Shown: piece by piece, positions 1 through 64,000 of the stretch
How the letters are laid out: each line of letters starts with the position of its first letter
Position numbering within the stretch: position 1 is the first letter of the stretch
Source of the DNA: Cognatundibacterium rivi
GTDB lineage: Bacteria; Pseudomonadota; Gammaproteobacteria; Burkholderiales; Burkholderiaceae_D
Assembly: GCF_018139565.1 (NCBI RefSeq)
Contig: NZ_JAGSPK010000002.1
Location: forward strand, 558,001 to 622,000
Length of the DNA: 64,000 nt
Direction of reading: 5' to 3'
The notes under the pieces: generated by a model
The model's database searches: none
The model's input: only the letters and a program-made list of their open reading frames with translations
What the model was told of the DNA's origin: nothing
Translations under genes and position numbers: made by a program

Positions 1-3000
1 TGTCTATTTTTTCGTTCAATATCTGCATTTGCTTAACGAGATCCGCATTTGTTGCGTCGCTGCGGTTGTAGGCAGCTGGCGTGATGCGTTCGCCTTGATG
101 AATTTGTGCAATCTGGTCAACAGGAACATAGTCAGTGCCAATGTCATAGCTGGGCAACGTAACGCCGTAGCGCTTGGTCGTGCCTGCGGTTTGCTCTAAG
201 CTGTAGGCCAAAGCAGCGCGATTGCGGCTTAACTCGGCTTGGCTGGTTGCTGTGCTTTCGTATAATTTATCGAGCGCTTGCGATAGTGCAGGCAAGAGTT
301 TCATTGCATCCTGATCACCGGCACGTGCTTGCGCAGTGGAGATGGCAAATTGAGACTCTGCAGCAGCGATACCGGCAGCAGATGACGTTGATGTCAGCCC
401 GCGCAGGCGGGAAACCTCGCTGACGATAGAATCAGCTAGCGATTGCCATGCAGACTTTAGCTGTGCAGCAGCACTGGCCGCTTCTTGCGCTGCTTGCTGT
501 GCAGCCTGTTGCGCTTTCTGCGCATCCATTTCTGCGTAGATTTTTTCTTTGTAAGCACGATTTTCTGGGGACAGCTTTTCGAGCTCGCGCTTACGCAACT
601 CTGCAGTATCGCCGATCAGGTTGTAATACTCTGTTTCCAGGTTGTAGCGTTCATCTGCAACGGATTTTATGCGGGCGGCAGCAGCCTCCATGGCGGCGGC
701 GGCATCTTCTGTTGCTTGTTTTTGGGCTTGTAAAGCAAATAATTCGCGGTACTTGGCCTGCGTGCTTTCGTCCTGCCCTTCCATCAATTTTCGCTGCTGC
801 TCTTCCTGCGTCATCATTGAGACGCGCAGTTGATCGATCTGGTCTTGTATTGATTTATTCGTTTGCGCCAGTGCAGCCGCTGCAGCATTAGATGAATTAC
901 CTAATGAATCCATGTAATCGGCCACTGTTTTAAAGCCTGGCATCAGGTCCATCAAAGAAGCAAATAGCTTGGCGTTAGCTTCTGTTGATGTATCGAGGCC
1001 CCGAACGAGATTTTTAAATTGCTCGACCGTCGTGATATTGGCGTATCCCAGATCCGCCATGCCTTTGGTGACCGAATCAATTGTAGGCTGCATGCGCTCA
1101 GCTTCGGTCAGGAAATTGGCGGCGAAATAAGCGGTTTTGTCGCTGAACGCCTGCGCACCACCAGTAAACTGCACCAACCGGTCTTTTGCCGTGATCAGTG
1201 CAGTCGTATCGAGACCGTCAGTCTTAAATGTCAGCCCGAGATCTTTTATACGGGTATTGACGAGCGTCGCTTCGATGCCAAGCCGTTTAAACGCATCAGC
1301 AGCAGATTCGCCGTCAAGCTTGAGTGTTGCGATCGACGGCAGTAAATCTTGCGCCATCGTATCGGCGACACCTGCTAACGCATTGGCCAGGTTAGTCATG
1401 AATTCGGCATCAGTAGAGCCGAAATCGAATTTCAATGAATAGGTTTTATCTTTGATCGCGTCAGCGCTAAGCCCCAACGACTTGGAAAAATCCATGGTGC
1501 TGGATAAGAGCGAATCGAACCCTGCCTTGATTGCCTTACCGGCTTTTTGTGCGCCACCTGTTACGTCGTTATATGTAACACCATCGGCAACAGTTTTACC
1601 AGTATTTAAATCAAAGTTCCATTGCCCGTTTATATCACTGGAAAACCAGCCACCTGACTTGGTATGGCTGACATTTTTACTACCACTGACGCCGCTGGAA
1701 TTAACATTGGCGGTAACGTTTTGGCCGGTGATCTGACGTTCACCATGGCCGAATGCTGCCGTACCAATCGAGTACGCAGCCAGCGCTGCAGCAACCCACG
1801 GCGCTGCAGCTGCAATGCTTGAGCCAACTTGCCCCATACCAGTTAAGCCTAACTGACCTGTTGAGCCCAACCCGGACAACTGCCCTACCCCGATGGTCGA
1901 CGCAGATGATAGTGACGAGCTCAAGCCGAGATTCATTCCCATATTGCTAAGAGCAAATGAGTTGAATGCTGATTGCGCCCCTCCAGTGAACAAGCTATAC
2001 AGGTTACTCAAACCAGAAGTCACCCCAGATAACCCGCTGACGACACTGCCCACACCACCCATCGCGCCAGATGCTTGCGCCGCGCCGGTCATGCCAAACA
2101 TGCTGCCAATACCAGCAATGGCTTGCAGTACAAATGGCTTGGCGAACATTTTGTAGAGTTCGTCAACGAGGGTCGATTTGAATGTGTTTCTCAAGGACTT
2201 AACGTAAGAACCCCAGACGCCCTCGCCACGGTCGAGCATGGCAGCAAAGCCATCATGGAATGTTTTATCCATGGTATCGACGGTCTTTGACCACTCGCTG
2301 ACCTGCGCTTTATTGATGGCTGCTGCCTTGGCCTTTGTGGCTTCTTCGGTGTAACCACTAATCAGAGACTCTTTATCAACATCGAGCAGATTGAGTTTTC
2401 TTACATCCCGGATGCGTTTTTGCAGATCCAGTTCAATTCTGTATTGCTCAAGCGCTGTTGCACGTTCGACGGATGATTTGCCCATCAGGCTGATTTCTAA
2501 ATCTGTCTGCGCATTGTTTTCTTCAACTGATCGGACATAATCGTCAAGGGCATCTTTGGCCTTGCCATACGTTACCGTCTGACTGTTGAAGCTCTCTATG
2601 ATTGCTTTAGTGTTTGCAACATAAGATTTTTCCACCTCTTTGGCGAGCTGGTTATGTTTTTCATATACAGTGAGTTTGCGGGTCAGCTCCAGGATATTGG
2701 CGGTCTCTGACTTCGTCAGCTTAATGACGCCTTCATTCAGATCTGAGCGCACCTTTGCCGCCAGCTTTTCACCCTCAGTGAGCTTTTCTTGCGTATTCAT
2801 ATCTAGCCGCTGAACTGCGATTTTCTCTTCGATACTCTTGATCAGCTGCTGATATTTGGACAGTTCGGTCGATGCCTTTGGCGCGGCAGGTGCAGTATCT
2901 GAATATTTATGGTTGTCGCCAAAATAGGACTGTGCGAGCTGCCGCTGTACGTTTTGCTGGATTTCCAAACTATAGTTGGCATAAATCCTTTGCATCTGAA

Positions 3001-4213
3001 GCACTTTTTCAAAGTAATCTTGCTGCTTCGCGACTTTTTCAGCGTTGATTGCGCTTTCTTTTGCTGCCAGCGCCTTCAGTCGTTCTTCATACGAGCGCAC
3101 AAACCGGCCTTGCTTATTCAGCACACCATCTTGTGTTTCGTTATACGCATCATCAATTGATTTGCGGCGCTGATCATAGGCCGCCAGAATTGCGGCATTT
3201 TCTTCTTCAAGCCGTTTTCCTGTGAAGTTTTTCTCTGCTTCTTCTTTATCGTGAACGTATTCACGCCAGTTTGACCATTTAGCAGCAACTGCACCAAGAC
3301 TGCTGCCAAACAGCATAGCGACGTTTTTTGCACCATCGATTGAATCAGCAATGAATGAGAACGTATAGGCAATATCTTGCCCCCACTGCTTCAACTCCTG
3401 ATTTTTTGCCATCTCATTAAGTTGGCCGTTGGATTCCTTCAGATGCTCGGTGTAGCCCATCACAGCAATGGTCAACACCTCATTAAAAACTTCGCCCTGC
3501 AATACTTTGATGTCTTCGGTATAGCGGGTCATTGACAGGATTTGCTTACCTGCCGTATCCATTGCTGCCGTGTAAGCACCGGCGATATCACCACCGGCCG
3601 CCATGACAGAATTGAGAACCGCTTGTGTTTTCTCATTCTGCGTGAGCATGTCTTTGTTTTTACCAAGCGTGGCCGCCATCTGCTTATACGAGTCTTCCAT
3701 CGAGATATTCAGACCGATGGTGCGCAGTACATCTGTTTGCCCGGTCTGGATGCCGTGAATCATGTGGGCAAATGCCTCGGATGAATTCATGTTGCCGATG
3801 ACGGCAGCATCTTGCGCAATGCGGGCGAGCTTGGTGGCGTTACTGAGATCGATATGGGCCTGCACCAGGCGCATGGTTTGCTGGCGTGATTCGATCATGC
3901 TGATACCAGTTTTTTGCAGTGCCAGCGCAGTGTCTTCCATCTGCTGCCCGGTATAACCTGCATTTTTACCGACAACAGCCATGGAAACGCCAAGTGTTTC
4001 ATAGCGCGCGTTAAGCATTGCCATGTCTTTGACTTTATCGACAATCGCCCAACTGGCAAGCGCCCCTGCTGCGGCTGTCATCACGTCTTTGATCTTGGCG
4101 CCAGAACTGGAAACCTGCTTTTCCAGTTGCAGCATTTTTCCTTCGACAGACGACAGATCCACGATCACCTGAGCGGTGCCGTCAACGGATAGTCTGATCT
4201 TTGCGTCTGCCAT
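1..4213 (-). CDS. Phage tail tape-measure protein (3' end outside window)
   Basis: This is one long minus-strand frame, open from the ATG at 4213 to the window edge, so at least about 1,400 residues are present and the C-terminus is missing. The N-terminus (MADAKIRLSVDGTAQV) and the following long helical, Ala/Gln/Lys-rich stretches are typical of tape-measure proteins, which set tail length and later line the DNA exit channel. A Gly/Ala/Ser-rich, hydrophobic middle (roughly 1,600-2,150 on the map) looks like the membrane-active segment. It follows directly after the tail tube and the G/GT chaperone pair, the usual siphophage order. The function rests on length, composition and position; no enzymatic domain was recognised. 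Confidence 0.88.
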   Translation of the reverse strand, partial: MADAKIRLSVDGTAQVIVDLSSVEGKMLQLEKQVSSSGAKIKDVMTAAAGALASWAIVDKVKDMAMLNARYETLGVSMAVVGKNAGYTGQQMEDTALALQKTGISMIESRQQTMRLVQAHIDLSNATKLARIAQDAAVIGNMNSSEAFAHMIHGIQTGQTDVLRTIGLNISMEDSYKQMAATLGKNKDMLTQNEKTQAVLNSVMAAGGDIAGAYTAAMDTAGKQILSMTRYTEDIKVLQGEVFNEVLTIAVMGYTEHLKESNGQLNEMAKNQELKQWGQDIAYTFSFIADSIDGAKNVAMLFGSSLGAVAAKWSNWREYVHDKEEAEKNFTGKRLEEENAAILAAYDQRRKSIDDAYNETQDGVLNKQGRFVRSYEERLKALAAKESAINAEKVAKQQDYFEKVLQMQRIYANYSLEIQQNVQRQLAQSYFGDNHKYSDTAPAAPKASTELSKYQQLIKSIEEKIAVQRLDMNTQEKLTEGEKLAAKVRSDLNEGVIKLTKSETANILELTRKLTVYEKHNQLAKEVEKSYVANTKAIIESFNSQTVTYGKAKDALDDYVRSVEENNAQTDLEISLMGKSSVERATALEQYRIELDLQKRIRDVRKLNLLDVDKESLISGYTEEATKAKAAAINKAQVSEWSKTVDTMDKTFHDGFAAMLDRGEGVWGSYVKSLRNTFKSTLVDELYKMFAKPFVLQAIAGIGSMFGMTGAAQASGAMGGVGSVVSGLSGVTSGLSNLYSLFTGGAQSAFNSFALSNMGMNLGLSSSLSSASTIGVGQLSGLGSTGQLGLTGMGQVGSSIAAAAPWVAAALAAYSIGTAAFGHGERQITGQNVTANVNSSGVSGSKNVSHTKSGGWFSSDINGQWNFDLNTGKTVADGVTYNDVTGGAQKAGKAIKAGFDSLLSSTMDFSKSLGLSADAIKDKTYSLKFDFGSTDAEFMTNLANALAGVADTMAQDLLPSIATLKLDGESAADAFKRLGIEATLVNTRIKDLGLTFKTDGLDTTALITAKDRLVQFTGGAQAFSDKTAYFAANFLTEAERMQPTIDSVTKGMADLGYANITTVEQFKNLVRGLDTSTEANAKLFASLMDLMPGFKTVADYMDSLGNSSNAAAAALAQTNKSIQDQIDQLRVSMMTQEEQQRKLMEGQDESTQAKYRELFALQAQKQATEDAAAAMEAAAARIKSVADERYNLETEYYNLIGDTAELRKRELEKLSPENRAYKEKIYAEMDAQKAQQAAQQAAQEAASAAAQLKSAWQSLADSIVSEVSRLRGLTSTSSAAGIAAAESQFAISTAQARAGDQDAMKLLPALSQALDKLYESTATSQAELSRNRAALAYSLEQTAGTTKRYGVTLPSYDIGTDYVPVDQIAQIHQGERITPAAYNRSDATNADLVKQMQILNEKID

Positions 4214-4222
4214 GTTTGCTCT

Positions 4223-4582
4223 TTATGTTGCTAATGCGTTGATGTGGGCTATTTCCATTGCTTGCAGTGCACTGAATATCTCGCTGTGAAGACGCTTGCT
4301 AAAGTAAAAGCCGATGACGACTTTGACGCCTGGGTAATTCAATCCGAGTAAGCGCCCTTCTGCATCACGCACCCACTGTGTCTGTATGCGCCGCCAGCAA
4401 TTAAATGCAGGGACGCATTCAGGCCAGAGATAAAAATCTTCTCCCAGCTCGATGGTCTGTTCAATCACCAAACCCAGTGCCGCTGCGGCCGCATTCACCT
4501 CTTGCTCTGGTGTTGCTTCAGATTCGTTACCAGATGGAATCCGAAGCTGTCCTTTGGCAAGAAGCGCTGCGGCGTCTGCTAG
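4223..4582 (-). CDS. Tail assembly chaperone, GT-type extension made by -1 frameshift
   Basis: This frame has no good start of its own. Its first usable codon is a GTG at 4498 without a clear ribosome site. Upstream it stays open back to 4582, inside the slippery heptamer at the end of the preceding gene. A -1 slip there joins the 111-residue chaperone to about 119 more residues, giving a G-GT type fusion of roughly 230 residues. In lambda-like phages the short and long forms coat the tape-measure protein before the tube polymerises. The extension resembles the small DUF1799-type proteins found at this place. It ends 9 bp before the tape-measure start. Confidence 0.75.
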   Translation of the reverse strand, partial: LADAAALLAKGQLRIPSGNESEATPEQEVNAAAAALGLVIEQTIELGEDFYLWPECVPAFNCWRRIQTQWVRDAEGRLLGLNYPGVKVVIGFYFSKRLHSEIFSALQAMEIAHINALAT

Positions 4583-4914
4583 TTTTTTTCTTTTGCGCCT
4601 ACTTCTTTCAAATACGCGCTGTAAATAACCGAATCAATGCCAGCGACGCGCAGCATGGCGTTGAATGCGTCTTCACTGAATTCAGCAGGTTTATTGCTGT
4701 CATCGAGCACTAATGTCTGACCGCTCCAACCTTTAGTGATGCGCTTGAGCAGGTCCTTGATCGTCAGATCTTTATCTGCAAAGACATCACGCAACTCATC
4801 CTGTTCAAGGCGATCACATGTCAGCGAGTAAGAAAAATTTGATACTTTTCCAGCGTTGTTCAGGTTGAACTTCACTGGCACTTTGACGGTATTTTCAACA
4901 GCTAATGTGTACAT
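4579..4914 (-). CDS. Tail assembly chaperone (gpG-like)
   Basis: A 111-residue protein lying between the tail tube gene and the tape-measure gene, the position of lambda gpG. It is mixed alpha/beta with an acidic middle (DRLEQDELRDVFADKDL) and a Lys-rich end. The last codons read GAA AAA AAC TAG, a canonical A AAA AAC slippery site directly before the stop. That strongly supports its identity as the short form of a G/GT pair. The family role is a tape-measure chaperone; the assignment depends on context plus the frameshift signal. Confidence 0.8.
   Translation of the reverse strand: MYTLAVENTVKVPVKFNLNNAGKVSNFSYSLTCDRLEQDELRDVFADKDLTIKDLLKRITKGWSGQTLVLDDSNKPAEFSEDAFNAMLRVAGIDSVIYSAYLKEVGAKEKN
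4582..4588 (-). promoter_or_regulatory. Programmed -1 ribosomal frameshift site (A AAA AAC)
   Basis: On the minus strand the heptamer AAAAAAC is in the correct X XXY YYZ phase of the upstream frame and is followed at once by TAG. The codon beginning at 4582 is in phase with the downstream frame ending at 4223 (84 nt, 28 codons, before its GTG). Heptamer, phase, stop and long open -1 frame together are the classic tail-chaperone arrangement. I did not identify a defined downstream pseudoknot by eye. Confidence 0.82.
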
Positions 4915-4972
4915 GGTGTTTCCTTTTCATCCGGGTATGGAAAGAGCGCCCCAGCTAAGCTGGGGCAGTGAG

Positions 4973-5941
4973 TTAAACAAAGGCGAGGCGTAATTCGTCG
5001 TTGCCGGAACCAGATGCGGTCGGCAACAGGCGAAGATCGAAACCAATGAGACGGCGGCCGTTTTGATCGACTTTTTTAGGGCTGACCATCTGGACATTGG
5101 GAGCAAAGATGATGATTTTGTTGCCGCTGGTCGTGCCAATGGTGAGTGCGAGGCTTTGCGTTGAATTTGACTTTACTGAGCCCATGAAGGTGACTTCTTG
5201 CGCGGCCGTCAGATCAAGCTCAACTGAGCCGGTTGTTTCACGCTGGGTGATATCAACCTGTTCAGAACTCAACAGAGGTGTATATGCAACGGTGTTGCCT
5301 AAGTTGATTTCCAATCCTGTGCTTGGATACACAGTGCCACCGCTTAATGCACCGAGCGAATAGGTTGCACCAAGCGTGATATCAACAACATTGGCTTTTG
5401 TAATTGCCACCGGCTTTTGCCACGCAGTGAAAGTGCCACTTGCTGAAGCTGCACTAACGCCGCCATCGAGGCCAGTAAATTCAAATTTCAGCGTTGGACG
5501 CTCACCCACTTTTGCACCGAGCGTACATGTGCCCATCGCACCGAGTAATTTATGAAGCACACCATCATCGTAATAATAAATAGTGGCGGTCTTGAGCCCT
5601 GTTGATACTGGGCTGTATTCGACGCGTGCTGGCGATGTGAGCGAGGCCTCTGCAATGGCAGCGGCTTGTAACAGCTGCCCCAGAGCGGGCGCTGTTGCTG
5701 CTGTTCCTGAGCCAGCCAATTCAATGGTGAAGCTGACTTTGACGCTGGCCGTACCCACTAACTGCTCGCTGGCACCGAAAAAACCACGAACCAGAGCACG
5801 ATCAATATTTTTAGCATCTAATGGGGTGATGCTCATGTCACTGACAAGCAAGGCATTTGCAGCACCCGTCGGCACTGCATCTGTGCCTGCTGTGGTCTCG
5901 ATTTTTGCCGCAATGAGGGTATTTCGGGTGTAACGTGGCAT
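4973..5941 (-). CDS. Phage major tail tube protein
   Basis: A 322-residue protein rich in Thr, Ser, Gly and beta-strand patterns, starting MPRYTRNTLIAAKIETTAGT. The opening 'AAKIETTAGTDAVPT' style is seen in tail tube proteins of siphophages. Its ring polymer would form the tail tube through which DNA passes. It is separated from the chaperone pair by about 60 bp and sits downstream of the head-tail joining genes, as expected. No signal peptide or enzymatic motif is visible. Confidence 0.78.
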   Translation of the reverse strand: MPRYTRNTLIAAKIETTAGTDAVPTGAANALLVSDMSITPLDAKNIDRALVRGFFGASEQLVGTASVKVSFTIELAGSGTAATAPALGQLLQAAAIAEASLTSPARVEYSPVSTGLKTATIYYYDDGVLHKLLGAMGTCTLGAKVGERPTLKFEFTGLDGGVSAASASGTFTAWQKPVAITKANVVDITLGATYSLGALSGGTVYPSTGLEINLGNTVAYTPLLSSEQVDITQRETTGSVELDLTAAQEVTFMGSVKSNSTQSLALTIGTTSGNKIIIFAPNVQMVSPKKVDQNGRRLIGFDLRLLPTASGSGNDELRLAFV

Positions 5942-6027
5942 ATTTAACTCCAGCGCCTCACGGCGTTAAGAATGTTTAAAATGTTCCCCAGCGCTTCACA
6001 GCGTTAAGGGGTGACTTGACGATATGG

Positions 6028-6165
6028 CTAAGCGGTCTCTTCTGACTGATCTTTCGATGCATCTGTCGGGTTATTTTCTACCCACTTGCCTTCCCACTTC
6101 CATGATCCGCCGCCTGGTGGCGGGCAATCTGGCTGGGATAATTTTGTTTCAAACTCATTAGGCAT
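6028..6165 (-). CDS. Small phage protein, 45 aa, unknown function
   Basis: A short frame with ATG at 6165 and TAG at 6028. It overlaps the end of the preceding gene by 8 nt and has a good Shine-Dalgarno (GAAGGAG) 7 nt upstream, inside that gene's last codons. The product is Pro/Gly-rich in the middle (CPPPGGGSWKWEGKW) with an acidic tail. A translated gene is supported by the ribosome site and tight packing between tail genes. I do not recognise the family. Confidence 0.55.
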   Translation of the reverse strand: MPNEFETKLSQPDCPPPGGGSWKWEGKWVENNPTDASKDQSEETA

Positions 6166-6598
6166 GAAGCACTCCTTCATTTGTTCGGTGCTCTACTACA
6201 TACATAAGGCGAATCCATCCATTTTTTTGAGCGCCGGATTCAGTATCAAGCTCAATCATTGGAAGCCCTATATTGAACACACTTCCATTCAATGTAGGGT
6301 CACTAGCTAAACGAGCATAGACAGATGAAAGTAATTCATCCGCTGCTTCCCCACCAGTTTTTACAGTAGTTCTCGCATAGCAATCGACCACTATTCTGGT
6401 CTGCCAATCTATTGGCGCACCGGCGATGCCAGCTTCTTGAGGCCTACTACCCTCCCAAAAAACATTAATTGCACTACCAACCTGCTCAGGAACATGGTAA
6501 CCGCTATCACGGGCAACAATAGAAGCCAATGGAGTAGGGGAATTCAATATGCTGACAAATGAATCAACAATTCCAGAAAAAACAGTCTTAGCTGTCAT
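6158..6598 (-). CDS. Phage tail completion / terminator-like protein
   Basis: A 146-residue protein placed between a head-tail joining gene and the tail tube gene, where the tail terminator usually lies. The sequence has a long N-terminal helix (SGIVDSFVSILNS) and then strands with DWQTRIVVDCYA and GWIRLMYVVEHR. The layout of helix, strand with a 'V.VDCYA' core, helix and strand is compatible with gpU-type or DUF3168-type tail terminators. It overlaps the upstream gene by 4 nt. The call is contextual. Confidence 0.5.
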   Translation of the reverse strand: MTAKTVFSGIVDSFVSILNSPTPLASIVARDSGYHVPEQVGSAINVFWEGSRPQEAGIAGAPIDWQTRIVVDCYARTTVKTGGEAADELLSSVYARLASDPTLNGSVFNIGLPMIELDTESGAQKNGWIRLMYVVEHRTNEGVLHA

Positions 6599-6882
6599 GT
6601 TTTCTCCAGAATTAATTTAATCATCCCTGAACTATCTGGCCTGACATCCGCCACGCGCCACGCTAACTCATCAATCCCAATATCAACGCCTATCAGAGCA
6701 GAGCTACCGGGGAAATCAACAACTTTTAGAGTATCAGTCTGCTCCACCATCCCGATTCCACCCAACACATCAACGGATTCACGTCGAAAAATCCCACGAG
6801 TTGGACCACCAGGTATGTCACAGTCCGCATTTGCCATATGTCTAACTATGCTTTCGTTTAACCGTGATTCAATTGAGGACAT
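6595..6882 (-). CDS. Head-tail joining protein (gpFII-like)
   Basis: A 95-residue protein upstream of the tail completion gene (4-nt overlap) and downstream of capsid genes. It contains SRLNESIVRHMANADCDI followed by a beta-rich domain ending in ELAWRVADVRPDSSGMIKLIL, a pattern like small stopper proteins that join head and tail. Position and size fit lambda FII. No catalytic residues are apparent, and the sequence alone gives moderate support. Confidence 0.5.
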   Translation of the reverse strand: MSSIESRLNESIVRHMANADCDIPGGPTRGIFRRESVDVLGGIGMVEQTDTLKVVDFPGSSALIGVDIGIDELAWRVADVRPDSSGMIKLILEKT

Positions 6883-6911
6883 TGCTGCTATTCTCTAGAT
6901 TGTATTGAGTG

Positions 6912-7256
6912 TTAAGTCGCTGAAGCTGTTACCACTTCCATCTTCATCAATACAGTTGCTGAAGGGTTAGCCGCATCTGCTACTGCAATACCAACACACT
7001 GTTGACCCGTCAGGGTTTTATTTACACATTTATTCACCGGGTCCCAAAATAAGCGATCACCTGTCGCAATCGCCAATGCACTGGTTTTGGCGACACTCAC
7101 AACACCTTCTGCCAGGAACTCACCTGGAACACCTGCAGCAACATCCGTAGTCGCAATAGCAAACAGACTGGCACCAAACAAACATCCAGTACCGGAAGCA
7201 ACGGCAGCTGCCGGAGTCAGCGTCAGTACGTCACCTTTTTGATAAAAATTTTTCAT
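6912..7256 (-). CDS. DUF2190-type capsid decoration / head fibre protein
   Basis: I place the start at the ATG at 7256 (MKNFYQKGDVLTLT), after GGGTGGA, not at an upstream in-frame codon at 7313; this gives 114 residues. 'QKGDVLTLTPAAAVASGTGCLFG' and 'GVPGEFLAEGVVSVAK...' are the beta-strand and Gly/Ala patterns of DUF2190 proteins, which decorate HK97-fold capsids. It lies directly downstream of the capsid gene, the usual location. The last residues (VLMKMEVVTASAT) form a closing strand. Confidence 0.72.
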   Translation of the reverse strand: MKNFYQKGDVLTLTPAAAVASGTGCLFGASLFAIATTDVAAGVPGEFLAEGVVSVAKTSALAIATGDRLFWDPVNKCVNKTLTGQQCVGIAVADAANPSATVLMKMEVVTASAT

Positions 7257-7324
7257 ATTCCACCCGTTGAGTAAAAATGTTAATTCGTAGGCAGATACTG
7301 TCTGCCTACTCAAAACTGCCCTGC

Positions 7325-9319
7325 TTAAGCCCCGGCTGCCTTATACAGACCACGGAAATCGACAGCCTTCGCAGCAAAGTCCAGGCGACATTTGTATGCA
7401 ATGCCATCTGTTTCAAAGCCGATATCTGTTTCAATGACAGGACCTTCGGCACCGTCGAGGTAACAGTACTCAACCGTATCAATCTGACCGTTATCACTGG
7501 CGAGATACCAGGCTGTGGCACTATTGGCATCCAGAATTGGTTCAATGATCGGTTCCAGTGCTGTGCGGCCGCCTTGGCGGAATTCATTTACGTCTAAACC
7601 TTTGGCCGGCACATAGTTTGAGCTAGTCAACTGGTAAGCCAATTGTTCCAACGATGCCGGACAGATCAGGAAACGAGGGGTGATATTCAATTCCTCGCTC
7701 TGGAAGCCTTTTTGAACGCGCATTGCTGCACGTGCACTTGTCAGTGCACTCATTTGCAATGCAGAACCGGCACCAGACGATAAGTTCGCGTGCGTAGCAT
7801 GAAACAGTGCAACGTTATCGCTCATCGGCGCATTTGCAGTGAGTTGGCTATAGACTGTGCGGTTTTCAAGGCGGCGTGCACTGTTGCCGAATGCAGCAAC
7901 CAGACGATCAAAGCCGCGCAGGTCGTCATTGACAATCGCTTGTCGCGACAATGGCACGATGCGGCCGTAGGTCACCACAGCATAAGTTTCCGCACCATCT
8001 TTCATGGTTCCATACTTAAATTCACCATGTTCATTGGTCTGTAATAGGTCTGGAGCGCCAGATAACTGCACCACTGAGATGTTCTTAAAATCCGGCGCAT
8101 TTGGCGCTCTGCGAGCCCACATTTGATAAGTACCAGGATTGTCATCGTATGCGTTCCGCAGGCGCTTATTGGCTACGTTTGCAAACAAACTTGCAAAATC
8201 GCTGGTCGCTAACATGCCGCCAGAACGGAAGTTCAACATCGTACTGGCTAAGCGCATCCGATCCATACCACGCGTTTCGACACCACGTGACTGAAGATAG
8301 TCACGGCCGATTTCCAGCAAGCTCATACCGCGATATTGGCGACCGTTATCAGTCAATTCTGCACGACTGTTAATGCGATGGCTGATTGCCTCTTCCATGC
8401 CGCGCAAACGCGTATCCGTTTCATCAACAATCGTTTGCACACGCACGTTTTGGTGACCACCAGATGCTGCATCATTGCGAGCAAGTTCATCCAGCACTGC
8501 GGAACGCGCCTGTGTAACATCATTACCACTACGGATCAGGCCTGCGGCCAGATGCGCGACATTATGCCGTGTGCACAACTCTGTAATGTCTGCGGAGCGT
8601 TGAGCTGCGGCCGCTGCCGCCTGCTCTGCTGCACGGGTTTGCGCCTCTGCATCACGCTGACGCTGAGCTTCAATTTCTTCAGGAGTCATTTGATTATCCT
8701 CTGTAGGTGAGTGGGCAGATGCCCGTGTGAACTCGCACGGCATGCCGTTTGAGGGTTTTTCTCTAGTGCTAGCGTCCGGATCTGCTGGGACGGTTACAAA
8801 ACTGATTTCGTATGGCTGCCAGGAAACAGCCCGGTACAAGGGAACGTTGACGCCATCTGTGCGATCAATTGATCTGGTGATCTCATACTTCTGGACGCTA
8901 TAGCCAAAGCTGACTGAGCGAATGATTCCGTCTTTGATATCCTTAATAATTCCTGCCAAATCCTCACGACCACTTAAACGTAATGTGGCGGTTCCTTGAC
9001 CTTCCTGAATGGAAGCACGTACCGCAATCCCTAGAATCGCTGCAACACCTCCATAGGTTGAATGTCCATCAAGAACTTGTACGACACCGGCATCAAAACG
9101 GGACATATCCACAGAATCAGGAGTGACAACCAACTCCTCTTCGTATGGCGTCTCGTTATACCAGTCGTAACGGCGAACACGGGCGCCTGTCGTCCAAACG
9201 ACTTCGACTGTGTTGTCCTGCTCATTGAATGTTGAGGGGATTAACTCAGCACTGCGACATTGCACTGGCATGTCATGTTGCTGTTGTGGATTCGTTGGCT
9301 TTGCAGCTTGTTTTGGCAT
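7325..9319 (-). CDS. Fused prohead protease - major capsid protein
   Basis: A 664-residue fusion. Residues about 20-200 are a U35/S78-type prohead protease, including VQVLDGHSTYGG (probable catalytic His) and IRSVSFGYSV (probable nucleophile Ser). Residues about 210-330 are an Ala/Gln/Glu-rich coiled scaffold-like linker. Residues about 340-664 are an HK97-fold major capsid region, ending with FETDGIAYKCRLDFAAKAVDFRGLYK. In separate-gene phages the protease cleaves scaffold and capsid; here one reading frame supplies all three. It lies between the portal and decoration genes. Confidence in the two-domain call is high; the exact catalytic residues are inferred from motif position. Confidence 0.88.
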   Translation of the reverse strand: MPKQAAKPTNPQQQHDMPVQCRSAELIPSTFNEQDNTVEVVWTTGARVRRYDWYNETPYEEELVVTPDSVDMSRFDAGVVQVLDGHSTYGGVAAILGIAVRASIQEGQGTATLRLSGREDLAGIIKDIKDGIIRSVSFGYSVQKYEITRSIDRTDGVNVPLYRAVSWQPYEISFVTVPADPDASTREKPSNGMPCEFTRASAHSPTEDNQMTPEEIEAQRQRDAEAQTRAAEQAAAAAAQRSADITELCTRHNVAHLAAGLIRSGNDVTQARSAVLDELARNDAASGGHQNVRVQTIVDETDTRLRGMEEAISHRINSRAELTDNGRQYRGMSLLEIGRDYLQSRGVETRGMDRMRLASTMLNFRSGGMLATSDFASLFANVANKRLRNAYDDNPGTYQMWARRAPNAPDFKNISVVQLSGAPDLLQTNEHGEFKYGTMKDGAETYAVVTYGRIVPLSRQAIVNDDLRGFDRLVAAFGNSARRLENRTVYSQLTANAPMSDNVALFHATHANLSSGAGSALQMSALTSARAAMRVQKGFQSEELNITPRFLICPASLEQLAYQLTSSNYVPAKGLDVNEFRQGGRTALEPIIEPILDANSATAWYLASDNGQIDTVEYCYLDGAEGPVIETDIGFETDGIAYKCRLDFAAKAVDFRGLYKAAGA

Positions 9320-9377
9320 GGTTATATTTTCTTAAAAAAACTGTCTCATTTCTCGGAAAAGTGAGACGATTTTCAAA

Positions 9378-10847
9378 TTATTTTGTAGATGCATTCGGAG
9401 TCGGCAAATTACCCTTTTGAAGAAACAAAAGCGTCTGCAAAATACCCAATTTTTCCAACTCATCAAAATCTGACTTCAACTCTTCAAATACTTCTTTTGG
9501 GTTGTATCCACGCTGGCGAAGCTTTTCACTCACGCTACTCAAACCGCCACTAATTTCAGCAAGATCAGATTTCACATCCTGCTCAGGATTCACGTAATCA
9601 AACTTGGGAACACTGAAGTCCACACTGCTATCACGCACATCAATTTTTTGTGCAAGATATGCCGCTTCGATAAACGCCTCATGTATAGGAATTAAACATT
9701 TAGGAATCAAAATCAGCCACTGCATTTGCGAAACATTTCGCCGAAAGTCCAAGAGACGGACACGGGCACTGCTGAAATTGACTTCCGTCATATCGCCAGT
9801 GATCTGTTCATAGGTACATCCCATCCCAGATGCAATCAGATGAAGATTAAATTTGATATATTCAACGTAACCCGCTGATGGCTTTGGTTCTACAACGGTC
9901 ATTGTCATGCCTGGTGGCGCCTGGATGATAGAACCACTGCCAAGCTCACCCAAGTCACCTGTTTGCTGTGCTCGTACTGCTGGGTCACCTGCATCCCCAT
10001 AGGATGCTGGGTTAGCCATCTGAGAAACATCACCGCTGGCGATAACACTTAATCGAGACTCGAGATTTTTACGCGCCAACTCAGCGTCTTCGTAGAGCTG
10101 CACATCTCGGACGCGTGAAATAACCGGAGCCAAACGACTAAATCCACGTCCTTGGCCTGGACGAGCAGGAGAATAAAGATGGATGATCTGATTTGCAGGA
10201 ACACGCTTACTCTCCATGCGAAAGGATTTAAGCAAGCTCATATCACCTGGATGCTGCGACCATAACCAGTAGGCTGCAACGGCGCCCAATGGGTCATATT
10301 CAATGCCGTTAATAATTTGATTTTGTCCGGAAGGAGCCGTTTTTCTACTATCAAGCCAATCAATTTCAAGCAATTGAAGTTGAAGCGGCACGGGCAATCC
10401 ATCGGATATCTTTCGATGGCGCAGTCGGATCAAAACCTCGCCATCTTGTTCCATTGCTTTGTATGCTGATGCGATAAGCCCGTGATAATCCAGACGACCA
10501 TCCGCATCACAAACAGCCATCCATTTTTTTAGTAATTTATTTATTTTTTCACTGTTTCGACCAGTGGCTCTAGGGGATATCCCCGTGCCAACGGTGGCCG
10601 CTACCAGTGCCTCAATGCCAGCTGAAACATATGGAACGTTCTGAACAAGTGCACGGGCCTTTCCACGAATGATAGCTGCATCGGCTACATGATCAGCATT
10701 TGCACTAGCACCGGCTCTGCGGACGCGCCAGCCATCACGAGGACTAGCCGCTTCGTAGGCACGTTCTAACACTTTCCGAGCGTAGTGACGCTGAAGTCCA
10801 GCTTGTGGATTAACCCAACCAACGACTGTATCAATGAGGTTGCGCAT
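9378..10847 (-). CDS. Phage portal protein (lambda gpB family)
   Basis: A 489-residue portal with lambda-type features: an N-terminal GWVNPQAGLQRHYARKVLERAYEA, then an Arg-rich stretch, 'YVSAGIEALVAATVGTGISP', and the conserved core 'EQDGEVLIRLRHRK', 'HLYSPARPGQGRGFS' and 'DMTEVNFSSARVRLLDFRR'. The portal dodecamer forms the DNA entry vertex and docks terminase. Its ATG overlaps the stop of the gpW-like gene (TAATG), giving coupled translation. Its end lies about 60 bp before the protease-capsid gene. Confidence 0.9.
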   Translation of the reverse strand: MRNLIDTVVGWVNPQAGLQRHYARKVLERAYEAASPRDGWRVRRAGASANADHVADAAIIRGKARALVQNVPYVSAGIEALVAATVGTGISPRATGRNSEKINKLLKKWMAVCDADGRLDYHGLIASAYKAMEQDGEVLIRLRHRKISDGLPVPLQLQLLEIDWLDSRKTAPSGQNQIINGIEYDPLGAVAAYWLWSQHPGDMSLLKSFRMESKRVPANQIIHLYSPARPGQGRGFSRLAPVISRVRDVQLYEDAELARKNLESRLSVIASGDVSQMANPASYGDAGDPAVRAQQTGDLGELGSGSIIQAPPGMTMTVVEPKPSAGYVEYIKFNLHLIASGMGCTYEQITGDMTEVNFSSARVRLLDFRRNVSQMQWLILIPKCLIPIHEAFIEAAYLAQKIDVRDSSVDFSVPKFDYVNPEQDVKSDLAEISGGLSSVSEKLRQRGYNPKEVFEELKSDFDELEKLGILQTLLFLQKGNLPTPNASTK

Positions 10848-11053
10848 TAATCACCTCGCCCGGTAGTGAATCTGAATCGGTATGAGGTTCTTGGGGTTGA
10901 TTGCGCTGACAAAACGCTCTCTACGTGACGGCGCGCAGCAAGCAATTCAGATGTAGATCGGTATTTGACGCGCTTACCATCTATTTCCACCTCTAGTTCA
11001 GCGGTAGCAATTGCAGCATCAATATTATTTAAATCGGCTAGAGTGAGAGGCAT
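10847..11053 (-). CDS. gpW-like head-tail connector
   Basis: With the start at ATG 11053 (MPLTLADLNNIDAAIATAELEVEIDG) this is a 68-residue protein. The pattern of an N-terminal helix, a 'EVEIDGKRVKYRSTSELLAARRHVESVL' beta-hairpin/helix core and a basic C-terminus matches gpW, which completes the head before tail joining. The position between terminase and portal agrees with lambda (A-W-B). The longer upstream frame to 11083 adds an implausible MRQFFSYSVV leader. Confidence 0.78.
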   Translation of the reverse strand: MPLTLADLNNIDAAIATAELEVEIDGKRVKYRSTSELLAARRHVESVLSAQSTPRTSYRFRFTTGRGD

Positions 11054-11110
11054 GACGACAGAGTACGAAAAAAACTGTCTCATTTCTCGGAAAAGTGAGA
11101 CGTTTTCTTA

Positions 11111-11395
11111 TCAACGAGCTGATGTCTTTATGCATCGATAAACTGTTGCCCGGCTGATGTTTAACCTACGAGCGACTTCGGTTGCGTTACGTCCATTAAA
11201 CAAGCTCATTACTTCACGAATTTGATTTTCTCTATCAGTCATTGAACGCTGTCTAATGTAAGTTTCTATTCCTGAAAACTCCTTTCGGATCGTCGGCTTC
11301 AGCTCTGAAATCCTGTCTTGTACCTCGGGGAATTCTTCTTCAATGTACTTAAAAATTAAATCGATTAGATCTGGACTACTTTCAGTGTTTTTCAT
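11111..11395 (-). CDS. Mor-type helix-turn-helix DNA-binding protein
   Basis: The start is placed at the ATG at 11395, which overlaps the terminase stop (TAATG), giving 94 residues. The N-terminal half is acidic (DLIDLIFKYIEEEFPEV). The C-terminal half reads MTDRENQIREVMSLFNGRNATEVARRLNISRATVYRCIKT, cut here as text only where needed, and carries a clear helix-turn-helix (ATEVARRLNISRATVYR). This resembles the Mor/C family, middle and late activators of phage Mu. Its place inside a lambda-like head operon, between terminase and gpW, is unusual and suggests a late regulator or a small transferred gene. Confidence 0.65.
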   Translation of the reverse strand: MKNTESSPDLIDLIFKYIEEEFPEVQDRISELKPTIRKEFSGIETYIRQRSMTDRENQIREVMSLFNGRNATEVARRLNISRATVYRCIKTSAR

Positions 11396-13368
11396 TACCA
11401 TGCTCTTCCCATCGTGCGGTTAGCTGGGCGAGATTGCGACGCCTGCGGTTTTGTTGTTTGAGTCCAAGGTGTGCTTTGCTGAATTGCTGGAAATGCTGAC
11501 TCGATTACTTCTTCAGCACTATCTTTGATGGTAATTGGTTCTGAAAACAGGTCCTTTGTTTGCGGATCTACGTAGTCACGCAGCATCTGCCACTGGTGAG
11601 GTGTTTTTTTGTGCAGCCCCAAGTAGTATGCAACTGCAAGGTTATAAACCATCAAGTCGCCGGCCTCATTCCTGTCAGATTGTTTTTTATCCCAAATACT
11701 GACTTTGCGGCCGCGCTTATAGACATGAATACGGTATTCCGCTGTCAATTGCTTAAAATATTCTTCAGGTAAATCTTTGGAAAAATGTACTGCACCCGGT
11801 CCCGTTTTCAACTTATACCGAGCGGATAAATAGTCCTTTGCTGTATCAGTACCAATTAACCAGAGCTGCGCACCTCTAACCTCTGTTTTCCCTTGCCAAC
11901 TAACATCAACCGGGGTTGGTTTTGCACTTAAAATTGGCTTGTTATACTGAGATGCGCCCTTGATTGCAAAAATATGTCGATGCCTTCTAACTCGTGTGAA
12001 ATTGTAGACATCTTGTGTATTGGCTCCACCAGAATCGATGAATGCAGAGGAAATTGACAAAAACGTTCCACACTCATGTTGGTAGCGGCCTTCAAGCGCC
12101 TTATCCAGCTTTGCATTTGTTTCCTCGTCTGAAGGTGAACCAAGGATGATTTGATAATCAACAATCCATGACTCCATTCCCTCTCCCCAGGCAACTACTT
12201 TCATTTCATATCGGTCTGGCTGAGTATCTACTGAAGCGGTCAGAATGAGCCCATCTCGCGGCACAATTCCAAGGCGATAATCTTCTGCTCGGTCCTGCAA
12301 CTCTTTTGCCTGCGTCTGTTCTTTTGCGCGCTCCCAACACCGTGCTAACCTAGTGTTGTAGAAAGCAATCATCTTCTCTTCACTACCTTCAGCTAGTTTT
12401 TCTTTGGCTTTTTTATATTCATTCCAAAGTGCCTTCCATGGCATACCCCCGTATGAGATAAAGAGAGCTGGAATCGTAAAGCTTTCAGTCTCACCATCAC
12501 CGGCAACACCGTCAGACCATAGACCATTGACAAACATTTTGTTTTTATCTGACTCATACATAACCTCAAAGCAAGCTTCACAGGGATACACTACATCCTG
12601 ACCATCGTCTGATAACTTCAACCGTTCAAAAACCAGAGGCTGCGGATGCCCACAATGCACACATTCAGCTAAGGCAACATGCTTTGTCCCCTTTTCATAG
12701 AGCGTCTCGACAATTGACTCTCCTGTAATTGTCGGCGAGCATGGATAATAAGATTTTTTGTTTCGCTCAAACGTTGTTTGACGTGCCTCTGCAAGTGCTA
12801 CGGGGTCTCCTTCACCGTTGACGTTTGCGTCAGCGCGATCTACTTCATCGAACAACACACGGCGTGCTGGAACCTCTGCCAAATTAGCTGCTGCACCGGC
12901 AGTTACGATAAACAATGAGCCACCGGTGTAATCTTTAGTATCCAATGTGTTGACAGAGTCGCGCGATCTGGGGGCTGCTACACGTTCGGTCAACTCTGGG
13001 ACCGCTGCGATGGTTTTAGCGATACGGGTACTGGTTCTCTTTGCCAGCTTTCCTGTCGGGAGAATCCATAGGAAATTTGCGGGGGACTGATGAACACTAC
13101 ATGCAAACCAGTTTAGACCGACCTGTGTTTTCATCATTTGAGACGCTCCCATTAGCACGACTCGCTTGCATGGGTGGCTATCTGACAGGGCCTGCATGAT
13201 TCGCCGAGCATGTGGGGTCTTTGATGTTCGATACTTACCGTATTCATTGGCGCCAGAATCCTTCGGGATGATCATGTAGCGATCCGACCATTCATCGACA
13301 GTCATATTGGGATCTGGCTGCAAACCACGTGCAAATGCCTCATCGATCACAGTGTTCGCTGGAGTCAT
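11395..13368 (-). CDS. Terminase large subunit (GpA family)
   Basis: A 657-residue packaging motor. The Walker A-like motif GASQMMKT and the Walker B-like RRVLFDEVDRAD mark the N-terminal ATPase, and 'LTASVDTQPDRYEMKVVAWG' marks the start of the C-terminal nuclease. A zinc-finger-like block (ECVHCGHPQP ... YPCEACF) lies near residue 230. All are typical of lambda gpA-type terminases that make cohesive ends. It overlaps the small subunit by 4 nt and is coupled to the Mor-like gene by TAATG. A cos site should lie near the terminase genes but was not identified. Confidence 0.92.
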   Translation of the reverse strand: MTPANTVIDEAFARGLQPDPNMTVDEWSDRYMIIPKDSGANEYGKYRTSKTPHARRIMQALSDSHPCKRVVLMGASQMMKTQVGLNWFACSVHQSPANFLWILPTGKLAKRTSTRIAKTIAAVPELTERVAAPRSRDSVNTLDTKDYTGGSLFIVTAGAAANLAEVPARRVLFDEVDRADANVNGEGDPVALAEARQTTFERNKKSYYPCSPTITGESIVETLYEKGTKHVALAECVHCGHPQPLVFERLKLSDDGQDVVYPCEACFEVMYESDKNKMFVNGLWSDGVAGDGETESFTIPALFISYGGMPWKALWNEYKKAKEKLAEGSEEKMIAFYNTRLARCWERAKEQTQAKELQDRAEDYRLGIVPRDGLILTASVDTQPDRYEMKVVAWGEGMESWIVDYQIILGSPSDEETNAKLDKALEGRYQHECGTFLSISSAFIDSGGANTQDVYNFTRVRRHRHIFAIKGASQYNKPILSAKPTPVDVSWQGKTEVRGAQLWLIGTDTAKDYLSARYKLKTGPGAVHFSKDLPEEYFKQLTAEYRIHVYKRGRKVSIWDKKQSDRNEAGDLMVYNLAVAYYLGLHKKTPHQWQMLRDYVDPQTKDLFSEPITIKDSAEEVIESAFPAIQQSTPWTQTTKPQASQSRPANRTMGRAW

Positions 13369-13892
13369 TCATCATCTCCATCGTCTATGACATTCAATTT
13401 AGACTTCAAACTATGTGACATGGATTCTAGAAGCGCACGGTGCTCACGTTCAATCACGTCCTCGCACTCTTCTGAAGTTAACAACGAGGCGACATCACCA
13501 GCTAAACGCTTTGAGCAGTTCGTTAATCCATCACGCAGCGCTCTGGCAATTTCAAAGATTGCAGAATCAACTTCCGTTTTTAGTAGATACTTCCCACGCA
13601 TTTCTGCTTCTTTCATTTCAGCAATGGAAGCCTCGGCTGCCTCGCGCCGCGCACGCGCAGCTTGATAATCACCTTCACCTCCCAACGAGAACTGCACATC
13701 AGATTTTCTATCTGCTTGGCGTGCAGCGTTAGCCCGTTGTCTAGTGTGTCTGTGATACAGAATCGTTGCGTATTCCAGATCGACTTTTCCACCATTTACT
13801 GGAATCTCGCACCGTTTAACTGCGGCATATCCTTGCTGTCTTGATATACCAAGGGTTTCTGCCCATTCAGCTATAGTTTTCAGCGTTGCCAT
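13365..13892 (-). CDS. Terminase small subunit (Nu1-like)
   Basis: A 175-residue protein. The first 35 residues form a winged-helix start (LKTIAEWAETLGISRQQGYAAVKRCEIP), like the DNA-binding head of lambda Nu1. They are followed by a basic linker and a long helical segment (QAARARREAAEASIAEMKEAEMR). The C-terminus is acidic. It sits immediately before and overlaps the large subunit. Its role is recognition of the packaging site and recruitment of the large subunit. Confidence 0.82.
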   Translation of the reverse strand: MATLKTIAEWAETLGISRQQGYAAVKRCEIPVNGGKVDLEYATILYHRHTRQRANAARQADRKSDVQFSLGGEGDYQAARARREAAEASIAEMKEAEMRGKYLLKTEVDSAIFEIARALRDGLTNCSKRLAGDVASLLTSEECEDVIEREHRALLESMSHSLKSKLNVIDDGDDE

Positions 13893-13909
13893 TTTTCAGT
13901 TAAAGAATG

Positions 13910-14101
13910 TCAGGTTAGTTGTAAGGAAATTGTTTTGTCAGGCGCTAGCGGGAAATCGGGGTTTGAATTACCCTTGGTTTCGGGGTTTGTGGAAGTACCT
14001 TGCATGGGGGGTGGTTCATTACATAAAAGCAATAAACTATGGACTTTCTCGCAGATCCACGCGACGTTTGATGAAAGCGGAATGAAATGCAGGGGCAGCA
14101 T
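13910..14101 (-). CDS. Possible small coupled protein, 63 aa
   Basis: The ATG at 14101 overlaps the stop of the upstream gene in a TGATG junction, suggesting coupled translation. The 63-residue product is Pro- and Cys-containing (WICEKV, LLLLCNEPPPMQG) and matches no family I know. It fills the only gap between the upstream tail-like gene and the small terminase. Coding is plausible from the junction and spacing, but composition is not decisive. The alternative is a non-coding spacer carrying the packaging (cos) site. Confidence 0.35.
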   Translation of the reverse strand: MLPLHFIPLSSNVAWICEKVHSLLLLCNEPPPMQGTSTNPETKGNSNPDFPLAPDKTISLQLT

Positions 14102-14871
14102 CAGAACAACCTCCCCTGATTGCGCAGGAACGCAGTCTTGATTGCTTTATCCAGTTCCTGATCAAAGATGCGTGGGAAGTCTCTCTCTGCTGAGCGGTCT
14201 GCAACACCGAAGAAATCAAATCGTTGGCCGTATCGAATGGCAGGAACGTACAGAAACACAGGGCGTATCGCCGAACCATGTACAAACTGACGCTTGAGAT
14301 AAATGCCGGGTCTCAGCTTTCCCATACGTTCCGGAATAGAGAAATACGTTACCCCTTGCCGTCTAACTGTTCGCTTTGATGCTGCACTTCCGCTGCGCTT
14401 CGATTGATAACCACCACCGCGCTGAACCATCAGCTGAGACAATATCTGTACAACTTGGCTAGATTTCACATTGCCGTAGGTGTTCAACTGTGCCCCTGCC
14501 GCTGGCACTGCATACCATCTGGCAGGCATCAGACCAGCCGACTGCAATGCTTTCTCCATTCGCTTGCGTGCACGATCCCCACCAAATATCTGCGGTGCCA
14601 GATAAGCATCTGCCGGTGTTCCCTTCCCTGCCTCATCCTTTAACCATACGTACGCTGCCGGCATTGCCATCGTTGCAGACTTTGTGCGCAAGCTATTCAG
14701 CGTGTATGGCGTTGGGTGATCAAACACACGCCTCATCTCTGATCGCAGGTCTTCCTTAATGATCTTTGCTGTTTTATTCAAAGCGACAACAGCAGCAAAC
14801 TGACCTTGCCGCCCCGCCTCATTGATCTTTGCGCGAACGTCTGAGAAATCAGCGGATGCGAGAATCTTCAT
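14101..14871 (-). CDS. Phage structural protein of unknown role (possible minor tail, gpZ-like)
   Basis: A 256-residue basic protein. The start MKILASADFSDVRAKINEAG and 'AAVVALNKTAKIIKEDLRSEMRRVFDHPTPYTLNSL' resemble proteins of the minor-tail Z / HK97 gp10 type, which share an opening helix and an 'ALNKTA' block. It contains Arg/Ser-rich RSGSAASKRTVRRQG and ends with a helix. The position before terminase, not among the tail genes, is unusual for such a protein. The start is fixed by a 4-nt overlap with the upstream replication gene. Function uncertain. Confidence 0.4.
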   Translation of the reverse strand: MKILASADFSDVRAKINEAGRQGQFAAVVALNKTAKIIKEDLRSEMRRVFDHPTPYTLNSLRTKSATMAMPAAYVWLKDEAGKGTPADAYLAPQIFGGDRARKRMEKALQSAGLMPARWYAVPAAGAQLNTYGNVKSSQVVQILSQLMVQRGGGYQSKRSGSAASKRTVRRQGVTYFSIPERMGKLRPGIYLKRQFVHGSAIRPVFLYVPAIRYGQRFDFFGVADRSAERDFPRIFDQELDKAIKTAFLRNQGRLF

Positions 14872-15617
14872 GCCACCACCTTCAAACCCAATACCTCACG
14901 CGCATTCTTTTCTGCCTGCAATGGCACTGTCTTATCGCCAGCCTCAACCCGCGCGATCAGCTTGCGTGCCCAGGTCAAATGGTCAAACGCTGAATCAGCC
15001 CGCTTCCACACCTTTTTCAACTCATCCTGCATCCGCGCTTCATCCTCGACTGACCTCATGGGCGTATAACCAAGTGCCGGATGCGCATTTACCTTCGGTA
15101 TCTCATCCCACTCGCCCTTAGCCAGCTCAGCCTTCAACGTTGCTGCCCAACGCTTTTCAATCGCCGAATACGTCTGACTACGCAACTCAGACCACATTGA
15201 CATCGCTGCCCAGAACACTGCCGGACTAGGCCACACACCATGCTTGCCCTGATCACGCGCGATTTGTCCCGTGAACGCAGCCTGGTATGCTTCATACGGA
15301 TCAACTGCAGGACGGCATGCAGACAAAAACTGCTTCAACGTTGGTGGCCTTTCATACTCAACGCGCACTGTCTTCAAACCAAACTTCACCTCATCAAACG
15401 ATAGCTTTTCAGAGTCAAAAACCTCTACCCAACTTTCCTTCCAATTTTCGACGGATTGCGCATCGGGGAAATTGCTCCGCCAATAAAATGGATACGCACC
15501 ATCCAAACGATTAAACAAATGATCGATAGAGGAAATCCCAAGCGCCGGAACCACATCAAACCACTTCGATTGAGGGCGCGTACTAAATGCTCGAGACGTA
15601 ACGCTGAGATCACTCAC
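14868..15617 (-). CDS. Replication protein P-like (helicase loader)
   Basis: A 249-residue protein in the position of lambda P, overlapping the upstream O-like gene by 4 nt. Features include AYPFYWRSNFPDAQSVENWKESW and 'SFDEVKFGLKTVRVEYERPPTLKQFLSACRP', which fit the middle domain of phage P proteins that load the host DnaB helicase. The Trp/Phe-rich helical C-terminal half is also typical. No ATPase motif is visible, agreeing with P rather than DnaC. Confidence 0.75.
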   Translation of the reverse strand: MSDLSVTSRAFSTRPQSKWFDVVPALGISSIDHLFNRLDGAYPFYWRSNFPDAQSVENWKESWVEVFDSEKLSFDEVKFGLKTVRVEYERPPTLKQFLSACRPAVDPYEAYQAAFTGQIARDQGKHGVWPSPAVFWAAMSMWSELRSQTYSAIEKRWAATLKAELAKGEWDEIPKVNAHPALGYTPMRSVEDEARMQDELKKVWKRADSAFDHLTWARKLIARVEAGDKTVPLQAEKNAREVLGLKVVA

Positions 15618-16414
15618 GATGCCACCCGATTCTGATTCACGTACACGGTTGGATTAAATTTTTGACCTGTCTGGCGTATAGACGGAGAAGCACCGGCAGC
15701 TTGCAGATGGCTCTGCTCCCTTGCCCATCGATCCAAAATTGCAACCACGTATCCAAGAGAAAAAGGCTCATTCCCCTTCGTCGCTTTTGCTTCATCGCAT
15801 GCTGCCTGCACGACTTCCGATGTCACGCCCTGCTCTGCCAGCTTATGCAGAACAGGGTTAGCAGCTTGTGTTCTCACACCATTTTTCCGAAACTGGATGC
15901 TCAAAGCCACAGCACTTGAAGGCGATTGCACCCCCGTTGCGTCATCCGCCGATGGCGGCATTGTGCTGTGTGTCTGTTCTGCTTCTGTTCTGATCTGAAT
16001 CTGTTCTGCTTCTGTCTCTGCTCTGTTCTGTTCTGGGGGCGTTACTGTAACGTTACTCAATGTTTCATCTATTTTTACTTCTGGATTGACCGGATTTTCT
16101 TCTGCTTTTTTCTTGCTCCGATGCCTTGCAACCCTTGCTGCGCTTGAGTCTGAGACATATTGACGCTTATCCCAATTGATGAATTCCCAGCTCTCGTTGA
16201 TAAACCCCTTACGGATAAAAACTGATTTCGACTGCGCCAATTCCTCTTCAGAAATTCGCAAAGCAAAAGCAATCTCATCATCATGTAACGTTACAAGACC
16301 GTTACTGCAACGCAGACATAACAACATCACCAATCGTCGCTGCATCGCTTCACTCATGCTCTGAACTTTAGGGTCGGATGCAAACTCAGAATAAAGACGA
16401 AACCAATCCATCAC
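15614..16414 (-). CDS. Replication initiator O-like protein
   Basis: A 266-residue protein. Residues 1-95 form a winged-helix N-terminus (WFRLYSEFASDPKVQSMSEAMQ ... NWDKRQY) as in many phage O-type initiators. Then comes a low-complexity Glu/Gln/Thr segment (EAEQ repeats, about residues 125-155) and a C-terminal helical part (SLGYVVAILDRWA) that would contact the P-like loader. The repeat-bearing segment of the gene looks like an iteron origin (separate entry). It overlaps the P-like gene, as in lambdoid phages. Confidence 0.75.
   Translation of the reverse strand: MMDWFRLYSEFASDPKVQSMSEAMQRRLVMLLCLRCSNGLVTLHDDEIAFALRISEEELAQSKSVFIRKGFINESWEFINWDKRQYVSDSSAARVARHRSKKKAEENPVNPEVKIDETLSNVTVTPPEQNRAETEAEQIQIRTEAEQTHSTMPPSADDATGVQSPSSAVALSIQFRKNGVRTQAANPVLHKLAEQGVTSEVVQAACDEAKATKGNEPFSLGYVVAILDRWAREQSHLQAAGASPSIRQTGQKFNPTVYVNQNRVAS
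15970..16120. other. Candidate replication origin inside the O-like gene
   Basis: A tract of CTG/TTCTG words includes two exact 15-nt copies of CTGTTCTGCTTCTGT, at 15974-15988 and 16001-16015, 27 bp apart, plus degenerate copies to about 16035. A T-rich stretch with few G or C bases follows at about 16057-16120. Iterons next to an AT-rich block inside gene O is the lambda origin layout. The palindrome GTAACGTTAC at 16047-16056 lies between the two parts. This is inference from pattern. Confidence 0.5.
16047..16056. promoter_or_regulatory. Palindrome GTAACGTTAC, copy 1
   Basis: A perfect 10-bp palindrome beside the candidate origin, with a further half-site GTTAC 6 nt to the left. The same core occurs at 16285-16296. 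Repetition in one gene suggests a protein-binding site, but no binding protein is identified. Confidence 0.35.
16285..16296. promoter_or_regulatory. Palindrome TGTAACGTTACA, copy 2
   Basis: A perfect 12-bp palindrome with the same core as the copy at 16047, about 240 bp away in the N-terminal coding part of the O-like gene. A half-site (CGTTAC) follows a few bases later. It could be a second binding site flanking the origin; chance is possible. Confidence 0.35.
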
Positions 16415-16653
16415 ACACGCTCCAACAAAGAAACCCCATCAGACGTCAGCTGATACATACCACGCACCTTGATCACACAGTGATGCTGAAACAGCGTTGT
16501 GCACGTGTTATGTAGCCGCTGCGGGGTTTTCTGATCTGATTCAAGGCAATCCAGCAGGGACTCGGGATAAGCGCGCTGGCCGCGGCACTGGCGCAATTTA
16601 TTCAGTACGCGATAACGCACGTCGGATGTCGATAAGTGAAGTGCCGCCATCAC
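16411..16653 (-). CDS. Small winged-helix-like phage protein
   Basis: An 80-residue protein overlapping its neighbours by 4 nt at both ends. The sequence (LSTSDVRYRVLNKLRQCRGQRAYPESLLDCL ... FQHHCVIKVRGMYQLTSDG) has the helix-helix-strand wing pattern of small winged-helix DNA-binding proteins. It belongs to the early operon running from the cro-like gene to the replication genes. I do not recognise a named family. Confidence 0.55.
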   Translation of the reverse strand: MMAALHLSTSDVRYRVLNKLRQCRGQRAYPESLLDCLESDQKTPQRLHNTCTTLFQHHCVIKVRGMYQLTSDGVSLLERV

Positions 16654-17048
16654 ACCACCTCGCCCGATGGCAACTTACGAACCACACCCATCAACGATGG
16701 AATGGACCGGTATTCATCTGATCCAGGGCGATACGGCGCAACACCACGATTCGCCCGCAGTGGGCGCTGAATACGTATCCGCACAGGTGCCACTGCCACC
16801 GGCACCGCTGGCCTCATCGCCGCCAGCTTACGAGCTTCACGCGCGCCCATCTCTTTCTTACCCTCTACGGTAGCGATCAAACTATCGCCCTCTTCACGTA
16901 CAAAATTACGCGCTTCGAGAGTACGCAACTTATTGCGCAATGCCTGATGGCCTGATTGTGCAAACTCTTTACGCAAAGCCCTGCCGCCCAGGTTCACCAG
17001 TTTTTCCAGCAGCATGTATGCGCCGGAGCTTGGTTTCAGTCGGGTCAT
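16650..17048 (-). CDS. Phage early protein, unknown function
   Basis: A 132-residue, strongly basic protein. Residues 1-70 look like a winged helix (YMLLEKLVNLGGRALRKEFAQSG ... LEARNFVREEGDSLIATVEG). The rest is an Ala/Pro/Val/Arg-rich tail (RPAVPVAVAPVRIRIQRPLR) that may be disordered or nucleic-acid binding. It is translationally coupled on both sides in the early operon. Function unknown; DNA binding is inferred. Confidence 0.5.
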   Translation of the reverse strand: MTRLKPSSGAYMLLEKLVNLGGRALRKEFAQSGHQALRNKLRTLEARNFVREEGDSLIATVEGKKEMGAREARKLAAMRPAVPVAVAPVRIRIQRPLRANRGVAPYRPGSDEYRSIPSLMGVVRKLPSGEVV

Positions 17049-17641
17049 GATTTCCTCACCACAGCCAATACTTTCGCAACAGATTTGCCCTTTGCGATCG
17101 TTGCGTTGAGGACGCGGCGAAAGCGGCTCAGGGTTTCGATGGCCTCATTGACCTCTTTATCTGCGTGCAGCAATGCCGCCTCATCTGCTGAATTGTTCAG
17201 ACGCGCCACTGATTGCACCGCCTCAGATGTTTCTTTCACGATTTCGCACAGATGATGGTTGACGTTCAAATCACCATCAACCACATCACTGCTGTGCACT
17301 GACAACCCAATGCATCGATACATTTCATTCATTGCCGCTGCACGGTATTCCAGCGGCAATGCCAGCAAAATCGACTTATGAAAATTGAATGGCAGCAGAT
17401 TGTTTTCTTTTGACTCATCATCCAGCCAACGATAAACGCGGTCCGCATTCACCTTCATACGTTCAAAGGTGTCACGGGTATTCGGCTCAAAACGAATGCC
17501 GGATACCACGTCGAAGCCCGCCGCCTCATGCGCCTCAACGACCAGCTGCACCGCCGACTCGCGGCTTAATCCACGCTCTTTGCGGAATGCATTGAAGTGG
17601 GACCGGATGACACCTATGTCTGTATGCGATTGATTGCGCAT
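17045..17641 (-). CDS. Early regulatory-position protein (CII/YdaT-like position)
   Basis: A 198-residue protein that is the first full-size gene after the cro-like gene, where lambdoid phages keep cII or a ydaT-type gene. It begins with IGVIRSHFNAFRKERGLSRESAVQLVVEAHEA and contains ERMKVNADRVYRWLDDESK and LPLEYRAAAMNEMYRCIGL. These resemble proteins with YdaT-type N-terminal domains often placed after ydaS/cro, but I cannot confirm this by sequence alone. It overlaps the next gene by 4 nt. No toxin or catalytic motif is visible. Confidence 0.45.
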   Translation of the reverse strand: MRNQSHTDIGVIRSHFNAFRKERGLSRESAVQLVVEAHEAAGFDVVSGIRFEPNTRDTFERMKVNADRVYRWLDDESKENNLLPFNFHKSILLALPLEYRAAAMNEMYRCIGLSVHSSDVVDGDLNVNHHLCEIVKETSEAVQSVARLNNSADEAALLHADKEVNEAIETLSRFRRVLNATIAKGKSVAKVLAVVRKS

Positions 17642-17697
17642 GATCTTTATCTTTCTATCAAGTATTCTGGAAACAACTCACAACAACACGAATTTAT

Positions 17698-17895
17698 TTA
17701 GCTGATCTGCTCATGAACACACTTCTCACGATGAAGCGACTGAATACTGACAAGGGTTCCGCTCATGCATTGAGTCTGCCCACGCAATATCCGATTGACG
17801 GTAGGCTGAGAAATACCGATTTGCGCGGCTAATTTCGATTCACTCCAACCCGTTTTACTTTTTATCTCGCAAAGGAGAATAGAAATGTTATCCAT
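17698..17895 (-). CDS. Cro-like XRE regulator
   Basis: Using the ATG at 17895 (MDNISILLCEIKSKTGWSES) gives 65 residues. The helix-turn-helix is clear: SESKLAAQIGISQPTVNRILRGQ. It is divergent from the larger XRE repressor and shares the 'QPTVNRIL' recognition-helix sequence with it, so both should read the same operators. A promoter with TTGACT (17926-17931) and TATATT (17904-17909), spacer 16, lies just upstream. Its RNA would start only a few bases before the ATG. It drives the leftward early genes, like lambda PR-cro. Confidence 0.8.
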   Translation of the reverse strand: MDNISILLCEIKSKTGWSESKLAAQIGISQPTVNRILRGQTQCMSGTLVSIQSLHREKCVHEQIS

Positions 17896-17903
17896 CTCCA
17901 CAG

Positions 17904-17922
17904 AATATACGCGAATGGATAA
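17904..17922. promoter_or_regulatory. Operator site 1 in immunity region
   Basis: The 19-bp sequence AATATACGCGAATGGATAA covers the -10 of the cro-like promoter. Its reverse complement recurs with two mismatches at 17962-17980 and twice near 23.65 kb. It is a candidate binding site of the divergent XRE proteins. Confidence 0.7.
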
Positions 17923-17929
17923 TTTAGTC

Positions 17930-17944
17930 AATACGCAAATGAAT
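17930..17944. promoter_or_regulatory. Operator site 2 in immunity region
   Basis: AATACGCAAATGAAT is a shorter relative of the other operator copies, lying over or beside the -35 of the cro-like promoter and between sites 1 and 3. A three-site arrangement resembles OR1-OR3 of lambda. Confidence 0.55.
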
Positions 17945-17950
17945 GTCAAT

Positions 17951-17980
17951 TTGCATACCTTTTATTCATCCGCGTATATT
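17951..17980 (+). promoter_or_regulatory. Repressor promoter with operator 3 over the -10
   Basis: TTGCAT (17951-17956) and TATATT (17975-17980) with an 18-bp spacer precede the repressor ATG at 17987 by only 6 nt, so the transcript should be leaderless or nearly so, as lambda cI is from PRM. Operator copy TTATTCATCCGCGTATATT spans 17962-17980 and covers the -10, which predicts autorepression. Confidence 0.65.
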
Positions 17981-17986
17981 CCACGG

Positions 17987-18412
17987 ATGGACATTGGAGC
18001 TCGCCTTGATAAGGCAATGAAATTAGCGGGATATACGACACAAGCGGAACTTGCAAAAGCGTCCGGAGTGCCGCAACCGACCGTAAACAGGATTCTCAAA
18101 GGTGGAGGCAAGCGCGGGCCAGAGACGGCGACACTCAAGCGACTCGCATCCGCGTGCGGCGTAACATTTTCGTGGATGAACGGAGATGAAGATCCAGAGA
18201 AAATCGAACGCACTGAAATCAAAGTTGCAGAGCCGCAAGCAGAGTACAAAGTGCCACAGATTCAATTGGTTTACGCAACACCTGATGAGATAACACTCCT
18301 GACACAGTTCAGAGAGTGCACGGTGGACGGGCAAGAGGCCATTTGGTCTGCAGCAAAGATTGCTGAGCGCGACGAAAAGAAAGTTTTACTGCTATCGAAA
18401 AAATCAAAGTAA
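17987..18412 (+). CDS. XRE-family phage repressor (CI-like)
   Basis: The ATG at 17987 gives 141 residues. Residues 1-65 are a helix-turn-helix (TTQAELAKASGVPQPTVNRILKGG). The C-terminal part contains PQIQLVYATPDEITLLTQFRE and no LexA-like protease Ser/Lys pair, so cleavage by RecA-type induction is not indicated. It is divergent from the cro-like gene with three operator copies between them. No ribosome site precedes the ATG, consistent with leaderless translation. Upstream in-frame codons back to 17885 would put the operators inside the coding region and are rejected. Confidence 0.8.
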   Translation: MDIGARLDKAMKLAGYTTQAELAKASGVPQPTVNRILKGGGKRGPETATLKRLASACGVTFSWMNGDEDPEKIERTEIKVAEPQAEYKVPQIQLVYATPDEITLLTQFRECTVDGQEAIWSAAKIAERDEKKVLLLSKKSK

Positions 18413-18413
18413 T

Positions 18414-18444
18414 TACGCAAAATCAATTATCTTGATTTTGCGTA
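18414..18444. promoter_or_regulatory. 13-bp perfect inverted repeat between the two repressor genes
   Basis: The arms TACGCAAAATCAA and its exact complement are separated by 5 nt (TTATC). The arm begins TACGCAAA like immunity operator 2. No T-tract follows on either side, so it is more likely a protein-binding site than a terminator. It lies just upstream of the promoter of the second repressor. Confidence 0.65.
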
Positions 18445-18451
18445 TGAGCGT

Positions 18452-18487
18452 TTGAGCATCATTGTTGCGGTGCGTATAGTGCGCACC
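18452..18487 (+). promoter_or_regulatory. Promoter of second repressor, leaderless
   Basis: TTGAGC (18452-18457) and TATAGT (18475-18480) have a 17-bp spacer. The ATG is at 18488, so the RNA start and the ATG nearly coincide. An inverted repeat GGTGCG...CGCACC (18469-18487) brackets the -10, a possible autoregulatory site. Confidence 0.65.
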
Positions 18488-18853
18488 ATGACTATCGCAG
18501 AACGAATCGACATCGCAAGAGTAACGGCCGGGTTCAAAAACCAAGCCGAATTAGCACGCGCAGCAGATGTCAACGAATCTACGCTGGCGCGCATCTTAAA
18601 AGGCGGCGTCATGCCATCGATTGAGATTGCCGCTAAAATTGCAATCACCTGCAACGTCTCTCTCGACTGGATCGTGAACCTCGATACCAACACAAAACCA
18701 GACCACCTGGACGTCCACCTAACATACGTGACACAGGAAGAGCTGACGCTGTTGACAAAGTTCCGCCGCCTTTCCAATGAAGACAAAGAAGTAGTCAAGA
18801 CCGCATTCAGCATCACTGAAAAATCACCGCTTCTTACCCCCAACCAAACGTAA
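18488..18853 (+). CDS. Second XRE-family regulator, paralogue of the repressor
   Basis: The ATG at 18488 gives 121 residues. The helix-turn-helix reads KNQAELARAADVNESTLARILKGG. The tail contains VHLTYVTQEELTLLTKFRRLS, clearly related to ATPDEITLLTQFRE of the first repressor, so the two share a C-terminal module and probably arose by duplication. The recognition helix differs (NESTLARI versus QPTVNRI), implying a different operator. No protease-type catalytic pair is visible. It follows the first repressor by 75 bp but has its own promoter. Confidence 0.75.
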   Translation: MTIAERIDIARVTAGFKNQAELARAADVNESTLARILKGGVMPSIEIAAKIAITCNVSLDWIVNLDTNTKPDHLDVHLTYVTQEELTLLTKFRRLSNEDKEVVKTAFSITEKSPLLTPNQT

Positions 18854-18982
18854 CTTCACCGGTTCGCGCCGTGGATATTTCTGCGAATAATCCCTCGCAA
18901 ATGCCATGATCCGCTCCCATGCACGCGGCTCCGTTCGCCTTTGCATATCCCTCAACTCTTCAATTTGCAAATCCTCGCTCAT
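18824..18982 (-). CDS. Small phage protein, 52 aa
   Basis: Starting at the ATG at 18982 (MSEDLQIEELRDMQRRTEPRAW) gives 52 residues, first acidic, then basic (KYPRREPVKLRLVGGKKR). A GGAGCGATG run upstream acts as ribosome site. It converges on and overlaps the end of the second repressor by 30 bp, which lowers confidence. I do not recognise a function. Confidence 0.45.
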   Translation of the reverse strand: MSEDLQIEELRDMQRRTEPRAWERIMAFARDYSQKYPRREPVKLRLVGGKKR

Positions 18983-19186
18983 CTCACATCGCTCCTGTTT
19001 GTTGTAACAATGTATTGCAAAAACAACTAGGTTACATGAAAAAAACACGTAATTTAGTTCTTTTTAGGCATGTCTGATTTCCCAAAAGGAAACCAGAATT
19101 AAAGAATGTTAAATCTTAAAGTTTCTGTATTTCAATATTGATGTTTCTCCACGACACTACCTGCATCTATCCATATCTGATGCCGC

Positions 19187-20080
19187 GTGAAAATACTAGA
19201 TTTCGTTGATCTGCAATTAATTGCCACCATTGCGAGAGAAAAAAGCCTCTCTGCGGTCTCGTCACGCATGGGCATCAATGCCCCCAGCGTGTCAAAGCGC
19301 CTGTCAAAGATTGAAGACATCATCGGGCATAAAATCGTGCGGCGCCCGGGGCCGTTTCGCCTCACGCCATCGGGCGAGCGGTTACGCAAATTTGCAGAAA
19401 ACACACTGGCAGAACACCAGCGCGCGCTGGACGATATCCACGATATGGCGACCAACCAGCGGCAGCTACGCATCATCGCCAACCCATCTGTCGTGATCAA
19501 TGACCTGCCCAACGTGATCGCCGCTATGAAACGCAAATACCCTGCACTGAACATTCACATCACCGAGGGGAATTTTGCAAAGGTAATCGCCGACGTGCAG
19601 ACCGGCGCTGTTGATATCGGGCTGATTGCTGACGCACCGAAAGTAAAAGGCTTGCGATTCTTACGGTACAAGAAAGATTATCTGAGTGTGATGACACCGG
19701 CTGGCCACCCGCTTGCGCAACTGCAAACAGTCAGCCTCCGCGATGTGCTGCCATACCCGCTGATCGGGGCCGATGGCACACGCCATGTATCCACGTTCAT
19801 CGCCCGCGCCGCCAGGCAAGAAAAATTCGAGATCACCTACGCATTAAGCGTGAGCAGCTATGAAGTGCAAGCGCACCTGGTTGCCACTACCAACATCGGC
19901 ATCGCCCTGATGATAGAAAGCATCGCCCAGCGCTTTGCCCGTAACCACGACATCACTATCAAACGCCTGAACGACGAATGGGCACACACCGATTTCAGCG
20001 CCTGCGTGCGCGACGTAGGCACAATCTCAGATATCACAAGGGAATTTATTGAACTACTGGTAAAGCAGCATCAGGAATAG
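19187..20080 (+). CDS. LysR-family transcriptional regulator
   Basis: A 297-residue LTTR with a GTG start. Residues 1-60 are the winged helix (DLQLIATIAREKSLSAVSSRMGINAPSVSKRLSKIE), and residues about 90-297 are the two-lobe inducer-binding domain (LRIIANPSVVINDLPNVIAAMKRKYP ... AVDIGLIADAP). It carries its own terminator and no adjacent divergent target operon, so its targets are not obvious. LysR genes are not standard phage genes, and this one sits in the cargo block beyond the immunity genes. It may therefore change host expression in lysogens. The ligand cannot be predicted. Confidence 0.88.
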   Translation: MKILDFVDLQLIATIAREKSLSAVSSRMGINAPSVSKRLSKIEDIIGHKIVRRPGPFRLTPSGERLRKFAENTLAEHQRALDDIHDMATNQRQLRIIANPSVVINDLPNVIAAMKRKYPALNIHITEGNFAKVIADVQTGAVDIGLIADAPKVKGLRFLRYKKDYLSVMTPAGHPLAQLQTVSLRDVLPYPLIGADGTRHVSTFIARAARQEKFEITYALSVSSYEVQAHLVATTNIGIALMIESIAQRFARNHDITIKRLNDEWAHTDFSACVRDVGTISDITREFIELLVKQHQE

Positions 20081-20087
20081 ACAAAAT

Positions 20088-20109
20088 AAAACCCGCCGAA
20101 GCGGGTTTT
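20088..20109 (+). terminator. Rho-independent terminator after the LysR gene
   Basis: A 9-bp stem, AAAACCCGC with GCGGGTTTT, around a CGAA tetraloop lies 8 bp after the LysR stop. The T-run serves the plus strand and the A-run on the other side can serve the minus-strand genes ending at 20118, so it is probably bidirectional. Confidence 0.85.
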
Positions 20110-20117
20110 CCTTGCAT

Positions 20118-20426
20118 CTAGTGCATTAGTACACCTTCTTGACATCTTGTAACAATAACATGCTTCACCAATGGCCGATTAGAAGCATTGATATTAACCA
20201 GCTTAATTCTTTGCTTAAACTGCTCAAATCCAATCACAGCAGCAAGCCGTCCAATACATTCATCAGCGAAAGATGGCGTCAGGCTATGGTGTTCGAAGTC
20301 AACCTCAATAACCGAGTAATCATTCAGCAGTTGCACTAACCTATCACGCGCCATCGCCCCAACTGGACGAGTGCTCAAATTAGGAGCCAAATCTACTACC
20401 TGCACCTTAAAAGTCGAAATCGTCAT
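20118..20426 (-). CDS. STAS-like (DUF4325-type) protein
   Basis: A 102-residue protein with the DUF4325 pattern: an N-terminal VVDLAPNLSTRPVGAMARDRL, then 'VIEVDFEHHSLTPSFADECIGRLAAVIG', where a strand is followed by Ser-x-x-Phe-Ala-Asp-Glu. The motif resembles the phosphorylatable loop of STAS anti-sigma antagonists. It overlaps the GHKL ATPase gene by 20 bp and is surely co-translated. Such pairs recur in genomes with little experimental work behind them. The STAS-like partner may respond to phosphorylation or binding by the ATPase. Confidence 0.7.
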   Translation of the reverse strand: MTISTFKVQVVDLAPNLSTRPVGAMARDRLVQLLNDYSVIEVDFEHHSLTPSFADECIGRLAAVIGFEQFKQRIKLVNINASNRPLVKHVIVTRCQEGVLMH

Positions 20427-21270
20427 CTGAATACCCCTTTATTTGTGGAAATCCCCTATAAACCTCTGCAATATCCATTGGAACATCAATATTCCACTCA
20501 ATGATTAACATCGTCCCATTCCATGGAATCTGATTTTTAAGTGATGTTGCATTACGACCACTTAAAATGAACGTTTCATCCCCAGACCGGACATATAACA
20601 CACCGTTATTCTGCTCCAATAGTTTTCTAGCGATGGCCAGCCCATAACCTGAATGGCCTTTCCCAGGCTTACTTGTTACACCATATTGCGTTGCTAACTC
20701 GCAAGCATTTGATTTAATGAGTGTATCAAACAATTCCTCGTTCTGCCGAAGAGATCCTCTAATTCCAATGCCGGAATCAACTAACGCTATCTGAGCCTTC
20801 TTACCAGAAGCCCACACTTGCCCACAAATCAATCCATACAACCCGTCCTCGGATGCTGCATGCGCAAAACAATTTCCAATCAATTCCCTCAACATCGTAT
20901 CCACTGCGTTGAGCGTAACATCATCGGAACAAACTGGGCGAAACATTTCAACAACGCTACTCGAAACCGTATCAACTGAATTCTCATCCTCCAATAGAAA
21001 CAATGGAATATATCTTCCAGCAGGAGCCCTATGGATTGGACCATGCGGAGACTCCAATCCAATAGCCCCCCACAGATTCATTGTATTTGCATACGATGCA
21101 ATTTTTTCAGCAACATTAACTTCAGCAGCCTTATTCTTCCTTAGGATATGCGCGACTGTAGCAAAATGAAACGGCTTTATAAATTTAGGAGAGCTACACG
21201 CCCGATTTTTCTCCAAACAATCCAACTCCTCTAACCACGAACTAACGTCCTCATGCTCTGTATACCTCAT
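20407..21270 (-). CDS. GHKL-fold ATPase (histidine-kinase-like), partner of the STAS-like protein
   Basis: A 287-residue soluble protein. The Bergerat ATP site is in the C-terminal half: N-box MLRELIGNCFAHA, G1 box VDSGIGI and G2 box GHSGYGLAIARKLLEQ. There is no DHp dimerisation domain, no phospho-accepting His box and no membrane segment, so it is not an ordinary sensor kinase. It resembles anti-sigma (SpoIIAB-like) or effector ATPases. Residues 1-120 are an N-terminal domain I do not recognise (WLEELDCLEKNRACSSPKFI). It overlaps the STAS-like gene. Location in the cargo block suggests a lysogen-expressed module, perhaps defensive; that is inference. Confidence 0.75.
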   Translation of the reverse strand: MRYTEHEDVSSWLEELDCLEKNRACSSPKFIKPFHFATVAHILRKNKAAEVNVAEKIASYANTMNLWGAIGLESPHGPIHRAPAGRYIPLFLLEDENSVDTVSSSVVEMFRPVCSDDVTLNAVDTMLRELIGNCFAHAASEDGLYGLICGQVWASGKKAQIALVDSGIGIRGSLRQNEELFDTLIKSNACELATQYGVTSKPGKGHSGYGLAIARKLLEQNNGVLYVRSGDETFILSGRNATSLKNQIPWNGTMLIIEWNIDVPMDIAEVYRGFPQIKGYSDDDFDF

Positions 21271-21308
21271 CTACATCAACTCCAGTTTATTATTAATATT
21301 TTTCACTA

Positions 21309-21716
21309 CTAACACCCATACCGCTTATGCCCATTCACAATTCGGTACCGGCCACCACGCGGCCCTGTGTGGCATATATTGTCTGAATAAGGTTTCGATC
21401 TTGCCGACTTTGCCCCCGCCGCATCTTTATTGCTTTTCGACGCGCTGCACTGTTGCAGCTCTAATTTATCTTTCGCCTTTGCCTCTGCCACTGCTTGCCA
21501 CTGCAAGTTATCCAGCGCATCGGCACCTCCAGCACACAGCGGCTTGATGTGGTCTTTGATATAGCCAGGGCATGGGCCAGCGCTTTTGCCATTCGCCGGG
21601 CATGGATGCAGCTTTTGAAATTCGGCCAGCACGGCTTTGCTTCGCTGTGTTTTTGCCGACGCATCACCAGCGGCAATAAGCAAGAAGATAGACAACAGCA
21701 TGACAAGTGTTCGCAC
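21309..21716 (-). CDS. Exported HNH-type nuclease-like protein
   Basis: A 135-residue protein with a GTG start and a signal peptide (LVMLLSIFLLIAAGDASA, cleavage after ASA). The mature part has a compact HNH pattern: CPGYIKDHIKPLCAGGADALDNLQW, with a D-H pair, the Cys-Gly-Gly turn and the closing Asn. The C-terminus contains CHTGPRGGRYRIVNGHKRYGC, a basic Gly/Arg motif also seen in other small secreted or adaptor proteins. It is probably a periplasmic DNase or DNA-binding protein. Other zinc-binding Cys pairs of HNH proteins are not all present. Confidence 0.7.
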   Translation of the reverse strand: MRTLVMLLSIFLLIAAGDASAKTQRSKAVLAEFQKLHPCPANGKSAGPCPGYIKDHIKPLCAGGADALDNLQWQAVAEAKAKDKLELQQCSASKSNKDAAGAKSARSKPYSDNICHTGPRGGRYRIVNGHKRYGC

Positions 21717-21719
21717 AGA

Positions 21720-22358
21720 CTACCCCACATTTCCCACAAGGGCGGATGTCCACTGATTCTCAGAGATGATTACTGGCGAACCGGACTCTTGCCGATATAG
21801 CGCCGCCTTTTGAATCTTTCTGCCATAGGTTTCATTAACCCAATCAGGCGATACCAATGCGCCAATCACTAAAAAATCTAGTTGCTTGGTGATCGAATCA
21901 ACGGCAACCGCACCCAGCTTTTCGACCGCCTTATGGCAAGTATCACGCGTGCCGAACAAAAATTTTCCAGTGAAACAATACGATGCACCCTGCCAGCGCA
22001 ATTCGGGCGAATCATTCACCGGTAATACGGGCGAGCTCTGCTGCGCAACGCCAGTATCCAGAAAAAAATTACCCGTCAATTCCTGCAAGACTGCAACTAA
22101 ATCTGCGCGCTCTACCTCTGTGATCACGCCATCAGCAATCACCGCCTCTACCTTGCTTGCCAGCATATTGCCCGGCCACTCTTGACGCACTTCGGCATGC
22201 TCTTTCAGCCATGTCGATAGATACATAATTTCCGTATCGTGCAACTGCCCGTCTGCAACCACCCCAGCGCATATCCCCAGTAGGATCTGCGATGCCTTCA
22301 CCAAATTTCTCTGCCGAACCGATTCAGCCACCGCCCATTCATTGTTTGCCATCATCAC
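21720..22358 (-). CDS. TerB-like + BRCT domain protein
   Basis: A 212-residue protein. Residues about 15-90 look like a TerB-type helical domain (KASQILLGICAGVVADGQLHDTEIMYLSTWLKEH ... VIADGVITEVERADLV), including a repeat of 'ADG.(L/I)...E'. Residues about 120-205 form a BRCT domain (ASYCFTGKFLFGTRDTCHKAVEKLGAVAVDSITKQLDFLVIG). BRCT domains bind phosphopeptides or DNA ends. The combination occurs in bacterial proteins of unclear function and in phage and plasmid cargo. It lies 3 bp from the HNH gene, so the two are probably co-transcribed. Confidence 0.72.
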   Translation of the reverse strand: MMMANNEWAVAESVRQRNLVKASQILLGICAGVVADGQLHDTEIMYLSTWLKEHAEVRQEWPGNMLASKVEAVIADGVITEVERADLVAVLQELTGNFFLDTGVAQQSSPVLPVNDSPELRWQGASYCFTGKFLFGTRDTCHKAVEKLGAVAVDSITKQLDFLVIGALVSPDWVNETYGRKIQKAALYRQESGSPVIISENQWTSALVGNVG

Positions 22359-22368
22359 CCCTCCCTAC

Positions 22369-22992
22369 TCACTTCATCATCATGAAACCGGCTGTTGGCG
22401 ACGCGACAGCCCACAAATTATCACGTCGATAAAATCGAATCTCCCGCGCCCGACCAAGCAGACATGCATCCGCGTCAGCGATTGATCGCATACCGAATTC
22501 TGCATTCGCATCAGTAAACGCAGTCAACGCTATCGGAGACCAGTGAAATTCTAATTTTGAGCCAAGGTCTGCAGTCGTTCCTAGCGACGCCATCGCATTT
22601 TTAATTTTCTTTGCCGCTGTTTTGTCACAGTTTTCCAGCAGAGGTACACATGCATCATCCAATGGCTTATCCCTGACAAAATAGGTTACGCCCGCCCGAT
22701 TTACGCATCTCCACTTGTCCAATGCATCCGGCGTAGAAACAGGGAGCGCCTCGCTCGATGACGCAGAAATCACCTTATTAACATTAACAGGCACAGAAAG
22801 AGAAGATGCTTTTGATGGAGGTGTAATCTCTTCTTTTTTTGTCACGCACGAATAGATCGATAGCGCAAATACACTGGCTGCAATCCATGTCAATATTGAT
22901 GTTCGCTTTGGAACTGGGGCTCCGCATTTAGGACATCGCTTCGCTTCAGAGCTAATACTTGCGTTGCATTCTACACATTTAATTAGCGACAT
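22369..22992 (-). CDS. Zinc-ribbon membrane protein, unknown function
   Basis: A 207-residue protein. Residues 1-27 are a zinc ribbon with CxxC pairs (IKCVECNASI ... RCPKCGAP), followed by a single membrane helix (TSILTWIAASVFALSIYSC). The rest is extracytoplasmic, with paired Cys (WRCVNRAG ... CVPLLENC) and a domain ending in AVASPTAGFMMM. This topology puts the ribbon inside and the globular domain outside. Its start overlaps the upstream gene by 14 bp. I do not recognise the outer domain. Confidence 0.6.
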   Translation of the reverse strand: MSLIKCVECNASISSEAKRCPKCGAPVPKRTSILTWIAASVFALSIYSCVTKKEEITPPSKASSLSVPVNVNKVISASSSEALPVSTPDALDKWRCVNRAGVTYFVRDKPLDDACVPLLENCDKTAAKKIKNAMASLGTTADLGSKLEFHWSPIALTAFTDANAEFGMRSIADADACLLGRAREIRFYRRDNLWAVASPTAGFMMMK

Positions 22993-23515
22993 TTTCTGCC
23001 TCGTATCGATTCCATTCGTCCGATAATTTCACGCTGGCGCCCGCCATCCTATTTTTGTAATCACTAATCGAATCATCGGTTCTTGGTAGATACGAATCCA
23101 TCAAACTGAGCCATGCCACGTAATAACTCTTCAATGCGCTTCGTGGATCTTTCTTCGGAATTGACGCATTGGCAGCAGCAAACACCGGCTTGACTGCTGC
23201 TTTTGCATCCGTTACGCATTGCAAAACTTCGCGATAAACAGCCGGGTAATTATCAAAGCCAAACTGCTGCAGACTAATCTTCGACTGCAGATCACATTTC
23301 AACGACTCAAATTGACTCGCACCCCTAAATCTTTCGACAGGGCTTTGCATTTTTTCCTTTGGGCGTTTTGCTTTTTGACAAACCGCCTCGGCATCATCAA
23401 TTAAACGCATCTCCGCGGGAGATAGTTTGGAGCAGTCTTTTTTCTGAGCATGCGCGCCCCCGCTTGCAGCTACCGATATGCATAGAAACGCGGACAGCAA
23501 AAACAATCTCGTCAT
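22979..23515 (-). CDS. Periplasmic protein, unknown function
   Basis: A 178-residue protein with an N-terminal signal peptide (RLFLLSAFLCISVAASGGAHA, cleavage after AHA). The mature part is helical and contains four Cys (DCSKLS, VCQKAK, LKCDLQ, LQCVTD), compatible with two disulfides. It is co-transcribed with the zinc-ribbon membrane protein, and both probably act in the envelope. No family recognised. A role in surface exclusion is a guess from topology only. Confidence 0.6.
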   Translation of the reverse strand: MTRLFLLSAFLCISVAASGGAHAQKKDCSKLSPAEMRLIDDAEAVCQKAKRPKEKMQSPVERFRGASQFESLKCDLQSKISLQQFGFDNYPAVYREVLQCVTDAKAAVKPVFAAANASIPKKDPRSALKSYYVAWLSLMDSYLPRTDDSISDYKNRMAGASVKLSDEWNRYEAENVAN

Positions 23516-23622
23516 AACCTCTCCAGAAGTTGATCTGTTTTTTCAATTTAAAAAGTTGTAACAAAACTTTTCAGATCTCTAGTTTATCGATTGTATTTTA
23601 ATAAACAAATAAATCACATTTA

Positions 23623-23666
23623 TTATTCATTCGCGTATTGACGTTATTTATTCATTCGCGTATATT
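23623..23666 (+). promoter_or_regulatory. Right-arm early promoter with two repressor operators (PL-like)
   Basis: TTGACG (23638-23643) and TATATT (23661-23666) have a 17-bp spacer, close to ideal sigma70. Operator copies TTATTCATTCGCGTATT (23623-23639) and TTATTCATTCGCGTATATT (23648-23666) overlap the -35 region and cover the -10. The second differs by one base from the copy over the repressor promoter at 17962-17980. The start point is expected near 23673, upstream of the 23698 gene. It would be silent in the lysogen and drive the operon that includes the DGR. Confidence 0.8.
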
Positions 23667-23697
23667 TAACTTCATCATATCTTTGATGGAGCTAAAA

Positions 23698-24003
23698 ATG
23701 CCAAATCACCCAACACGTCGCCACTACCGCGACAGCCTCTTCGGGCAGCAACTTGCAGACGAACAAGAGGTATCACACAAACGCGCTAATCAACTGGCCT
23801 ATGTTGTGCAGATCGTCGCTGTGTTGATCGTGATTTTGATCACATTAGGCTGGATGGGTGAAGAGCAGTTATCTGACCAACTCAAAAGCGAAGCGGTTAT
23901 CTCCAATACCAAACATGTTGCCGCACTCGATGCGGCTGAACGTCGCCGCGAAGCGATTGCGGTGGCGGCACTGGGCGATGCAGAGGCATCTGAACAGCCA
24001 TGA
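23698..24003 (+). CDS. Small membrane protein, first gene of the right operon
   Basis: Start ATG 23698 with GGAG 9 nt upstream; 101 residues. A single hydrophobic segment (YVVQIVAVLIVILITLGWMG) separates a basic N-terminus from an acidic, Ala-rich C-terminus. Its place right after the early promoter recalls early phage membrane proteins. No function recognised. The next gene starts in the ATGA overlap. Confidence 0.6.
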   Translation: MPNHPTRRHYRDSLFGQQLADEQEVSHKRANQLAYVVQIVAVLIVILITLGWMGEEQLSDQLKSEAVISNTKHVAALDAAERRREAIAVAALGDAEASEQP

Positions 24004-24122
24004 TCAGCACATTCACCACCCGCTGCCTGATCGCCAGATCTACGTATCGCGTGCAACGCATTTTCGGCCATAGCCGCGCCCACGCTGCGATCACTGCCCT
24101 GCGCAGATTTTTCCCTGCATAG
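24000..24122 (+). CDS. Small basic peptide, 40 aa
   Basis: The start ATG at 24000 overlaps the preceding stop (ATGA). The product is a 40-residue Arg/His-rich peptide (MISTFTTRCLIARS...). The next gene starts 2 nt after its stop. Coupling on both sides argues that it is translated; composition alone would not prove it. Confidence 0.5.
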   Translation: MISTFTTRCLIARSTYRVQRIFGHSRAHAAITALRRFFPA

Positions 24123-24124
24123 CC

Positions 24125-24313
24125 ATGAAACGCATCACACCTGATACCGCCGCACTGGAAATCGCTCATAAGCGGCTACCGATCAAGCTGCCGTTTTCAG
24201 AAGCGATGCGCGTGCCAGCACTGAAACGAATGATTGAAAATCGCGCCCGCATTCACATCCGCGAGCGTGAGAAGTTTGACCTGAAGAAGCTCCAAGCCAA
24301 CGACAACGACTAA
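24125..24313 (+). CDS. Small basic phage protein, 62 aa
   Basis: A 62-residue, highly charged helical protein (MKRITPDTAALEIAHKRLP ... ENRARIHIREREKFDLKKL). It is packed between the 40-aa gene and the first DGR target gene, 9 bp before the latter. Nucleic-acid binding is possible from charge. No family recognised. Confidence 0.55.
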   Translation: MKRITPDTAALEIAHKRLPIKLPFSEAMRVPALKRMIENRARIHIREREKFDLKKLQANDND

Positions 24314-24322
24314 GGAATCATC

Positions 24323-24793
24323 ATGACGATAGCACAAATGACAGCAACACCAGCAGCAACGGCAGCATCGGCAATCTCAACACTGCTTACAACGATAGCC
24401 ATTCCACGCATCGACACATTCTTGGCAGAGCACGGCGGTATTTTTGCTGGCATCGTTGCCGGTGAAAACGACGCACCAGATTATTTTCTGATCCACGCCA
24501 CATCTGACCATGAACTTTTCGATATTGACTGGCATAACTCAGTTGAAGCAGCACAAGCGCCAATCAACGGCCTGACAGACTGGTCACTACCCACCCGCCG
24601 CGAAGCCCGTTTGCTGGCAATTAATTGCCGCGACAGCTTTGATCTGGATAGTTTGTATTGGACATCTGAGCAGAACGCCCTCATCGTCGGCTACGCCTGG
24701 ATGCAGAGCTTCCTCTACGGCGGCCAGGGCTACAACCACAAGTCGTTCAAGTATCGCGCTCGCGCCGTCCGCAGAGTATTCATCATTCAGTAA
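24323..24793 (+). CDS. DGR target protein 1 (C-type-lectin-like, DUF1566-type)
   Basis: A 156-residue protein; AAGGAATCATC precedes the ATG. Its first 40 residues are Ala/Thr-rich and may be a linker. Residues about 40-156 have the DUF1566/Lcl-type fold: WSLPTRREARLLAINC, SLYWTSEQNAL, then the variable segment and the fixed KYRARAVRR end. The variable repeat encodes the last 40 or so residues, where the lectin fold presents a surface. No signal peptide, membrane helix or tail-fibre module is visible. It is followed by the VR-specific hairpin. It is the most N-terminally diverged of the four targets. Confidence 0.85.
   Translation: MTIAQMTATPAATAASAISTLLTTIAIPRIDTFLAEHGGIFAGIVAGENDAPDYFLIHATSDHELFDIDWHNSVEAAQAPINGLTDWSLPTRREARLLAINCRDSFDLDSLYWTSEQNALIVGYAWMQSFLYGGQGYNHKSFKYRARAVRRVFIIQ
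24670..24775 (+). repeat. DGR variable repeat 1 (VR1)
   Basis: 106 nt aligned without gaps to the template repeat at 28447-28552. I count 14 differences, all at positions where the template has A, replaced by T, G or C. The last 26 nt, including the GC-rich end, are identical to the template. Confidence 0.96.
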
Positions 24794-24812
24794 TTCAGTC
24801 ATTCGATTAACC

Positions 24813-24827
24813 ACGGGCGCAGCCCGT
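24813..24827 (+). promoter_or_regulatory. Post-VR1 hairpin
   Basis: Stem ACGGGC/GCCCGT with a GCA loop, 37 nt after VR1. The flanking string ATTCAGTCATTCGATTAACC before it is shared by all four targets. DNA hairpins beyond the VR are needed for retrohoming in the Bordetella phage DGR; a T-tract follows here, so terminator activity is also possible. Confidence 0.75.
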
Positions 24828-24843
24828 TCGCGAGATTTTTACA

Positions 24844-25035
24844 ATGAAAACACACCACCGCATAGGCCAGCCCGTGACGTTTCACTGCCATATTTTAGGA
24901 AAAGTGCGCGGCAAAATCCTGCGCTTCGTACCCGACGTGAGCAATGGGCAACTGCATGCAGAGCTTGAATTACTACCCCCGCATGCCGCCACACCCATCG
25001 TGACAGAGCCGGTGGTGAATCTGGAGGCAGCATGA
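24844..25035 (+). CDS. Small phage protein, 63 aa
   Basis: A 63-residue beta-rich protein (RIGQPVTFHCHILGKVRGKILRFVPD ... HAELELLPP) whose end (EAA) overlaps the start of the HD-domain gene in the conserved GGCAGCATGA junction. The strand pattern looks like a small SH3- or OB-type barrel. No named family. Confidence 0.6.
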   Translation: MKTHHRIGQPVTFHCHILGKVRGKILRFVPDVSNGQLHAELELLPPHAATPIVTEPVVNLEAA

Positions 25036-25580
25036 AACCTATCATCCTGACGGCAAACGGCTCTTATTTCGATTTACTGGCGCCATCACTTAGCCATATC
25101 GACATTGAAACCATCGCCCATGCGTTATCACATATTTGCCGGTTCACTGGACACACCCGCGAGTTCTATTCTGTCGCACAGCACTGCTACCACGCATCAT
25201 TCATCGTGCCAGAAGAATACGCGCTTGAAGCCTTGCTGCATGATGCAGCTGAGGCGTACATCGGTGACGTAGCAACGCCGCTCAAACGCCAATTGTTTGA
25301 CTACGCCGAAATTGAGCGAAAAGTGGAGCGCGCCATCGCCGAGCGATTTAACTTAACGCTGCCGATGTCCACACACGTGCACCGGGCAGACCAAATCATG
25401 CTGGCAACAGAAAAGCGCGACCTGATGCCAGACAGCGATAACTGGTTCGCTGGCACCGATATTCTGCCGCTGACTGCCAAGCTTGAACCGGTAACACCAA
25501 CGATGGCAAAGCGCATGTTCTTAGATCGCTACCACCATCTGATCGTGTTGAATGAAATTGCTGCGGGAGAAGCAGCATGA
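25032..25580 (+). CDS. HD-domain phosphohydrolase (YfbR-like)
   Basis: A 182-residue HD hydrolase. Metal-binding residues are visible in order: FTGHTREFYSVAQHC(Y)H, EALLHDAAEAYIGDVATPLK with the HD pair, and HRADQIMLATEKRDLMP. Phage and bacterial proteins of this type (YfbR family) dephosphorylate deoxynucleoside monophosphates, so a role in nucleotide pool control during replication is likely. It is part of the right early operon, coupled by overlaps on both sides. Confidence 0.82.
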   Translation: MKPIILTANGSYFDLLAPSLSHIDIETIAHALSHICRFTGHTREFYSVAQHCYHASFIVPEEYALEALLHDAAEAYIGDVATPLKRQLFDYAEIERKVERAIAERFNLTLPMSTHVHRADQIMLATEKRDLMPDSDNWFAGTDILPLTAKLEPVTPTMAKRMFLDRYHHLIVLNEIAAGEAA

Positions 25581-26107
25581 GCAAAAACTCCCAAGCCAAA
25601 CGCATCGCCCGTCAACACAAACGCGGTGGCTTTGACAGAAAAATCAACCCGTTCGGCGGCCTTGGCGTGCTGCAAAAAAACTACTTCGACAACACCATCG
25701 CGCCGCGCAAGCTCGATAGCGATCAGCGTTTCGACATTTCAAAATCAGGCTGGGCGTCGATGCTCGTTATTTTGAAAGACCCCGCTGCAAACGCCGACCA
25801 CTGGGCCGATCTGGTGACCGCTGCCAACCTCGCATTAATGCTGGCAGAGCAAGGTTACGGGCAAGAGCATGAGCCCGTCATCATCCGCGCCCAAGAAGCC
25901 CTCACTCGCATGTACATCCGCGGCATAGAGAAAAACATCTGGCGCCTGGACGGGCAAGGCATTCAAGATATTAAAGACATGCTGCATCTGCATGACCTGC
26001 AATGCGAACACGCCACCAACGGCGACATTCAACAAGCCCTGCGCACGATCACTGACCGCGTGATTAGCGGGAATGTGTTTGAAATAGCGCACCCGGAGGC
26101 AGCATGA
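25577..26107 (+). CDS. Phage early protein, unknown function
   Basis: A 176-residue mainly helical protein. It opens with a basic segment (SQAKRIARQHKRGGFDRKINPFGG) and continues with helices such as HWADLVTAANLALMLAEQGYG and IIRAQEALTRMYIRGIEKNIWRLDG. It overlaps both neighbours by 4 nt in the ATGA style of this operon. Similar proteins occur in beta-proteobacterial prophages but I know no assigned function. Confidence 0.6.
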   Translation: MSKNSQAKRIARQHKRGGFDRKINPFGGLGVLQKNYFDNTIAPRKLDSDQRFDISKSGWASMLVILKDPAANADHWADLVTAANLALMLAEQGYGQEHEPVIIRAQEALTRMYIRGIEKNIWRLDGQGIQDIKDMLHLHDLQCEHATNGDIQQALRTITDRVISGNVFEIAHPEAA

Positions 26108-26397
26108 ACCACTACATGCGCCTACGTACAACAACACGTGAACTGATAGAAATCGGAACGCGTATACAGCAGTCTGGGACACCTGATTTTGGCAATCCAA
26201 TGAAACCTATCATCGGCGCTATCACCAAAATGCAGGAATGTGATAGCGGCATTTTTCTTTTCGTCAAAACAGATGATGGAAATATCGAAAAAGCCCATGT
26301 CAGATTTGATGTTACCTACGGCATACGAATGAATGAATGCGGAATCGTAACGACTATTTTGCAACCTGCACCACGACAACTTGAAATCAATGCATAA
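26104..26397 (+). CDS. Small phage protein, 97 aa
   Basis: A 97-residue protein that starts in the GGCAGCATGA junction. It is beta-rich (IIGAITKMQECDSGIFLFVKTDDGNIEKAHVRFDV) and acidic in the centre. It is 9 bp upstream of the second target gene. I do not recognise it. Confidence 0.55.
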   Translation: MNHYMRLRTTTRELIEIGTRIQQSGTPDFGNPMKPIIGAITKMQECDSGIFLFVKTDDGNIEKAHVRFDVTYGIRMNECGIVTTILQPAPRQLEINA

Positions 26398-26406
26398 GGA
26401 ATAACC

Positions 26407-26781
26407 ATGAGCAAAGCACAATTTCTCGCAGAAAGACAACGCCCCGGCGAAATTTATGCCGGACTGATTCTGGGTAAAAACGGCCAGCCGGATTACCACC
26501 TCTTCTTATTGGAAGCAAAACCAAAAGCATTGCTGGACTGGGCAGATTCCAAAAAGTGGGCAGCAAGTGTTGGCGGCGAATTACCCAACCGCTGCGAGCA
26601 ATCGCTGCTGTTCGCCAACCGCCAAGAACATTTTGAGAAAGACTGGTACTGGTCCAGCGAGCAGAACGCCCGCAACGACGACTACGCCTGGGTGCAGAGC
26701 TTCGGCAGCGGCCTCCAGAGCAGCGGCCGCAAGTCGGGCAAGTATCGCGCTCGCGCCGTCCGCAGAGAATTAATTATTTAA
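26407..26781 (+). CDS. DGR target protein 2 (C-type-lectin-like)
   Basis: A 124-residue protein, the shortest of the four. Residues 15-60 contain GEIYAGLILGKNGQPDYHLFLLEA, a beta-hairpin shared in outline with targets 3 and 4 (EQYVGSIISADG). Then WADSKKWAASVGGELPNRCEQSLLFA, WYWSSEQNAR and the variable segment follow, ending KYRARAVRRELII. AAGGAATAACC precedes the ATG. It has no secretion signal. The variable region is rich in Gly and Ser at the diversified codons (GSGLQSSGRKSG). Confidence 0.87.
   Translation: MSKAQFLAERQRPGEIYAGLILGKNGQPDYHLFLLEAKPKALLDWADSKKWAASVGGELPNRCEQSLLFANRQEHFEKDWYWSSEQNARNDDYAWVQSFGSGLQSSGRKSGKYRARAVRRELII
26661..26766 (+). repeat. DGR variable repeat 2 (VR2)
   Basis: 106 nt without gaps to the template, with 14 differences, all at template adenines (mostly to G). 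One change alters the otherwise fixed Met codon ATG to GTG, as expected of A-specific change rather than selection at designed codons only. Confidence 0.96.
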
Positions 26782-26803
26782 TCATTCAGTCATTCGATTA
26801 ACC

Positions 26804-26818
26804 ACGGGCGCAGCCCGT
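26804..26818 (+). promoter_or_regulatory. Post-VR2 hairpin
   Basis: Identical stem and GCA loop to the hairpin after VR1, also 37 nt beyond the VR end, followed by a T-rich stretch. Confidence 0.75.
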
Positions 26819-26853
26819 TCACGATTTTTTAATTTTATCTACTGGAGCAGACT

Positions 26854-27315
26854 ATGAATATCACGATAGAAGCGATCAAAGAGCAGCATAACAAAGTGGC
26901 AGAAATGATCGCAGCATTCGAAGCGAATGCAAAATTATCCGCCGCATTCCCGATCACAGTCAATTTCCCACGACCGAACGCTGGCGAACAATACGTCGGC
27001 AGCATCATCAGCGCTGACGGAAAAAAACGCGAACACATTATTTTACTTCCAGGCGAACTCACTGGCGACAACTGGGACGATTCCATGACGTGGGCAGCAT
27101 CGATTGGCGGCGAACTGCCTGATCGCGTTGAATCCGCCCTGCTTTTTGCAACATTGAAAGACCAGTTCCACGCAGAAGGGTATTGGACACGTGAGCAGGA
27201 CGCCCACGACGACGGCTACGCCTGGATGCAGAGCTTCATCAGCGGCAACCAGAACGACATCCGCAAGTCGGTCAAGTATCGCGCTCGCGCCGTCCGCAGA
27301 GAATTCATTATTTAG
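26854..27315 (+). CDS. DGR target protein 3 (C-type-lectin-like)
   Basis: A 153-residue protein with GGAG 8 nt before the ATG. Residues 1-45 form an N-terminal helix (ITIEAIKEQHNKVAEMIAAFEANAKLS) that could oligomerise. Residues 45-153 are the lectin-like domain: EQYVGSIISADGKKREHIILLPGE, MTWAASIGGELPDRVESALLFA, YWTREQ and the variable end. Outside the VR it is nearly identical to target 4, a recent tandem duplicate. The tail ends in VRREFII. No signal peptide or membrane segment. Confidence 0.88.
   Translation: MNITIEAIKEQHNKVAEMIAAFEANAKLSAAFPITVNFPRPNAGEQYVGSIISADGKKREHIILLPGELTGDNWDDSMTWAASIGGELPDRVESALLFATLKDQFHAEGYWTREQDAHDDGYAWMQSFISGNQNDIRKSVKYRARAVRREFII
27195..27300 (+). repeat. 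DGR variable repeat 3 (VR3)
   Basis: 106 nt without gaps to the template, with 10 differences, all at template adenines. This is the least diverged of the four, so possibly the most recently rewritten or the least active. Confidence 0.96.
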
Positions 27316-27337
27316 TCATTCAGTCATTCGATTAACC

Positions 27338-27353
27338 ACGGGCGTCAGCCCGT
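27338..27353 (+). promoter_or_regulatory. Post-VR3 hairpin
   Basis: Stem ACGGGC/GCCCGT with a four-base loop (GTCA), 37 nt after the VR. The loop is one base longer than after VR1 and VR2. Confidence 0.75.
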
Positions 27354-27389
27354 TCACGATTTTTTAATTTTTACCTACCGGAGCAGACC

Positions 27390-27851
27390 ATGAATATCAC
27401 GATGGAAGCGATCAAAGAGCAGCACAACAAAGTGGCTGAAATGATCGCAGCATTCGAAGCGAATGCAAAATTATCCGCCGCATTCCCGATCACAGTCAAT
27501 TTCCCACGACCGAACGCTGGCGAACAATACGTCGGCAGCATCATCAGCGCTGACGGAAAAAAACGCGAACACATTATTTTACTGCCAGGCGAACTAACTG
27601 GCGACAACTGGGACGATTCCATGACGTGGGCAGCATCGATTGGCGGCGAACTGCCTGATCGCGTTGAATCTGCCCTACTTTTCGCAACATTGAAAGACCA
27701 GTTCCACGCAGGATGGTATTGGACACGTGAGCAGTACGCCCACTACGACGACTACGCCTGGATGCAGAGCTTCGGCCTCGGCAGCCAGAACTACGGCCTC
27801 AAGTCGGGCAAGTGTCGCGCTCGCGCCGTCCGCAGAGAATTCATTATTTAG
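27390..27851 (+). CDS. DGR target protein 4 (C-type-lectin-like)
   Basis: A 153-residue duplicate of target 3, offset by 536 bp. The first 110 residues differ at one position that I can see (ITIEAIK versus ITMEAIK), while the variable segment differs at most diversified codons. Same domain order: N-terminal helix, beta-hairpin, GGELPDR motif, YWTREQ and variable end. VR4 changes a fixed Tyr codon to Cys near the end (KCRARAV). It is followed by a hairpin and then the Avd gene. Confidence 0.88.
   Translation: MNITMEAIKEQHNKVAEMIAAFEANAKLSAAFPITVNFPRPNAGEQYVGSIISADGKKREHIILLPGELTGDNWDDSMTWAASIGGELPDRVESALLFATLKDQFHAGWYWTREQYAHYDDYAWMQSFGLGSQNYGLKSGKCRARAVRREFII
27731..27836 (+). repeat. DGR variable repeat 4 (VR4)
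   Basis: 106 nt without gaps to the template, with 14 differences, all at template adenines, including one in the TAT codon close to the fixed GC-rich end. Confidence 0.96.
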
Positions 27852-27873
27852 TCATTCAGTCATTCGATTAACC

Positions 27874-27889
27874 ACGGGCGTCAGCCCGT
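27874..27889 (+). promoter_or_regulatory. Post-VR4 hairpin
   Basis: Same stem and GTCA loop as after VR3, 37 nt past the VR, followed by CACGATTTTTTTT, so it may also end transcription before the Avd gene in part. Confidence 0.75.
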
Positions 27890-27907
27890 TCACGATTTTT
27901 TTTCATC

Positions 27908-28303
27908 ATGGCTATTCATACCGCTCTGCCGATCTACAAAGAAGCTTACGAGCTTCTGAAGCTGGCGACGACGATCACCAAAAACATGCCGAAAGATTTT
28001 AAGGCCTCTGTTGGTGGTGAAATTCGTGCACTGTGTGTGCAAAGCGTGCTGCTGATCGCACGCGCCAATGCCGCACAGGACAAGGCACCGCATCTGGCGA
28101 CATTGCTTGAGCAAATTCACGCCGTTGAGATTTTATTTCGCTTGGCAAAAGACATGCGATTTATCTCCACCGGTCAATATGCCAACGCAATTCAAACGAC
28201 AGATGCGATCGGAAAACAGGCTAATGGATGGCGAAAGTCCGCTGTAGCTTCAGCGCCCGTTACATCGATGCCACGGCAGCCTTGTCAGCGCGCTTTAATT
28301 TAA
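27908..28303 (+). CDS. avd: DGR accessory variability determinant (Avd-like four-helix protein)
   Basis: A 131-residue helical protein between the last target gene and the template repeat. Features of Avd proteins are present: an amphipathic N-terminal helix (LPIYKEAYELLKLATTITKNMPKD), a middle rich in small residues (SVGGEIRALCVQSVLLIARANAA) and a third helix (HLATLLEQIHAVEILFRLAKDMRFIS). The C-terminal 25 residues are basic or irregular. Avd forms a barrel-like pentamer that binds the DGR reverse transcriptase and template RNA; its role here is by family. The start codon follows a T-run with no clear ribosome site. Confidence 0.82.
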   Translation: MAIHTALPIYKEAYELLKLATTITKNMPKDFKASVGGEIRALCVQSVLLIARANAAQDKAPHLATLLEQIHAVEILFRLAKDMRFISTGQYANAIQTTDAIGKQANGWRKSAVASAPVTSMPRQPCQRALI

Positions 28304-28446
28304 TCTGGTCATGCCGCTGGGGCAGCAAACCGCCCCACCGCCACGCGCACCACAGATACTGCCGGCACATGCCCGCAAGTCTGGCGCAGTTATTTTATTG
28401 ATCGGCAACCACCTTCGACGAAACGACATAGATAGCATGAATAATC

Positions 28447-28552
28447 GCAGAACGCCCACAACGACGACTACGCCTGGATGCAGAGCTTCAACAACGGCAA
28501 CCAGAACAACAACCACAAGTCGAACAAGTATCGCGCTCGCGCCGTCCGCAGA
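28447..28552 (+). repeat. DGR template repeat (TR)
   Basis: 106 nt with many AAC codons in the phase used by the targets: the reading phase would give Asn at most diversified positions, so A-changes cannot create stop codons at those codons. It ends in a GC-rich, invariant tail. It lies in the Avd-RT gap (28304-28556), as in other DGRs, and ends 4 nt before the RT start codon. There is no hairpin after it, unlike after every VR. The rest of the gap shows no other gene. Confidence 0.95.
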
Positions 28553-28556
28553 TCAA

Positions 28557-29669
28557 ATGGAGCCAGCGAGCCATGATGGGCCTTTGTTTTCAGAACTCGC
28601 GCAAGCCTACTTCGATTGCCGCAAAAACAAGCGCAACTCGCCCAGCGCGTTGGCATTTGAAAGCAATCTTGAGCGTAATTTGATTGCGCTCTATGAAGAA
28701 TTGATCGACGGCAGCTACACACCGGGAAAATCGATTTGCTTCGTCGTGACGCGCCCGAAAGCACGTGAAGTGTGGGCGGCAGATTTTCGTGATCGCATTG
28801 TGCACCACTTGCTTTACAACAAAGTGTCGCCGCGCTTTTACGCCAGCTTTATTGCCGATAGCTGCGCATGCATCCCCGGGCGCGGCACGTTGTATGCCGC
28901 AAACCGGCTGGCCGCAAAAATACGCAGCGCATCGCAGAACTGGTCTAAGCCCACGCTTTATTTGAAATGCGATCTGGCTAATTTTTTCGTCAGCATCGAT
29001 AAACGCATATTGCAAAAACAGCTTGACCAACGCATTACCGAGCCATTTTGGCAGCAACTGACGCACACGATACTCTGGCACGACCCACGCCAGAACGTAG
29101 AGATTCGCGGTGAAAAAGAACTGCTGGCAAAGGTGCCGCAACACAAGCGACTGACCGAGCAACCAGCACACCTTGGTCTGCCGATTGGCAATTTATCCAG
29201 CCAGTTCTTTGCGAACGTGTATTTGAATGCGCTTGACCAGCATATCAAACACCAGATCCGCGCGCGGCATTACATTCGTTATGTTGACGACATCGTGCTG
29301 CTGCATGACTCAGTAGATTGGCTCAACTCGGCGCTGACGGACATTACCCACTGGCTGCCAGCAACGCTGGGCGCGAGACTCAACCCACGCAAAACTATCC
29401 TGCAACCCGTCGCCCGGGGAGTGGATTTTGTTGGCCACGTCATCAGGCCGTGGCACACCACCACACGCAAACGCACTGTCAACGAAGCAACCCACCGCAT
29501 CTCTACCGCGAAACAAAGCGATGTGTTTGCCATGACAAACAGTTACCTAGGGCTGATACGCCAGACAACCGCCAACCATCATCACCAGGCACAAATCGCC
29601 AATGCCGCAAGACGCCGAGGATTTGCGGTGAAGAGTGATTTAACGAAGATTTACGAGAGCCGCGAATGA
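28557..29669 (+). CDS. DGR reverse transcriptase
   Basis: With the ATG at 28557 the protein has 370 residues. RT motifs in order: REVWAADFRDRIVHHLL (residues 70-86), KCDLANFFVSID (137-148, catalytic Asp), LPIGNLSSQFFANVYLN (208-224, the DGR-type motif 4), IRYVDDIVLLH (240-250, catalytic YVDD) and NPRKT...VDFVGHVIRP. The LPIGN(L)SSQ and YVDD signatures separate DGR RTs from retron and group II intron RTs. No endonuclease or maturase domain is present. The frame is open upstream through the template repeat, so a longer N-terminus (for example from 28437) cannot be excluded, but it would be a Thr-rich repeat product. Confidence 0.92.
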   Translation: MEPASHDGPLFSELAQAYFDCRKNKRNSPSALAFESNLERNLIALYEELIDGSYTPGKSICFVVTRPKAREVWAADFRDRIVHHLLYNKVSPRFYASFIADSCACIPGRGTLYAANRLAAKIRSASQNWSKPTLYLKCDLANFFVSIDKRILQKQLDQRITEPFWQQLTHTILWHDPRQNVEIRGEKELLAKVPQHKRLTEQPAHLGLPIGNLSSQFFANVYLNALDQHIKHQIRARHYIRYVDDIVLLHDSVDWLNSALTDITHWLPATLGARLNPRKTILQPVARGVDFVGHVIRPWHTTTRKRTVNEATHRISTAKQSDVFAMTNSYLGLIRQTTANHHHQAQIANAARRRGFAVKSDLTKIYESRE

Positions 29670-29764
29670 TAGAAAAACTGATCCCCTGCGTTGCGGTTGT
29701 ATTTCAAATTTTTATGCTCTGCTGGTGTTTAGTGAGAGCGGTTGAATCAGATAGGAGTAAATGA
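29666..29764 (+). CDS. Small membrane peptide, 32 aa
   Basis: The start ATG at 29666 overlaps the RT stop (ATGA), and the stop overlaps the next start (TGATG). The 32-residue product has one hydrophobic segment (LIPCVAVVFQIFMLCWCLV) followed by a charged end. Tight coupling on both sides supports translation. Function unknown. Confidence 0.45.
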   Translation: MIEKLIPCVAVVFQIFMLCWCLVRAVESDRSK

Positions 29765-30252
29765 TGAGCTACGAACAATTACGTGAGCAGTGCGCACAGA
29801 TCGCTGAGAAGATGCCCGATTTTTCAAGAGATGCGTTTGGACCAGTTCAGCATCGCATTGCTACGACCATCCGCGCCCTGCCGCTGCCTGAAGTGAAGCA
29901 AGAGCCTATTTATCTGATTTACAAATGTTCATACCCTTCCGGTGTTTGGATTGTCGCCACAAAAGAAGCGTATGAACGTAACTTAAAAGGTGGTTGGAGA
30001 GTCCGATTAGCTTACGAGTCGCATCCAAGTGTTGAAGCCCTGCAAAAAGAGAACGAGCAACTGCAAAGCAATATTCAAAAAATACAAAAACTGCTGTCTG
30101 ACGATGGCTATGCAATCAGTTTTCAGACATTTGGGCAGTACCGCTCGGCGTTGATTAAAGAGTTAAAAGGTAGCACGCAATGCAGATGCAAGGAACTGGG
30201 GGACTTCTGCAATGGCGAGCATCATCCACTTTGTAATGGAGGCGCAGCATGA
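29764..30252 (+). CDS. Phage early protein, unknown function
   Basis: A 162-residue protein starting in the TGATG junction after GGAG. It has a helical N-terminus, a strand-rich middle (PIYLIYKCSYPSGVWIVATKEAYERNLKGG), a coiled-coil segment (ALQKENEQLQSNIQKIQKLL) and a Cys-rich end (CRCKELGDFCNGEHHPLCNGG) that may bind zinc. It ends in the GGCGCAGCATGA junction. No family recognised. Confidence 0.55.
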   Translation: MSYEQLREQCAQIAEKMPDFSRDAFGPVQHRIATTIRALPLPEVKQEPIYLIYKCSYPSGVWIVATKEAYERNLKGGWRVRLAYESHPSVEALQKENEQLQSNIQKIQKLLSDDGYAISFQTFGQYRSALIKELKGSTQCRCKELGDFCNGEHHPLCNGGAA

Positions 30253-30578
30253 GTAACTTTCAATACGTGCGTAATCAATATAGTGTCCCAGCAGTGCTTG
30301 GACGCCGTGTGACTGTATCAGGCAAACCCGGCATTATCGCTGCCGATCGCGGCCACTATATCGGTGTTAATTTTGACTCAGACAAGCCGGGAGTAATTCA
30401 CAACTGCCATCCGACAAGTGAAGTGAAATATGGTGATATGGGCGTGGTGCGCAAACCTAGCCGCTATGCAGCTCGATATGACCGCTTCTTAGAATACGGC
30501 GATGGTTTTGACTCGTTTATTGATTTTTGTCGATGGGATGCGATGCCGGAGCGTAGCTGGAATGGCGGTGCAGCATGA
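30249..30578 (+). CDS. Phage early protein, 109 aa
   Basis: A 109-residue protein containing VLGRRVTVSGKPGIIAADRGHYIGVNFDSDKPG, a small beta-barrel-like pattern (possibly KOW/SH3-like), followed by a Tyr/Phe/Asp-rich C-terminal part. It starts and ends in the conserved gene junction. Function unknown. Confidence 0.55.
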   Translation: MSNFQYVRNQYSVPAVLGRRVTVSGKPGIIAADRGHYIGVNFDSDKPGVIHNCHPTSEVKYGDMGVVRKPSRYAARYDRFLEYGDGFDSFIDFCRWDAMPERSWNGGAA

Positions 30579-30979
30579 GCAAGTACACATTGGATCCATG
30601 CCCATTCTGTGGCGAACAACCCGAGATTAATCATATAGAAGCCCATAGTCATTCTTTCCAGATTGATGGCTTCAAAATGCCAGACCATCCGGGGTCATGT
30701 GTCATCGAATGCGCCTGCGGCGCTGGATTAATTGATTCAGACTTTAATACGGTCGCGACGCGCTGGAATACTCGCGCTATGCCACTACCGGAAGTGACAA
30801 TAATAGAAATCAACACCGAGGTACTACGCAAAGAGAATGATCGGTTGCGTGATGCACTAGAGAAATGTAGTCACCTTGCTGTCGGTGGACTATGTCAAAT
30901 GACACACGGCGGAACGCGAGCATTCTGCGAAGACATCAAGCTACATGTGGCAGATGTATTGAAAGGCGGTGCAGCATGA
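30575..30979 (+). CDS. Lar-type restriction alleviation / zinc-finger protein
   Basis: A 134-residue protein. Its N-terminus has the Lar pattern: LDPCPFCGEQPEI, then CVIECACGAG, and the closing ATRWNTR. Lar proteins of the Rac prophage modulate host type I restriction. A Leu/Glu/Lys-rich helix (TEVLRKENDRLRDALEKCS) follows. It ends KGGAA with the conserved junction. The family call is good; the effect on a host restriction system is unproven. Confidence 0.75.
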   Translation: MSKYTLDPCPFCGEQPEINHIEAHSHSFQIDGFKMPDHPGSCVIECACGAGLIDSDFNTVATRWNTRAMPLPEVTIIEINTEVLRKENDRLRDALEKCSHLAVGGLCQMTHGGTRAFCEDIKLHVADVLKGGAA

Positions 30980-31317
30980 GTTGGTCGATTGGATACGATC
31001 GTCACTGGAACCGCGACATTGGATATGGAGTTCCTGCAATTTGTGACCACCCTGAATGCAATGAAAAAATTGATCGCGGCCTTTCATACGTTTGCATGAG
31101 TGAAGAGCCTCATGGTGGCGATGGTTGCGGTCTTTATTTCTGCTGGAAACATTTAACAACATGCGGCTGTGAGCGCTGCGCTGCTGGGGACCCACCATTC
31201 CAACCAAAACCAGATTCATCTGAATGGGTTGAATGGAAGCTCACTGATGAAAGCTGGGCGCAATGGCGCGCAGAAAATCCAGACGAGGTAGCTAAATTGA
31301 AAGGCGGTGCAGCATGA
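30976..31317 (+). CDS. Cys/His-rich phage protein, 113 aa
   Basis: The ATG at 30976 in the junction gives 113 residues. It contains CDHPECNEKIDRGLSYVC, GDGCGLYFCWKHL and TCGCERC, at least two zinc-binding clusters, then an acidic Trp-rich tail (EWVEWKLTDESWAQW). It looks like a small zinc-finger protein. No named family. Confidence 0.6.
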   Translation: MSWSIGYDRHWNRDIGYGVPAICDHPECNEKIDRGLSYVCMSEEPHGGDGCGLYFCWKHLTTCGCERCAAGDPPFQPKPDSSEWVEWKLTDESWAQWRAENPDEVAKLKGGAA

Positions 31318-31634
31318 ATGCCGAAGTTGCTGATAGACGAATTTTAAATTACCCACTATTTGAAGGTGATTTTGGCGAGCCAAATGACAGGATTATCGCA
31401 AACAAAATGGTAATAGCCGCAAAGAATCATCAATGCTTCAATTGTTTTGGAGCCATTGTAAAGAATGAACGGCATCGACATCATGTAGGCATGTACGGCG
31501 GCAAATCCCCTTTTCACTATCGATACTGCTCAGAATGTTGCAAAGCAATGGCAGAGTTTGACGAAGAGAAACTGGCGCAACGATATTCCAATGGCAGAAA
31601 GGCTTTGGAAAAATCGAAAGGCGGTGCAGCATGA
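31314..31634 (+). CDS. Cys/His-rich phage protein, 106 aa
   Basis: A 106-residue protein with HQCFNCFGAI, NERHRHHVGMYGG and RYCSECCKAMAEFDE, a probable zinc-binding fold like several phage early proteins. It ends KGGAA in the conserved junction, overlapping the excisionase-like start. Function unknown. Confidence 0.6.
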   Translation: MNAEVADRRILNYPLFEGDFGEPNDRIIANKMVIAAKNHQCFNCFGAIVKNERHRHHVGMYGGKSPFHYRYCSECCKAMAEFDEEKLAQRYSNGRKALEKSKGGAA

Positions 31635-31807
31635 ATAAACTACTCACACAGAAAGACGTGATCGACTATCTGCAAGTCACACGCCAGACGATTTACCTAT
31701 GGCGGCGGCAAGGTGTATTTCCTAAACCATTCCAGGTCGGGCGGTTTCTGCGCTGGAAGCGTGAAGATGTTGAGTCATTCGCCAGCCAGCACACGGCTCA
31801 TATCTGA
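31631..31807 (+). CDS. AlpA/MerR-like excisionase
   Basis: A 58-residue winged-helix protein starting in the GGTGCAGCATGA junction: LLTQKDVIDYLQVTRQTIYLWRRQGVFPKPFQVGRFLRW is the AlpA/excisionase-type helix-turn-helix with an aromatic wing. It is the last gene of the right operon and faces the integrase, whose end it overlaps by 10 bp. Its expression from the same repressor-controlled promoter fits a prophage excision role. AlpA proteins also activate int in some elements. Confidence 0.75.
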   Translation: MNKLLTQKDVIDYLQVTRQTIYLWRRQGVFPKPFQVGRFLRWKREDVESFASQHTAHI

Positions 31808-32919
31808 GCATCGATCCAATTGCTATACCACCGCATCATGACAACCCGCTGATCGTAATAATCAGCGCGGTTGTAAGCCAGCCGCACATCATCCGTCTCT
31901 TTATGCGCGAGCTGCCGCTCTATCCAGTCTCGATTAAACTGTGTTTGTTGATTCAATACGGTACTCGCCAGCGCGCGGAAACCGTGGCCGGTCATTTTTC
32001 CCCGATACCCTAAGCGATACAGCGCAAACAGCATTGAGTTGTCAGTAATCGGCTGGCCGCGCCGAACGGGTGATTCCAGCAAATATTCAGAACACGTCAT
32101 ATCAGCCAGATCGGTGATGATGCTCATTGACTGCGGCGTCAGCGGCACAACATGTGGCTTTCGCAGCTTCATCCGCTCTGCAGGAATCACCCACACTTTA
32201 TTTTCAAAATCGAATTCATCCAGCTTTGCTTTAATCAACTCATTCGTCCGGACAAACGTGTATGCCAGCAGCAGCAATGCTTGCTTAGATACGCCCTGCT
32301 CCATAGAACGGATATCATTAAACAACTTGGGGGCATCACTGATATCAATACATGCCATGTGACGGCGCTCGCGAACAGATGGCAACACCCGCGTAAGATT
32401 GCTTGCCGAATGCTGCTCTAAATAGCCCAGATCCATTGCGTAATCCATGACCATAGTCACGCGGCCCGCCAATCGACGGGCACTTTCCGGCGTATCCGCA
32501 AATTCCTGAATCGCCTTCACCAGGGTAGTACGCGGCATTTTATCGATCGCCAGATCACCCACTTTAGAAATAAATTGCTCTAGCGATGTGATGGTCTGAT
32601 GCTGATGTTTTGAATTGGAGAGCGAAGGAACTTTCTTTTCAAGCCACTCCCGCGCAACATCTCGAAATGTGGGCGCTGTCTTTACGCGCTCAACCGGGGC
32701 TTTTTTACGCTCAAGATTTTTCAGGCGGGCGTCAGCAAGAGAAAGATCGGGATACTTCCCATACGTGATCGTCGTGCGCCGGCCATCAACATCACAATCG
32801 CACTTCCATGATTTTGATCCGGCGGCAGAGATATAGAGATATAGCCCCTCGATGTCGCGAATTTTATAGGGCTTATCCTTGGGTTTTGCAGCGTCAATCT
32901 GCTTTGCAGTCAGTGCCAT
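31798..32919 (-). CDS. int: Tyrosine recombinase integrase (P4-type, DUF4102 N-terminus)
   Basis: A 373-residue integrase. Residues 1-80 form the DUF4102-like arm-binding domain (LTAKQIDAAKPKDKPYKIRDIEGLYLYI). The core-binding domain covers about 85-190. Catalytic signatures are box I Arg (TFVRTNEL), HGFRAL (His-x-x-Arg) and the nucleophile Tyr in LAYNRADYYDQR. Such enzymes integrate at tRNA 3' ends; a tRNA-Ser gene lies 160 bp upstream. It is read toward the excisionase gene, so the two converge. Its promoter lies between 32920 and 33030. Confidence 0.93.
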   Translation of the reverse strand: MALTAKQIDAAKPKDKPYKIRDIEGLYLYISAAGSKSWKCDCDVDGRRTTITYGKYPDLSLADARLKNLERKKAPVERVKTAPTFRDVAREWLEKKVPSLSNSKHQHQTITSLEQFISKVGDLAIDKMPRTTLVKAIQEFADTPESARRLAGRVTMVMDYAMDLGYLEQHSASNLTRVLPSVRERRHMACIDISDAPKLFNDIRSMEQGVSKQALLLLAYTFVRTNELIKAKLDEFDFENKVWVIPAERMKLRKPHVVPLTPQSMSIITDLADMTCSEYLLESPVRRGQPITDNSMLFALYRLGYRGKMTGHGFRALASTVLNQQTQFNRDWIERQLAHKETDDVRLAYNRADYYDQRVVMMRWYSNWIDAQI

Positions 32920-32931
32920 GGCAAAAGTAGG

Positions 32932-32957
32932 TAAATTTTTTAAGTTACCTACATTCT
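32932..32957. promoter_or_regulatory. Int arm-type or autoregulatory inverted repeat
   Basis: The arms GTAGGTAA and TTACCTAC are separated by 10 AT-rich bases just upstream of int; further CTACCTAC words lie a few bases to the right. Repeats at this place are typical arm-binding sites or an excisionase operator. No experimental basis; positions approximate to a few bases. Confidence 0.5.
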
Positions 32958-33030
32958 ACCTACTTCTTACCTTTTACATAGCTTTACGTCGTTTTGCGAA
33001 AAATAACGCTAAGAGGTTGATTACACAAAG

Positions 33031-33068
33031 AAAAAGGGGTGAAATCTTACTTGATTTCACCCCTCTTT
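33031..33068 (-). terminator. Terminator of the tRNA-Ser gene
   Basis: An 11-bp perfect stem, GGGGTGAAATC with GATTTCACCCC, has a 6-nt loop. On the minus strand it is followed by TTTTTC, so it ends transcripts of the tRNA-Ser gene. It lies between int and the tRNA, so the attachment core is probably at or next to this stretch. Confidence 0.8.
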
Positions 33069-33077
33069 ACATGTTCT

Positions 33078-33167
33078 TGGCGGAAGCTGTGAGATTCGAA
33101 CTCACGAAGGCTTTAACACCTCGCCAGTTTTCAAGACTGGTGCATTCAACCGCTCTGCCAAGCTTCC
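33078..33167 (-). tRNA. tRNA-Ser (UGA)
   Basis: A 90-nt cloverleaf on the minus strand. The acceptor stem is GGAAGCT with AGCTTCC, discriminator G and encoded CCA. The anticodon stem CCAGT/ACTGG encloses a CTTGAAA loop with anticodon TGA (UCA codon). The T-arm GTTCGAATC is present, and a long extra arm, as in serine tRNAs, lies between anticodon and T stems. Its 3' end faces the integrase, so this is the likely attachment gene and the prophage right end. The left attachment copy must lie beyond the window start. Confidence 0.95.
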
Positions 33168-33228
33168 GAGCCTCGCATTATATCCTGATAGCGGCACTCA
33201 AAACAAGCCTCAGCGACGATTTTTTGCC

Positions 33229-35244
33229 TTAAAAGACTTTACCGATCAGATTCACAATCTCTTGCGGCGATGTAGGCCTTGAAAACAGGAAGCCTTGCAC
33301 TTCATCGCAAGATGCCGCACTCAGAAATTGATACTGCTCCGTTGCCTCTACCCCTTCCGCAACCACTTTCAACTGCAGTTGGTGTGCCATGACAATAATT
33401 GCACTCGCAATTGCACAATCACTCGCGTCTGCAGGGATGCCCTGCACAAAAGAACGATCAATTTTGATGGATGAGATTGGAAAGCGCTTCAGATACGAAA
33501 GACTGGAGTAGCCAGTACCAAAATCGTCCAGCGCAAGACTAACGCCAAGTGCAACCAGTTGCTCCATAATCTCGATCACACTCTCGGTGTTGTGCATCAG
33601 CATGCTTTCAGTGATTTCAAGCTCCAGCCAGTCTGGTGAAATCTGATATTGCCGCAGTACCGCTTCAATTTTCGATGGTAAGCCACTGGTGAATTCATTA
33701 GCTGACAAATTCACTGCGATTCTGAACGGAGTCAGGCCTGCATCCTGCCATAATTTGGCTTGCTGGCAGGCTGAGTTTAAGACCCATGCATCAATCTGCA
33801 GAATCAGTCCGGTCTCTTCAGCAATAGAAATAAACTCCGATGGAGAGATTAAACCGCGCTCAGGATGTTGCCAACGCAGGAGCACCTCTACACTAACCAA
33901 GGCGCGCGTCTGCACATCGATCTTCGGTTGATACACCAGGAAAAATTCTTGCTGATGAAGCGCTTTGCGTAAGCCAGATTCAAGAAATAACTTTCCGGCA
34001 ATGTGTGCATCCATGCCCTGACTGTAAAACGCATAACTGCCCGAAATACCAGCGCCATTACGCTTTGCCTTAAACATCGCAATATCTGCACGTTGCAACA
34101 AGCTATCCGCGTCCATTCCATCCTCCGGAAACAGACTGATACCGATACTGGCGCTGACGCGCAGCTCATGTATGCCGATATCAAATGCAGAATCAAGGGA
34201 TGAGAGAATTTTTTGCGCGACAAGGCTGGCGTGATAATACTGATTCACATCGGTTAAAGCGATGGCAAATTCATCGCTACCCAAACGCGCAATAATGTCT
34301 TCGTTTCGCAGAGTTTGCTGGAAACGTCTGGCAACCTGCATCAACAAAGCATCGCCAATCTGGCGCCCGAAAGTATCGTTCACAGGCTTGAAGCGGTTTA
34401 AATCGATAAAGAGCAATGCACCGCTCGTTTGTTTACGTCGCAATTGCTGTAAAGACTGATCAACCAGTTGTTTAAACAAACTACGGTTGGGAAGTTGCGT
34501 CAGTGTATCGAAATAAGCAAGGCGATTAATTTTTAGTTCTGCTTCTTTGCGTTGGGTGATATCACTGAGATATCCTACAATGCCGACTGGCTGATTATCC
34601 TGACTGATGAGCGTAGACAAGGTCAAGCTGGCCCAGAACACCTCCCCTGACTTTTTTCGGCGGCGCACCTCCATCTCGCGACCACCATGCGCCAGAAAAT
34701 GATCGAAAAATGCTGGCTCCCCATCATCTGACTCTTCATTGTCGTACAAGAACAGAATATTTTTTCCGAGCACTTCGTCAGAGCGATAACCAAATAATTT
34801 TTCGGCACCGCGATTCCAGCTCAGGATGAAGCCGGCTAAGTCCATCGTGATCACCGATTCATGAATCTGATCCAGTATCTGCGTCTGCAACATATGTTGT
34901 TGCAAATTCATATTTTGTTGCTGCAAAAGATGCTGACGTTTAGCAAACAGACGGGCAGTCAACGTTGCCAACACATTCACTTTTTCCAGATCTGCTTCGG
35001 AATAAACACCTTGTTTAGCGGCGAGCAGATAGTAAGTTTCAGGTGAAACAGAAACACAAAATCCCTGCCCGGGCAACCTGGGAGCAACAGTGCCGCGTTC
35101 GTAACTGAGCGCCCCATCCGAAAATAAGGTATGCGCAATCCGGTTGATTTCACTGTCCAGATCACGCCCATCCAGACTAAGAACCACCTCACCCAAAGTG
35201 ACGCCAAGACTCAGATTAAGTACATCAACAGATGTTTCCATCAT
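33229..35244 (-). CDS. PAS-GGDEF-EAL cyclic-di-GMP enzyme
   Basis: The start is placed at the ATG at 35244, in a TGATG junction with the HDOD gene, giving about 671 residues. Domain order: an N-terminal sensor-like region (about 1-110, possibly GAF), a PAS domain (HESVITMDLAGFILSWNRGAEKLFGY, about 130-220), GGDEF (RLGSDEFAIALTD, with the inhibitory-site RxxD as RNED just before), and EAL (EVLLRWQHPERG ... DDFGTGYSSLSYLKRFP ... VAEGVEATEQY). The EAL motif reads EVL, a tolerated variant; GSDEF is near consensus. Both activities are possible. Confidence 0.88.
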   Translation of the reverse strand: MMETSVDVLNLSLGVTLGEVVLSLDGRDLDSEINRIAHTLFSDGALSYERGTVAPRLPGQGFCVSVSPETYYLLAAKQGVYSEADLEKVNVLATLTARLFAKRQHLLQQQNMNLQQHMLQTQILDQIHESVITMDLAGFILSWNRGAEKLFGYRSDEVLGKNILFLYDNEESDDGEPAFFDHFLAHGGREMEVRRRKKSGEVFWASLTLSTLISQDNQPVGIVGYLSDITQRKEAELKINRLAYFDTLTQLPNRSLFKQLVDQSLQQLRRKQTSGALLFIDLNRFKPVNDTFGRQIGDALLMQVARRFQQTLRNEDIIARLGSDEFAIALTDVNQYYHASLVAQKILSSLDSAFDIGIHELRVSASIGISLFPEDGMDADSLLQRADIAMFKAKRNGAGISGSYAFYSQGMDAHIAGKLFLESGLRKALHQQEFFLVYQPKIDVQTRALVSVEVLLRWQHPERGLISPSEFISIAEETGLILQIDAWVLNSACQQAKLWQDAGLTPFRIAVNLSANEFTSGLPSKIEAVLRQYQISPDWLELEITESMLMHNTESVIEIMEQLVALGVSLALDDFGTGYSSLSYLKRFPISSIKIDRSFVQGIPADASDCAIASAIIVMAHQLQLKVVAEGVEATEQYQFLSAASCDEVQGFLFSRPTSPQEIVNLIGKVF

Positions 35245-36443
35245 CACATATCCCGGCAAACCTGATTGACCCAAACGTACGCGTCAAAAATACAATCGTA
35301 ATAGCTATCTGCATCTAACTCCAATAATCTGGATTGTTCGTATAACGCGATGGAGTTAGTGCGGTCTGCGAGTTCAACTAAACAAAGGCACTGCCCCAGT
35401 TTTCCAGATCTGTATAACAATGCCTGCAAAATATCGTCACGCAATTGCAAAGGCTGTAGCACCTCCGACAACGCGCTACCGAACAATTTATCCAGCAAGG
35501 AAAACATACCGACCATAAATGCGCCATCCAGATCGTCTTTACTTGCGCCAAGCTTCTGAAATACAGCTTCCATCATGCTGGCGCGAAAAGCGGCTCGTGC
35601 CATCAAGGGGTTAAGCGCACCACCCTGCTCCTGCTGACGCGCATACAACAGCAACTGCAACCAGCGCTGCAATTGCCTGCGACCCAATAAACTAATGGCT
35701 TGACCAAAGGATGAAACGCGCACCGGTTGATTGAAAGCAGCAGAACTGACTAGTTTGAACAACATGAAAGACAAGGTGGGATCTTGTTTTATTAAACTCT
35801 CAAGTTCATCAGTGTCTGCATCACGGGAAAGCAACCCAAGTAGTTTCAGCAAACGTGTGCGTGCCGAGCTATCCGCCGATTTATTTTTTGCTGGCGGATT
35901 AAACGCATAATCTCCTGAAAACAAAGTAAAGCCTGCTTGCTTTGCTTGCTCCATCTCTATCGAAGACGAGATTTGTTTCGCCCAATGCTGACCGCCACTA
36001 AGACGTGTTATCAAGGGCTTGCAATTGAATGACACGCCATTAGCACAGTCGATCGCGACGTGCCTGGCATCCGTCCAACGCAATTCCGTTTGCGCGCTTA
36101 ACTGATCAGTGACAATTCTGAATCCGCTCTTGACGATGTTATTCAACTTGGCGTGATTCGACTCTTCAGCACATAGTTCATCAGGCACGCAGAGGACGAT
36201 TCGGGAACCAGACAGACTGGTATGCAAATCTGCGGGTATTTCTTGCAGATCTTGAACGGAAACGAAATAGCTGATATCAGCGAGTCTGTCGAAAAAACTT
36301 GTGCTCTGCCAGTGCTCCAGCATGCTGAATACAACACTCTGAGACATAGCACCAAAATCAGGATAAATCGCGGACAACTGCTGCTGCGAATTCATGACAG
36401 GTAAAAAAGAGGGGATAGATGATTGGTACATCGAATTACACAT
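35244..36443 (-). CDS. HDOD-domain signalling protein
   Basis: About 399 residues, C-terminal half HDOD (LLKLLGLLSRDADTDELESLIKQDPTLSFMLFKLVSSAAF), with EAL-like remnants before it (RWTDARHVAIDCANGVSFNCKPL). This is the YuxH-type arrangement of a degenerate EAL and HDOD. The catalytic His-Asp pair of true HD hydrolases is absent, as expected of HDOD. The start could be ATG 36443, 36428 or 36395; I use 36443, which overlaps the hemW stop. It is coupled to the GGDEF/EAL gene downstream, so both probably act in one c-di-GMP pathway. Confidence 0.75.
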   Translation of the reverse strand: MCNSMYQSSIPSFLPVMNSQQQLSAIYPDFGAMSQSVVFSMLEHWQSTSFFDRLADISYFVSVQDLQEIPADLHTSLSGSRIVLCVPDELCAEESNHAKLNNIVKSGFRIVTDQLSAQTELRWTDARHVAIDCANGVSFNCKPLITRLSGGQHWAKQISSSIEMEQAKQAGFTLFSGDYAFNPPAKNKSADSSARTRLLKLLGLLSRDADTDELESLIKQDPTLSFMLFKLVSSAAFNQPVRVSSFGQAISLLGRRQLQRWLQLLLYARQQEQGGALNPLMARAAFRASMMEAVFQKLGASKDDLDGAFMVGMFSLLDKLFGSALSEVLQPLQLRDDILQALLYRSGKLGQCLCLVELADRTNSIALYEQSRLLELDADSYYDCIFDAYVWVNQVCRDM

Positions 36444-37695
36444 CACGCAAGAAAATTTCCTGAAGATCATTCAAAAATAACCTCCCCGTCGGGGTTGGTG
36501 AAATTGTCTGATGATCTCGTTGTATCAGTCCTTTTTTCTCGGCAAGTTGTAATTCTTTTTCGATGGAATTCAGCAGCAGACCAGTACGTTCCTGAAACAA
36601 ATTGACAGGAAACCCCTGATTCAAACGTAAGGCATTCAGCATAAATTCAAATGGCAAATCGCGTGCATCGATTTCATTCGATTCCTGGACTGCATTACCA
36701 GCCATACTCGCCTCAATAAATGCTTTCGGCTGTTTGAAGCGAGCCTGACGCATGATGCGATGTGGAAATGACAGTTTAGAATGAGCGCCTGCACCGATCC
36801 CCAGATAATCACCGAAGTTCCAGTAATTCTGATTGTGTCGGGACGCTTTACCAGGTTGCGCATACGCCGACACCTCGTAGTTAACATAACCAGCATCTGC
36901 CATCTTCGCGTGTATCAACTCCTGCATTTCTGCACTGGTGTCATCATCAGGAATCGCGGGTGGATATTTGGCGAAATAGGTATTCGGCTCTAACGTCAGG
37001 TGATACAGGGATAAATGTGGCGGAGCAAAAGACAGCGCCATATCAATGTCTTGCTGCGTTTCAATCAGCGTTTGTCCCGGCAATGCAAACATCAGATCGA
37101 GATTGAAATTATCAAAATGTGTTCTGGCAATATCAATTGCACGTTTAGCGTCATCACCGTTATGAATACGCCCCAACAAAGCAAGGTGCTGTGAGTTGAA
37201 ACTTTGTATGCCTACCGATAAGCGATTAATTCCGCTCTGTCTGAACGAACGGAATTTTTCGGTTTCAAAAGTTCCGGGATTCGCTTCCAGCGTAATTTCT
37301 GCGGCACCATCTATCGGTAATAATGTGCGGATATCCGATAACAAGCGATCAACACCCGCAGCCGACATCAGGCTTGGTGTGCCTCCGCCAATAAATACCG
37401 TATAAATTTTACGACCCCATATCAGGGGTAGCGAAGCTTCAAGGTCTGCGCGCAGTGCCGTCAGATAAGCATCTTCATCAAAATTCCCCTTTACTTCATG
37501 CGAATTAAAATCACAGTAGGGGCATTTTCTGACACACCAGGGAAAGTGAATATATAAAGACAGCGGTGGCAACACTGACAGATTCAAACTGCCCGGAGAC
37601 AAAAATTTTGTTGCAACATCTTGTGGAATTTGGGAGATATCCGTCGTTGGTCGCACTGTGCCAGTTAACTGAGAAACCGGTTTAATCGGAATCAT
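36436..37695 (-). CDS. hemW: Radical SAM protein HemW
   Basis: A 419-residue HemN-like radical SAM protein with the cluster motif HFPWCVRKCPYCDFNSHE, a 'GGGTPSLMS' glycine motif and SVGIQSFNSQHLALLGRIH. HemW proteins deliver haem; they lack HemN's dehydrogenase-specific features. The ATG directly follows the rdgB stop (TAAATG). It belongs to the widely conserved rph-rdgB-hemW set. Confidence 0.9.
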   Translation of the reverse strand: MIPIKPVSQLTGTVRPTTDISQIPQDVATKFLSPGSLNLSVLPPLSLYIHFPWCVRKCPYCDFNSHEVKGNFDEDAYLTALRADLEASLPLIWGRKIYTVFIGGGTPSLMSAAGVDRLLSDIRTLLPIDGAAEITLEANPGTFETEKFRSFRQSGINRLSVGIQSFNSQHLALLGRIHNGDDAKRAIDIARTHFDNFNLDLMFALPGQTLIETQQDIDMALSFAPPHLSLYHLTLEPNTYFAKYPPAIPDDDTSAEMQELIHAKMADAGYVNYEVSAYAQPGKASRHNQNYWNFGDYLGIGAGAHSKLSFPHRIMRQARFKQPKAFIEASMAGNAVQESNEIDARDLPFEFMLNALRLNQGFPVNLFQERTGLLLNSIEKELQLAEKKGLIQRDHQTISPTPTGRLFLNDLQEIFLRDV

Positions 37696-38280
37696 TTATT
37701 TCAATTTCTCAAACAATGCACGCAACGCCTGGCCTCGGTGCGATAACTGATTTTTTTGTTCGGCAGATAGTTCTGCGACAGTTTTGTTCAGCGAAGGAAT
37801 CCAGAAATGTGGATCATATCCGAAACCATTCTCACCACGCGCACTGGCAACAATTTCGCCATTCCAGACACCATCAGCGATCACAGGTTGAGGATCGTGT
37901 TCTGAACGAACCAGAACCAGCACGCAATAATAGTAGGCAGATTTATCAGCCTTATTTTGCAGATCAGCGATCAGCTTCTGATTATTTCTGAGATCCGATT
38001 TCGGTTCACCGGCATATCTGGCAGAAAATACACCGGGAGCGCCTTGTAAGGCATTCACGCAGATGCCTGAATCATCCGCCAGCGCTGGCAAACCCGTCAG
38101 TTTCGATGCATGCCGGGCTTTGGCAAGCGCATTTTCGATAAAACTGAAAAAGGGCTCATCTGCTTCCGGCACGTCAAACTCTGACTGCGAATGCAGCTCA
38201 ACGCCAAGTGGCGAAAGTATCTGGTAAAACTCTTTCAGCTTTCCTTGATTATTGGAGGCCAGTACGATTTTTTTTGTCAT
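37696..38280 (-). CDS. rdgB: XTP/dITP diphosphatase RdgB
   Basis: A 194-residue HAM1/RdgB protein. Start: KIVLASNNQGKLKEFYQIL; central motif ADDSGICVNALQGAPGVFSARYAG; C-terminal GFGYDPHFWIPSLNKTVAELS and LSHRGQAL. It removes non-canonical purine nucleoside triphosphates. It sits between rph and hemW with short gaps, as one operon. Confidence 0.95.
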   Translation of the reverse strand: MTKKIVLASNNQGKLKEFYQILSPLGVELHSQSEFDVPEADEPFFSFIENALAKARHASKLTGLPALADDSGICVNALQGAPGVFSARYAGEPKSDLRNNQKLIADLQNKADKSAYYYCVLVLVRSEHDPQPVIADGVWNGEIVASARGENGFGYDPHFWIPSLNKTVAELSAEQKNQLSHRGQALRALFEKLK

Positions 38281-38290
38281 CGCAATCTAC

Positions 38291-39028
38291 TCAGCTTTCC
38301 AATAAACCGAGTACCTGTTTTTGCAAATCGATGAGATCATTAATGCCACTTTCAGCAAGATCAAGCAATTGATTCATCGTGCCACGATCAAACGCAACAC
38401 CTTCGGCAGTCCCTTGAACTTCGATAAAATGCCCGGCATCGGTCATCACCACATTCATATCGGTATCACAATTGGAATCCTCAGGATAATCGAGATCCAG
38501 TACTGGGAGCCCCTGATAAACACCGACAGAAACTGCCGCGACAAAATTTTTGAGCGGAACCTGCGCAATCACACCATTGGCAACCAGTTTAGAGAATGCA
38601 TCATAAGCAGCAACCATTGCACCAGAAATTGCAGCAGTACGTGTTCCGCCATCGGCCTGAATCACGTCGCAATCGAGATGCAAAGTACGTTCGCCAAATG
38701 CATTCAAATCAAATGCGGCGCGTAAAGAACGCCCTATCAGCCGTTGAATTTCCTGAGTGCGTCCGGATTGCTTACCCTTGGCCGCTTCGCGGTCCATACG
38801 CGTGTGCGTGGATCTTGGCAGCATACCGTATTCTGCCGTGAGCCAGCCCTGCCCTTTTCCCTTCAGAAAGCCGGGAACTTTATCTTCAATACTGGCGGTG
38901 CAAATCACGCGGGTATCGCCAAACTCTATTAGTACAGAACCCTCGGCATGTTTCGTAAAATGGCGGCTGATAACGACAGGCCGCAAAGCATCCGCTGCGC
39001 GGCCGCTAGGGCGTTGAATATGAGGCAT
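38291..39028 (-). CDS. rph: Ribonuclease PH
   Basis: A 245-residue phosphorolytic exoribonuclease. [32 protein letters not shown] and [25 protein letters not shown] are diagnostic. It trims the 3' end of tRNA precursors. First of the rph-rdgB-hemW cluster and 3 bp after the phosphatase gene. Confidence 0.95.
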
Positions 39029-39031
39029 AAA

Positions 39032-39973
39032 TTAATCTTTAGAAGTAATACGGGATGACTTATGGATCGCATTGCGGATTTCGGCAATCGCTTTTTCGAT
39101 CTCTGCATCATTGAAAATATCGTGTTCTGCGCTATCCGGAGCGACATCTGGATCAACAGGTGCCTGTATGGTAGTCGTAATGGAACCAATAGGTAAAGTA
39201 TTGGTGGAAATAATAGAGGAATCCTCCAGTCTGTTATCACCTTCCCACATCATCGCCAGCGCCGTCGTGTTGTCGCTGTGTTTGCCAGCAATACTGACCG
39301 CTGAGCGGATCAGTTCCGGAATTGCACGAACAATAGTGTGTTCGTGCAGACGTTGAGCCAGCATATGATCTGGCAACATAGACCAGAAGCCGTCTGAGCA
39401 AAGCAGAATAATATCGCCCGGCTGTAACGCTGCACGCCGCGATAGTTCAACAATAGGTGCATTCGGTGCACCCAGACAGTTGAACAACTTATTGCGATCA
39501 GGATGCGTGTGACGCTCTGACGGGTCTACCTTACCCTGTGCAATCAGCGTTTCCAGACGAGAATGATCTTTTGTCCGTAAAAGTATCTGACCTTGACGCA
39601 TCCAGTACAAACGAGAATCACCACAGTGCGCCCAATATGCGTATCCGTTCTGAATCAAACAGGCAACGATGGTGGTGCGTGGCGTTTCCGGCAGATTATT
39701 CATCGTGCGATAACGATGTATTTCCTGATGTGCCGCTAAAAAACTGTCCTCCAGAAATCGCTCCGGGCGTCCAACCAAAGGATGTGCCTGCTGCTGAAAT
39801 AGCGAACCTATCGTCTGCATAGCGATGGCAGCCGCCATCTCGCCAAGGATGTGACCGCCCATGCCATCTGCCAATAGCAACAAAATCGCGTCGCGGGTGA
39901 AGCTATACCCCATGCGATCCTGATTGACCTTGCGGCCGCCAATGTGACTTTCTTGATAAACGGAAAAGCGCAT
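39032..39973 (-). CDS. PP2C-family Ser/Thr phosphatase
   Basis: The ATG at 39973 gives about 313 residues. Motifs: NQDRMGYS, LLLLADGMGGHILGEMAA (metal-binding DGMGG), HCGDSRLYW, ILLCSDGFWS and AGKHSDNTTALAM. These are PP2C metal and catalytic residues. The C-terminal 60 residues are an acidic extension. It lies next to a Ser/Thr kinase gene, forming the usual kinase-phosphatase pair of beta-proteobacteria. A longer start at 40000 (TTG) is less likely. Confidence 0.88.
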   Translation of the reverse strand: MRFSVYQESHIGGRKVNQDRMGYSFTRDAILLLLADGMGGHILGEMAAAIAMQTIGSLFQQQAHPLVGRPERFLEDSFLAAHQEIHRYRTMNNLPETPRTTIVACLIQNGYAYWAHCGDSRLYWMRQGQILLRTKDHSRLETLIAQGKVDPSERHTHPDRNKLFNCLGAPNAPIVELSRRAALQPGDIILLCSDGFWSMLPDHMLAQRLHEHTIVRAIPELIRSAVSIAGKHSDNTTALAMMWEGDNRLEDSSIISTNTLPIGSITTTIQAPVDPDVAPDSAEHDIFNDAEIEKAIAEIRNAIHKSSRITSKD

Positions 39974-40041
39974 GAACAGTAGTAATGCTTTAAATAACAA
40001 TTAATAAAAAAGGTAACCCGACAGCACAATCACAAACATCG

Positions 40042-41055
40042 TTAATTCAATGTGCTTTCTTGTATCGTTGTATGGTCACTCTCTGGTTTCTTTTTCTTAT
40101 ATTTTTTAAGAAAAGACGTAATTTTCAATTTCATTTTGCCAAACGAACTCAGCTCCGGCGCTGGTTGCGCTTTAATCGCCAGTGCTTTCTGCAATGCAAA
40201 TACGCTCTGTGGTCGCTCCAATGGATCCAGCTTCAGACACCAGCGGACAACTTCAATCAGCTCAGGAGAATACATACCTTCGAGCTTGCGGAAATGCGCC
40301 TCCATTTTGTCATTGGTCAATCGCTGATCTGCCGGTTGAGGTGGGGCACCGATCATGCACGCAAAAATAGAAGCGCCGATGCTGTAAATATCAGTCCAGG
40401 GACCAAGGCTACCATTTTTTTGATATAACTCCGGGGCTGCAAAGCCGGGAGTGTACATTGGATACAGTTTCGGGATATCTGTTTTCAATGTCTGACGCGC
40501 AGCGCCGAAATCCAGCAGTATCGGTGTACCGTCAAGACGCAGATAAATATTGGCTGGCTTCAGGTCAAGATGCAGCAACTTATTAGTATGCACTTCGCGC
40601 AAACCATTCATCACCTGATTGAACATGCGGCGGATGAAGCGCTCTGATACCAGTGGTTTTTCACCTTTATCGCGACGACGTAAAATATGTTCCTGCAATG
40701 ATCGCCCAGACTCATACGCCATTACCATATACACGGTTTCGTTCGCGCGGAAAAAATTAACAACGCTGACCACATTCGGATGTGAAATACGAGCAAGCGC
40801 CCGGCCTTCTTCAAAGAAGCATTTCAAGCCAATGCGGTAGATAGGCAGATTTTCATTTGAAATTGCAGGCACAAGCTCACCTTGCTGACGCAAAGCAAGC
40901 GAACTCGGCAGGTACTCTTTAATAGCAACTGCATTACCGTCTTCATCCGACGCCAGATAGACAATACTGAAGCCACCGGAGGCAATTTTCTTTACAATGC
41001 GGTAACCGGCGATTTCCAGACCATCTGGCAAGGGGGCGTTATTTTGTGCAGCCAT
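40042..41055 (-). CDS. Eukaryotic-like Ser/Thr protein kinase
   Basis: About 337 residues with all kinase motifs: YRIVKKIASGGFSIVYLAS (G-loop), VAIKEYLP (Lys), HLDLKPANIYL (catalytic loop), ILLDFGAARQ (DFG), TDIYSIGASIF and DPLERPQS. No transmembrane segment is evident; the C-terminus is Lys-rich. Two in-frame starts (41067 and 41055) are possible; the latter follows GGAAATATCA. It pairs with the PP2C gene 68 bp downstream. Confidence 0.9.
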   Translation of the reverse strand: MAAQNNAPLPDGLEIAGYRIVKKIASGGFSIVYLASDEDGNAVAIKEYLPSSLALRQQGELVPAISNENLPIYRIGLKCFFEEGRALARISHPNVVSVVNFFRANETVYMVMAYESGRSLQEHILRRRDKGEKPLVSERFIRRMFNQVMNGLREVHTNKLLHLDLKPANIYLRLDGTPILLDFGAARQTLKTDIPKLYPMYTPGFAAPELYQKNGSLGPWTDIYSIGASIFACMIGAPPQPADQRLTNDKMEAHFRKLEGMYSPELIEVVRWCLKLDPLERPQSVFALQKALAIKAQPAPELSSFGKMKLKITSFLKKYKKKKPESDHTTIQESTLN

Positions 41056-41183
41056 TGATATTTCCATCCTTTAGACAAAAGCGATTGTGTTGATAATCGC
41101 ACTGTTTGTAAAGACTATAATGGTTTGTAACAACTTCTTACTCCCTTTTGCGCCCATCAGCATACTATCTAAAAGGAAACAAC

Positions 41184-42101
41184 TTGAGCATTTACAGCAT
41201 GACTGGTTATGCGACCAGCACCCAGGAAACCGATGCAGGCACGATCACCATCGAAATCAAAAGTGTCAATTCCCGCTTTCTCGATCTGCAGTTCCGCATC
41301 AATGATGATTTTCGCTCTGTAGAGTCATTGTTCCGCGATGCGATCTCGCGCAAGTTAGTACGCGGCAAAGTTGAATGTCGTTTCAGTTTCGGGAAAAAAA
41401 CCACCGAAACCAGTAACAAAGCGCTGAATGCAACCATACTCGGACAACTGACCAACTTTCAAAATAATCTGAAAAGTCACTTTCCTGATGCTCCCCCCTT
41501 CACCATGAATGAATTGCTACGCTGGCCCGGAGTCATAGAGGAAGCTGAAATCAATGCAGAAAGCCTTCAGAATACGATTCTCCGTAGCATTAATGACACA
41601 TTGGAAGCATTCATTACCAGTCGTGAGCGTGAAGGCGCAGCGCTGGAGCAGGTACTGCTCAGCCGGGTAGCAGCGATGGAAGAAATCGTCGAAAGAATCA
41701 AACCTCTGATGCCGCAAATGTTGCAGCAATTTCAGCAGAAATCTGTTGCGCGGCTCGAAGAGGCGCTGGGATTGGCTTTACCAGCCAATGGCAACAACAC
41801 CGCCCAGACCATCACCCGTGAAGAAGCGTTCGACAGAATTCGTCAGGAAGTCACTGTATACGGCATCCGCGTCGACGTCGCAGAAGAACTTGCCCGCTTA
41901 TCCGCACATCTGACAGAGACACGCCACATTCTGAAAAAAGGTGGACAGGTCGGCAAACGTCTCGACTTCATGATGCAGGAACTTAATCGTGAAGCCAATA
42001 CACTAGGCTCCAAAGCGGCGCTCAAAGAATTGGCCGATGCATCAATGGAATTGAAGCTGTTGATAGAGCAAATGCGCGAGCAGGTACAAAACCTTGAATA
42101 A
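41184..42101 (+). CDS. yicC: YicC-family endoribonuclease
   Basis: A TTG start at 41184 (AAAGGAAAC 8-9 nt upstream) gives SIYSMTGYATSTQ, matching the family start, and about 305 residues. SMTGYA, EIKSVNSRFLDLQFR and the C-terminal QELNREANTLGSKAALKEL are hallmark motifs. YicC is an endoribonuclease. An upstream ATG frame (41148) adds residues not seen in the family. It precedes gmk and is divergent from the kinase gene. Confidence 0.92.
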   Translation: MSIYSMTGYATSTQETDAGTITIEIKSVNSRFLDLQFRINDDFRSVESLFRDAISRKLVRGKVECRFSFGKKTTETSNKALNATILGQLTNFQNNLKSHFPDAPPFTMNELLRWPGVIEEAEINAESLQNTILRSINDTLEAFITSREREGAALEQVLLSRVAAMEEIVERIKPLMPQMLQQFQQKSVARLEEALGLALPANGNNTAQTITREEAFDRIRQEVTVYGIRVDVAEELARLSAHLTETRHILKKGGQVGKRLDFMMQELNREANTLGSKAALKELADASMELKLLIEQMREQVQNLE

Positions 42102-42143
42102 CGCGACACATTTGCTTATACTGCCGCCGATATTTTAAGAAGC

Positions 42144-42186
42144 GACAACTCCGGCGGCACATAATGCCGCCGTTGTGTTTTTGTTG
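42144..42186 (+). terminator. Rho-independent terminator between yicC and gmk
   Basis: Stem CGGCGGCA/TGCCGCCG with a 5-nt loop (CATAA), extended outside by complementary ACAAC/GTTGT, then a T-rich GTTTTTGTT. It lies 40 bp after the yicC stop. Confidence 0.75.
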
Positions 42187-42223
42187 CCTCATGTTTCACT
42201 GACGATACCAACCAGAGATCCTT

Positions 42224-42868
42224 ATGCGCCCTATCACATCCACTGCAGGCAGCCTGTTCATCGTTGCAGCGCCATCAGGCGCCGGTAAATCCACACTGGT
42301 GAATGCTTTACTGGCGCAGGAACCACAAATCAAGTTATCCATTTCATCGACGACACGTCCTCCGCGCCCAGGCGAACAGGATGGGCGCGAATATCACTTC
42401 ACAACGGTAGAAGACTTCGTTGCCCGTGAAAAAGCCGGAGAATTTCTGGAGCATGCCGAAGTTCACGGTAATTACTACGGCACGTCGCGGCTGATCATTG
42501 AAGAACAAATGCGCGCCGGTACGGATGTGTTGCTGGAGATTGACTGGCAAGGTGCGCAGCAGGTACGCAAACAATTTCCCGGTGCCGTCGGCATTTTCAT
42601 TTTGCCACCATCGATTCCTGCCTTGGAAGAACGCCTAAAAAAACGAGGGCAAGACGAACCTCACGTCATTACACGCCGGATTTTGGCCGCGGGCGGCGAA
42701 ATGGCGCACTCCCCTGAGTTCGAATATGTTATTATCAATCAAGACTTTACTACTGCATTGTCTGAGTTGAATGCGATCGTTAAAGCGACCCGCTGCAGAT
42801 TTACTCAACAGGCGACACGGAATAGCGAATTGTTTGCCCAACTTGGCATCCACGCCAATCCGAATTAA
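42224..42868 (+). CDS. gmk: Guanylate kinase
   Basis: A 214-residue guanylate kinase: [22 protein letters not shown] (P-loop), [21 protein letters not shown] and [16 protein letters not shown] are diagnostic. It phosphorylates GMP to GDP and precedes rpoZ and spoT, a common arrangement in proteobacteria. Confidence 0.96.
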
Positions 42869-42908
42869 TTCAAAAAATTATTTGTATCATTTGTATTTAG
42901 GAAAAAAT

Positions 42909-43112
42909 ATGGCACGTATTACCATTGAAGACGCGTTGAAACAAATCCCTAATCGTTTCCAGCTGACACTGTGCGCAACCTATCGCGCACGCCAGTTACT
43001 GCAAGGTCACACACCAAAGGTTGAAGCAAAAGACAAACCTACCGTTGTTGCTCTGCGCGAAATCGCTGCTGGCAAAATCGGTATTGAGATGCTGAAAAAA
43101 GTTCCTATGTAA
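42909..43112 (+). CDS. rpoZ: RNA polymerase omega subunit
   Basis: A 67-residue protein. [20 protein letters not shown] is the typical N-terminus, and the C-terminal [20 protein letters not shown] matches. The ATG at 42909 follows TTTAGGAAAAAAT. The upstream frame back to 42771 is the gmk overlap and is not used. Confidence 0.93.
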
Positions 43113-43166
43113 TTTCGCATTACGCGAAAAATCAAAGTACCTACCTTTATCGGCCGGAAAAACAGA

Positions 43167-45455
43167 ATGAACGCAACAGAAACCTCTTCATCTCTGAGTA
43201 AACCGGCCGAACCTGATACCGCCCCGCCTCCATCAGCGGCCACGCCGCAGAGCAGCGCAAAAAAAAACGCCACAACTTCGACTGAAGCCAATCTAAAGGT
43301 ACCTGCACCTGTTGTCGGTGTCGCCTCAACGACGGCGCTGTCTGCTCGTCTCGCAGAATACATGTCGCCTGGCGACCTCAAGCTGATTAAGGAAGCCTAT
43401 CGTTTTTCTGATGAAAAACATCTGGGTCAGGTGCGCAAATCCGGCGAGCCCTACATTTCTCATCCTATCGCTGTCGCCGAAATCTGCGCCGAATGGAAGC
43501 TGGATGTGCAAGCGATCATGGCGGCGCTGTTGCACGACGTCATGGAAGATCAGGATGTCAAAAAAGAAGAACTGATTGAACGCTTCGGCGCTCCGGTCGC
43601 CACCTTGGTGGATGGGTTATCGAAACTCGAAAAAATCGAGTTTCAGAGTCAGATCGAGGCGCAGGCAGAGAATTTCCGCAAAATGTTGCTGGCGATGGCG
43701 CGCGATGTGCGCGTTATTCTCGTTAAACTGGCAGACCGCCTGCACAATATGCGTACGCTGGGCGTGATGCGCTCGGAAAAAAAACGCCGCATTTCACGCG
43801 AAACGATGGATGTCTATGTGCCGATTGCGCACAGACTTGGCCTCAATAACATTTATCGCGAATTACAGGATTTAGCTTTCTCGCATTTGTATCCGATGCG
43901 CTACCGGACTTTATCCAAAGCCGTGAAAGCCGCACGTGGCAATCGTCGTGAAGTCGTCAGTAAAATCCTGGAAGCAGTGAAAAACTCGCTGAAAGAAGCG
44001 GGTCTGCATGCAGAAGTCTATGGCCGCGAAAAAACGCTGTATGGCATTTACCGCAAAATGCAGGATAAACATTTGAGTTTTTCTCAGGTACTGGATGTTT
44101 ACGGTTTTCGCATCGTCGTCGAAAATTTCCGCGAGAGTTATTATGCCCTCGGTACCTTGCATGCGCTGTACAAGCCCATGCCGGGCAAGTTTAAAGACTA
44201 TATAGCGATTCCCAAAACCAACGGTTATCAATCGCTGCACACCACACTGATCGGTCCGTACGGCACGCCGGTCGAATTTCAGATCCGCACTCAGGAAATG
44301 CACCGCGTTGCCGAATCAGGCGTCGCAGCACACTGGCTCTACAAAGACGCCGAAGGCAGTCTTACGGATTTACAGCAACGCACGCACGCATGGCTACAGT
44401 CTTTACTCGATATACAGAAACAGACGGGCGATTCGGCAGAATTTTTAGAACACGTGAAGATCGATCTGTTCCCGGATTCGGTCTATGTCTTCACACCAAA
44501 ATCCAAGATCATCGCCCTGCCACGTGGCGCGACGGCGCTGGATTTTGCGTACAACATTCACACCGACATCGGCAATCAGGCGATTGCGACGCGCATCAAT
44601 CACGAGCCGGTGCCATTGCGCTCAGAATTAAAAAATGGCGACATCATCGAAATCATTACGTCACCCGGCTCTCGGCCGACACCGAACTGGCTGACTTATG
44701 TGCGCACGGGCAAAGCCCGTTCTGCGATTCGCCATTATCTGCGCACCATCAATCTGAATGAATCGACTGAACTGGGTAAACAATTGCTCGCTCAGGCGCT
44801 GGTGGCAGTCAATCTGAATCCGGAGTTACCGGGCGCGTTGGTCGATAAATTACTCAATGAATCCACCGCCAAAGAGATGGATGAAATCTATACTGATATC
44901 GGTATAGGCAAACGCATGGCAACACTGGTGGCGCGACATATTCTGGATCTGGTGGAAGATGACTCGCCCTTCCCTTTCCAACAATTCGGCGACAAACAAA
45001 ATTACAAACGCGAGCCTGTGATCATTTATGGCAGCGAAGGTTTATCAGTACAACTTGCACCATGTTGCATGCCGATTCCGGGCGACAACATCATCGGCCA
45101 GTTAAAACGCGATCAGGGTCTGGTGGTGCATACCGATGATTGTGAACATGCAAAACGCATGCATTTCAAAGAGCCTGACCGCTGGATCGACGTTACCTGG
45201 GGTGAAGAACTGAACCGCAGTTTTGATACTCGTATCATCGTCACCGTCAACAATGAACGCGGCGCACTCGCACGTATCGCAGCAGGCATAGGCGAGTCAG
45301 AAGCAAATATCAGTCATGTGAATATGGAAGATGGCGATGCCAATGACATGACAAACATCCATTTCACGATTCAGGTAGAAGATCGCGGCCATCTCGCAAA
45401 GATTATGCGCAGCGTCAAGCATCTGAGTGGCGTCATCCGCGTTGTGCGCGTCTGA
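43167..45455 (+). CDS. spoT: Bifunctional (p)ppGpp synthetase/hydrolase SpoT
   Basis: A 762-residue RSH protein. After about 60 Ser/Pro/Ala-rich residues come the HD hydrolase (YISHPIAVAEICAEWKLD ... ALLHDVMEDQ), the synthetase (GREKTLYGIYRKMQ, YGFRIVVE, IPKTNGYQSLHTT), TGS (LFPDSVYVFTPKSKIIALPRG), a Cys-containing region (APCCMPIPGD) and an ACT domain. All HD metal residues and synthetase loops appear intact, so it should be bifunctional. It lies downstream of rpoZ. Confidence 0.96.
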   Translation: MNATETSSSLSKPAEPDTAPPPSAATPQSSAKKNATTSTEANLKVPAPVVGVASTTALSARLAEYMSPGDLKLIKEAYRFSDEKHLGQVRKSGEPYISHPIAVAEICAEWKLDVQAIMAALLHDVMEDQDVKKEELIERFGAPVATLVDGLSKLEKIEFQSQIEAQAENFRKMLLAMARDVRVILVKLADRLHNMRTLGVMRSEKKRRISRETMDVYVPIAHRLGLNNIYRELQDLAFSHLYPMRYRTLSKAVKAARGNRREVVSKILEAVKNSLKEAGLHAEVYGREKTLYGIYRKMQDKHLSFSQVLDVYGFRIVVENFRESYYALGTLHALYKPMPGKFKDYIAIPKTNGYQSLHTTLIGPYGTPVEFQIRTQEMHRVAESGVAAHWLYKDAEGSLTDLQQRTHAWLQSLLDIQKQTGDSAEFLEHVKIDLFPDSVYVFTPKSKIIALPRGATALDFAYNIHTDIGNQAIATRINHEPVPLRSELKNGDIIEIITSPGSRPTPNWLTYVRTGKARSAIRHYLRTINLNESTELGKQLLAQALVAVNLNPELPGALVDKLLNESTAKEMDEIYTDIGIGKRMATLVARHILDLVEDDSPFPFQQFGDKQNYKREPVIIYGSEGLSVQLAPCCMPIPGDNIIGQLKRDQGLVVHTDDCEHAKRMHFKEPDRWIDVTWGEELNRSFDTRIIVTVNNERGALARIAAGIGESEANISHVNMEDGDANDMTNIHFTIQVEDRGHLAKIMRSVKHLSGVIRVVRV

Positions 45456-45511
45456 ACCATATTTTCTGAATTACCGCCCCGCCACATTCCGCCTGAAAAC
45501 AGCAGTTTTTA

Positions 45512-45598
45512 ATATACTCCCCCCATTTTTAAAGAAAACCACCATGTTGTCAGCGAATTGACTGGGTCTTCAAATATACCCCGGGGAGTATATTTGAA
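45512..45598. repeat. Extragenic repeat copy A (ATATACTCCCCCCA + palindrome)
   Basis: ATATACTCCCCCCA at 45512-45525 is followed 62 nt after its start by a near-palindrome with arms TTCAAATATAC/GTATATTTGAA around CCCCGGGGA (45569-45598). A second copy with the same spacing lies at 54345-54426. This copy sits between convergent genes (spoT and the DUF3422 gene), so it could act as a bidirectional terminator. The remainder of the 45456-45741 gap shows no gene. Confidence 0.6.
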
Positions 45599-45741
45599 TC
45601 ATTTTTCAGGGCTTACCGTTCAACCATCCAGTTGCCACACGCTGCATTGCCCCGGTTGCGCGATTGATCCATAGTGCAATCAGCTTGCAGAGTGCGAATT
45701 TACCGACAGATCAACGCCCGCAAAAAATCGTTCAATACAAT

Positions 45742-47109
45742 TCAATGCAGTTTTTTATGCATGCGCCGCAAACCCAGCCAGACACAAACGGCAATCACCG
45801 GTATCAGGATTCCGGTCAGCAAATCCGGGTTAATTTCCAGCCCCATGGCTTTCATGCCTTTGCCCGTGTACAAAAATAAACCAGCAACGTAGTAACTGAT
45901 CGCGGCAACAGACAGCCCTTCGACGGCCTGCTGCAAACGCAGTTGTTGTGCTGCGCGTGCGTTCAGACTCTGCAATATCTTGCGATTTTGCTGTTCCTGT
46001 ACGATGCCGACACGGGTACGCAATAAATCATTGGTATGTGCAATTCTGGCAGCCAGCGCTTCCTGTCTGCGTACAATTGCCTCGCAGGTATGCATCGCCG
46101 GGGCAAGGCGACGTTCCATGAATTCTTCTATCGTAGGAATACCATCTATCCGTGACTCGCGCAGCTCGCCGATACGCGCATTGACCAGACTGAAATACGC
46201 TTTGGATGCCGAAAAACGATAGCTGTTTTCCAGCGCCAGCTTTTCTATGCGCGCCGCCAGATCAATAATTTGCCGTAAGACGCCCTGTTCGGCATCGGTA
46301 TCGGCTAGCTCGCCATCACTACCGCTTGCCAGCGTCATGGTGGATGTGATCTGTACCAACTCGTTTTCAATTGCATTCAACACTGGCGCGGCCGCCTGGG
46401 CTTGCGGCAGACCAAGTAAAGCGATCATGCGGTAAGTTTCGATTTCCAGTATGCGCTGCACGGTACGTCCGGCCTGCTGATCGAGAAAGCCCTGATCCTT
46501 GACGATGAAACGGCTGAAGCCGTCCGCCTGAATCAGAAAATCCGTCCAGACCTGACCGCGATCAATCACCTGACTACCGACTAACACACTGCCTTCAAAC
46601 ATCCCGCGCATCGTTACCGTACCGGCCGGTGGCGTGGTATCCACAGGCGTTGCGGCAGGAATCAGGGCGACGTGGGCCGCCACCATGACTTTTCCCTGCA
46701 AGCCAGCCAGCCATTGTTGCGGTACATGTCGCAACGGTACCTTTGCAAATACCTGGGCAATATCCGATATCGCTGCAACTGTCAGCGTTGAGTCTTCCGG
46801 ATTATCCAGAAACGTATAGGTCGCAAACTCGGTATGACATTCCCACTTCAAACGGAAGCGGCCAAAATCATGGAAAAAATATTTAGCGTCACCACCGGGA
46901 CTAGCGACACCGAAATATCCGCAAAATTCACTGAGTATCTGCAATTGCACATGCAGATTGTCACCACCGATGCGGCCCTGGTTATGCGCAAAAACCGCGA
47001 TATGGGTCAGCACCTCAGGCGCATTCAGACGTAATGATGGACGCGAATGCACCTCGGCAGCCAGAGGAATCCGCAAAGGATGATTGATATCGGTATAGTT
47101 AAGTGCCAT
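45742..47109 (-). CDS. DUF3422 family membrane protein
   Basis: A 455-residue protein: it starts MALNYTDINHPLRIPLAAEVHSRPSL, the DUF3422 opening, and ends with two membrane helices (VAAISYYVAGLFLYTGKG and LTGILIPVIAVCVWLGL) after a helical region (SLNARAAQQLRLQQAVEGLS). The family is conserved in alpha- and beta-proteobacteria without a known function. It stands alone, convergent with spoT. Confidence 0.88.
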   Translation of the reverse strand: MALNYTDINHPLRIPLAAEVHSRPSLRLNAPEVLTHIAVFAHNQGRIGGDNLHVQLQILSEFCGYFGVASPGGDAKYFFHDFGRFRLKWECHTEFATYTFLDNPEDSTLTVAAISDIAQVFAKVPLRHVPQQWLAGLQGKVMVAAHVALIPAATPVDTTPPAGTVTMRGMFEGSVLVGSQVIDRGQVWTDFLIQADGFSRFIVKDQGFLDQQAGRTVQRILEIETYRMIALLGLPQAQAAAPVLNAIENELVQITSTMTLASGSDGELADTDAEQGVLRQIIDLAARIEKLALENSYRFSASKAYFSLVNARIGELRESRIDGIPTIEEFMERRLAPAMHTCEAIVRRQEALAARIAHTNDLLRTRVGIVQEQQNRKILQSLNARAAQQLRLQQAVEGLSVAAISYYVAGLFLYTGKGMKAMGLEINPDLLTGILIPVIAVCVWLGLRRMHKKLH

Positions 47110-47168
47110 CGTGTATGCCGTGTAAGTAGTAAATGAGGTGCGCAGTATGCGGATCGTTCTGAGTCAAT

Positions 47169-47717
47169 TTACGCCGGATAAATGACATCCAGTATCGTCA
47201 ACTCATCGATTCCTGCCGGTGTTTTCAGTATCACAGTGTCCCCCGTACGCGCTTTAGTCAGCGCGCGGGCAACCGGAGAAATCCAGCTGATTTTTCCTTG
47301 CAGCGGGTCAAATTCATCAACGCCGACAATGGTGATCGTAATTTCTTCACCCTGTAAATTTTCATACACCACAGTTGCACCAAAAAAAATCTGATCGGAA
47401 CCATGATGCACGCGCGGATCAACCACTTCTGCGATATCCAGACGCTTACTTAAAAAGCGTATGCGCCGGTCGATTTCACGCAAACGCCGTTTCCCGTAGA
47501 TGTAATCACCGTTTTCAGAGCGGTCACCATTCGAAGCGGCCCAGGAAACAATGCTCACCACTTCCGGGCGATCAACATCAATCAGACGCAAGAACTCGTC
47601 TTTCATCCGCTGATGGCCTTCCGGCGTCATGTAATTCTTTGCACCGGCAGGAATCGCAGGAGCGCCGATCTCTTCATCGTCATCCTGCTCAGATTCTTTT
47701 ATAAAAGCTTTGCTCAT
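47169..47717 (-). CDS. greB: Transcription elongation factor GreB
   Basis: A 182-residue Gre factor. YMTPEGHQRMKDEFLRLIDVDRPEV and WAASNGDRSENGDYIYGKRRLREIDRRIRFL form the N-terminal coiled coil with the acidic tip; the C-terminal FKBP-like domain holds SWISPVARAL. The 'GKRRLREIDRRIRFL' basic patch is GreB-like. It rescues backtracked RNA polymerase. The N-terminal acidic extension of 20 residues (EQDDDEEIG) is extra. Confidence 0.93.
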   Translation of the reverse strand: MSKAFIKESEQDDDEEIGAPAIPAGAKNYMTPEGHQRMKDEFLRLIDVDRPEVVSIVSWAASNGDRSENGDYIYGKRRLREIDRRIRFLSKRLDIAEVVDPRVHHGSDQIFFGATVVYENLQGEEITITIVGVDEFDPLQGKISWISPVARALTKARTGDTVILKTPAGIDELTILDVIYPA

Positions 47718-47921
47718 TTATTTTATCTTCTGCCGAAGCAGATCAAATTAATCACCATCTTCTTACCGCAGCTCTGTCATCCCTTATAAAATAAGCGATC
47801 GCGCTGTTCTGATCAACTCTGAGTCAGTGATTGCAGCGCAGATGCTGGCGAGTACCAAGACTTCTCACTGTAAAGTAAAACTCCCATAATAGCGAAGGTC
47901 TGAGATAGAAATGGAATATGC

Positions 47922-48569
47922 ATGGCTGAATATGCGTCAATTAAGTTAATGATTGTGGATGACCGCATTGTGGTCAGAGAAGGAATTAAAGGAATCATTG
48001 CCACCACACCTGATATTGCGGTCGTGGGAGAATCCGGCAGCGGCCTGGATGCCGTGCGTTTATCCAGAAAGCTGGATTACCATGTGATGGTGCTTGACAT
48101 CGCGCTGCCCGATAAAAATGGGATAGAAGTTCTGAAGCAAATTAAAGCCGAAAAGCCGGAAGTCAACGTGTTGATGTTTTCGAATTTTCGCGAAGATCAG
48201 TATGCGATACGTTGCCTGAAGGCTGGCGCATCCGGTTATCTCAATGAGCATTGCGGCAGTGATGAGATTCTGGCTGCCATCCGGCAGGTTTCAAATGGTT
48301 TGAAATACATCAGTACCGCACTGGCTCAGGAGTTAGCCAACAACCTGAATCAGGAGCATGAAGATGAACCGCATAAAACACTGTCCGATCGTGAATTTCA
48401 GACTCTGACGATGATCGCATCGGGTAAATCGGTGAGTGACATTGCTAAAGAACTATCTTTGTCAGTAAAAACCATCAGTGAATACCGTGCGAGGATTTTG
48501 TTAAAGATGAAATTGCGGCACAATGCAGAACTGACACATTACGCAATCAAGAATCAGCTTGTCGATTGA
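47922..48569 (+). CDS. NarL/FixJ-family response regulator
   Basis: A 215-residue regulator. The receiver has LMIVDDRIVV (acid pair), VLDIALPD (phospho-Asp) and LMFSNF (Ser switch), but the conserved Lys of 'GYLxK' is replaced: CLKAGASGYLNEH. The output domain is a LuxR-type helix-turn-helix (LSDREFQTLTMIASGKSVSDIAKELSLSVKTISEYRARILLKM). No kinase gene is adjacent; the next gene is a diguanylate cyclase. Phosphorylation-independent activity or altered control is possible. Confidence 0.88.
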   Translation: MAEYASIKLMIVDDRIVVREGIKGIIATTPDIAVVGESGSGLDAVRLSRKLDYHVMVLDIALPDKNGIEVLKQIKAEKPEVNVLMFSNFREDQYAIRCLKAGASGYLNEHCGSDEILAAIRQVSNGLKYISTALAQELANNLNQEHEDEPHKTLSDREFQTLTMIASGKSVSDIAKELSLSVKTISEYRARILLKMKLRHNAELTHYAIKNQLVD

Positions 48570-48634
48570 GTATTTTTTGTTGCATATCGTTTTATTGTTT
48601 ATTGTTCACCGTTTATCGTTTTTGACCAGACTAC

Positions 48635-50290
48635 ATGTCGACCAAACCACCTTCGTCACAATTCAAAAGTCCTTCTGACATCGCACGTGAGACGTTTCGT
48701 CAATTAGCGATACAAAGGATTGCGCCGACGCCCGATGCCTACCGAAAACTGTATAACGAGGTGGCTGGCATCAGCGAGGAAACGCCCGCGACGACGCCCG
48801 AAACGATACAACAGGCAGTTAAACCTTCTGAGGCAGAAAATCTGCTGGCCAACTTCGCCAGCAGCCTGCAGGCATCACAAAGCGATTTATCTACTTTTGG
48901 TCATCGCTTCAGCCGCGCCGTTAAAACCGGGAACTGGGACGATTACAGCAAAGGTCTGGAACTGCTGACGCAACGCATTACCGAACCACCTGCGCCTACC
49001 AATCAAATCAGCCTCGTTGATCCCGCACCTTCCGTGATCAACAACTCAGCGCCGATTTCTTTGGTCGATATCCCAGCGCAAGATGACCCATGCCAGCGCG
49101 TACTGAAAGACTTACTGTATCGTACGCTGACATTAGCTCTCAGTTCTTTGCTGAAACCCAATCCGGCGCTTGCGACCGAATCGGAAGCATTGGGTCTGGC
49201 AGTCAGAGAAGCGAATAATGAGCCTGAATTAAATCAGGTTGCCAGCCGTCTGAAGCAACTTTGTTTTCAGATTGAATTGCAAAGCGGCGACAGCGCTGAG
49301 CAACATGAATTACTACTGCGTTTATTCGATTTATTGCTGACGAATATTCACGATCTGCTCGACAACGACAACTGGCTGCGCGGTCAGATTGAAGTCGTGC
49401 AAAATCTGATTTCCGGCCCGATAGATCATCGTGCATTGCAAGAAGCAACCCGCAGCCTGAAAGACGTCATCTACAAACAGGGCGTGCTTAAAAATAGTAT
49501 TGATGAGTCGAACACCTCCGTCAAAAATATGATGACGGCGTTTATCGACAGACTCAATGCGATGGCAACCAGCGCCGGCGTCTATCAGGACAAGATGGAT
49601 CTCTACGCAAACAAAATCAGAAATACCAGCGATGCTAACGAAGTCAGCAACATCATTGGCAACATTCTGGATGAAACCCGCGTCGTGCAATCGGAAACCC
49701 TGCGCTCACGCGACATCATCGTCGCCGCGCAGAAAGAAGTGACCGAAGCTGCAGAAAAAATTAAAGGTCTCGAAGATAAACTGGCACAAATGAGTGAACT
49801 GGTGCGAGAAGATCAGTTGACAGGCAGCCTGAACCGGCGTGGTATGGAAGATATCTTTGAGCGTGAAGCCGACCGCGCGGACCGGCGCAGCTCGCCGCTT
49901 TGCATCGCCATGCTGGATCTGGATAACTTCAAAAAACTCAATGATACTCACGGCCATAACGCCGGTGATGAAGCGCTGGTGCATCTGGTCCGAATAGTAA
50001 AACAGACCTTGCGCTCCATCGATGTCATCGCCCGCTGGGGCGGTGAGGAATTCATCATTATCATGCCCGAGACCGGCCTGGAAGAAGCGGCACAGGCGAT
50101 GGTCAGAGTACAGCGTGAACTGACCAAGCATTTCTTCACTGCCGATGAACAGCGCCTGTTTATTACGTTCAGCGCCGGCGTCGCCCTTCGTTTGCCGCAT
50201 GAAGCTCAGGAAACGCTGATCAAACGTGCTGACAAGGCGATGTATGAAGCAAAACAATCCGGGAAAAATCGTGTAGTGAAAGCAAACTGA
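48635..50290 (+). CDS. Diguanylate cyclase with helical N-terminus
   Basis: A 551-residue protein. Residues 1-380 are helical without a clear membrane segment, including coiled-coil stretches (QKEVTEAAEKIKGLEDKLAQMSELV). The C-terminal GGDEF domain is complete: LTGSLNRRGMEDIFERE, MLDLDNFKKLNDTHGHNAGDE, RWGGEEFIIIMPE and an inhibitory-site RSID. It should make c-di-GMP. A similar layout is seen in some SiaD/DgcA-like cytosolic cyclases; which partner the N-terminal part recognises is unknown. Confidence 0.9.
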   Translation: MSTKPPSSQFKSPSDIARETFRQLAIQRIAPTPDAYRKLYNEVAGISEETPATTPETIQQAVKPSEAENLLANFASSLQASQSDLSTFGHRFSRAVKTGNWDDYSKGLELLTQRITEPPAPTNQISLVDPAPSVINNSAPISLVDIPAQDDPCQRVLKDLLYRTLTLALSSLLKPNPALATESEALGLAVREANNEPELNQVASRLKQLCFQIELQSGDSAEQHELLLRLFDLLLTNIHDLLDNDNWLRGQIEVVQNLISGPIDHRALQEATRSLKDVIYKQGVLKNSIDESNTSVKNMMTAFIDRLNAMATSAGVYQDKMDLYANKIRNTSDANEVSNIIGNILDETRVVQSETLRSRDIIVAAQKEVTEAAEKIKGLEDKLAQMSELVREDQLTGSLNRRGMEDIFEREADRADRRSSPLCIAMLDLDNFKKLNDTHGHNAGDEALVHLVRIVKQTLRSIDVIARWGGEEFIIIMPETGLEEAAQAMVRVQRELTKHFFTADEQRLFITFSAGVALRLPHEAQETLIKRADKAMYEAKQSGKNRVVKAN

Positions 50291-50328
50291 CGCTGATACC
50301 AATACCAATACACCGAGACGACTGAAAC

Positions 50329-50358
50329 AAAAAGGCCGCTATATCGCGGCCTTTTTTT
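50329..50358. terminator. Terminator after the diguanylate cyclase gene
   Basis: A stem of AAAGGCCGC with GCGGCCTTT around TATATC, followed by TTTTT on the plus strand and preceded by A's that serve the minus strand. It lies 40 bp after the stop. Confidence 0.85.
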
Positions 50359-50426
50359 GTATTCACCATCTCACTCAGCAAAACAGGCGACTCCTGTTTG
50401 TGAGGATCGCTGCTTCACGCATAGCA

Positions 50427-51176
50427 TTAACTGATCCGCTTCAAGAAACCATCCGGCGCAACCGTAATTTGCAATTTATGTTGCATCGCCTTGTCGATTT
50501 CAAACTCAGGGTGGGTTTGCAAATACTGATGCACCGCTGTTTTCGGGCTATTCCCTGGCTGCCACGGGCGGCTATCAAATACATCGGCCGGAACATCTTC
50601 AACAAAGGTATCAAACACGACGCAATAGCTGTCTTTGCTGACCAAAGGCGCATAGGCTTCCAGTTCGGCCAACACATGCTCATGGGTGTGATTCGAATCG
50701 AGAAAAACGATCACTTTTTGTTTGTCTTTAGCAGCCGCATGTACTTGCGCGACAATTTCCGGCGCCACACTTGAGCCTTGCAGCATCGTGATGCGTTTTG
50801 ACATCGGATGTTCCAGTATCGCCTGCTTATTGTGTTCGCGTATATCGATATCAATGCCGAGTACATGTGCATCCAGATTGCCGCCACATGCAGCAATCAG
50901 TTCCAGCATGGACGCCGAAAAAATGATGGAGCCGCCATGCGCGATACCGGTTTCGATGACCAGATCAGGCTGTACCGTCCACATCAGTTCCTGCACCGCC
51001 ATGATATCTATCGGGTTCTGGATGATAGGACGCCCCAGCCACGAAAAATTATAGACATACTGTTTGCGCATGCTCTGTTCCAGCCAGTCGCGGGACTGCG
51101 CCTGAAACGCATGGTCTTGCCCAAGTTGTTCTATGCGCGCTGCGCGTTCGGCTTCAAATTGCTGAATAGGGTTCAT
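50427..51176 (-). CDS. CmcI-like methyltransferase/hydroxylase
   Basis: The ATG at 51176 (MNPIQQFEAERAARIEQLG) gives 249 residues. It overlaps the stop of the upstream gene (ATGA). The sequence has LGRPIIQNPIDIMAVQELMWTVQPDLVIETGIAHGGSIIFSASML and VLGIDIDIREHNK, the SAM-binding pattern of the CmcI/rhamnosyl O-methyltransferase family. A sugar O-methylation role is likely in this cluster. The last gene of the operon. Confidence 0.72.
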   Translation of the reverse strand: MNPIQQFEAERAARIEQLGQDHAFQAQSRDWLEQSMRKQYVYNFSWLGRPIIQNPIDIMAVQELMWTVQPDLVIETGIAHGGSIIFSASMLELIAACGGNLDAHVLGIDIDIREHNKQAILEHPMSKRITMLQGSSVAPEIVAQVHAAAKDKQKVIVFLDSNHTHEHVLAELEAYAPLVSKDSYCVVFDTFVEDVPADVFDSRPWQPGNSPKTAVHQYLQTHPEFEIDKAMQHKLQITVAPDGFLKRIS

Positions 51177-51997
51177 GGTGTCTCGCAATAGTGTGAGTAA
51201 AGTGTAGGCAAATCCGTTGCCAGTTCGTGATGAGAAGCGCCGCAAAGCGCATGTAATTTTGCAACGTTCATGGTGGGAAACAAGATATCCGGCGCATTGT
51301 TTTGAAACTCACAGCGTACGCCCTGCCTCTGCAAGATACTGGCAATTTCAGCGTTCGACACATTGCAACCGCTGGCCAGATTATAAATTCCTGCTTCGCC
51401 GTGTTGTGCAATGATGGGCAAACAGCGCACCACATCCTGTACCGCGATGTAATCTTTTTGCGATTGCGGCGAACTGCGGAAAACGACGCATTTGTCTTTG
51501 GCTGCGGATGTCAGCACTTCAGACAAAAAATTCTGTGTTGGCATATGTAAGCCATAGACATTCGATAAGCGAATGACCCGGACATCGCGCTGACTATTCA
51601 GGCACAGGCTTTCGCCCATCAGTTTGGAAATGTTGTACAGATCCCCGGAAACGTGGGAGCGTACTTGCAATGCCGCGCCCTCATCTGTCGTCGCCGCCCC
51701 GGCATATACCCGCGTACTGGATAAGTAAGTCAGGCTCAGAAAAGAAGCCTGTTGCAATACATTCGACAGCAATGCAACGTGCGCTTCCACGGTGTCATAC
51801 GGCCGCTGACGAAAATCTGCCGTCAGGCCAGCGCAGTAAAAAACGTGTCCGAGATCGCGTTGAAACAAGCTCACATCATCCCGCAACGGTACATCGCAGG
51901 TCCAGCCAAGGCTGCGCAATTGCACCTGCAAATGGCGTCCGACAAATCCATGACCGCCAATCAGGGTGGCATGCATCGCTGCAATCGGCACACTCAT
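51173..51997 (-). CDS. NAD-dependent epimerase/dehydratase (SDR)
   Basis: A 274-residue extended SDR. The nucleotide-binding motif is LIGGHGFVGRHLQ; the catalytic Thr-Ser and Tyr-Lys are visible in LTYLSSTRVYAG and LYNISKLMGESLCL. Sugar 4-keto reductases or epimerases of deoxysugar pathways have this form. It is coupled to the genes on both sides by 4-nt overlaps. Confidence 0.8.
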   Translation of the reverse strand: MSVPIAAMHATLIGGHGFVGRHLQVQLRSLGWTCDVPLRDDVSLFQRDLGHVFYCAGLTADFRQRPYDTVEAHVALLSNVLQQASFLSLTYLSSTRVYAGAATTDEGAALQVRSHVSGDLYNISKLMGESLCLNSQRDVRVIRLSNVYGLHMPTQNFLSEVLTSAAKDKCVVFRSSPQSQKDYIAVQDVVRCLPIIAQHGEAGIYNLASGCNVSNAEIASILQRQGVRCEFQNNAPDILFPTMNVAKLHALCGASHHELATDLPTLYSHYCETP

Positions 51998-52482
51998 TCA
52001 CGCCACCCGACCCGGCGTAAAGGAACGCCGACATTGATCGAAAAAGCAGGCACCTCAGAGCGTACAACTGAGCCCGCGCCAATCACACACCCCTGGCGCA
52101 ACACAGCGCCATCAAGAATCACGCAATTGGCACCGATCCAGACATCATCTTCAATCACAATGCCGCCCTTGCTTGGCAAGAAACCCTGCTGATTAATACG
52201 CCTGCTTTTATCCTGATACGCATGATTGACCGGCGCGAAAGTACAGTTTGCCGCGATCGCCACATCATTACCGATGCGAATGCCGTTACCGGTGTACAGC
52301 ACGCAACCGGAATTAATCGTAGTGCGCTCTCCAATCACGACATCACCGCTGCCACCAGCTGGTTTGAATTTAACAAAGCTGTCAATACTGGACAACGCAC
52401 CGATCACGATACGGGTGCCGCGCACAGAATCTTCAATATCAGCCAGCCTGGAAATACGCGCATCGGGATGAATGTCGATCAC
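51994..52482 (-). CDS. Left-handed beta-helix acyltransferase
   Basis: The GTG start at 52482 follows AAAGGAATTCATT and lies 11 nt after the upstream stop; the product has 162 residues. Hexapeptide repeats are visible (SRLADIEDSV, VVIGERTTINSGCVLYTGNGIRIGNDVAIAANCTFAP, GIVIEDDVWIGANCVILDGAVLRQGCVIGAGSVV), as in sugar O- or N-acyltransferases. It would add an acetyl or longer group to the sugar. A longer frame to 52542 overlaps the upstream gene and is not preferred. Confidence 0.78.
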   Translation of the reverse strand: MIDIHPDARISRLADIEDSVRGTRIVIGALSSIDSFVKFKPAGGSGDVVIGERTTINSGCVLYTGNGIRIGNDVAIAANCTFAPVNHAYQDKSRRINQQGFLPSKGGIVIEDDVWIGANCVILDGAVLRQGCVIGAGSVVRSEVPAFSINVGVPLRRVGWRE

Positions 52483-52493
52483 AATGAATTCCT

Positions 52494-53720
52494 TTACAGA
52501 AGATGCAATTGTGGAATGGCGACGACGAAGCGGGCATTCCATTCTTTGACGGCAGCCAGATCATGCATGATTTCTTCCTGCAGGTTCCACGGCAAAATCA
52601 GAATTCTGTCAGGTTTATCGGCCAGCAAATGCGCCAGACTGACAATCGGAATCCGGCTACCGGGAAGAAACTTACCCTGTTTGTGCGGATTAATATCCAC
52701 CACATAAGGTAATAAGTCTGGCCGGATACCGGAAAAATTCAGCAAAGTATTTCCTTTAGCCGCTGCACCGTAGGCAGCAACGCGCAGATCCTGGCTCTGG
52801 CAATCGAGCAGGAATTGCAAGAGATCGAATTTCGCCTGCTCCGCCCTGCTTTGCACATCACGGTAAAACGGAAGCGCATTCATACCGGCATTACGTTCTT
52901 TCGCCAGAATATCGCCAACGCCAGGCTGTACGGGTCTGGCTTTAACATCCAGACGTTGCGCCAGCACGCGCAAACTGCCGCCATGTGTAGGCCATTCCTG
53001 CACATCGATGATCTGCAAACCATTGTGTTCGAAAATCGTTTGCACCGCATGCAAAGACAAATACGAATAATGTTCGTGATACGCGGTATCAAACTGATTT
53101 TGCTGCACCATATTAAGAAGGTGCGGAAACTCAAAACTCGCCACACCTGAGGGTTTCAGCAGCAGCGCGAATCCTGCAACAAAGTCATTAATATCAGGCA
53201 CATGTGCCAGCACATTGTTGGCCACGGTGAGGTCCGCTGATTTTCCTTGTGCAAGCAGTTCTGCAGCAAGTTCACGCCCGAAAAAGCGCTCGACGACAGG
53301 AATACCTTTGGCTCGCGCAGCATTGGCGGTGCTGTGCGTAGGTTCGACACCCAGACAGGGAATGCCTGCCGCCTGAACGTATTGCAGCAGATAGCCGTCA
53401 TTCGCAGCGACTTCCACCACCATACTGTTGGAATCAAGCGCCAGCTGCGCGCGCATTGCCGTGACAAACTGTTCAGCATGACGCAACCAGCTTGACGAAC
53501 ATGAACTGAAATACGCATAGTCCGCATCAAACAGATTTTCGCGTCCGGTAAAATCCAGCGTCTGCACCAGCCAGCATGTATCGCACACCATCAGTGTCAA
53601 TGGCAGCCAGACTTCTGGCTGATGCAATGCCTCGGCAGTCAGATAAGCGTTCGACGGCGGCGCGCTCCCCAGATCCAGAAAAGGCTGCGTCAGAGCCTGA
53701 CCACAATGCCGGCATTTCAT
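52494..53720 (-). CDS. Sugar C-methyltransferase (TylCIII/NovU-like)
   Basis: A 408-residue protein. An N-terminal zinc site is clear: MKCRHCGQALTQP and VCDTCWLVQTLDFTG. The SAM-binding domain has VVEVAANDGYLLQYVQAAGIPCLGVEP, and the C-terminal domain has AAYGAAAKGNTLLNFSGI. This is the architecture of C-3 methyltransferases acting on nucleotide-linked 4-keto-6-deoxysugars. Overlaps the epimerase gene by 4 nt. Confidence 0.85.
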   Translation of the reverse strand: MKCRHCGQALTQPFLDLGSAPPSNAYLTAEALHQPEVWLPLTLMVCDTCWLVQTLDFTGRENLFDADYAYFSSCSSSWLRHAEQFVTAMRAQLALDSNSMVVEVAANDGYLLQYVQAAGIPCLGVEPTHSTANAARAKGIPVVERFFGRELAAELLAQGKSADLTVANNVLAHVPDINDFVAGFALLLKPSGVASFEFPHLLNMVQQNQFDTAYHEHYSYLSLHAVQTIFEHNGLQIIDVQEWPTHGGSLRVLAQRLDVKARPVQPGVGDILAKERNAGMNALPFYRDVQSRAEQAKFDLLQFLLDCQSQDLRVAAYGAAAKGNTLLNFSGIRPDLLPYVVDINPHKQGKFLPGSRIPIVSLAHLLADKPDRILILPWNLQEEIMHDLAAVKEWNARFVVAIPQLHLL

Positions 53721-54280
53721 ACGTTTACTCCTTCAAAATATGCATCCAGCAGCGGCCACTGCCGGTCTTTGTCAGACATCGCCGTCACAGCTAAAGGCCA
53801 GCCTATCGCCAGTCGCTCATCAAAAACATTCATTCCCATTTCCGCCGTTGGCTGATAGGCGTGACTATGGCAATACAACATTTCCACATGATCTGTGAGC
53901 GTCTGAAAGCCATGCGCAAACCCCTGTGGTATCAGGAATGAGCGCTTATTGTCGGCAGACAGCACTTCGGCATGCCATTGTAAAAACGTCGGAGAATTTT
54001 TACGCAGATCGACGGCGACATCCCAGACCGCGCCTTGCAAACAAGTAATCAATTTCATTTCGGCGTGCGGAGGTAATTGCAAATGCAAGCCGCGCACGCT
54101 GCCCTTTTCCAGTGTCTGAGTGTGATTCACTTGTGCGACACCCTGTGTCCAGCCGAACTCCACCAGTTCTTCTGCGCAAAACAGGCGCTGAAAGTAGCCG
54201 CGCGCATCCGCCAGCGGCCGACGCTGCAAGAGCGACAAACCGGCAAGCGGCGTCGTCAACCGTTCAAATCGTTGTGCCAT
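53717..54280 (-). CDS. rfbC: dTDP/CDP-4-keto-6-deoxysugar 3,5-epimerase (RmlC-like)
   Basis: A 187-residue cupin epimerase: GYFQRLFCAEELVEFGWTQGVAQVNHTQTLEKGSVRGLHLQ, KLITCLQGAVWDVAVDLR, FLIPQGFAHGFQTL. The conserved His and the catalytic Asp and Tyr fit RmlC. In this cluster the substrate is more likely CDP-linked than dTDP-linked, since no rmlA/rmlB is seen. The gene symbol is by similarity. Confidence 0.85.
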   Translation of the reverse strand: MAQRFERLTTPLAGLSLLQRRPLADARGYFQRLFCAEELVEFGWTQGVAQVNHTQTLEKGSVRGLHLQLPPHAEMKLITCLQGAVWDVAVDLRKNSPTFLQWHAEVLSADNKRSFLIPQGFAHGFQTLTDHVEMLYCHSHAYQPTAEMGMNVFDERLAIGWPLAVTAMSDKDRQWPLLDAYFEGVNV

Positions 54281-54344
54281 ACATTTTCATCTTCATCAGC
54301 CCGGCATTCATCATCTTGATTTGGCCTTATTACTGCCTGTTTTC

Positions 54345-54426
54345 ATATACTCCCCCCACTTTTGAGAAGTTCCCCTCTCATCTCCTTGAAAATAAAGGGG
54401 CTTGAAATATACTCCCGGGAGTATAT
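54345..54426. repeat. Extragenic repeat copy B (ATATACTCCCCCCA + palindrome)
   Basis: ATATACTCCCCCCA at 54345-54358 is followed, 62 nt from its start, by the perfect palindrome ATATACTCCCGGGAGTATAT (54407-54426). Same spacing and similar flanks as copy A. This copy is in the 213-bp gap between rfbG (end) and the epimerase gene (start), so it could be a regulatory site there. Confidence 0.6.
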
Positions 54427-54493
54427 AGGCAGCCATTTTCCTGTTTTTTTCCTCGTTCTACTTAACTTTGCGCCGGATGTTCTGCCAGCGTCC

Positions 54494-55603
54494 TTATTCT
54501 GTACCCTGTAAAAATGCGTCCAGATCGCGCTCGCACAAATCGCTGGCGCTCACGCCCTGCTCAAAATCGCGATACCAGCACATCGTGCGGCGCACCGCAT
54601 TCTGCAAATCCCAGCGTGCGCGTATGCCTAATTCCCGGCGCGCCTTGCTGACATCCAGCGCCAGCAGACCTGCTTCGTGTGGACCAATGATGTCGTGAGC
54701 GAAATCGACATCTCCGCCACCATAAGCGCCCTGCGCCAGTTCAACAACTTCACGCACGGTAGCGACTTCGTCCGGCCCGAAATTCCAGGCCTCTCCCAGG
54801 CCCGGTAAATGGTGTGCCTGCTGTGCCAAGGTCAGATAAGCCGAGACCGGCTCCAGCACATGCTGCCATGGCCGCACTGATTCTGGCCGACGTATCTGCA
54901 GACGCTCATGTCTTTGCCATGCCCGCACTGCGTCCGGCAGCAAACGATCTTCCGACCAGTCGCCGCCACCGATGACATTGCCCGCTCTGGCAACCGCCAC
55001 CGTCACGCCTTGCTCAGCCAGAAATGCCGAGCGGTAGCTGGCAATTACCAGCTCAGACGCCGCTTTACTCGCGCTGTACGGGTCATGTCCCCCCAGTTCA
55101 GCGGTTTCCGGATACGGCGTCAGTAATTCGCGGTTACGGTAGACTTTGTCGGTCGTCACCATCAGTGCCACACGAACGCTGTCAACACCACGCAAAGCAT
55201 CCAGCACGTTGGCGGTGCCCATCACGTTACTTGAAAAGGTGTCCAGCGGATCTTTATAACTTGGCCGCACCAGCGCCTGCGCCGCCAGATGCAAAACGAT
55301 TTCCGGCTGACTCTCCATCACAATCTGACGCACTAGCGAAGCATCACGGATGTCACCGATATGACTTTGCATGCGCCCGGCCAAGCCCAGCGCATCGAAC
55401 AAATCCGGCGAGGTACGCGGTGCCAGCGCCAGTCCAGTCACCGTCGCGCCCATGCGCAGCAACCAGAATGCCAGCCATGCGCCTTTAAAACCAGTGTGTC
55501 CGGTCAGCAATACCCGCCTGCCCTGCCAAAAACTAGGCTCGGGGGCAGGAAATGCGTTGATAGCCCCAGGACTGACTACGTCGGGATTTACCATGTTCGC
55601 CAT
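54494..55603 (-). CDS. rfbG: CDP-glucose 4,6-dehydratase
   Basis: Start ATG 55603 (GGCAGG 5 nt upstream), 369 residues. The nucleotide-binding motif is [20 protein letters not shown], and [16 protein letters not shown] and the CDP-type [13 protein letters not shown] support rfbG rather than rmlB. It converts CDP-glucose to CDP-4-keto-6-deoxyglucose. It overlaps rfbF by 16 nt. Confidence 0.9.
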
Positions 55604-56358
55604 GGTGCCTGCCCTGATTGCCACAAATCTTCCAACAGATTTTTCTCGCGCAGCGTATCCATCGGTTGCCAGAAACCGGCATGTTCGTAAGCCATGAGTT
55701 GCTGTTGCTGCGCTAATCTGGCCAATGGCTCCGCTTCCCAGCTGACGCTGTCGTCACCAATAAAATCGAGCACTTTGGGAGACAACACAAAATATCCGCC
55801 ATTGATCCAGCCACCATCACCGCGAGGCTTTTCAGTAAAGCCAGCAACCTGATCGCCGTCACGCTCCAGCGCACCGTAACGTCCTGGTGGCAATACCGCT
55901 GTCACCGTTGCGAGCTTGCCGTGATTTTTGTGAAACGCGATTGAGGCCGCAATATCAAGATCAGAAACACCATCGCCATACGTGAAGCAAAAGGCTTCTT
56001 CATCTTGTACATAACGCGCCACACGTTTGAGCCGCCCGCCTGTCATTGTGTCTTCGCCGGTATCCACCAGCGTGACTTTCCACGGTTCAGCATGGCGTTC
56101 GTGCACTTCCATACGATTGTGCTGCATATCAAAGGTGACATCGGACATATGCAAAAAGTAGTTCGCAAAATACTCTTTGATCAGATAGCCCTTGTAGCCG
56201 CAGCAGATCACAAATTCATTCACCCCATGCGCTGAATAGCTCTTCATGATGTGCCACAAGATCGGGTGGCCGCCGATTTCTATCATCGGCTTTGGCTTGA
56301 GATGGGTTTCTTCTGAAATCCGCGTTCCCAGACCACCCGCCAGAATCACCGCTTTCAT
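55588..56358 (-). CDS. rfbF: Glucose-1-phosphate cytidylyltransferase
   Basis: ATG 56358 ([22 protein letters not shown], 256 residues) overlaps the upstream stop (ATGA). The nucleotidyltransferase signature, the KPMIEIGG(H)PILWHIM block and [13 protein letters not shown] are rfbF-type. It supplies CDP-glucose to rfbG. The full pathway suggests a CDP-linked deoxysugar. Confidence 0.92.
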
Positions 56359-58559
56359 TGCGCATTCTCCTTGCAGTAAATCTCCCACATGCCGCGATAG
56401 GCTTTCTCGACATCACGCGCAAAACCGGGCTCATCCATCAATGGTGAAGCTTCCATCTCGGCGCGCAGCGTCTGCCGCAAATGCACAAGGCCATCGACAT
56501 CATGCGCGAGGATCAGGGCTTTCTGCGCATATTCCATTTCAGTTTGCGCCACCCATTCGTCGCGGCCCATCCCCCTTAACACGCTGGCACCAATACGCCC
56601 GACCGATGGACGATCCGCCAGTGTAATGAAAGGAATACCCATATAAATGCTCTCCAGCAGCGTTGTACCGGAATTATGCGGGAAACAGTCGAGACCAATA
56701 TCGATTTGCTTTAACACTTCCCACGACGGGCTGGTGAAACCTATCTCCAGCCTTGAACGATCTATGCCGTATTGCATGAAACGCGATGCCATTTCATCCT
56801 GCACTTTGACGTCTTTAAAATCACCACTATTAATAATCAGACGGGAATTTGGCATCGCATCTAATATCGCTGACCAGACCTTCACCACTTTATGATTGAT
56901 ACGGACTGAGCGCGACAAACTGCCAAAAGTAATTACGCCCGTTTCCAGCACAGGTGGTGGCACCAGCTCTGCTTTACGGACATCCGGACGATAGGTGTAA
57001 GCCGGCCCGTCCAGACACCAGACTTTTTCAGAAAACAAATGGGCGCAGTTATCGGTGACGGTGGCTTTGTCCGTCAGGTAATAATCAATCGCGGTTAAAC
57101 CTGTGGTGTAGCCGTATTCCAGCCAATGCAGCGAAACCGGCGCAGGTTTGCGTGCAAAGACGCCGAGGCGGTTGCTGTTTGTGTGTCCAGCAACGTCGAT
57201 CAACACATCGATGCCATCTGCGCGGATACGTTCTGCCAATTCTGCATCCGTCATTTCGCGGGTGTAAATCCAGTGGTCAACCGACTTTTTATAATATTCC
57301 GTTGTTTCATCTTCAAACGGCGGATTCGCATAGGCATAAACCTCGACCTGACTTTTATCGTGCTTTTCCAGCAATGGCAGCAGAAAATATTTACAGACCT
57401 GGTTATAAAACGCCTGCGCTACATAACCAACCTTCAAACGCTTATTGGGATCGCGTACGTTATCAAAAGGACGCCAGAAGACCTTATTGGGCAAACCAAA
57501 ACGCTGATCGAAATCCTGATACGCACCGAAAATGGCCTCTGCGGGTAAATCCGGGTGGTAATTTAAACAGAACAGTAAATTACTGAATATTTTGCGATTA
57601 AACGACGACTGCGAATCTTTTTTGAATGACAGCGCCCGCATGTAGGCTTCGATTGCGGGATCAAGATGATTGGCCTCGCGCAGCGCATCACCGTAGCCAC
57701 CCCAGAATTCCGGGATATTCGCGCAACGATCCATCGCTTCATTGCCACATTCAATCGCGCGCTGCACCTCGCCGTTCTGCCTCAGAGCATCGATCAGATT
57801 CGGATATACCTGAATCAGATCGGGCTGCAATTCCAGCGCGGTATAAAAACACTTGATGCCCTCACCGCATTGCGCATTTTCGCGATACGCGAGACCCAGA
57901 TTGTTATGAACATAGGCCAGGCTGGGGTTCAGGCGTACGGCAACCTTCAATGCCTCAATCGCCGCCTCGGTCTGCCCTATCATCCGTAAAGCATTGCCAA
58001 GATTATTCTGTGCCACCACCATCGCTGGGTCAATTGAGACCGCTTTCCGCAAATAAGTAGCTGCCTCGGCACAACGCTCCAGAGAGATCAGCGCATTACC
58101 AATATTCGCCAGTACATGAGGATTGTTCGGCAATAGCGCGACAGCATGTTGAAGCGCTTCATAGGCTTCGGGATATTTTCCCTGTTCCAGACGGCTGATA
58201 CCAAGGTAATCCCAGGCAATACCATCTTTAGGATTAAATCCGGTCAGCCACAGACTGGCAATTTCAAGCTGTTCAAATGAACGACTCTGTATATATCGAT
58301 TGAGAATCTGATAATAAGCATGCTTATCTGCGTTGAATTGCTGCGCCCCCGTAAACGCTTTTTGTAAAAAAAGTAGCGATTCCTCATTCAAACCAGCTTC
58401 AAAAGCTAATTTGGCGAGAAAGTAATTGGCGTCCTGATGCAAAGGATATTGCTGAACAATCCGGAGACAGAGTGCTTTCGCTTTTTCTGCCTGATTAGCC
58501 TTATACAAAGCCTTTGCTTCTTTAAATGCATTTCCGGGATGCAAGCCGACTTTACTCAT
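56355..58559 (-). CDS. TPR / O-GlcNAc-transferase-like glycosyltransferase
   Basis: A 734-residue protein. Residues about 1-330 are TPR repeats ([78 protein letters not shown]). The C-terminal half is Glyco_transf_41-like: [53 protein letters not shown] and [23 protein letters not shown]. It is a cytosolic GT41 enzyme that adds sugar to Ser/Thr of proteins. It lies next to, and divergent from, flagellin. Confidence 0.85.
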
Positions 58560-58789
58560 TATCTATTCTCTTTAAGGTGGCGAAGACCAAAAACATGACC
58601 AAAAAATAATTCCCGAGGACATTATGATCATCGAAATTCATTTTAAAGGGAAAAAATAAATGCTTAAGCCCGAATAAAGGGGTGAAAGATATTTAAATTA
58701 AGCCCTCAAGAAATTTTAAAAGCTGTCGTTGAGCGGAATATCGCGAAAAACTTAAGCAAAAAAAATAGTATTTATTTGCGGAAACTAGC

Positions 58790-58817
58790 TAAAAGTTTTT
58801 GATTCCCGTCCGTAACC
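58790..58817 (+). promoter_or_regulatory. Possible sigma28 promoter of fliC
   Basis: TAAAAGTTT (58790-58798) and CCGTAACC (58810-58817) with 11 nt between resemble the flagellar sigma28 consensus. The site is about 90 bp upstream of fliC. The rest of the 58560-58905 gap is AT-rich and shows no gene; the long leader of fliC carries AAGGAG before the ATG. Confidence 0.5.
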
Positions 58818-58905
58818 CTTTACAACGGCGGTGCAACAGTCAACAGACAGACCGAAGTTTGAGGTTTTAACGCCGAATTTAATAACTTAGGTAAGGAGTA
58901 TCAAA

Positions 58906-60393
58906 ATGGCTTCATATATCAATACCAATATTGCATCCATGAATGCACAACGCAGCCTGACTACATCTCAAGGCTCTCTGCAAACATCCATGCAACGTCT
59001 GTCATCCGGTCTGCGTATTAACAGCGCAAAAGATGACTCCGCTGGTCTCGCAATTTCTCAACGTATGACTTCGCAGCTGAATGGTCAAAACCAAGCTGCA
59101 CGTAATGCGAATGACGGCATCTCCCTGGCTCAGACAGCTGAGGGCGATCTGCAACAAATCGGTTCCAACTTACAACGTATCCGTGACCTGGCAGTTCAGG
59201 CAGCCAACGGCTCTAACAGTGCATCTGACCGCGCATCCCTGAATAACGAAGCCAGCCAGTTGATCTCTGAAATCAACCGTGTTGCAAGTTCTTCTAACTT
59301 TAACGGCGTGAATCTGCTGGACGGTAGCTTTGCAAACCAAACATTCCAGGTTGGTGCAAACGGTAGCTCAAACGATCAAATCAGTATTTCAGCAATCGCT
59401 AGTGCAAAATCATCGTCTCTCGGTGTTGGTTCCACATCCAGCTACAAATCAACTGTAGCAGGTGCAGGCGCTGTAACAACGACAGCTCTGGCATCCGGTG
59501 ACTTGTCTATCAACGGCTACCAAGTCGGCGCATCTGCTAGTGATGGCGTATCCTTCTCTAATGCAACTGGTAGTGGTATTGCTAAAGCTGCAGCAATTAA
59601 CGCAATCAGCGGTCAGACTGGTGTAACTGCAACAGTCGGTTCTACAACAGTGGCCGGTACAGCATCGACAAGCGCAACAGCAATCGCTTCCGGCGACATC
59701 ACAATTAACGGTGTCAATCTGGGTGCATTGAGCGCCTCGACTTCCGGCGCTCAACGTGGCGCACAAGTTGCTGCTGCTGTTAATGCGATCAGTTCACAAA
59801 CTGGTGTATCTGCTACATTTGACACATCTACTGGTGCTGTTGCCCTGGCAGCTGCTGATGGACGTAACATCACAGTGACAGCAAGTACTAATGCAGCTGC
59901 AGCTGCAGCCAATACAGGTATCACTGTATCTGCAACTGGTGCGACAGACATTGCAACATCAACACTTTCTCTGTCTTCTACAAGCTCTGCTGGTATTACA
60001 CTGGCAAATGGTACAGGTACAGGTTTGACAGCTGCAAACTTGACAGGTGGCTTCACTTCAGCAGCAGTCACAGTCGGTGCAGGTGTATCCTCTCTGAATC
60101 TGAGTACGGCGGCAGGAGCGCAATCAGCTCTGGCAACCATCGATTCGGCGATTGCATCGGTCAATAGTTCTCGCGCTTCTTTGGGTGCGATACAAAACCG
60201 CTTCACTTCTGCTGTCAACAGCTTGCAAACATCGCAAGAAAACTTGGCATCAGCACGTAGCCGTATCCAAGACTCCGATTTTGCTTCGGAAACAGCGAAT
60301 ATGACTCGTTCTCAAGTGTTGCAACAAGCTGGTACTGCAATTTTGGCTCAAGCTAACTCATTACCTAACGGTGTTCTCGCACTGCTGCGTTAA
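58906..60393 (+). CDS. fliC: Flagellin
   Basis: A 495-residue flagellin. N-terminal D0/D1 are conserved (INTNIASMNAQRSLTTSQ, LSSGLRINSAKDDSAGLAIS); the C-terminus ends with SRIQDSDFASETANMTRSQVLQQAGTAILAQANSLPNGVLALLR-type residues shown here only in part. The central domain (about 170-400) is Ser/Thr/Ala-rich (about half), giving many sites for O-glycosylation. AAGGAG precedes the ATG by 7 nt. Confidence 0.96.
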   Translation: MASYINTNIASMNAQRSLTTSQGSLQTSMQRLSSGLRINSAKDDSAGLAISQRMTSQLNGQNQAARNANDGISLAQTAEGDLQQIGSNLQRIRDLAVQAANGSNSASDRASLNNEASQLISEINRVASSSNFNGVNLLDGSFANQTFQVGANGSSNDQISISAIASAKSSSLGVGSTSSYKSTVAGAGAVTTTALASGDLSINGYQVGASASDGVSFSNATGSGIAKAAAINAISGQTGVTATVGSTTVAGTASTSATAIASGDITINGVNLGALSASTSGAQRGAQVAAAVNAISSQTGVSATFDTSTGAVALAAADGRNITVTASTNAAAAAANTGITVSATGATDIATSTLSLSSTSSAGITLANGTGTGLTAANLTGGFTSAAVTVGAGVSSLNLSTAAGAQSALATIDSAIASVNSSRASLGAIQNRFTSAVNSLQTSQENLASARSRIQDSDFASETANMTRSQVLQQAGTAILAQANSLPNGVLALLR

Positions 60394-60425
60394 TCAATAG
60401 CTTCAGTTTTCTATTGATGTAGATA

Positions 60426-60455
60426 ATTCCCCTGGTCAGTTATGATCAGGGGAAT
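60426..60455 (+). terminator. Stem-loop after fliC
   Basis: Arms ATTCCCCTG and CAGGGGAAT, 12-nt loop, without a strong T-tract. It may protect fliC mRNA or partly end transcription before flaG. Confidence 0.55.
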
Positions 60456-60476
60456 CTAACTTTGAAGGAAATGATC

Positions 60477-60851
60477 ATGGACATCCCATCGATTGGCAAC
60501 CCGCCTCAATCGGGGCAATTGATCAGTGACAAAACTGCCGTCACCAACGTACGGTCAGCCCCTCCTGCTAATAGCATTAGCGCTCCCACGGCAACTGCAG
60601 CCGACAATTCTGAGAATAAGAAATTTGACAGCACTGAAGTTAATAAAGCTATCGCTCATATTAACGATGCGCTGCAGGCTCGCTCACAGGATTTGCGTTT
60701 CAGCGTCGATACAGACAGTAAGCGCGTGGTTGTTAAAATTATTGATCAGCAAACAAATCAGGTGTTACGTCAGATTCCGACGGAAGAGGCACTTGAAATA
60801 TCTAAATCCTTAGATAAATTAAAAGGATTACTGATTAAGAACGAAGCTTAA
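60477..60851 (+). CDS. flaG: FlaG family protein
   Basis: The ATG at 60477 gives 124 residues; AAGGAA is 9 nt upstream. The C-terminal FlaG domain is clear: LRFSVDTDSKRVVVKIIDQQTNQVLRQIPTEEALEISKSLDKLKGLLI. The N-terminal half is disordered. FlaG influences filament length. A start at 60462 adds five residues. Confidence 0.85.
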   Translation: MDIPSIGNPPQSGQLISDKTAVTNVRSAPPANSISAPTATAADNSENKKFDSTEVNKAIAHINDALQARSQDLRFSVDTDSKRVVVKIIDQQTNQVLRQIPTEEALEISKSLDKLKGLLIKNEA

Positions 60852-60953
60852 CCGGTAACGATCTTTTTAAAATAGCAGGTAAAACCCCTTCTTTCATCTC
60901 AATTGAACAAGAATCAGATTTGATATAGTAAGGACCTCAAAAGGAGAAATATT

Positions 60954-62969
60954 GTGGCCATACAATCCACCGGTGTAGGTTCTGGACTTCCCGTTGACAC
61001 CATTGTCAGCAAGCTCATGGCCATTGAGAGTCTGCCGCTAGCATCTATTCAGAAAAAACAAACAAGTTATCAGGCGGACGTCACTGCCTTGGGTGCATTG
61101 AGTGGTTCCGTCAGTTCCTTCCAGTCTTCCCTGATTGCACTGAGCAGTGCGTCCACCTTCAAGACGCTCGCAGCTACAGCAAGCGATACCGCAGTTGCCT
61201 CAGTCACAGCAAGCAGCACCGCCAGTGTTGGCAATTACAATGTCAATGTGACGCAACTCGCACAAGCTCAGACCATATCCAGTGCAGGGCAAATCAATAC
61301 CACCTCTTCTATCGGCGGTGGTGCCAGCACAACGTTAAGCTTTCAGTTCGGCAGTATTTCAGGCGGCACTCAGACTGGCGGAATATATAGCGGAGCAACG
61401 TTTACGCAAGATGCCAGCCAGGCAACAGGCACAGTAACGATTGATAGCACAAATAATTCGCTGCAAGGCATCCGGGATGCCATCAATAACGCAAAAATCG
61501 GCGTGAATGCATCCATCGTCGGTGACGGCAGTGCGACTCCTTATCATTTGGTGCTGAATTCGACCTCAACAGGTGCAACATCAAGTTTGAAAATCAGTGT
61601 TGCCGGAGATGCGAATCTGCAAAATCTGCTTTCTTATGATCCCGCAGGCACACAGAATTTCAAAGAAGTGACTACTGGTCAGAATGCCAACCTGACCGTC
61701 AACGGCATTGCCGTATCCAGCGCGAGCAATAAGGTCGGAACGGCCATTCAGGGTGTGACAATCAGCGCTCAGAAAATCGGCACCACATCGATTGCAGTCA
61801 ATACCAATACATCGGCAGTGCAAAATAGCATTAACTCTTTTGTCTCTGCGTACAACAGTCTGAACAGCACGATTGCACAACTGACTTCATATAATCCAAC
61901 GACAAAAGCTGCGGGGGCGTTACTTGGCGACCCAACTGTCCAGGCAATTCAAAATCAGGTACGAAACACTTTGTCAACTGCAGTAAATGGTCTGGGTGGC
62001 GGCTTCACCAGTCTGGCGCAGATCGGCATCAGCTTTCAGAAAGATGGATCACTGGCAGTTGACTCCAGCAAACTGCAGACCGCATTAACAAATAATTTTA
62101 ATGATGTCGGCGGATTGTTTTCGGCAATGGGCAAAACAACAGATAGTCTGACCAGCTTGTCCGGCTCCACGGCTGCAACACAGCCTGGCGACTATGCAAT
62201 CAAAGTAACGCAGATTGCCACGCAAGGTGTGTTAACCGGTGATGTCAACTTGAATTCGGCATCAACGACGATTGCGGCGGGCACAAAAATTGATGTCAAA
62301 ATTGACGGTCTCTCCGGCACAGTAAGTTTAGCGGCAGGAAACTACACCGCGTCACAACTCGCTTCGATGATACAGTCGTCTATCAATGGTACTGCCAGTT
62401 TCTCCAACGCAGGTGTCACGGTTACCACCTCAATTGACAGCAATGGCTTCTTGAATATTACTTCAGGCAGTTTTGGTAGTGCGTCCAATGTCAGCCTGAC
62501 CAGCAATGCTGGCACGAGTGTCAGTGCATTGACTGGAACAGTCAGCACAGGAACAACGGGCAAAAATGTCGCCGGTACATTAAACGGCGTCTCAGCGACA
62601 GGTTTAGGTCAAATATTGACTGGCGCATCCGGCTCACCTTCTGAAGGCTTGCAAATCTTAGTGAATGGCGGTGCAACGGGTGACCGCGGCAAAGTCAGTT
62701 TTTCTCAGGGTTACGCATACAAACTGAATAATCTTGTCACCAGTTTCCTTGGAACGACAGGCACGATCAGTAGTGCAACAAAAGGTATTAACACGACATT
62801 AGCGTCACTACAGAAACAAACCGACGAGCTGAATGCGCGCTTGCTTAAAACCCAGAACCGCCTTCAGGCGCAATATTCTGCACTCGATACTGTCATCTCG
62901 AAATTAAATGCAACTCAAAGCTTTTTAACTGCTCAGATTGGCATTCTGAACGGCTCAACGAATAAGTAA
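60954..62969 (+). CDS. fliD: Flagellar filament cap protein FliD
   Basis: A 671-residue hook-associated protein 2. The N-terminal STGVGSGLPVDTIVSKLMAIESLPL and the C-terminal coiled coil TTLASLQKQTDELNARLLKTQNRLQAQYSALDTVISKLNATQSFLTAQ are typical. GTG start (GTGGCCATAC), preceded by AAAGGAG. It is a secreted chaperone cap. The middle is Ser/Thr-rich and could be glycosylated like flagellin. Confidence 0.94.
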   Translation: MAIQSTGVGSGLPVDTIVSKLMAIESLPLASIQKKQTSYQADVTALGALSGSVSSFQSSLIALSSASTFKTLAATASDTAVASVTASSTASVGNYNVNVTQLAQAQTISSAGQINTTSSIGGGASTTLSFQFGSISGGTQTGGIYSGATFTQDASQATGTVTIDSTNNSLQGIRDAINNAKIGVNASIVGDGSATPYHLVLNSTSTGATSSLKISVAGDANLQNLLSYDPAGTQNFKEVTTGQNANLTVNGIAVSSASNKVGTAIQGVTISAQKIGTTSIAVNTNTSAVQNSINSFVSAYNSLNSTIAQLTSYNPTTKAAGALLGDPTVQAIQNQVRNTLSTAVNGLGGGFTSLAQIGISFQKDGSLAVDSSKLQTALTNNFNDVGGLFSAMGKTTDSLTSLSGSTAATQPGDYAIKVTQIATQGVLTGDVNLNSASTTIAAGTKIDVKIDGLSGTVSLAAGNYTASQLASMIQSSINGTASFSNAGVTVTTSIDSNGFLNITSGSFGSASNVSLTSNAGTSVSALTGTVSTGTTGKNVAGTLNGVSATGLGQILTGASGSPSEGLQILVNGGATGDRGKVSFSQGYAYKLNNLVTSFLGTTGTISSATKGINTTLASLQKQTDELNARLLKTQNRLQAQYSALDTVISKLNATQSFLTAQIGILNGSTNK

Positions 62970-63007
62970 CAAGCAACTGATAATTTAGAAAACTCAAAGG
63001 ACTAGCT

Positions 63008-63478
63008 ATGTTTGGCTCATCAAAATCCTATGGTGCAAGTGCATATACAAAAATTGGTGTGGAAACCGGCGTCATAGCTGCCAGCCCCCACAAACTGATC
63101 GTCATGTTATTCGATGGCGCGATCACAGCGATTGGAAATGCTGTACAGCAAATGCAAAAGGGAGAAATTGCAGCAAAAGGAAAATCAATTTCCCACGCCA
63201 TTTCCATTATTGATAATGGCTTGCGTGCCAGCCTGGATAAGCGAGTCGGCGGTGAAATTGCACTCAATCTGGATGCGCTGTATGAATATATGAGCAGACA
63301 GCTATTGCTGGGAAATTTGAATAAAGATGAAGAAAAATTACTGGAAGTGCAAACTTTATTACGTGATCTGAAGCAAACATGGGAAACCATAGAACCCGCA
63401 GCGCAAGCACCAACGCAGCCGGCTATCAGCGAACACGATCCTTTACAACCACGACAAGTTCACGTTTTTGAGGCCTGA
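63008..63478 (+). CDS. fliS: Flagellar export chaperone FliS
   Basis: A 156-residue protein; YTKIGVETGVIAASPHKLIVMLFDGAITAIGNAV is the FliS signature. It binds flagellin before export. The C-terminal 30 residues are disordered Pro/Gln-rich. It is 38 bp after fliD and 6 bp before fliT. Confidence 0.93.
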   Translation: MFGSSKSYGASAYTKIGVETGVIAASPHKLIVMLFDGAITAIGNAVQQMQKGEIAAKGKSISHAISIIDNGLRASLDKRVGGEIALNLDALYEYMSRQLLLGNLNKDEEKLLEVQTLLRDLKQTWETIEPAAQAPTQPAISEHDPLQPRQVHVFEA

Positions 63479-63484
63479 TTCATA

Positions 63485-63820
63485 ATGGAAAGCATAGAAA
63501 TTATTAAGCTGTACGAGAATATTGCCGTACTCACTGATCAAATGTTGAATGCCGCCCGCAACCGTGATTGGGAACAATTGACCGAGCTGGAAAACGATTG
63601 CAGCTCAAAGGTTCAAAAAATTCGTGATAATGAGAGCCCAGCATTCTTACCTCCGGAACTCAAAGAGCGAAAAATTCGTGTCATAAAAAAAATACTGGCT
63701 GACGATAAAGAAATTCGTGACATTACAGAACCGTGGATGGCTGAATTGTCTAATCTGATGAAAGCGTCAAGTGCCGAACGCAAACTGAATCACACTTATG
63801 GGGCCGCAAGCTCGGCGTAA
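63485..63820 (+). CDS. fliT: Flagellar chaperone FliT
   Basis: A 111-residue helical protein: ESIEIIKLYENIAVLTDQMLNAARNRDWEQLTELENDCSSKV, with the FliT-type helix pattern and the C-terminal KKILADDKEIRDITEPWMAELSNLMK. It binds the FliD cap protein. Directly downstream of fliS. Confidence 0.85.
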   Translation: MESIEIIKLYENIAVLTDQMLNAARNRDWEQLTELENDCSSKVQKIRDNESPAFLPPELKERKIRVIKKILADDKEIRDITEPWMAELSNLMKASSAERKLNHTYGAASSA

Positions 63821-63825
63821 CTGAT

Positions 63826-64000
63826 ATGCCATACCGCCTCGATAATTCTATTACGACTGCCGATATCGAGGCGGCATCAGCGAGTTCAGGACTCCATTCG
63901 CTCAAGCAGGAAGTTGCCTCAAAACTTGCACAACTCGTTGTAGGTCAGCAACTCAAAGGGGAAGTCCTCAACCGACAAAAAGATGGAAGCTTTACTGTCC
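63826..64000 (+). CDS. FliK-like flagellar protein (cut by window end)
   Basis: The ATG at 63826 starts 5 nt after the fliT stop; 58 residues are visible before the window ends (MPYRLDNSITTADIEAASA ... QLVVGQQLKGEVLNRQKDGSFTV). The 'LVVGQQLKGEVL...DGSF.V' pattern resembles the start of FliK-type hook-length control proteins encoded after fliT in related bacteria. Only the N-terminus is seen, so the call is tentative. Confidence 0.4.
   Translation, partial: MPYRLDNSITTADIEAASASSGLHSLKQEVASKLAQLVVGQQLKGEVLNRQKDGSFTV

Follow-up and report, generated by a model that had tools for sequence, protein, structure and literature searches.

What is known of priming in diversity-generating retroelements (DGRs) rests largely on a single model, Bordetella phage BPP-1, where the structured RNA is placed 3′ of the template repeat (TR). 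In that DGR (mtd-avd-TR-Sp-brt), one TR is accompanied by avd and by a reverse transcriptase (RT) with GxLxSQ and YxDD motifs, the changes in the VR are specific to adenines and fall at the 3′ end of a C-type lectin target, and a GC-rich 3′ end is identical in VR and TR. All this is shared by the locus described here, found in a window of 64,000 nucleotides from Cognatundibacterium rivi. BPP-1, however, has a single target, a tail protein, whereas here there are four, small and stand-alone, all encoded away from the tail genes of the prophage. In BPP-1, TR abuts avd, and an RNA of family RF03022 (Phage_DGR) lies within the 144 nt that separate TR from the RT gene, 3′ of TR; here, by contrast, a structured RNA (RF03018, named RT-15) stands 5′ of TR and the TR-RT gap is 4 nt. 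BalMu-1 also differs in this respect: its Rfam RNA, RT-14, is located 3′ of TR.

The same lineage includes Pseudomonas phages Haboob, Cruim01, LPPA56 and phPA-G, Burkholderia phage Magia and Shewanella phage vB_Sb_QDWS. These six phages have an RT 58–66% identical to ours, small lectin targets upstream of avd, a cassette near the integrase and, ahead of TR, a conserved leader, which Rfam identifies as RT-15 in the phages that were scanned; they carry two or three VRs, against four here. Several paralogous targets per DGR have been described in Treponema denticola, in Stenotrophomonas sp. SKA14 and in DiGReF table 2 (PMC4891356, PMC6642488, PMC3521204). In T. denticola the targets lie at scattered chromosomal sites, and lipoproteins are predicted for many of them, which is not the present situation, and strain SKA14 has two TRs where a single one is present here.

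A complete retroelement in a prophage

That positions 24323–29669 of the window make up a complete DGR is very secure. This is what an earlier note on this DNA had proposed, with four targets served by one template within a prophage, and the analysis supports it. The DGR parts do lie in the 5.3-kb block of the note; the four targets are not contiguous, unrelated genes being interposed between targets 1 and 2. The repeats, for which the comparison was recomputed, are as follows.

28447..28552, + strand: TR, 106 nt, 35 adenines
24670..24775, + strand: VR1, altered at 14 of the TR adenines and nowhere else
26661..26766, + strand: VR2, altered at 14 of the TR adenines and nowhere else
27195..27300, + strand: VR3, altered at 10 of the TR adenines and nowhere else
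27731..27836, + strand: VR4, altered at 14 of the TR adenines and nowhere else

The counts are those of the note: over four ungapped alignments of 106 nt, 52 differences out of 52 fall at TR adenines. They involve 23 distinct adenines out of the 35. Given 33% A, the naive chance of the former result is about 1e-25, and that of 23 distinct altered positions all being A is 7e-15. In all four VRs the changes are confined to codon positions 1 and 2, and comparing the four VRs with one another gave zero differences at non-A TR positions. The final 26 nt are identical to TR in VR1 to VR3, while VR4 has one change there (TR position 84, A>G), again as previously claimed. A search of the whole genome matched TR and the four VRs only; it found no remote VR elsewhere.

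27908..28303, + strand: avd (131 aa); Pfam bAvd 2.6e-13, PHROG 'Avd protein of DGR' 1.4e-35, NCBIfam DivGenRetAVD (under cut-off)
28557..29669, + strand: DGR reverse transcriptase, start uncertain; PHROG 1423 4e-113, motifs and tree

The RT displays GLPIGNLSSQ and YVDD, that is, GNLSSQ and not QGGxxSP. It is about 31% identical to the RT of BPP-1, and its best solved relative is 8ub7 (5e-38), an entry labelled simply 'Reverse transcriptase', which we take to be the BPP-1 DGR RT complex, the next being a maturase RT at 2e-7. General RT profiles also match weakly, as they might if the enzyme were of another kind, a relative of retrons or of group II introns lying beside chance repeats. This is exceedingly improbable. 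The group II model gives 84 bits for a cut-off of 300, the motif is that of DGRs, the best solved match is 8ub7, Avd is present, and the statistics of TR and VRs involve adenines only. The tree speaks the same way: the classification of the RT, which the earlier note had put forward as a check, sets the group II outgroup apart with support 98/95, in a tree that is without retron RTs and where row F_L164, a misframed sequence, makes an artefact branch.

The host of the DGR is a prophage of approximately 38 kb, integrated at a tRNA-Ser gene. A second copy of its probable attachment-site core lies about 5.3 kb to the left of the window (G000:C6:552690).

31798..32919, − strand: prophage integrase, tyrosine type
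33077..33091: TTGGCGGAAGCTGTG, probable core of the attachment site, where tRNA-Ser (33078–33167, − strand) has its 3′ end

Four lectin targets

24323..24793, + strand: target gene 1 (156 aa), Lcl_C/C-type lectin domain; Pfam Lcl_C 1.4e-8, target profile matches
25032..25580, + strand: dNMP 5′-phosphatase-like gene, not part of the DGR; phrog_318 6.6e-72
25577..26107, + strand: gene of no known function, not part of the DGR
26104..26397, + strand: gene of no known function, not part of the DGR
26407..26781, + strand: target gene 2 (124 aa); Pfam Lcl_C 5e-7 (under curated cut-off), profile E 6.8e-51
26854..27315, + strand: target gene 3 (153 aa); profile E 2.7e-60
27390..27851, + strand: target gene 4 (153 aa); predicted N-terminal helix 5–30, then C-type lectin fold

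The targets are small stand-alone proteins of predicted C-type lectin type, with the VR at the 3′ end of the gene. The AlphaFold2 model of target 4 (pLDDT 94.1) has 8oks (Z 13.7) and 8q4e (Z 13.6) as structural matches. Hydropathy revealed no signal peptide or membrane segment above the threshold used in any of the four. Targets 1 and 2 are separated by the three unrelated genes listed above and one possible small ORF. The target profile was also run against the genome in search of a further protein, for instance a tail fibre, and gave none: apart from TR, it matches only the four targets.

Between targets 3 and 4 there are 10 differences in the 341 nt outside the VR and 14 in the 106 nt of the VR, these 14 all at TR A. 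The sequences show these two genes to be recent duplicates, with VR3 and VR4 diversified after the duplication.

How common are four targets? A TR/VR pair could be detected in 164 loci of the lineage, that of the window among them, a set that has some incomplete contigs and counts some prophages twice; 16 have one VR, 97 two, 46 three, 4 four and 1 five, so that two or three is the usual number and at least four are present in 5 of 164. The earlier note had considered four targets on one template unusual. The count is indeed high within the lineage, but it is already precedented, surveys (PMC3521204, PMC6642488) having reported DGRs in which the VRs number 3, 4, 6 and more.

Sequence downstream of the VRs also deserves comment. 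The hairpin of BPP-1 type has a GC stem of 7–10 bp with a GRNA loop, 4–34 nt after the VR (PMC3240598). Here, 37 nt past each of the four VRs, the stem has 6 bp and the loop is GCA or GTCA.

24813..24827, + strand: 6-bp GC hairpin ACGGGC-GCA-GCCCGT, past VR1
26804..26818, + strand: the same 6-bp GC hairpin, past VR2
27338..27353, + strand: 6-bp GC hairpin, loop GTCA, past VR3
27874..27889, + strand: 6-bp GC hairpin, loop GTCA, past VR4

A BPP-1-like hairpin was considered as a signal common to the lineage and rejected, because it was found after only 27% of the VRs of relatives. An AT-rich repeat with a period of 8 nt is commoner there than the hairpin after the VR (43–58%, vs 0–1% in shuffles).

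A structured leader before the template

28251..28447, + strand: RT-15 RNA (RF03018); 145 bits for a gathering cut-off of 82, full length 1–192/192

This RNA of 197 nt begins inside avd and ends on the first base of TR. Its assignment to RT-15 is strong, the structure being that of the family. Covariation is marked: across 30 relatives, pairing over the 49 pairs stands at 94%, and 32 of them have two-sided changes, whereas shuffles give 81% and 19, and sliding the structure leaves at most 41% paired. Taking the RNA as the starting point, 88 of the 89 loci with the RT-15 core pattern have an A-biased TR that starts 127–147 nt past the RNA core. The sequences show that DGRs of this lineage have RT-15 joined directly to their template. 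In Rfam, RF03018 is an RNA family name only; here it is tied to the template repeat of a DGR. The RT-n motifs reportedly come from the work of Weinberg in 2017. The literature searched has no mention of RT-15 by name, though an earlier assignment to DGRs may exist. A Rfam search for RT-15 over the class returned our own genome only (1 of 369), and in the family 8 genomes out of 245 passed the cut-off; the first step of these searches is coarse, so that some matches may have escaped. No plasmid copy of leader and TR was found, and the leader has no pairing with TR or with the RT start of probability above 0.15. The earlier note did not remark on this leader, which we rate as more distinctive than the number of targets.

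We think it highly probable that this complete prophage DGR uses a template RNA made of the RT-15 leader and TR, copied with adenine errors to rewrite the VRs of four lectins. The template RNA would be the folded leader followed by TR. RT, with Avd, would copy it into cDNA, with errors at adenines, and this cDNA would replace the matching 3′ ends of the four target genes. The variable residues of the lectin domains would then form a ligand surface, which is presumably what is selected. One TR would serve all four VRs because they all share with it a GC-rich 3′ end and are followed by a common 3′ flank that is absent from TR. RT-15 itself would be the part of the template RNA that binds RT and Avd and allows priming, in place of the 3′ spacer RNA of BPP-1.

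It might be argued that the DGR works exactly like BPP-1, with an essential RNA and a priming site 3′ of TR, hidden in the start of the RT gene, RT-15 being just an mRNA leader or a regulator of RT translation. The Rfam DGR RNA of BPP-1 does sit 3′ of TR, and the RT gene, too, has RT-15 as its neighbour on the 5′ side. Where this gene starts matters here. Its frame is open from 28311, through TR, and homology to relatives begins right after TR; the first ATG past TR (28557, 4 nt after it) has no obvious Shine-Dalgarno sequence ahead. Several relatives must, it seems, start RT within or before TR, so that the RT-15/TR RNA may double as mRNA. We nevertheless deem a BPP-1 mode of action unlikely. 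The RT gene beyond TR has no third-position constraint in 125 relatives, no conserved structure was detected in TR or in the 60 nt after it, no structured spacer RNA of BPP-1 type was found between TR and RT, where only 4 nt are available, and the distance from RT-15 to TR is nearly fixed in the 88 loci just mentioned.

Activity

A further reading would make the DGR decayed or silent, its VRs being fossils of past diversification. Activity is indeed seen in the lineage only. Lineage loci L106 and L107 have 15 differences in the first 2.6 kb or so that they share; a single VR accounts for 14, every one of these at TR A. Between phages Haboob and phPA-G, one VR shows 12 changes, again only at TR A, and its flank shows 0/150. 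Variants between near-identical related prophages thus fall at TR adenines, a check that the earlier note had devised, and these pairs, which differ almost nowhere but in a VR, show indirectly, by sequence, that the DGR has been at work in close relatives of the lineage. Against silence of the copy in the window, RT, avd and TR are intact, as is the frame of each of the four targets, YVDD is kept, targets 3 and 4 diversified after their recent duplication, and the VRs are without changes at non-A positions. We see decay as quite improbable, more so than the BPP-1 mode of action; the copy in the window is probably active today.

Meaning for the lineage

Finally, and tentatively, RT-15 DGRs could be a separate mechanistic class, in which a folded core comes first and then TR, the upstream core priming or positioning reverse transcription in a manner more retron-like than that of BPP-1. 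Their targets would be no part of the virion: they would be lectin-like proteins, expressed from the early or lysogenic region, that might act within the lysogen or on it. We regard this extension as possible, with the odds rather against it.

A large DGR lineage in Proteobacteria, with isolated phages on record, has a conserved RNA 5′ of TR, and the layout of BPP-1 is therefore not universal. RT-15, hitherto an orphan RNA of Rfam, gains a likely function. Set against BPP-1, the lineage offers a natural contrast in which to test the control of priming and of adenine errors, and several small lectin targets per template provide a natural multi-target test of the way DGRs find their sites.

Anatomy and base specificity

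The element at window positions 24323-29669 is a clear member of the known class of diversity-generating retroelements (DGRs). The variable repeats (VR1-VR4) lie at the 3′ ends of four target genes. Realigned without gaps to the 106-nt template repeat (TR, 28447-28552), they bear out the coordinates of the earlier note, its counts of 14, 14, 10 and 14 differences and its rule that all fall at TR adenines, as well as its claim that the 3′-most 26 nt are constant save for one change in VR4, which is an A>G. Of the 35 adenines in the TR, 23 account for the 52 changes, each of which hits the first or second codon position of a target frame. Among themselves, the VRs differ at 13-19 positions per pair, none of them a non-A position. 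Searching the whole 3.9-Mb genome with the TR yields five places only, the TR and VR1-VR4; the four targets are therefore the complete set.

The reverse transcriptase (RT) displays the motifs GLPIGNLSSQ and YVDD. Its top solved-structure match is 8ub7 (5e-38), the runner-up being a maturase RT (2e-7). In a tree restricted to RTs of DGRs and of group II introns (five of the latter), the group II enzymes form a separate side (support 98/95) and the window RT clusters with prophages of its own genus, in line with its classification as a DGR RT. The identity of the accessory protein Avd is backed by three libraries, below the curated cut-off in one.

A conserved RNA on the 5′ side of the template

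A full-length match to the Rfam family RT-15 (RF03018) covers 28251-28447 and scores 145 bits, the cut-off being 82. This leader begins in the end of avd, spans the 143-nt gap and stops at base one of the TR. The region is conserved among relatives. In 30 diverse ones its 49 pairs are 94% paired, while slid pairings reach at most 41%, and two-sided changes occur in 32 pairs, against 19 in column shuffles. Viral contigs were also searched with an RNA-core pattern, with no selection by RT. Of the contigs retrieved, 89 have at least 2 kb upstream, and 88 of these carry an A-biased TR/VR repeat that starts 127-147 nt (5th-95th percentile) past the beginning of the core. RT-15 thus adjoins the DGR template on its 5′ side in essentially every testable case.

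The layout differs from that of Bordetella phage BPP-1, where the TR starts directly after avd, 144 nt separate TR and RT, and Rfam Phage_DGR (RF03022) falls in this 3′ spacer. In phage BalMu-1, RT-14 (RF02921) likewise lies 3′ of the TR; because it occupies the TR-RT spacer (L199, 2295-2438), RT-14 looks like a DGR template RNA as well. In the window, by contrast, the first ATG of the RT gene comes only 4 nt after the TR. Past the TR, the RT genes of 125 relatives vary at third positions about as freely as in other parts, constraint being limited to the first block, which covers the TR end itself. When leader, TR and the next 60 nt are folded as an alignment, structure is confined to the leader, with no pairing between leader and TR. 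For the nearest outgroup RT, from a fecal phage DGR outside the lineage (L201, 1201-2993), the spacer measures 18 nt and the leader, which has no Rfam match, 68 nt; the shift in layout may therefore be older than RT-15 itself. This DGR, which like the window's has no true 3′ spacer, is a possible intermediate. Several relatives have no usual start codon between TR and RT body, hence their RT may start in or before the TR; TR/RT frame overlap is recorded as a class in DiGReF (PMC3521204).

Activity in relatives and candidate marks of the recipient

Near-identical prophages of this lineage, the DGRs with related RTs, differ mainly within VRs. Loci L106 and L107 show 15 differences over their first ~2.6 kb of shared sequence; one VR accounts for 14, every one at a TR adenine. 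Between the Pseudomonas phages Haboob and phPA-G the TR is identical, and one VR has 12 changes, 12/12 at TR adenines, preceded by a flank with 0/150 differences. Between L049 and L127, VR changes number 16, 15 and 13, again all at TR adenines, with flanks differing at 4-9/150. The expectation that variants in related isolates would fall at TR adenines is thus upheld and, to judge from these comparisons, the DGR is naturally active in relatives of the lineage; the window copy is presumably active too.

The ~50 nt after each window VR are nearly the same. They contain an AT-rich stretch (ATTCAGTC-type) that has an 8-nt period and, 37 nt beyond the VR, a 6-bp GC hairpin. Strict forms of the AT-rich repeat follow 43-58% of relatives' VRs; the rate is 0-1% in shuffles and 0% after TRs. 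A hairpin was found after 27% of relatives' VRs. Repeat and hairpin are candidate marks of the VR as recipient and the TR as donor, a function suggested by their position. A T-run follows each hairpin (24813-24845, 26804-26836, 27338-27371, 27874-27907), which is why the hairpins may also be transcription terminators between targets.

Targets and prophage setting

The targets (156, 124, 153 and 153 aa) all end in an Lcl_C-like domain, and a simple hydropathy test found no membrane or signal segment in the four. An AlphaFold2 model of target 4, built from 55 homologues (mean pLDDT 94), predicts an N-terminal helix (5-30) followed by a C-type-lectin fold, nearest to Bdellovibrio Bd2740 (Z 13.7) and the Legionella Lcl C-terminal domain (Z 13.6). 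Targets 3 and 4 are evidently recent duplicates: they differ at 10/341 nt ahead of the VR and at 14/106 within it. Differences concentrate in the VR, where each sits at a TR adenine, and the DGR therefore most likely acted after the duplication.

Gene content places the cassette within a prophage:

14 kb to past the left edge of the window, running leftward: terminase, portal, head protein, tape measure, other tail genes
15-18 kb: replication and CII/repressor-like genes
20118-21270 (-): HATPase-type then STAS-like DUF4325 protein, frames overlapping; PADLOC gives a partial resemblance to DrmA, and the pair has the look of an anti-sigma-like or defence-related module of two genes
23616-23663: a pair of nearly identical 23-nt direct repeats with TTATTCATTCGCGTAT-like sequence, just ahead of the rightward genes leading to target 1; possible operator
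25032-25580 (+): dNMP 5′-phosphatase (YfbR-like), between targets 1 and 2; acts on nucleotide pools, near an error-prone RT; its placement could be chance
30575-30979 (+): Lar-like restriction alleviation protein
31798-32919: prophage integrase, beside tRNA-Ser

At the 3′ end of the tRNA, a repeat of 15 bp (33077-33091) has its second copy ~5.3 kb left of the window, and the integrated element therefore probably spans ~38.4 kb. The DGR sits between repressor and integrase, away from the tail genes. In annotated phages of the lineage it is likewise near the integrase, and in Haboob and Burkholderia phage Magia the stretch also contains recombination genes; Undibacterium macrobrachii is one same-genus relative with such a DGR, which makes an Undibacterium the probable host. 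Receptor binding is the role of most phage DGR targets (PMC8144416); these small lectins, away from tail genes, could be virion parts of that kind or could serve the lysogen.

Related RT loci were gathered from collections of viruses and of genomes as well as from phage records, and each was searched for A-biased repeats. With the window counted in, 164 have a TR; one VR is present in 16 of them, two in 97, three in 46, four in 4 and five in 1. These are rough lower bounds, as some contigs are shortened and some prophages are present in two collections. In one 9.8-kb viral contig (L094, 1-3712) a single TR is matched by five VRs or more, the locus being cut off at the contig edge. Published surveys show the same range: DiGReF has 19 DGRs with two VRs, two that carry three and three that carry four (PMC3521204), and a later survey reports 271 DGRs with multiple VRs and 948 non-redundant DGRs, among them a Stenotrophomonas DGR that combines six VRs with two TRs (PMC6642488). 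In T. denticola the targets number up to seven or eight (PMC4891356). Four targets, called unusual in the earlier note, are thus a high number, not a new one.

Proposed mechanism

Most likely, RT and Avd would bind the RT-15 leader, the TR would be copied into cDNA, adenines being the sites of error, and this cDNA would replace any VR with a matching 3′ end and flank; leader function and primer position are what we infer here. A limited literature search found no function assigned to RT-15 and no description of a DGR variant with a 5′ conserved RNA, and earlier accounts may exist. The lineage is a DGR variant in which the conserved RNA is placed 5′ and is tied to a named Rfam family, RT-15.
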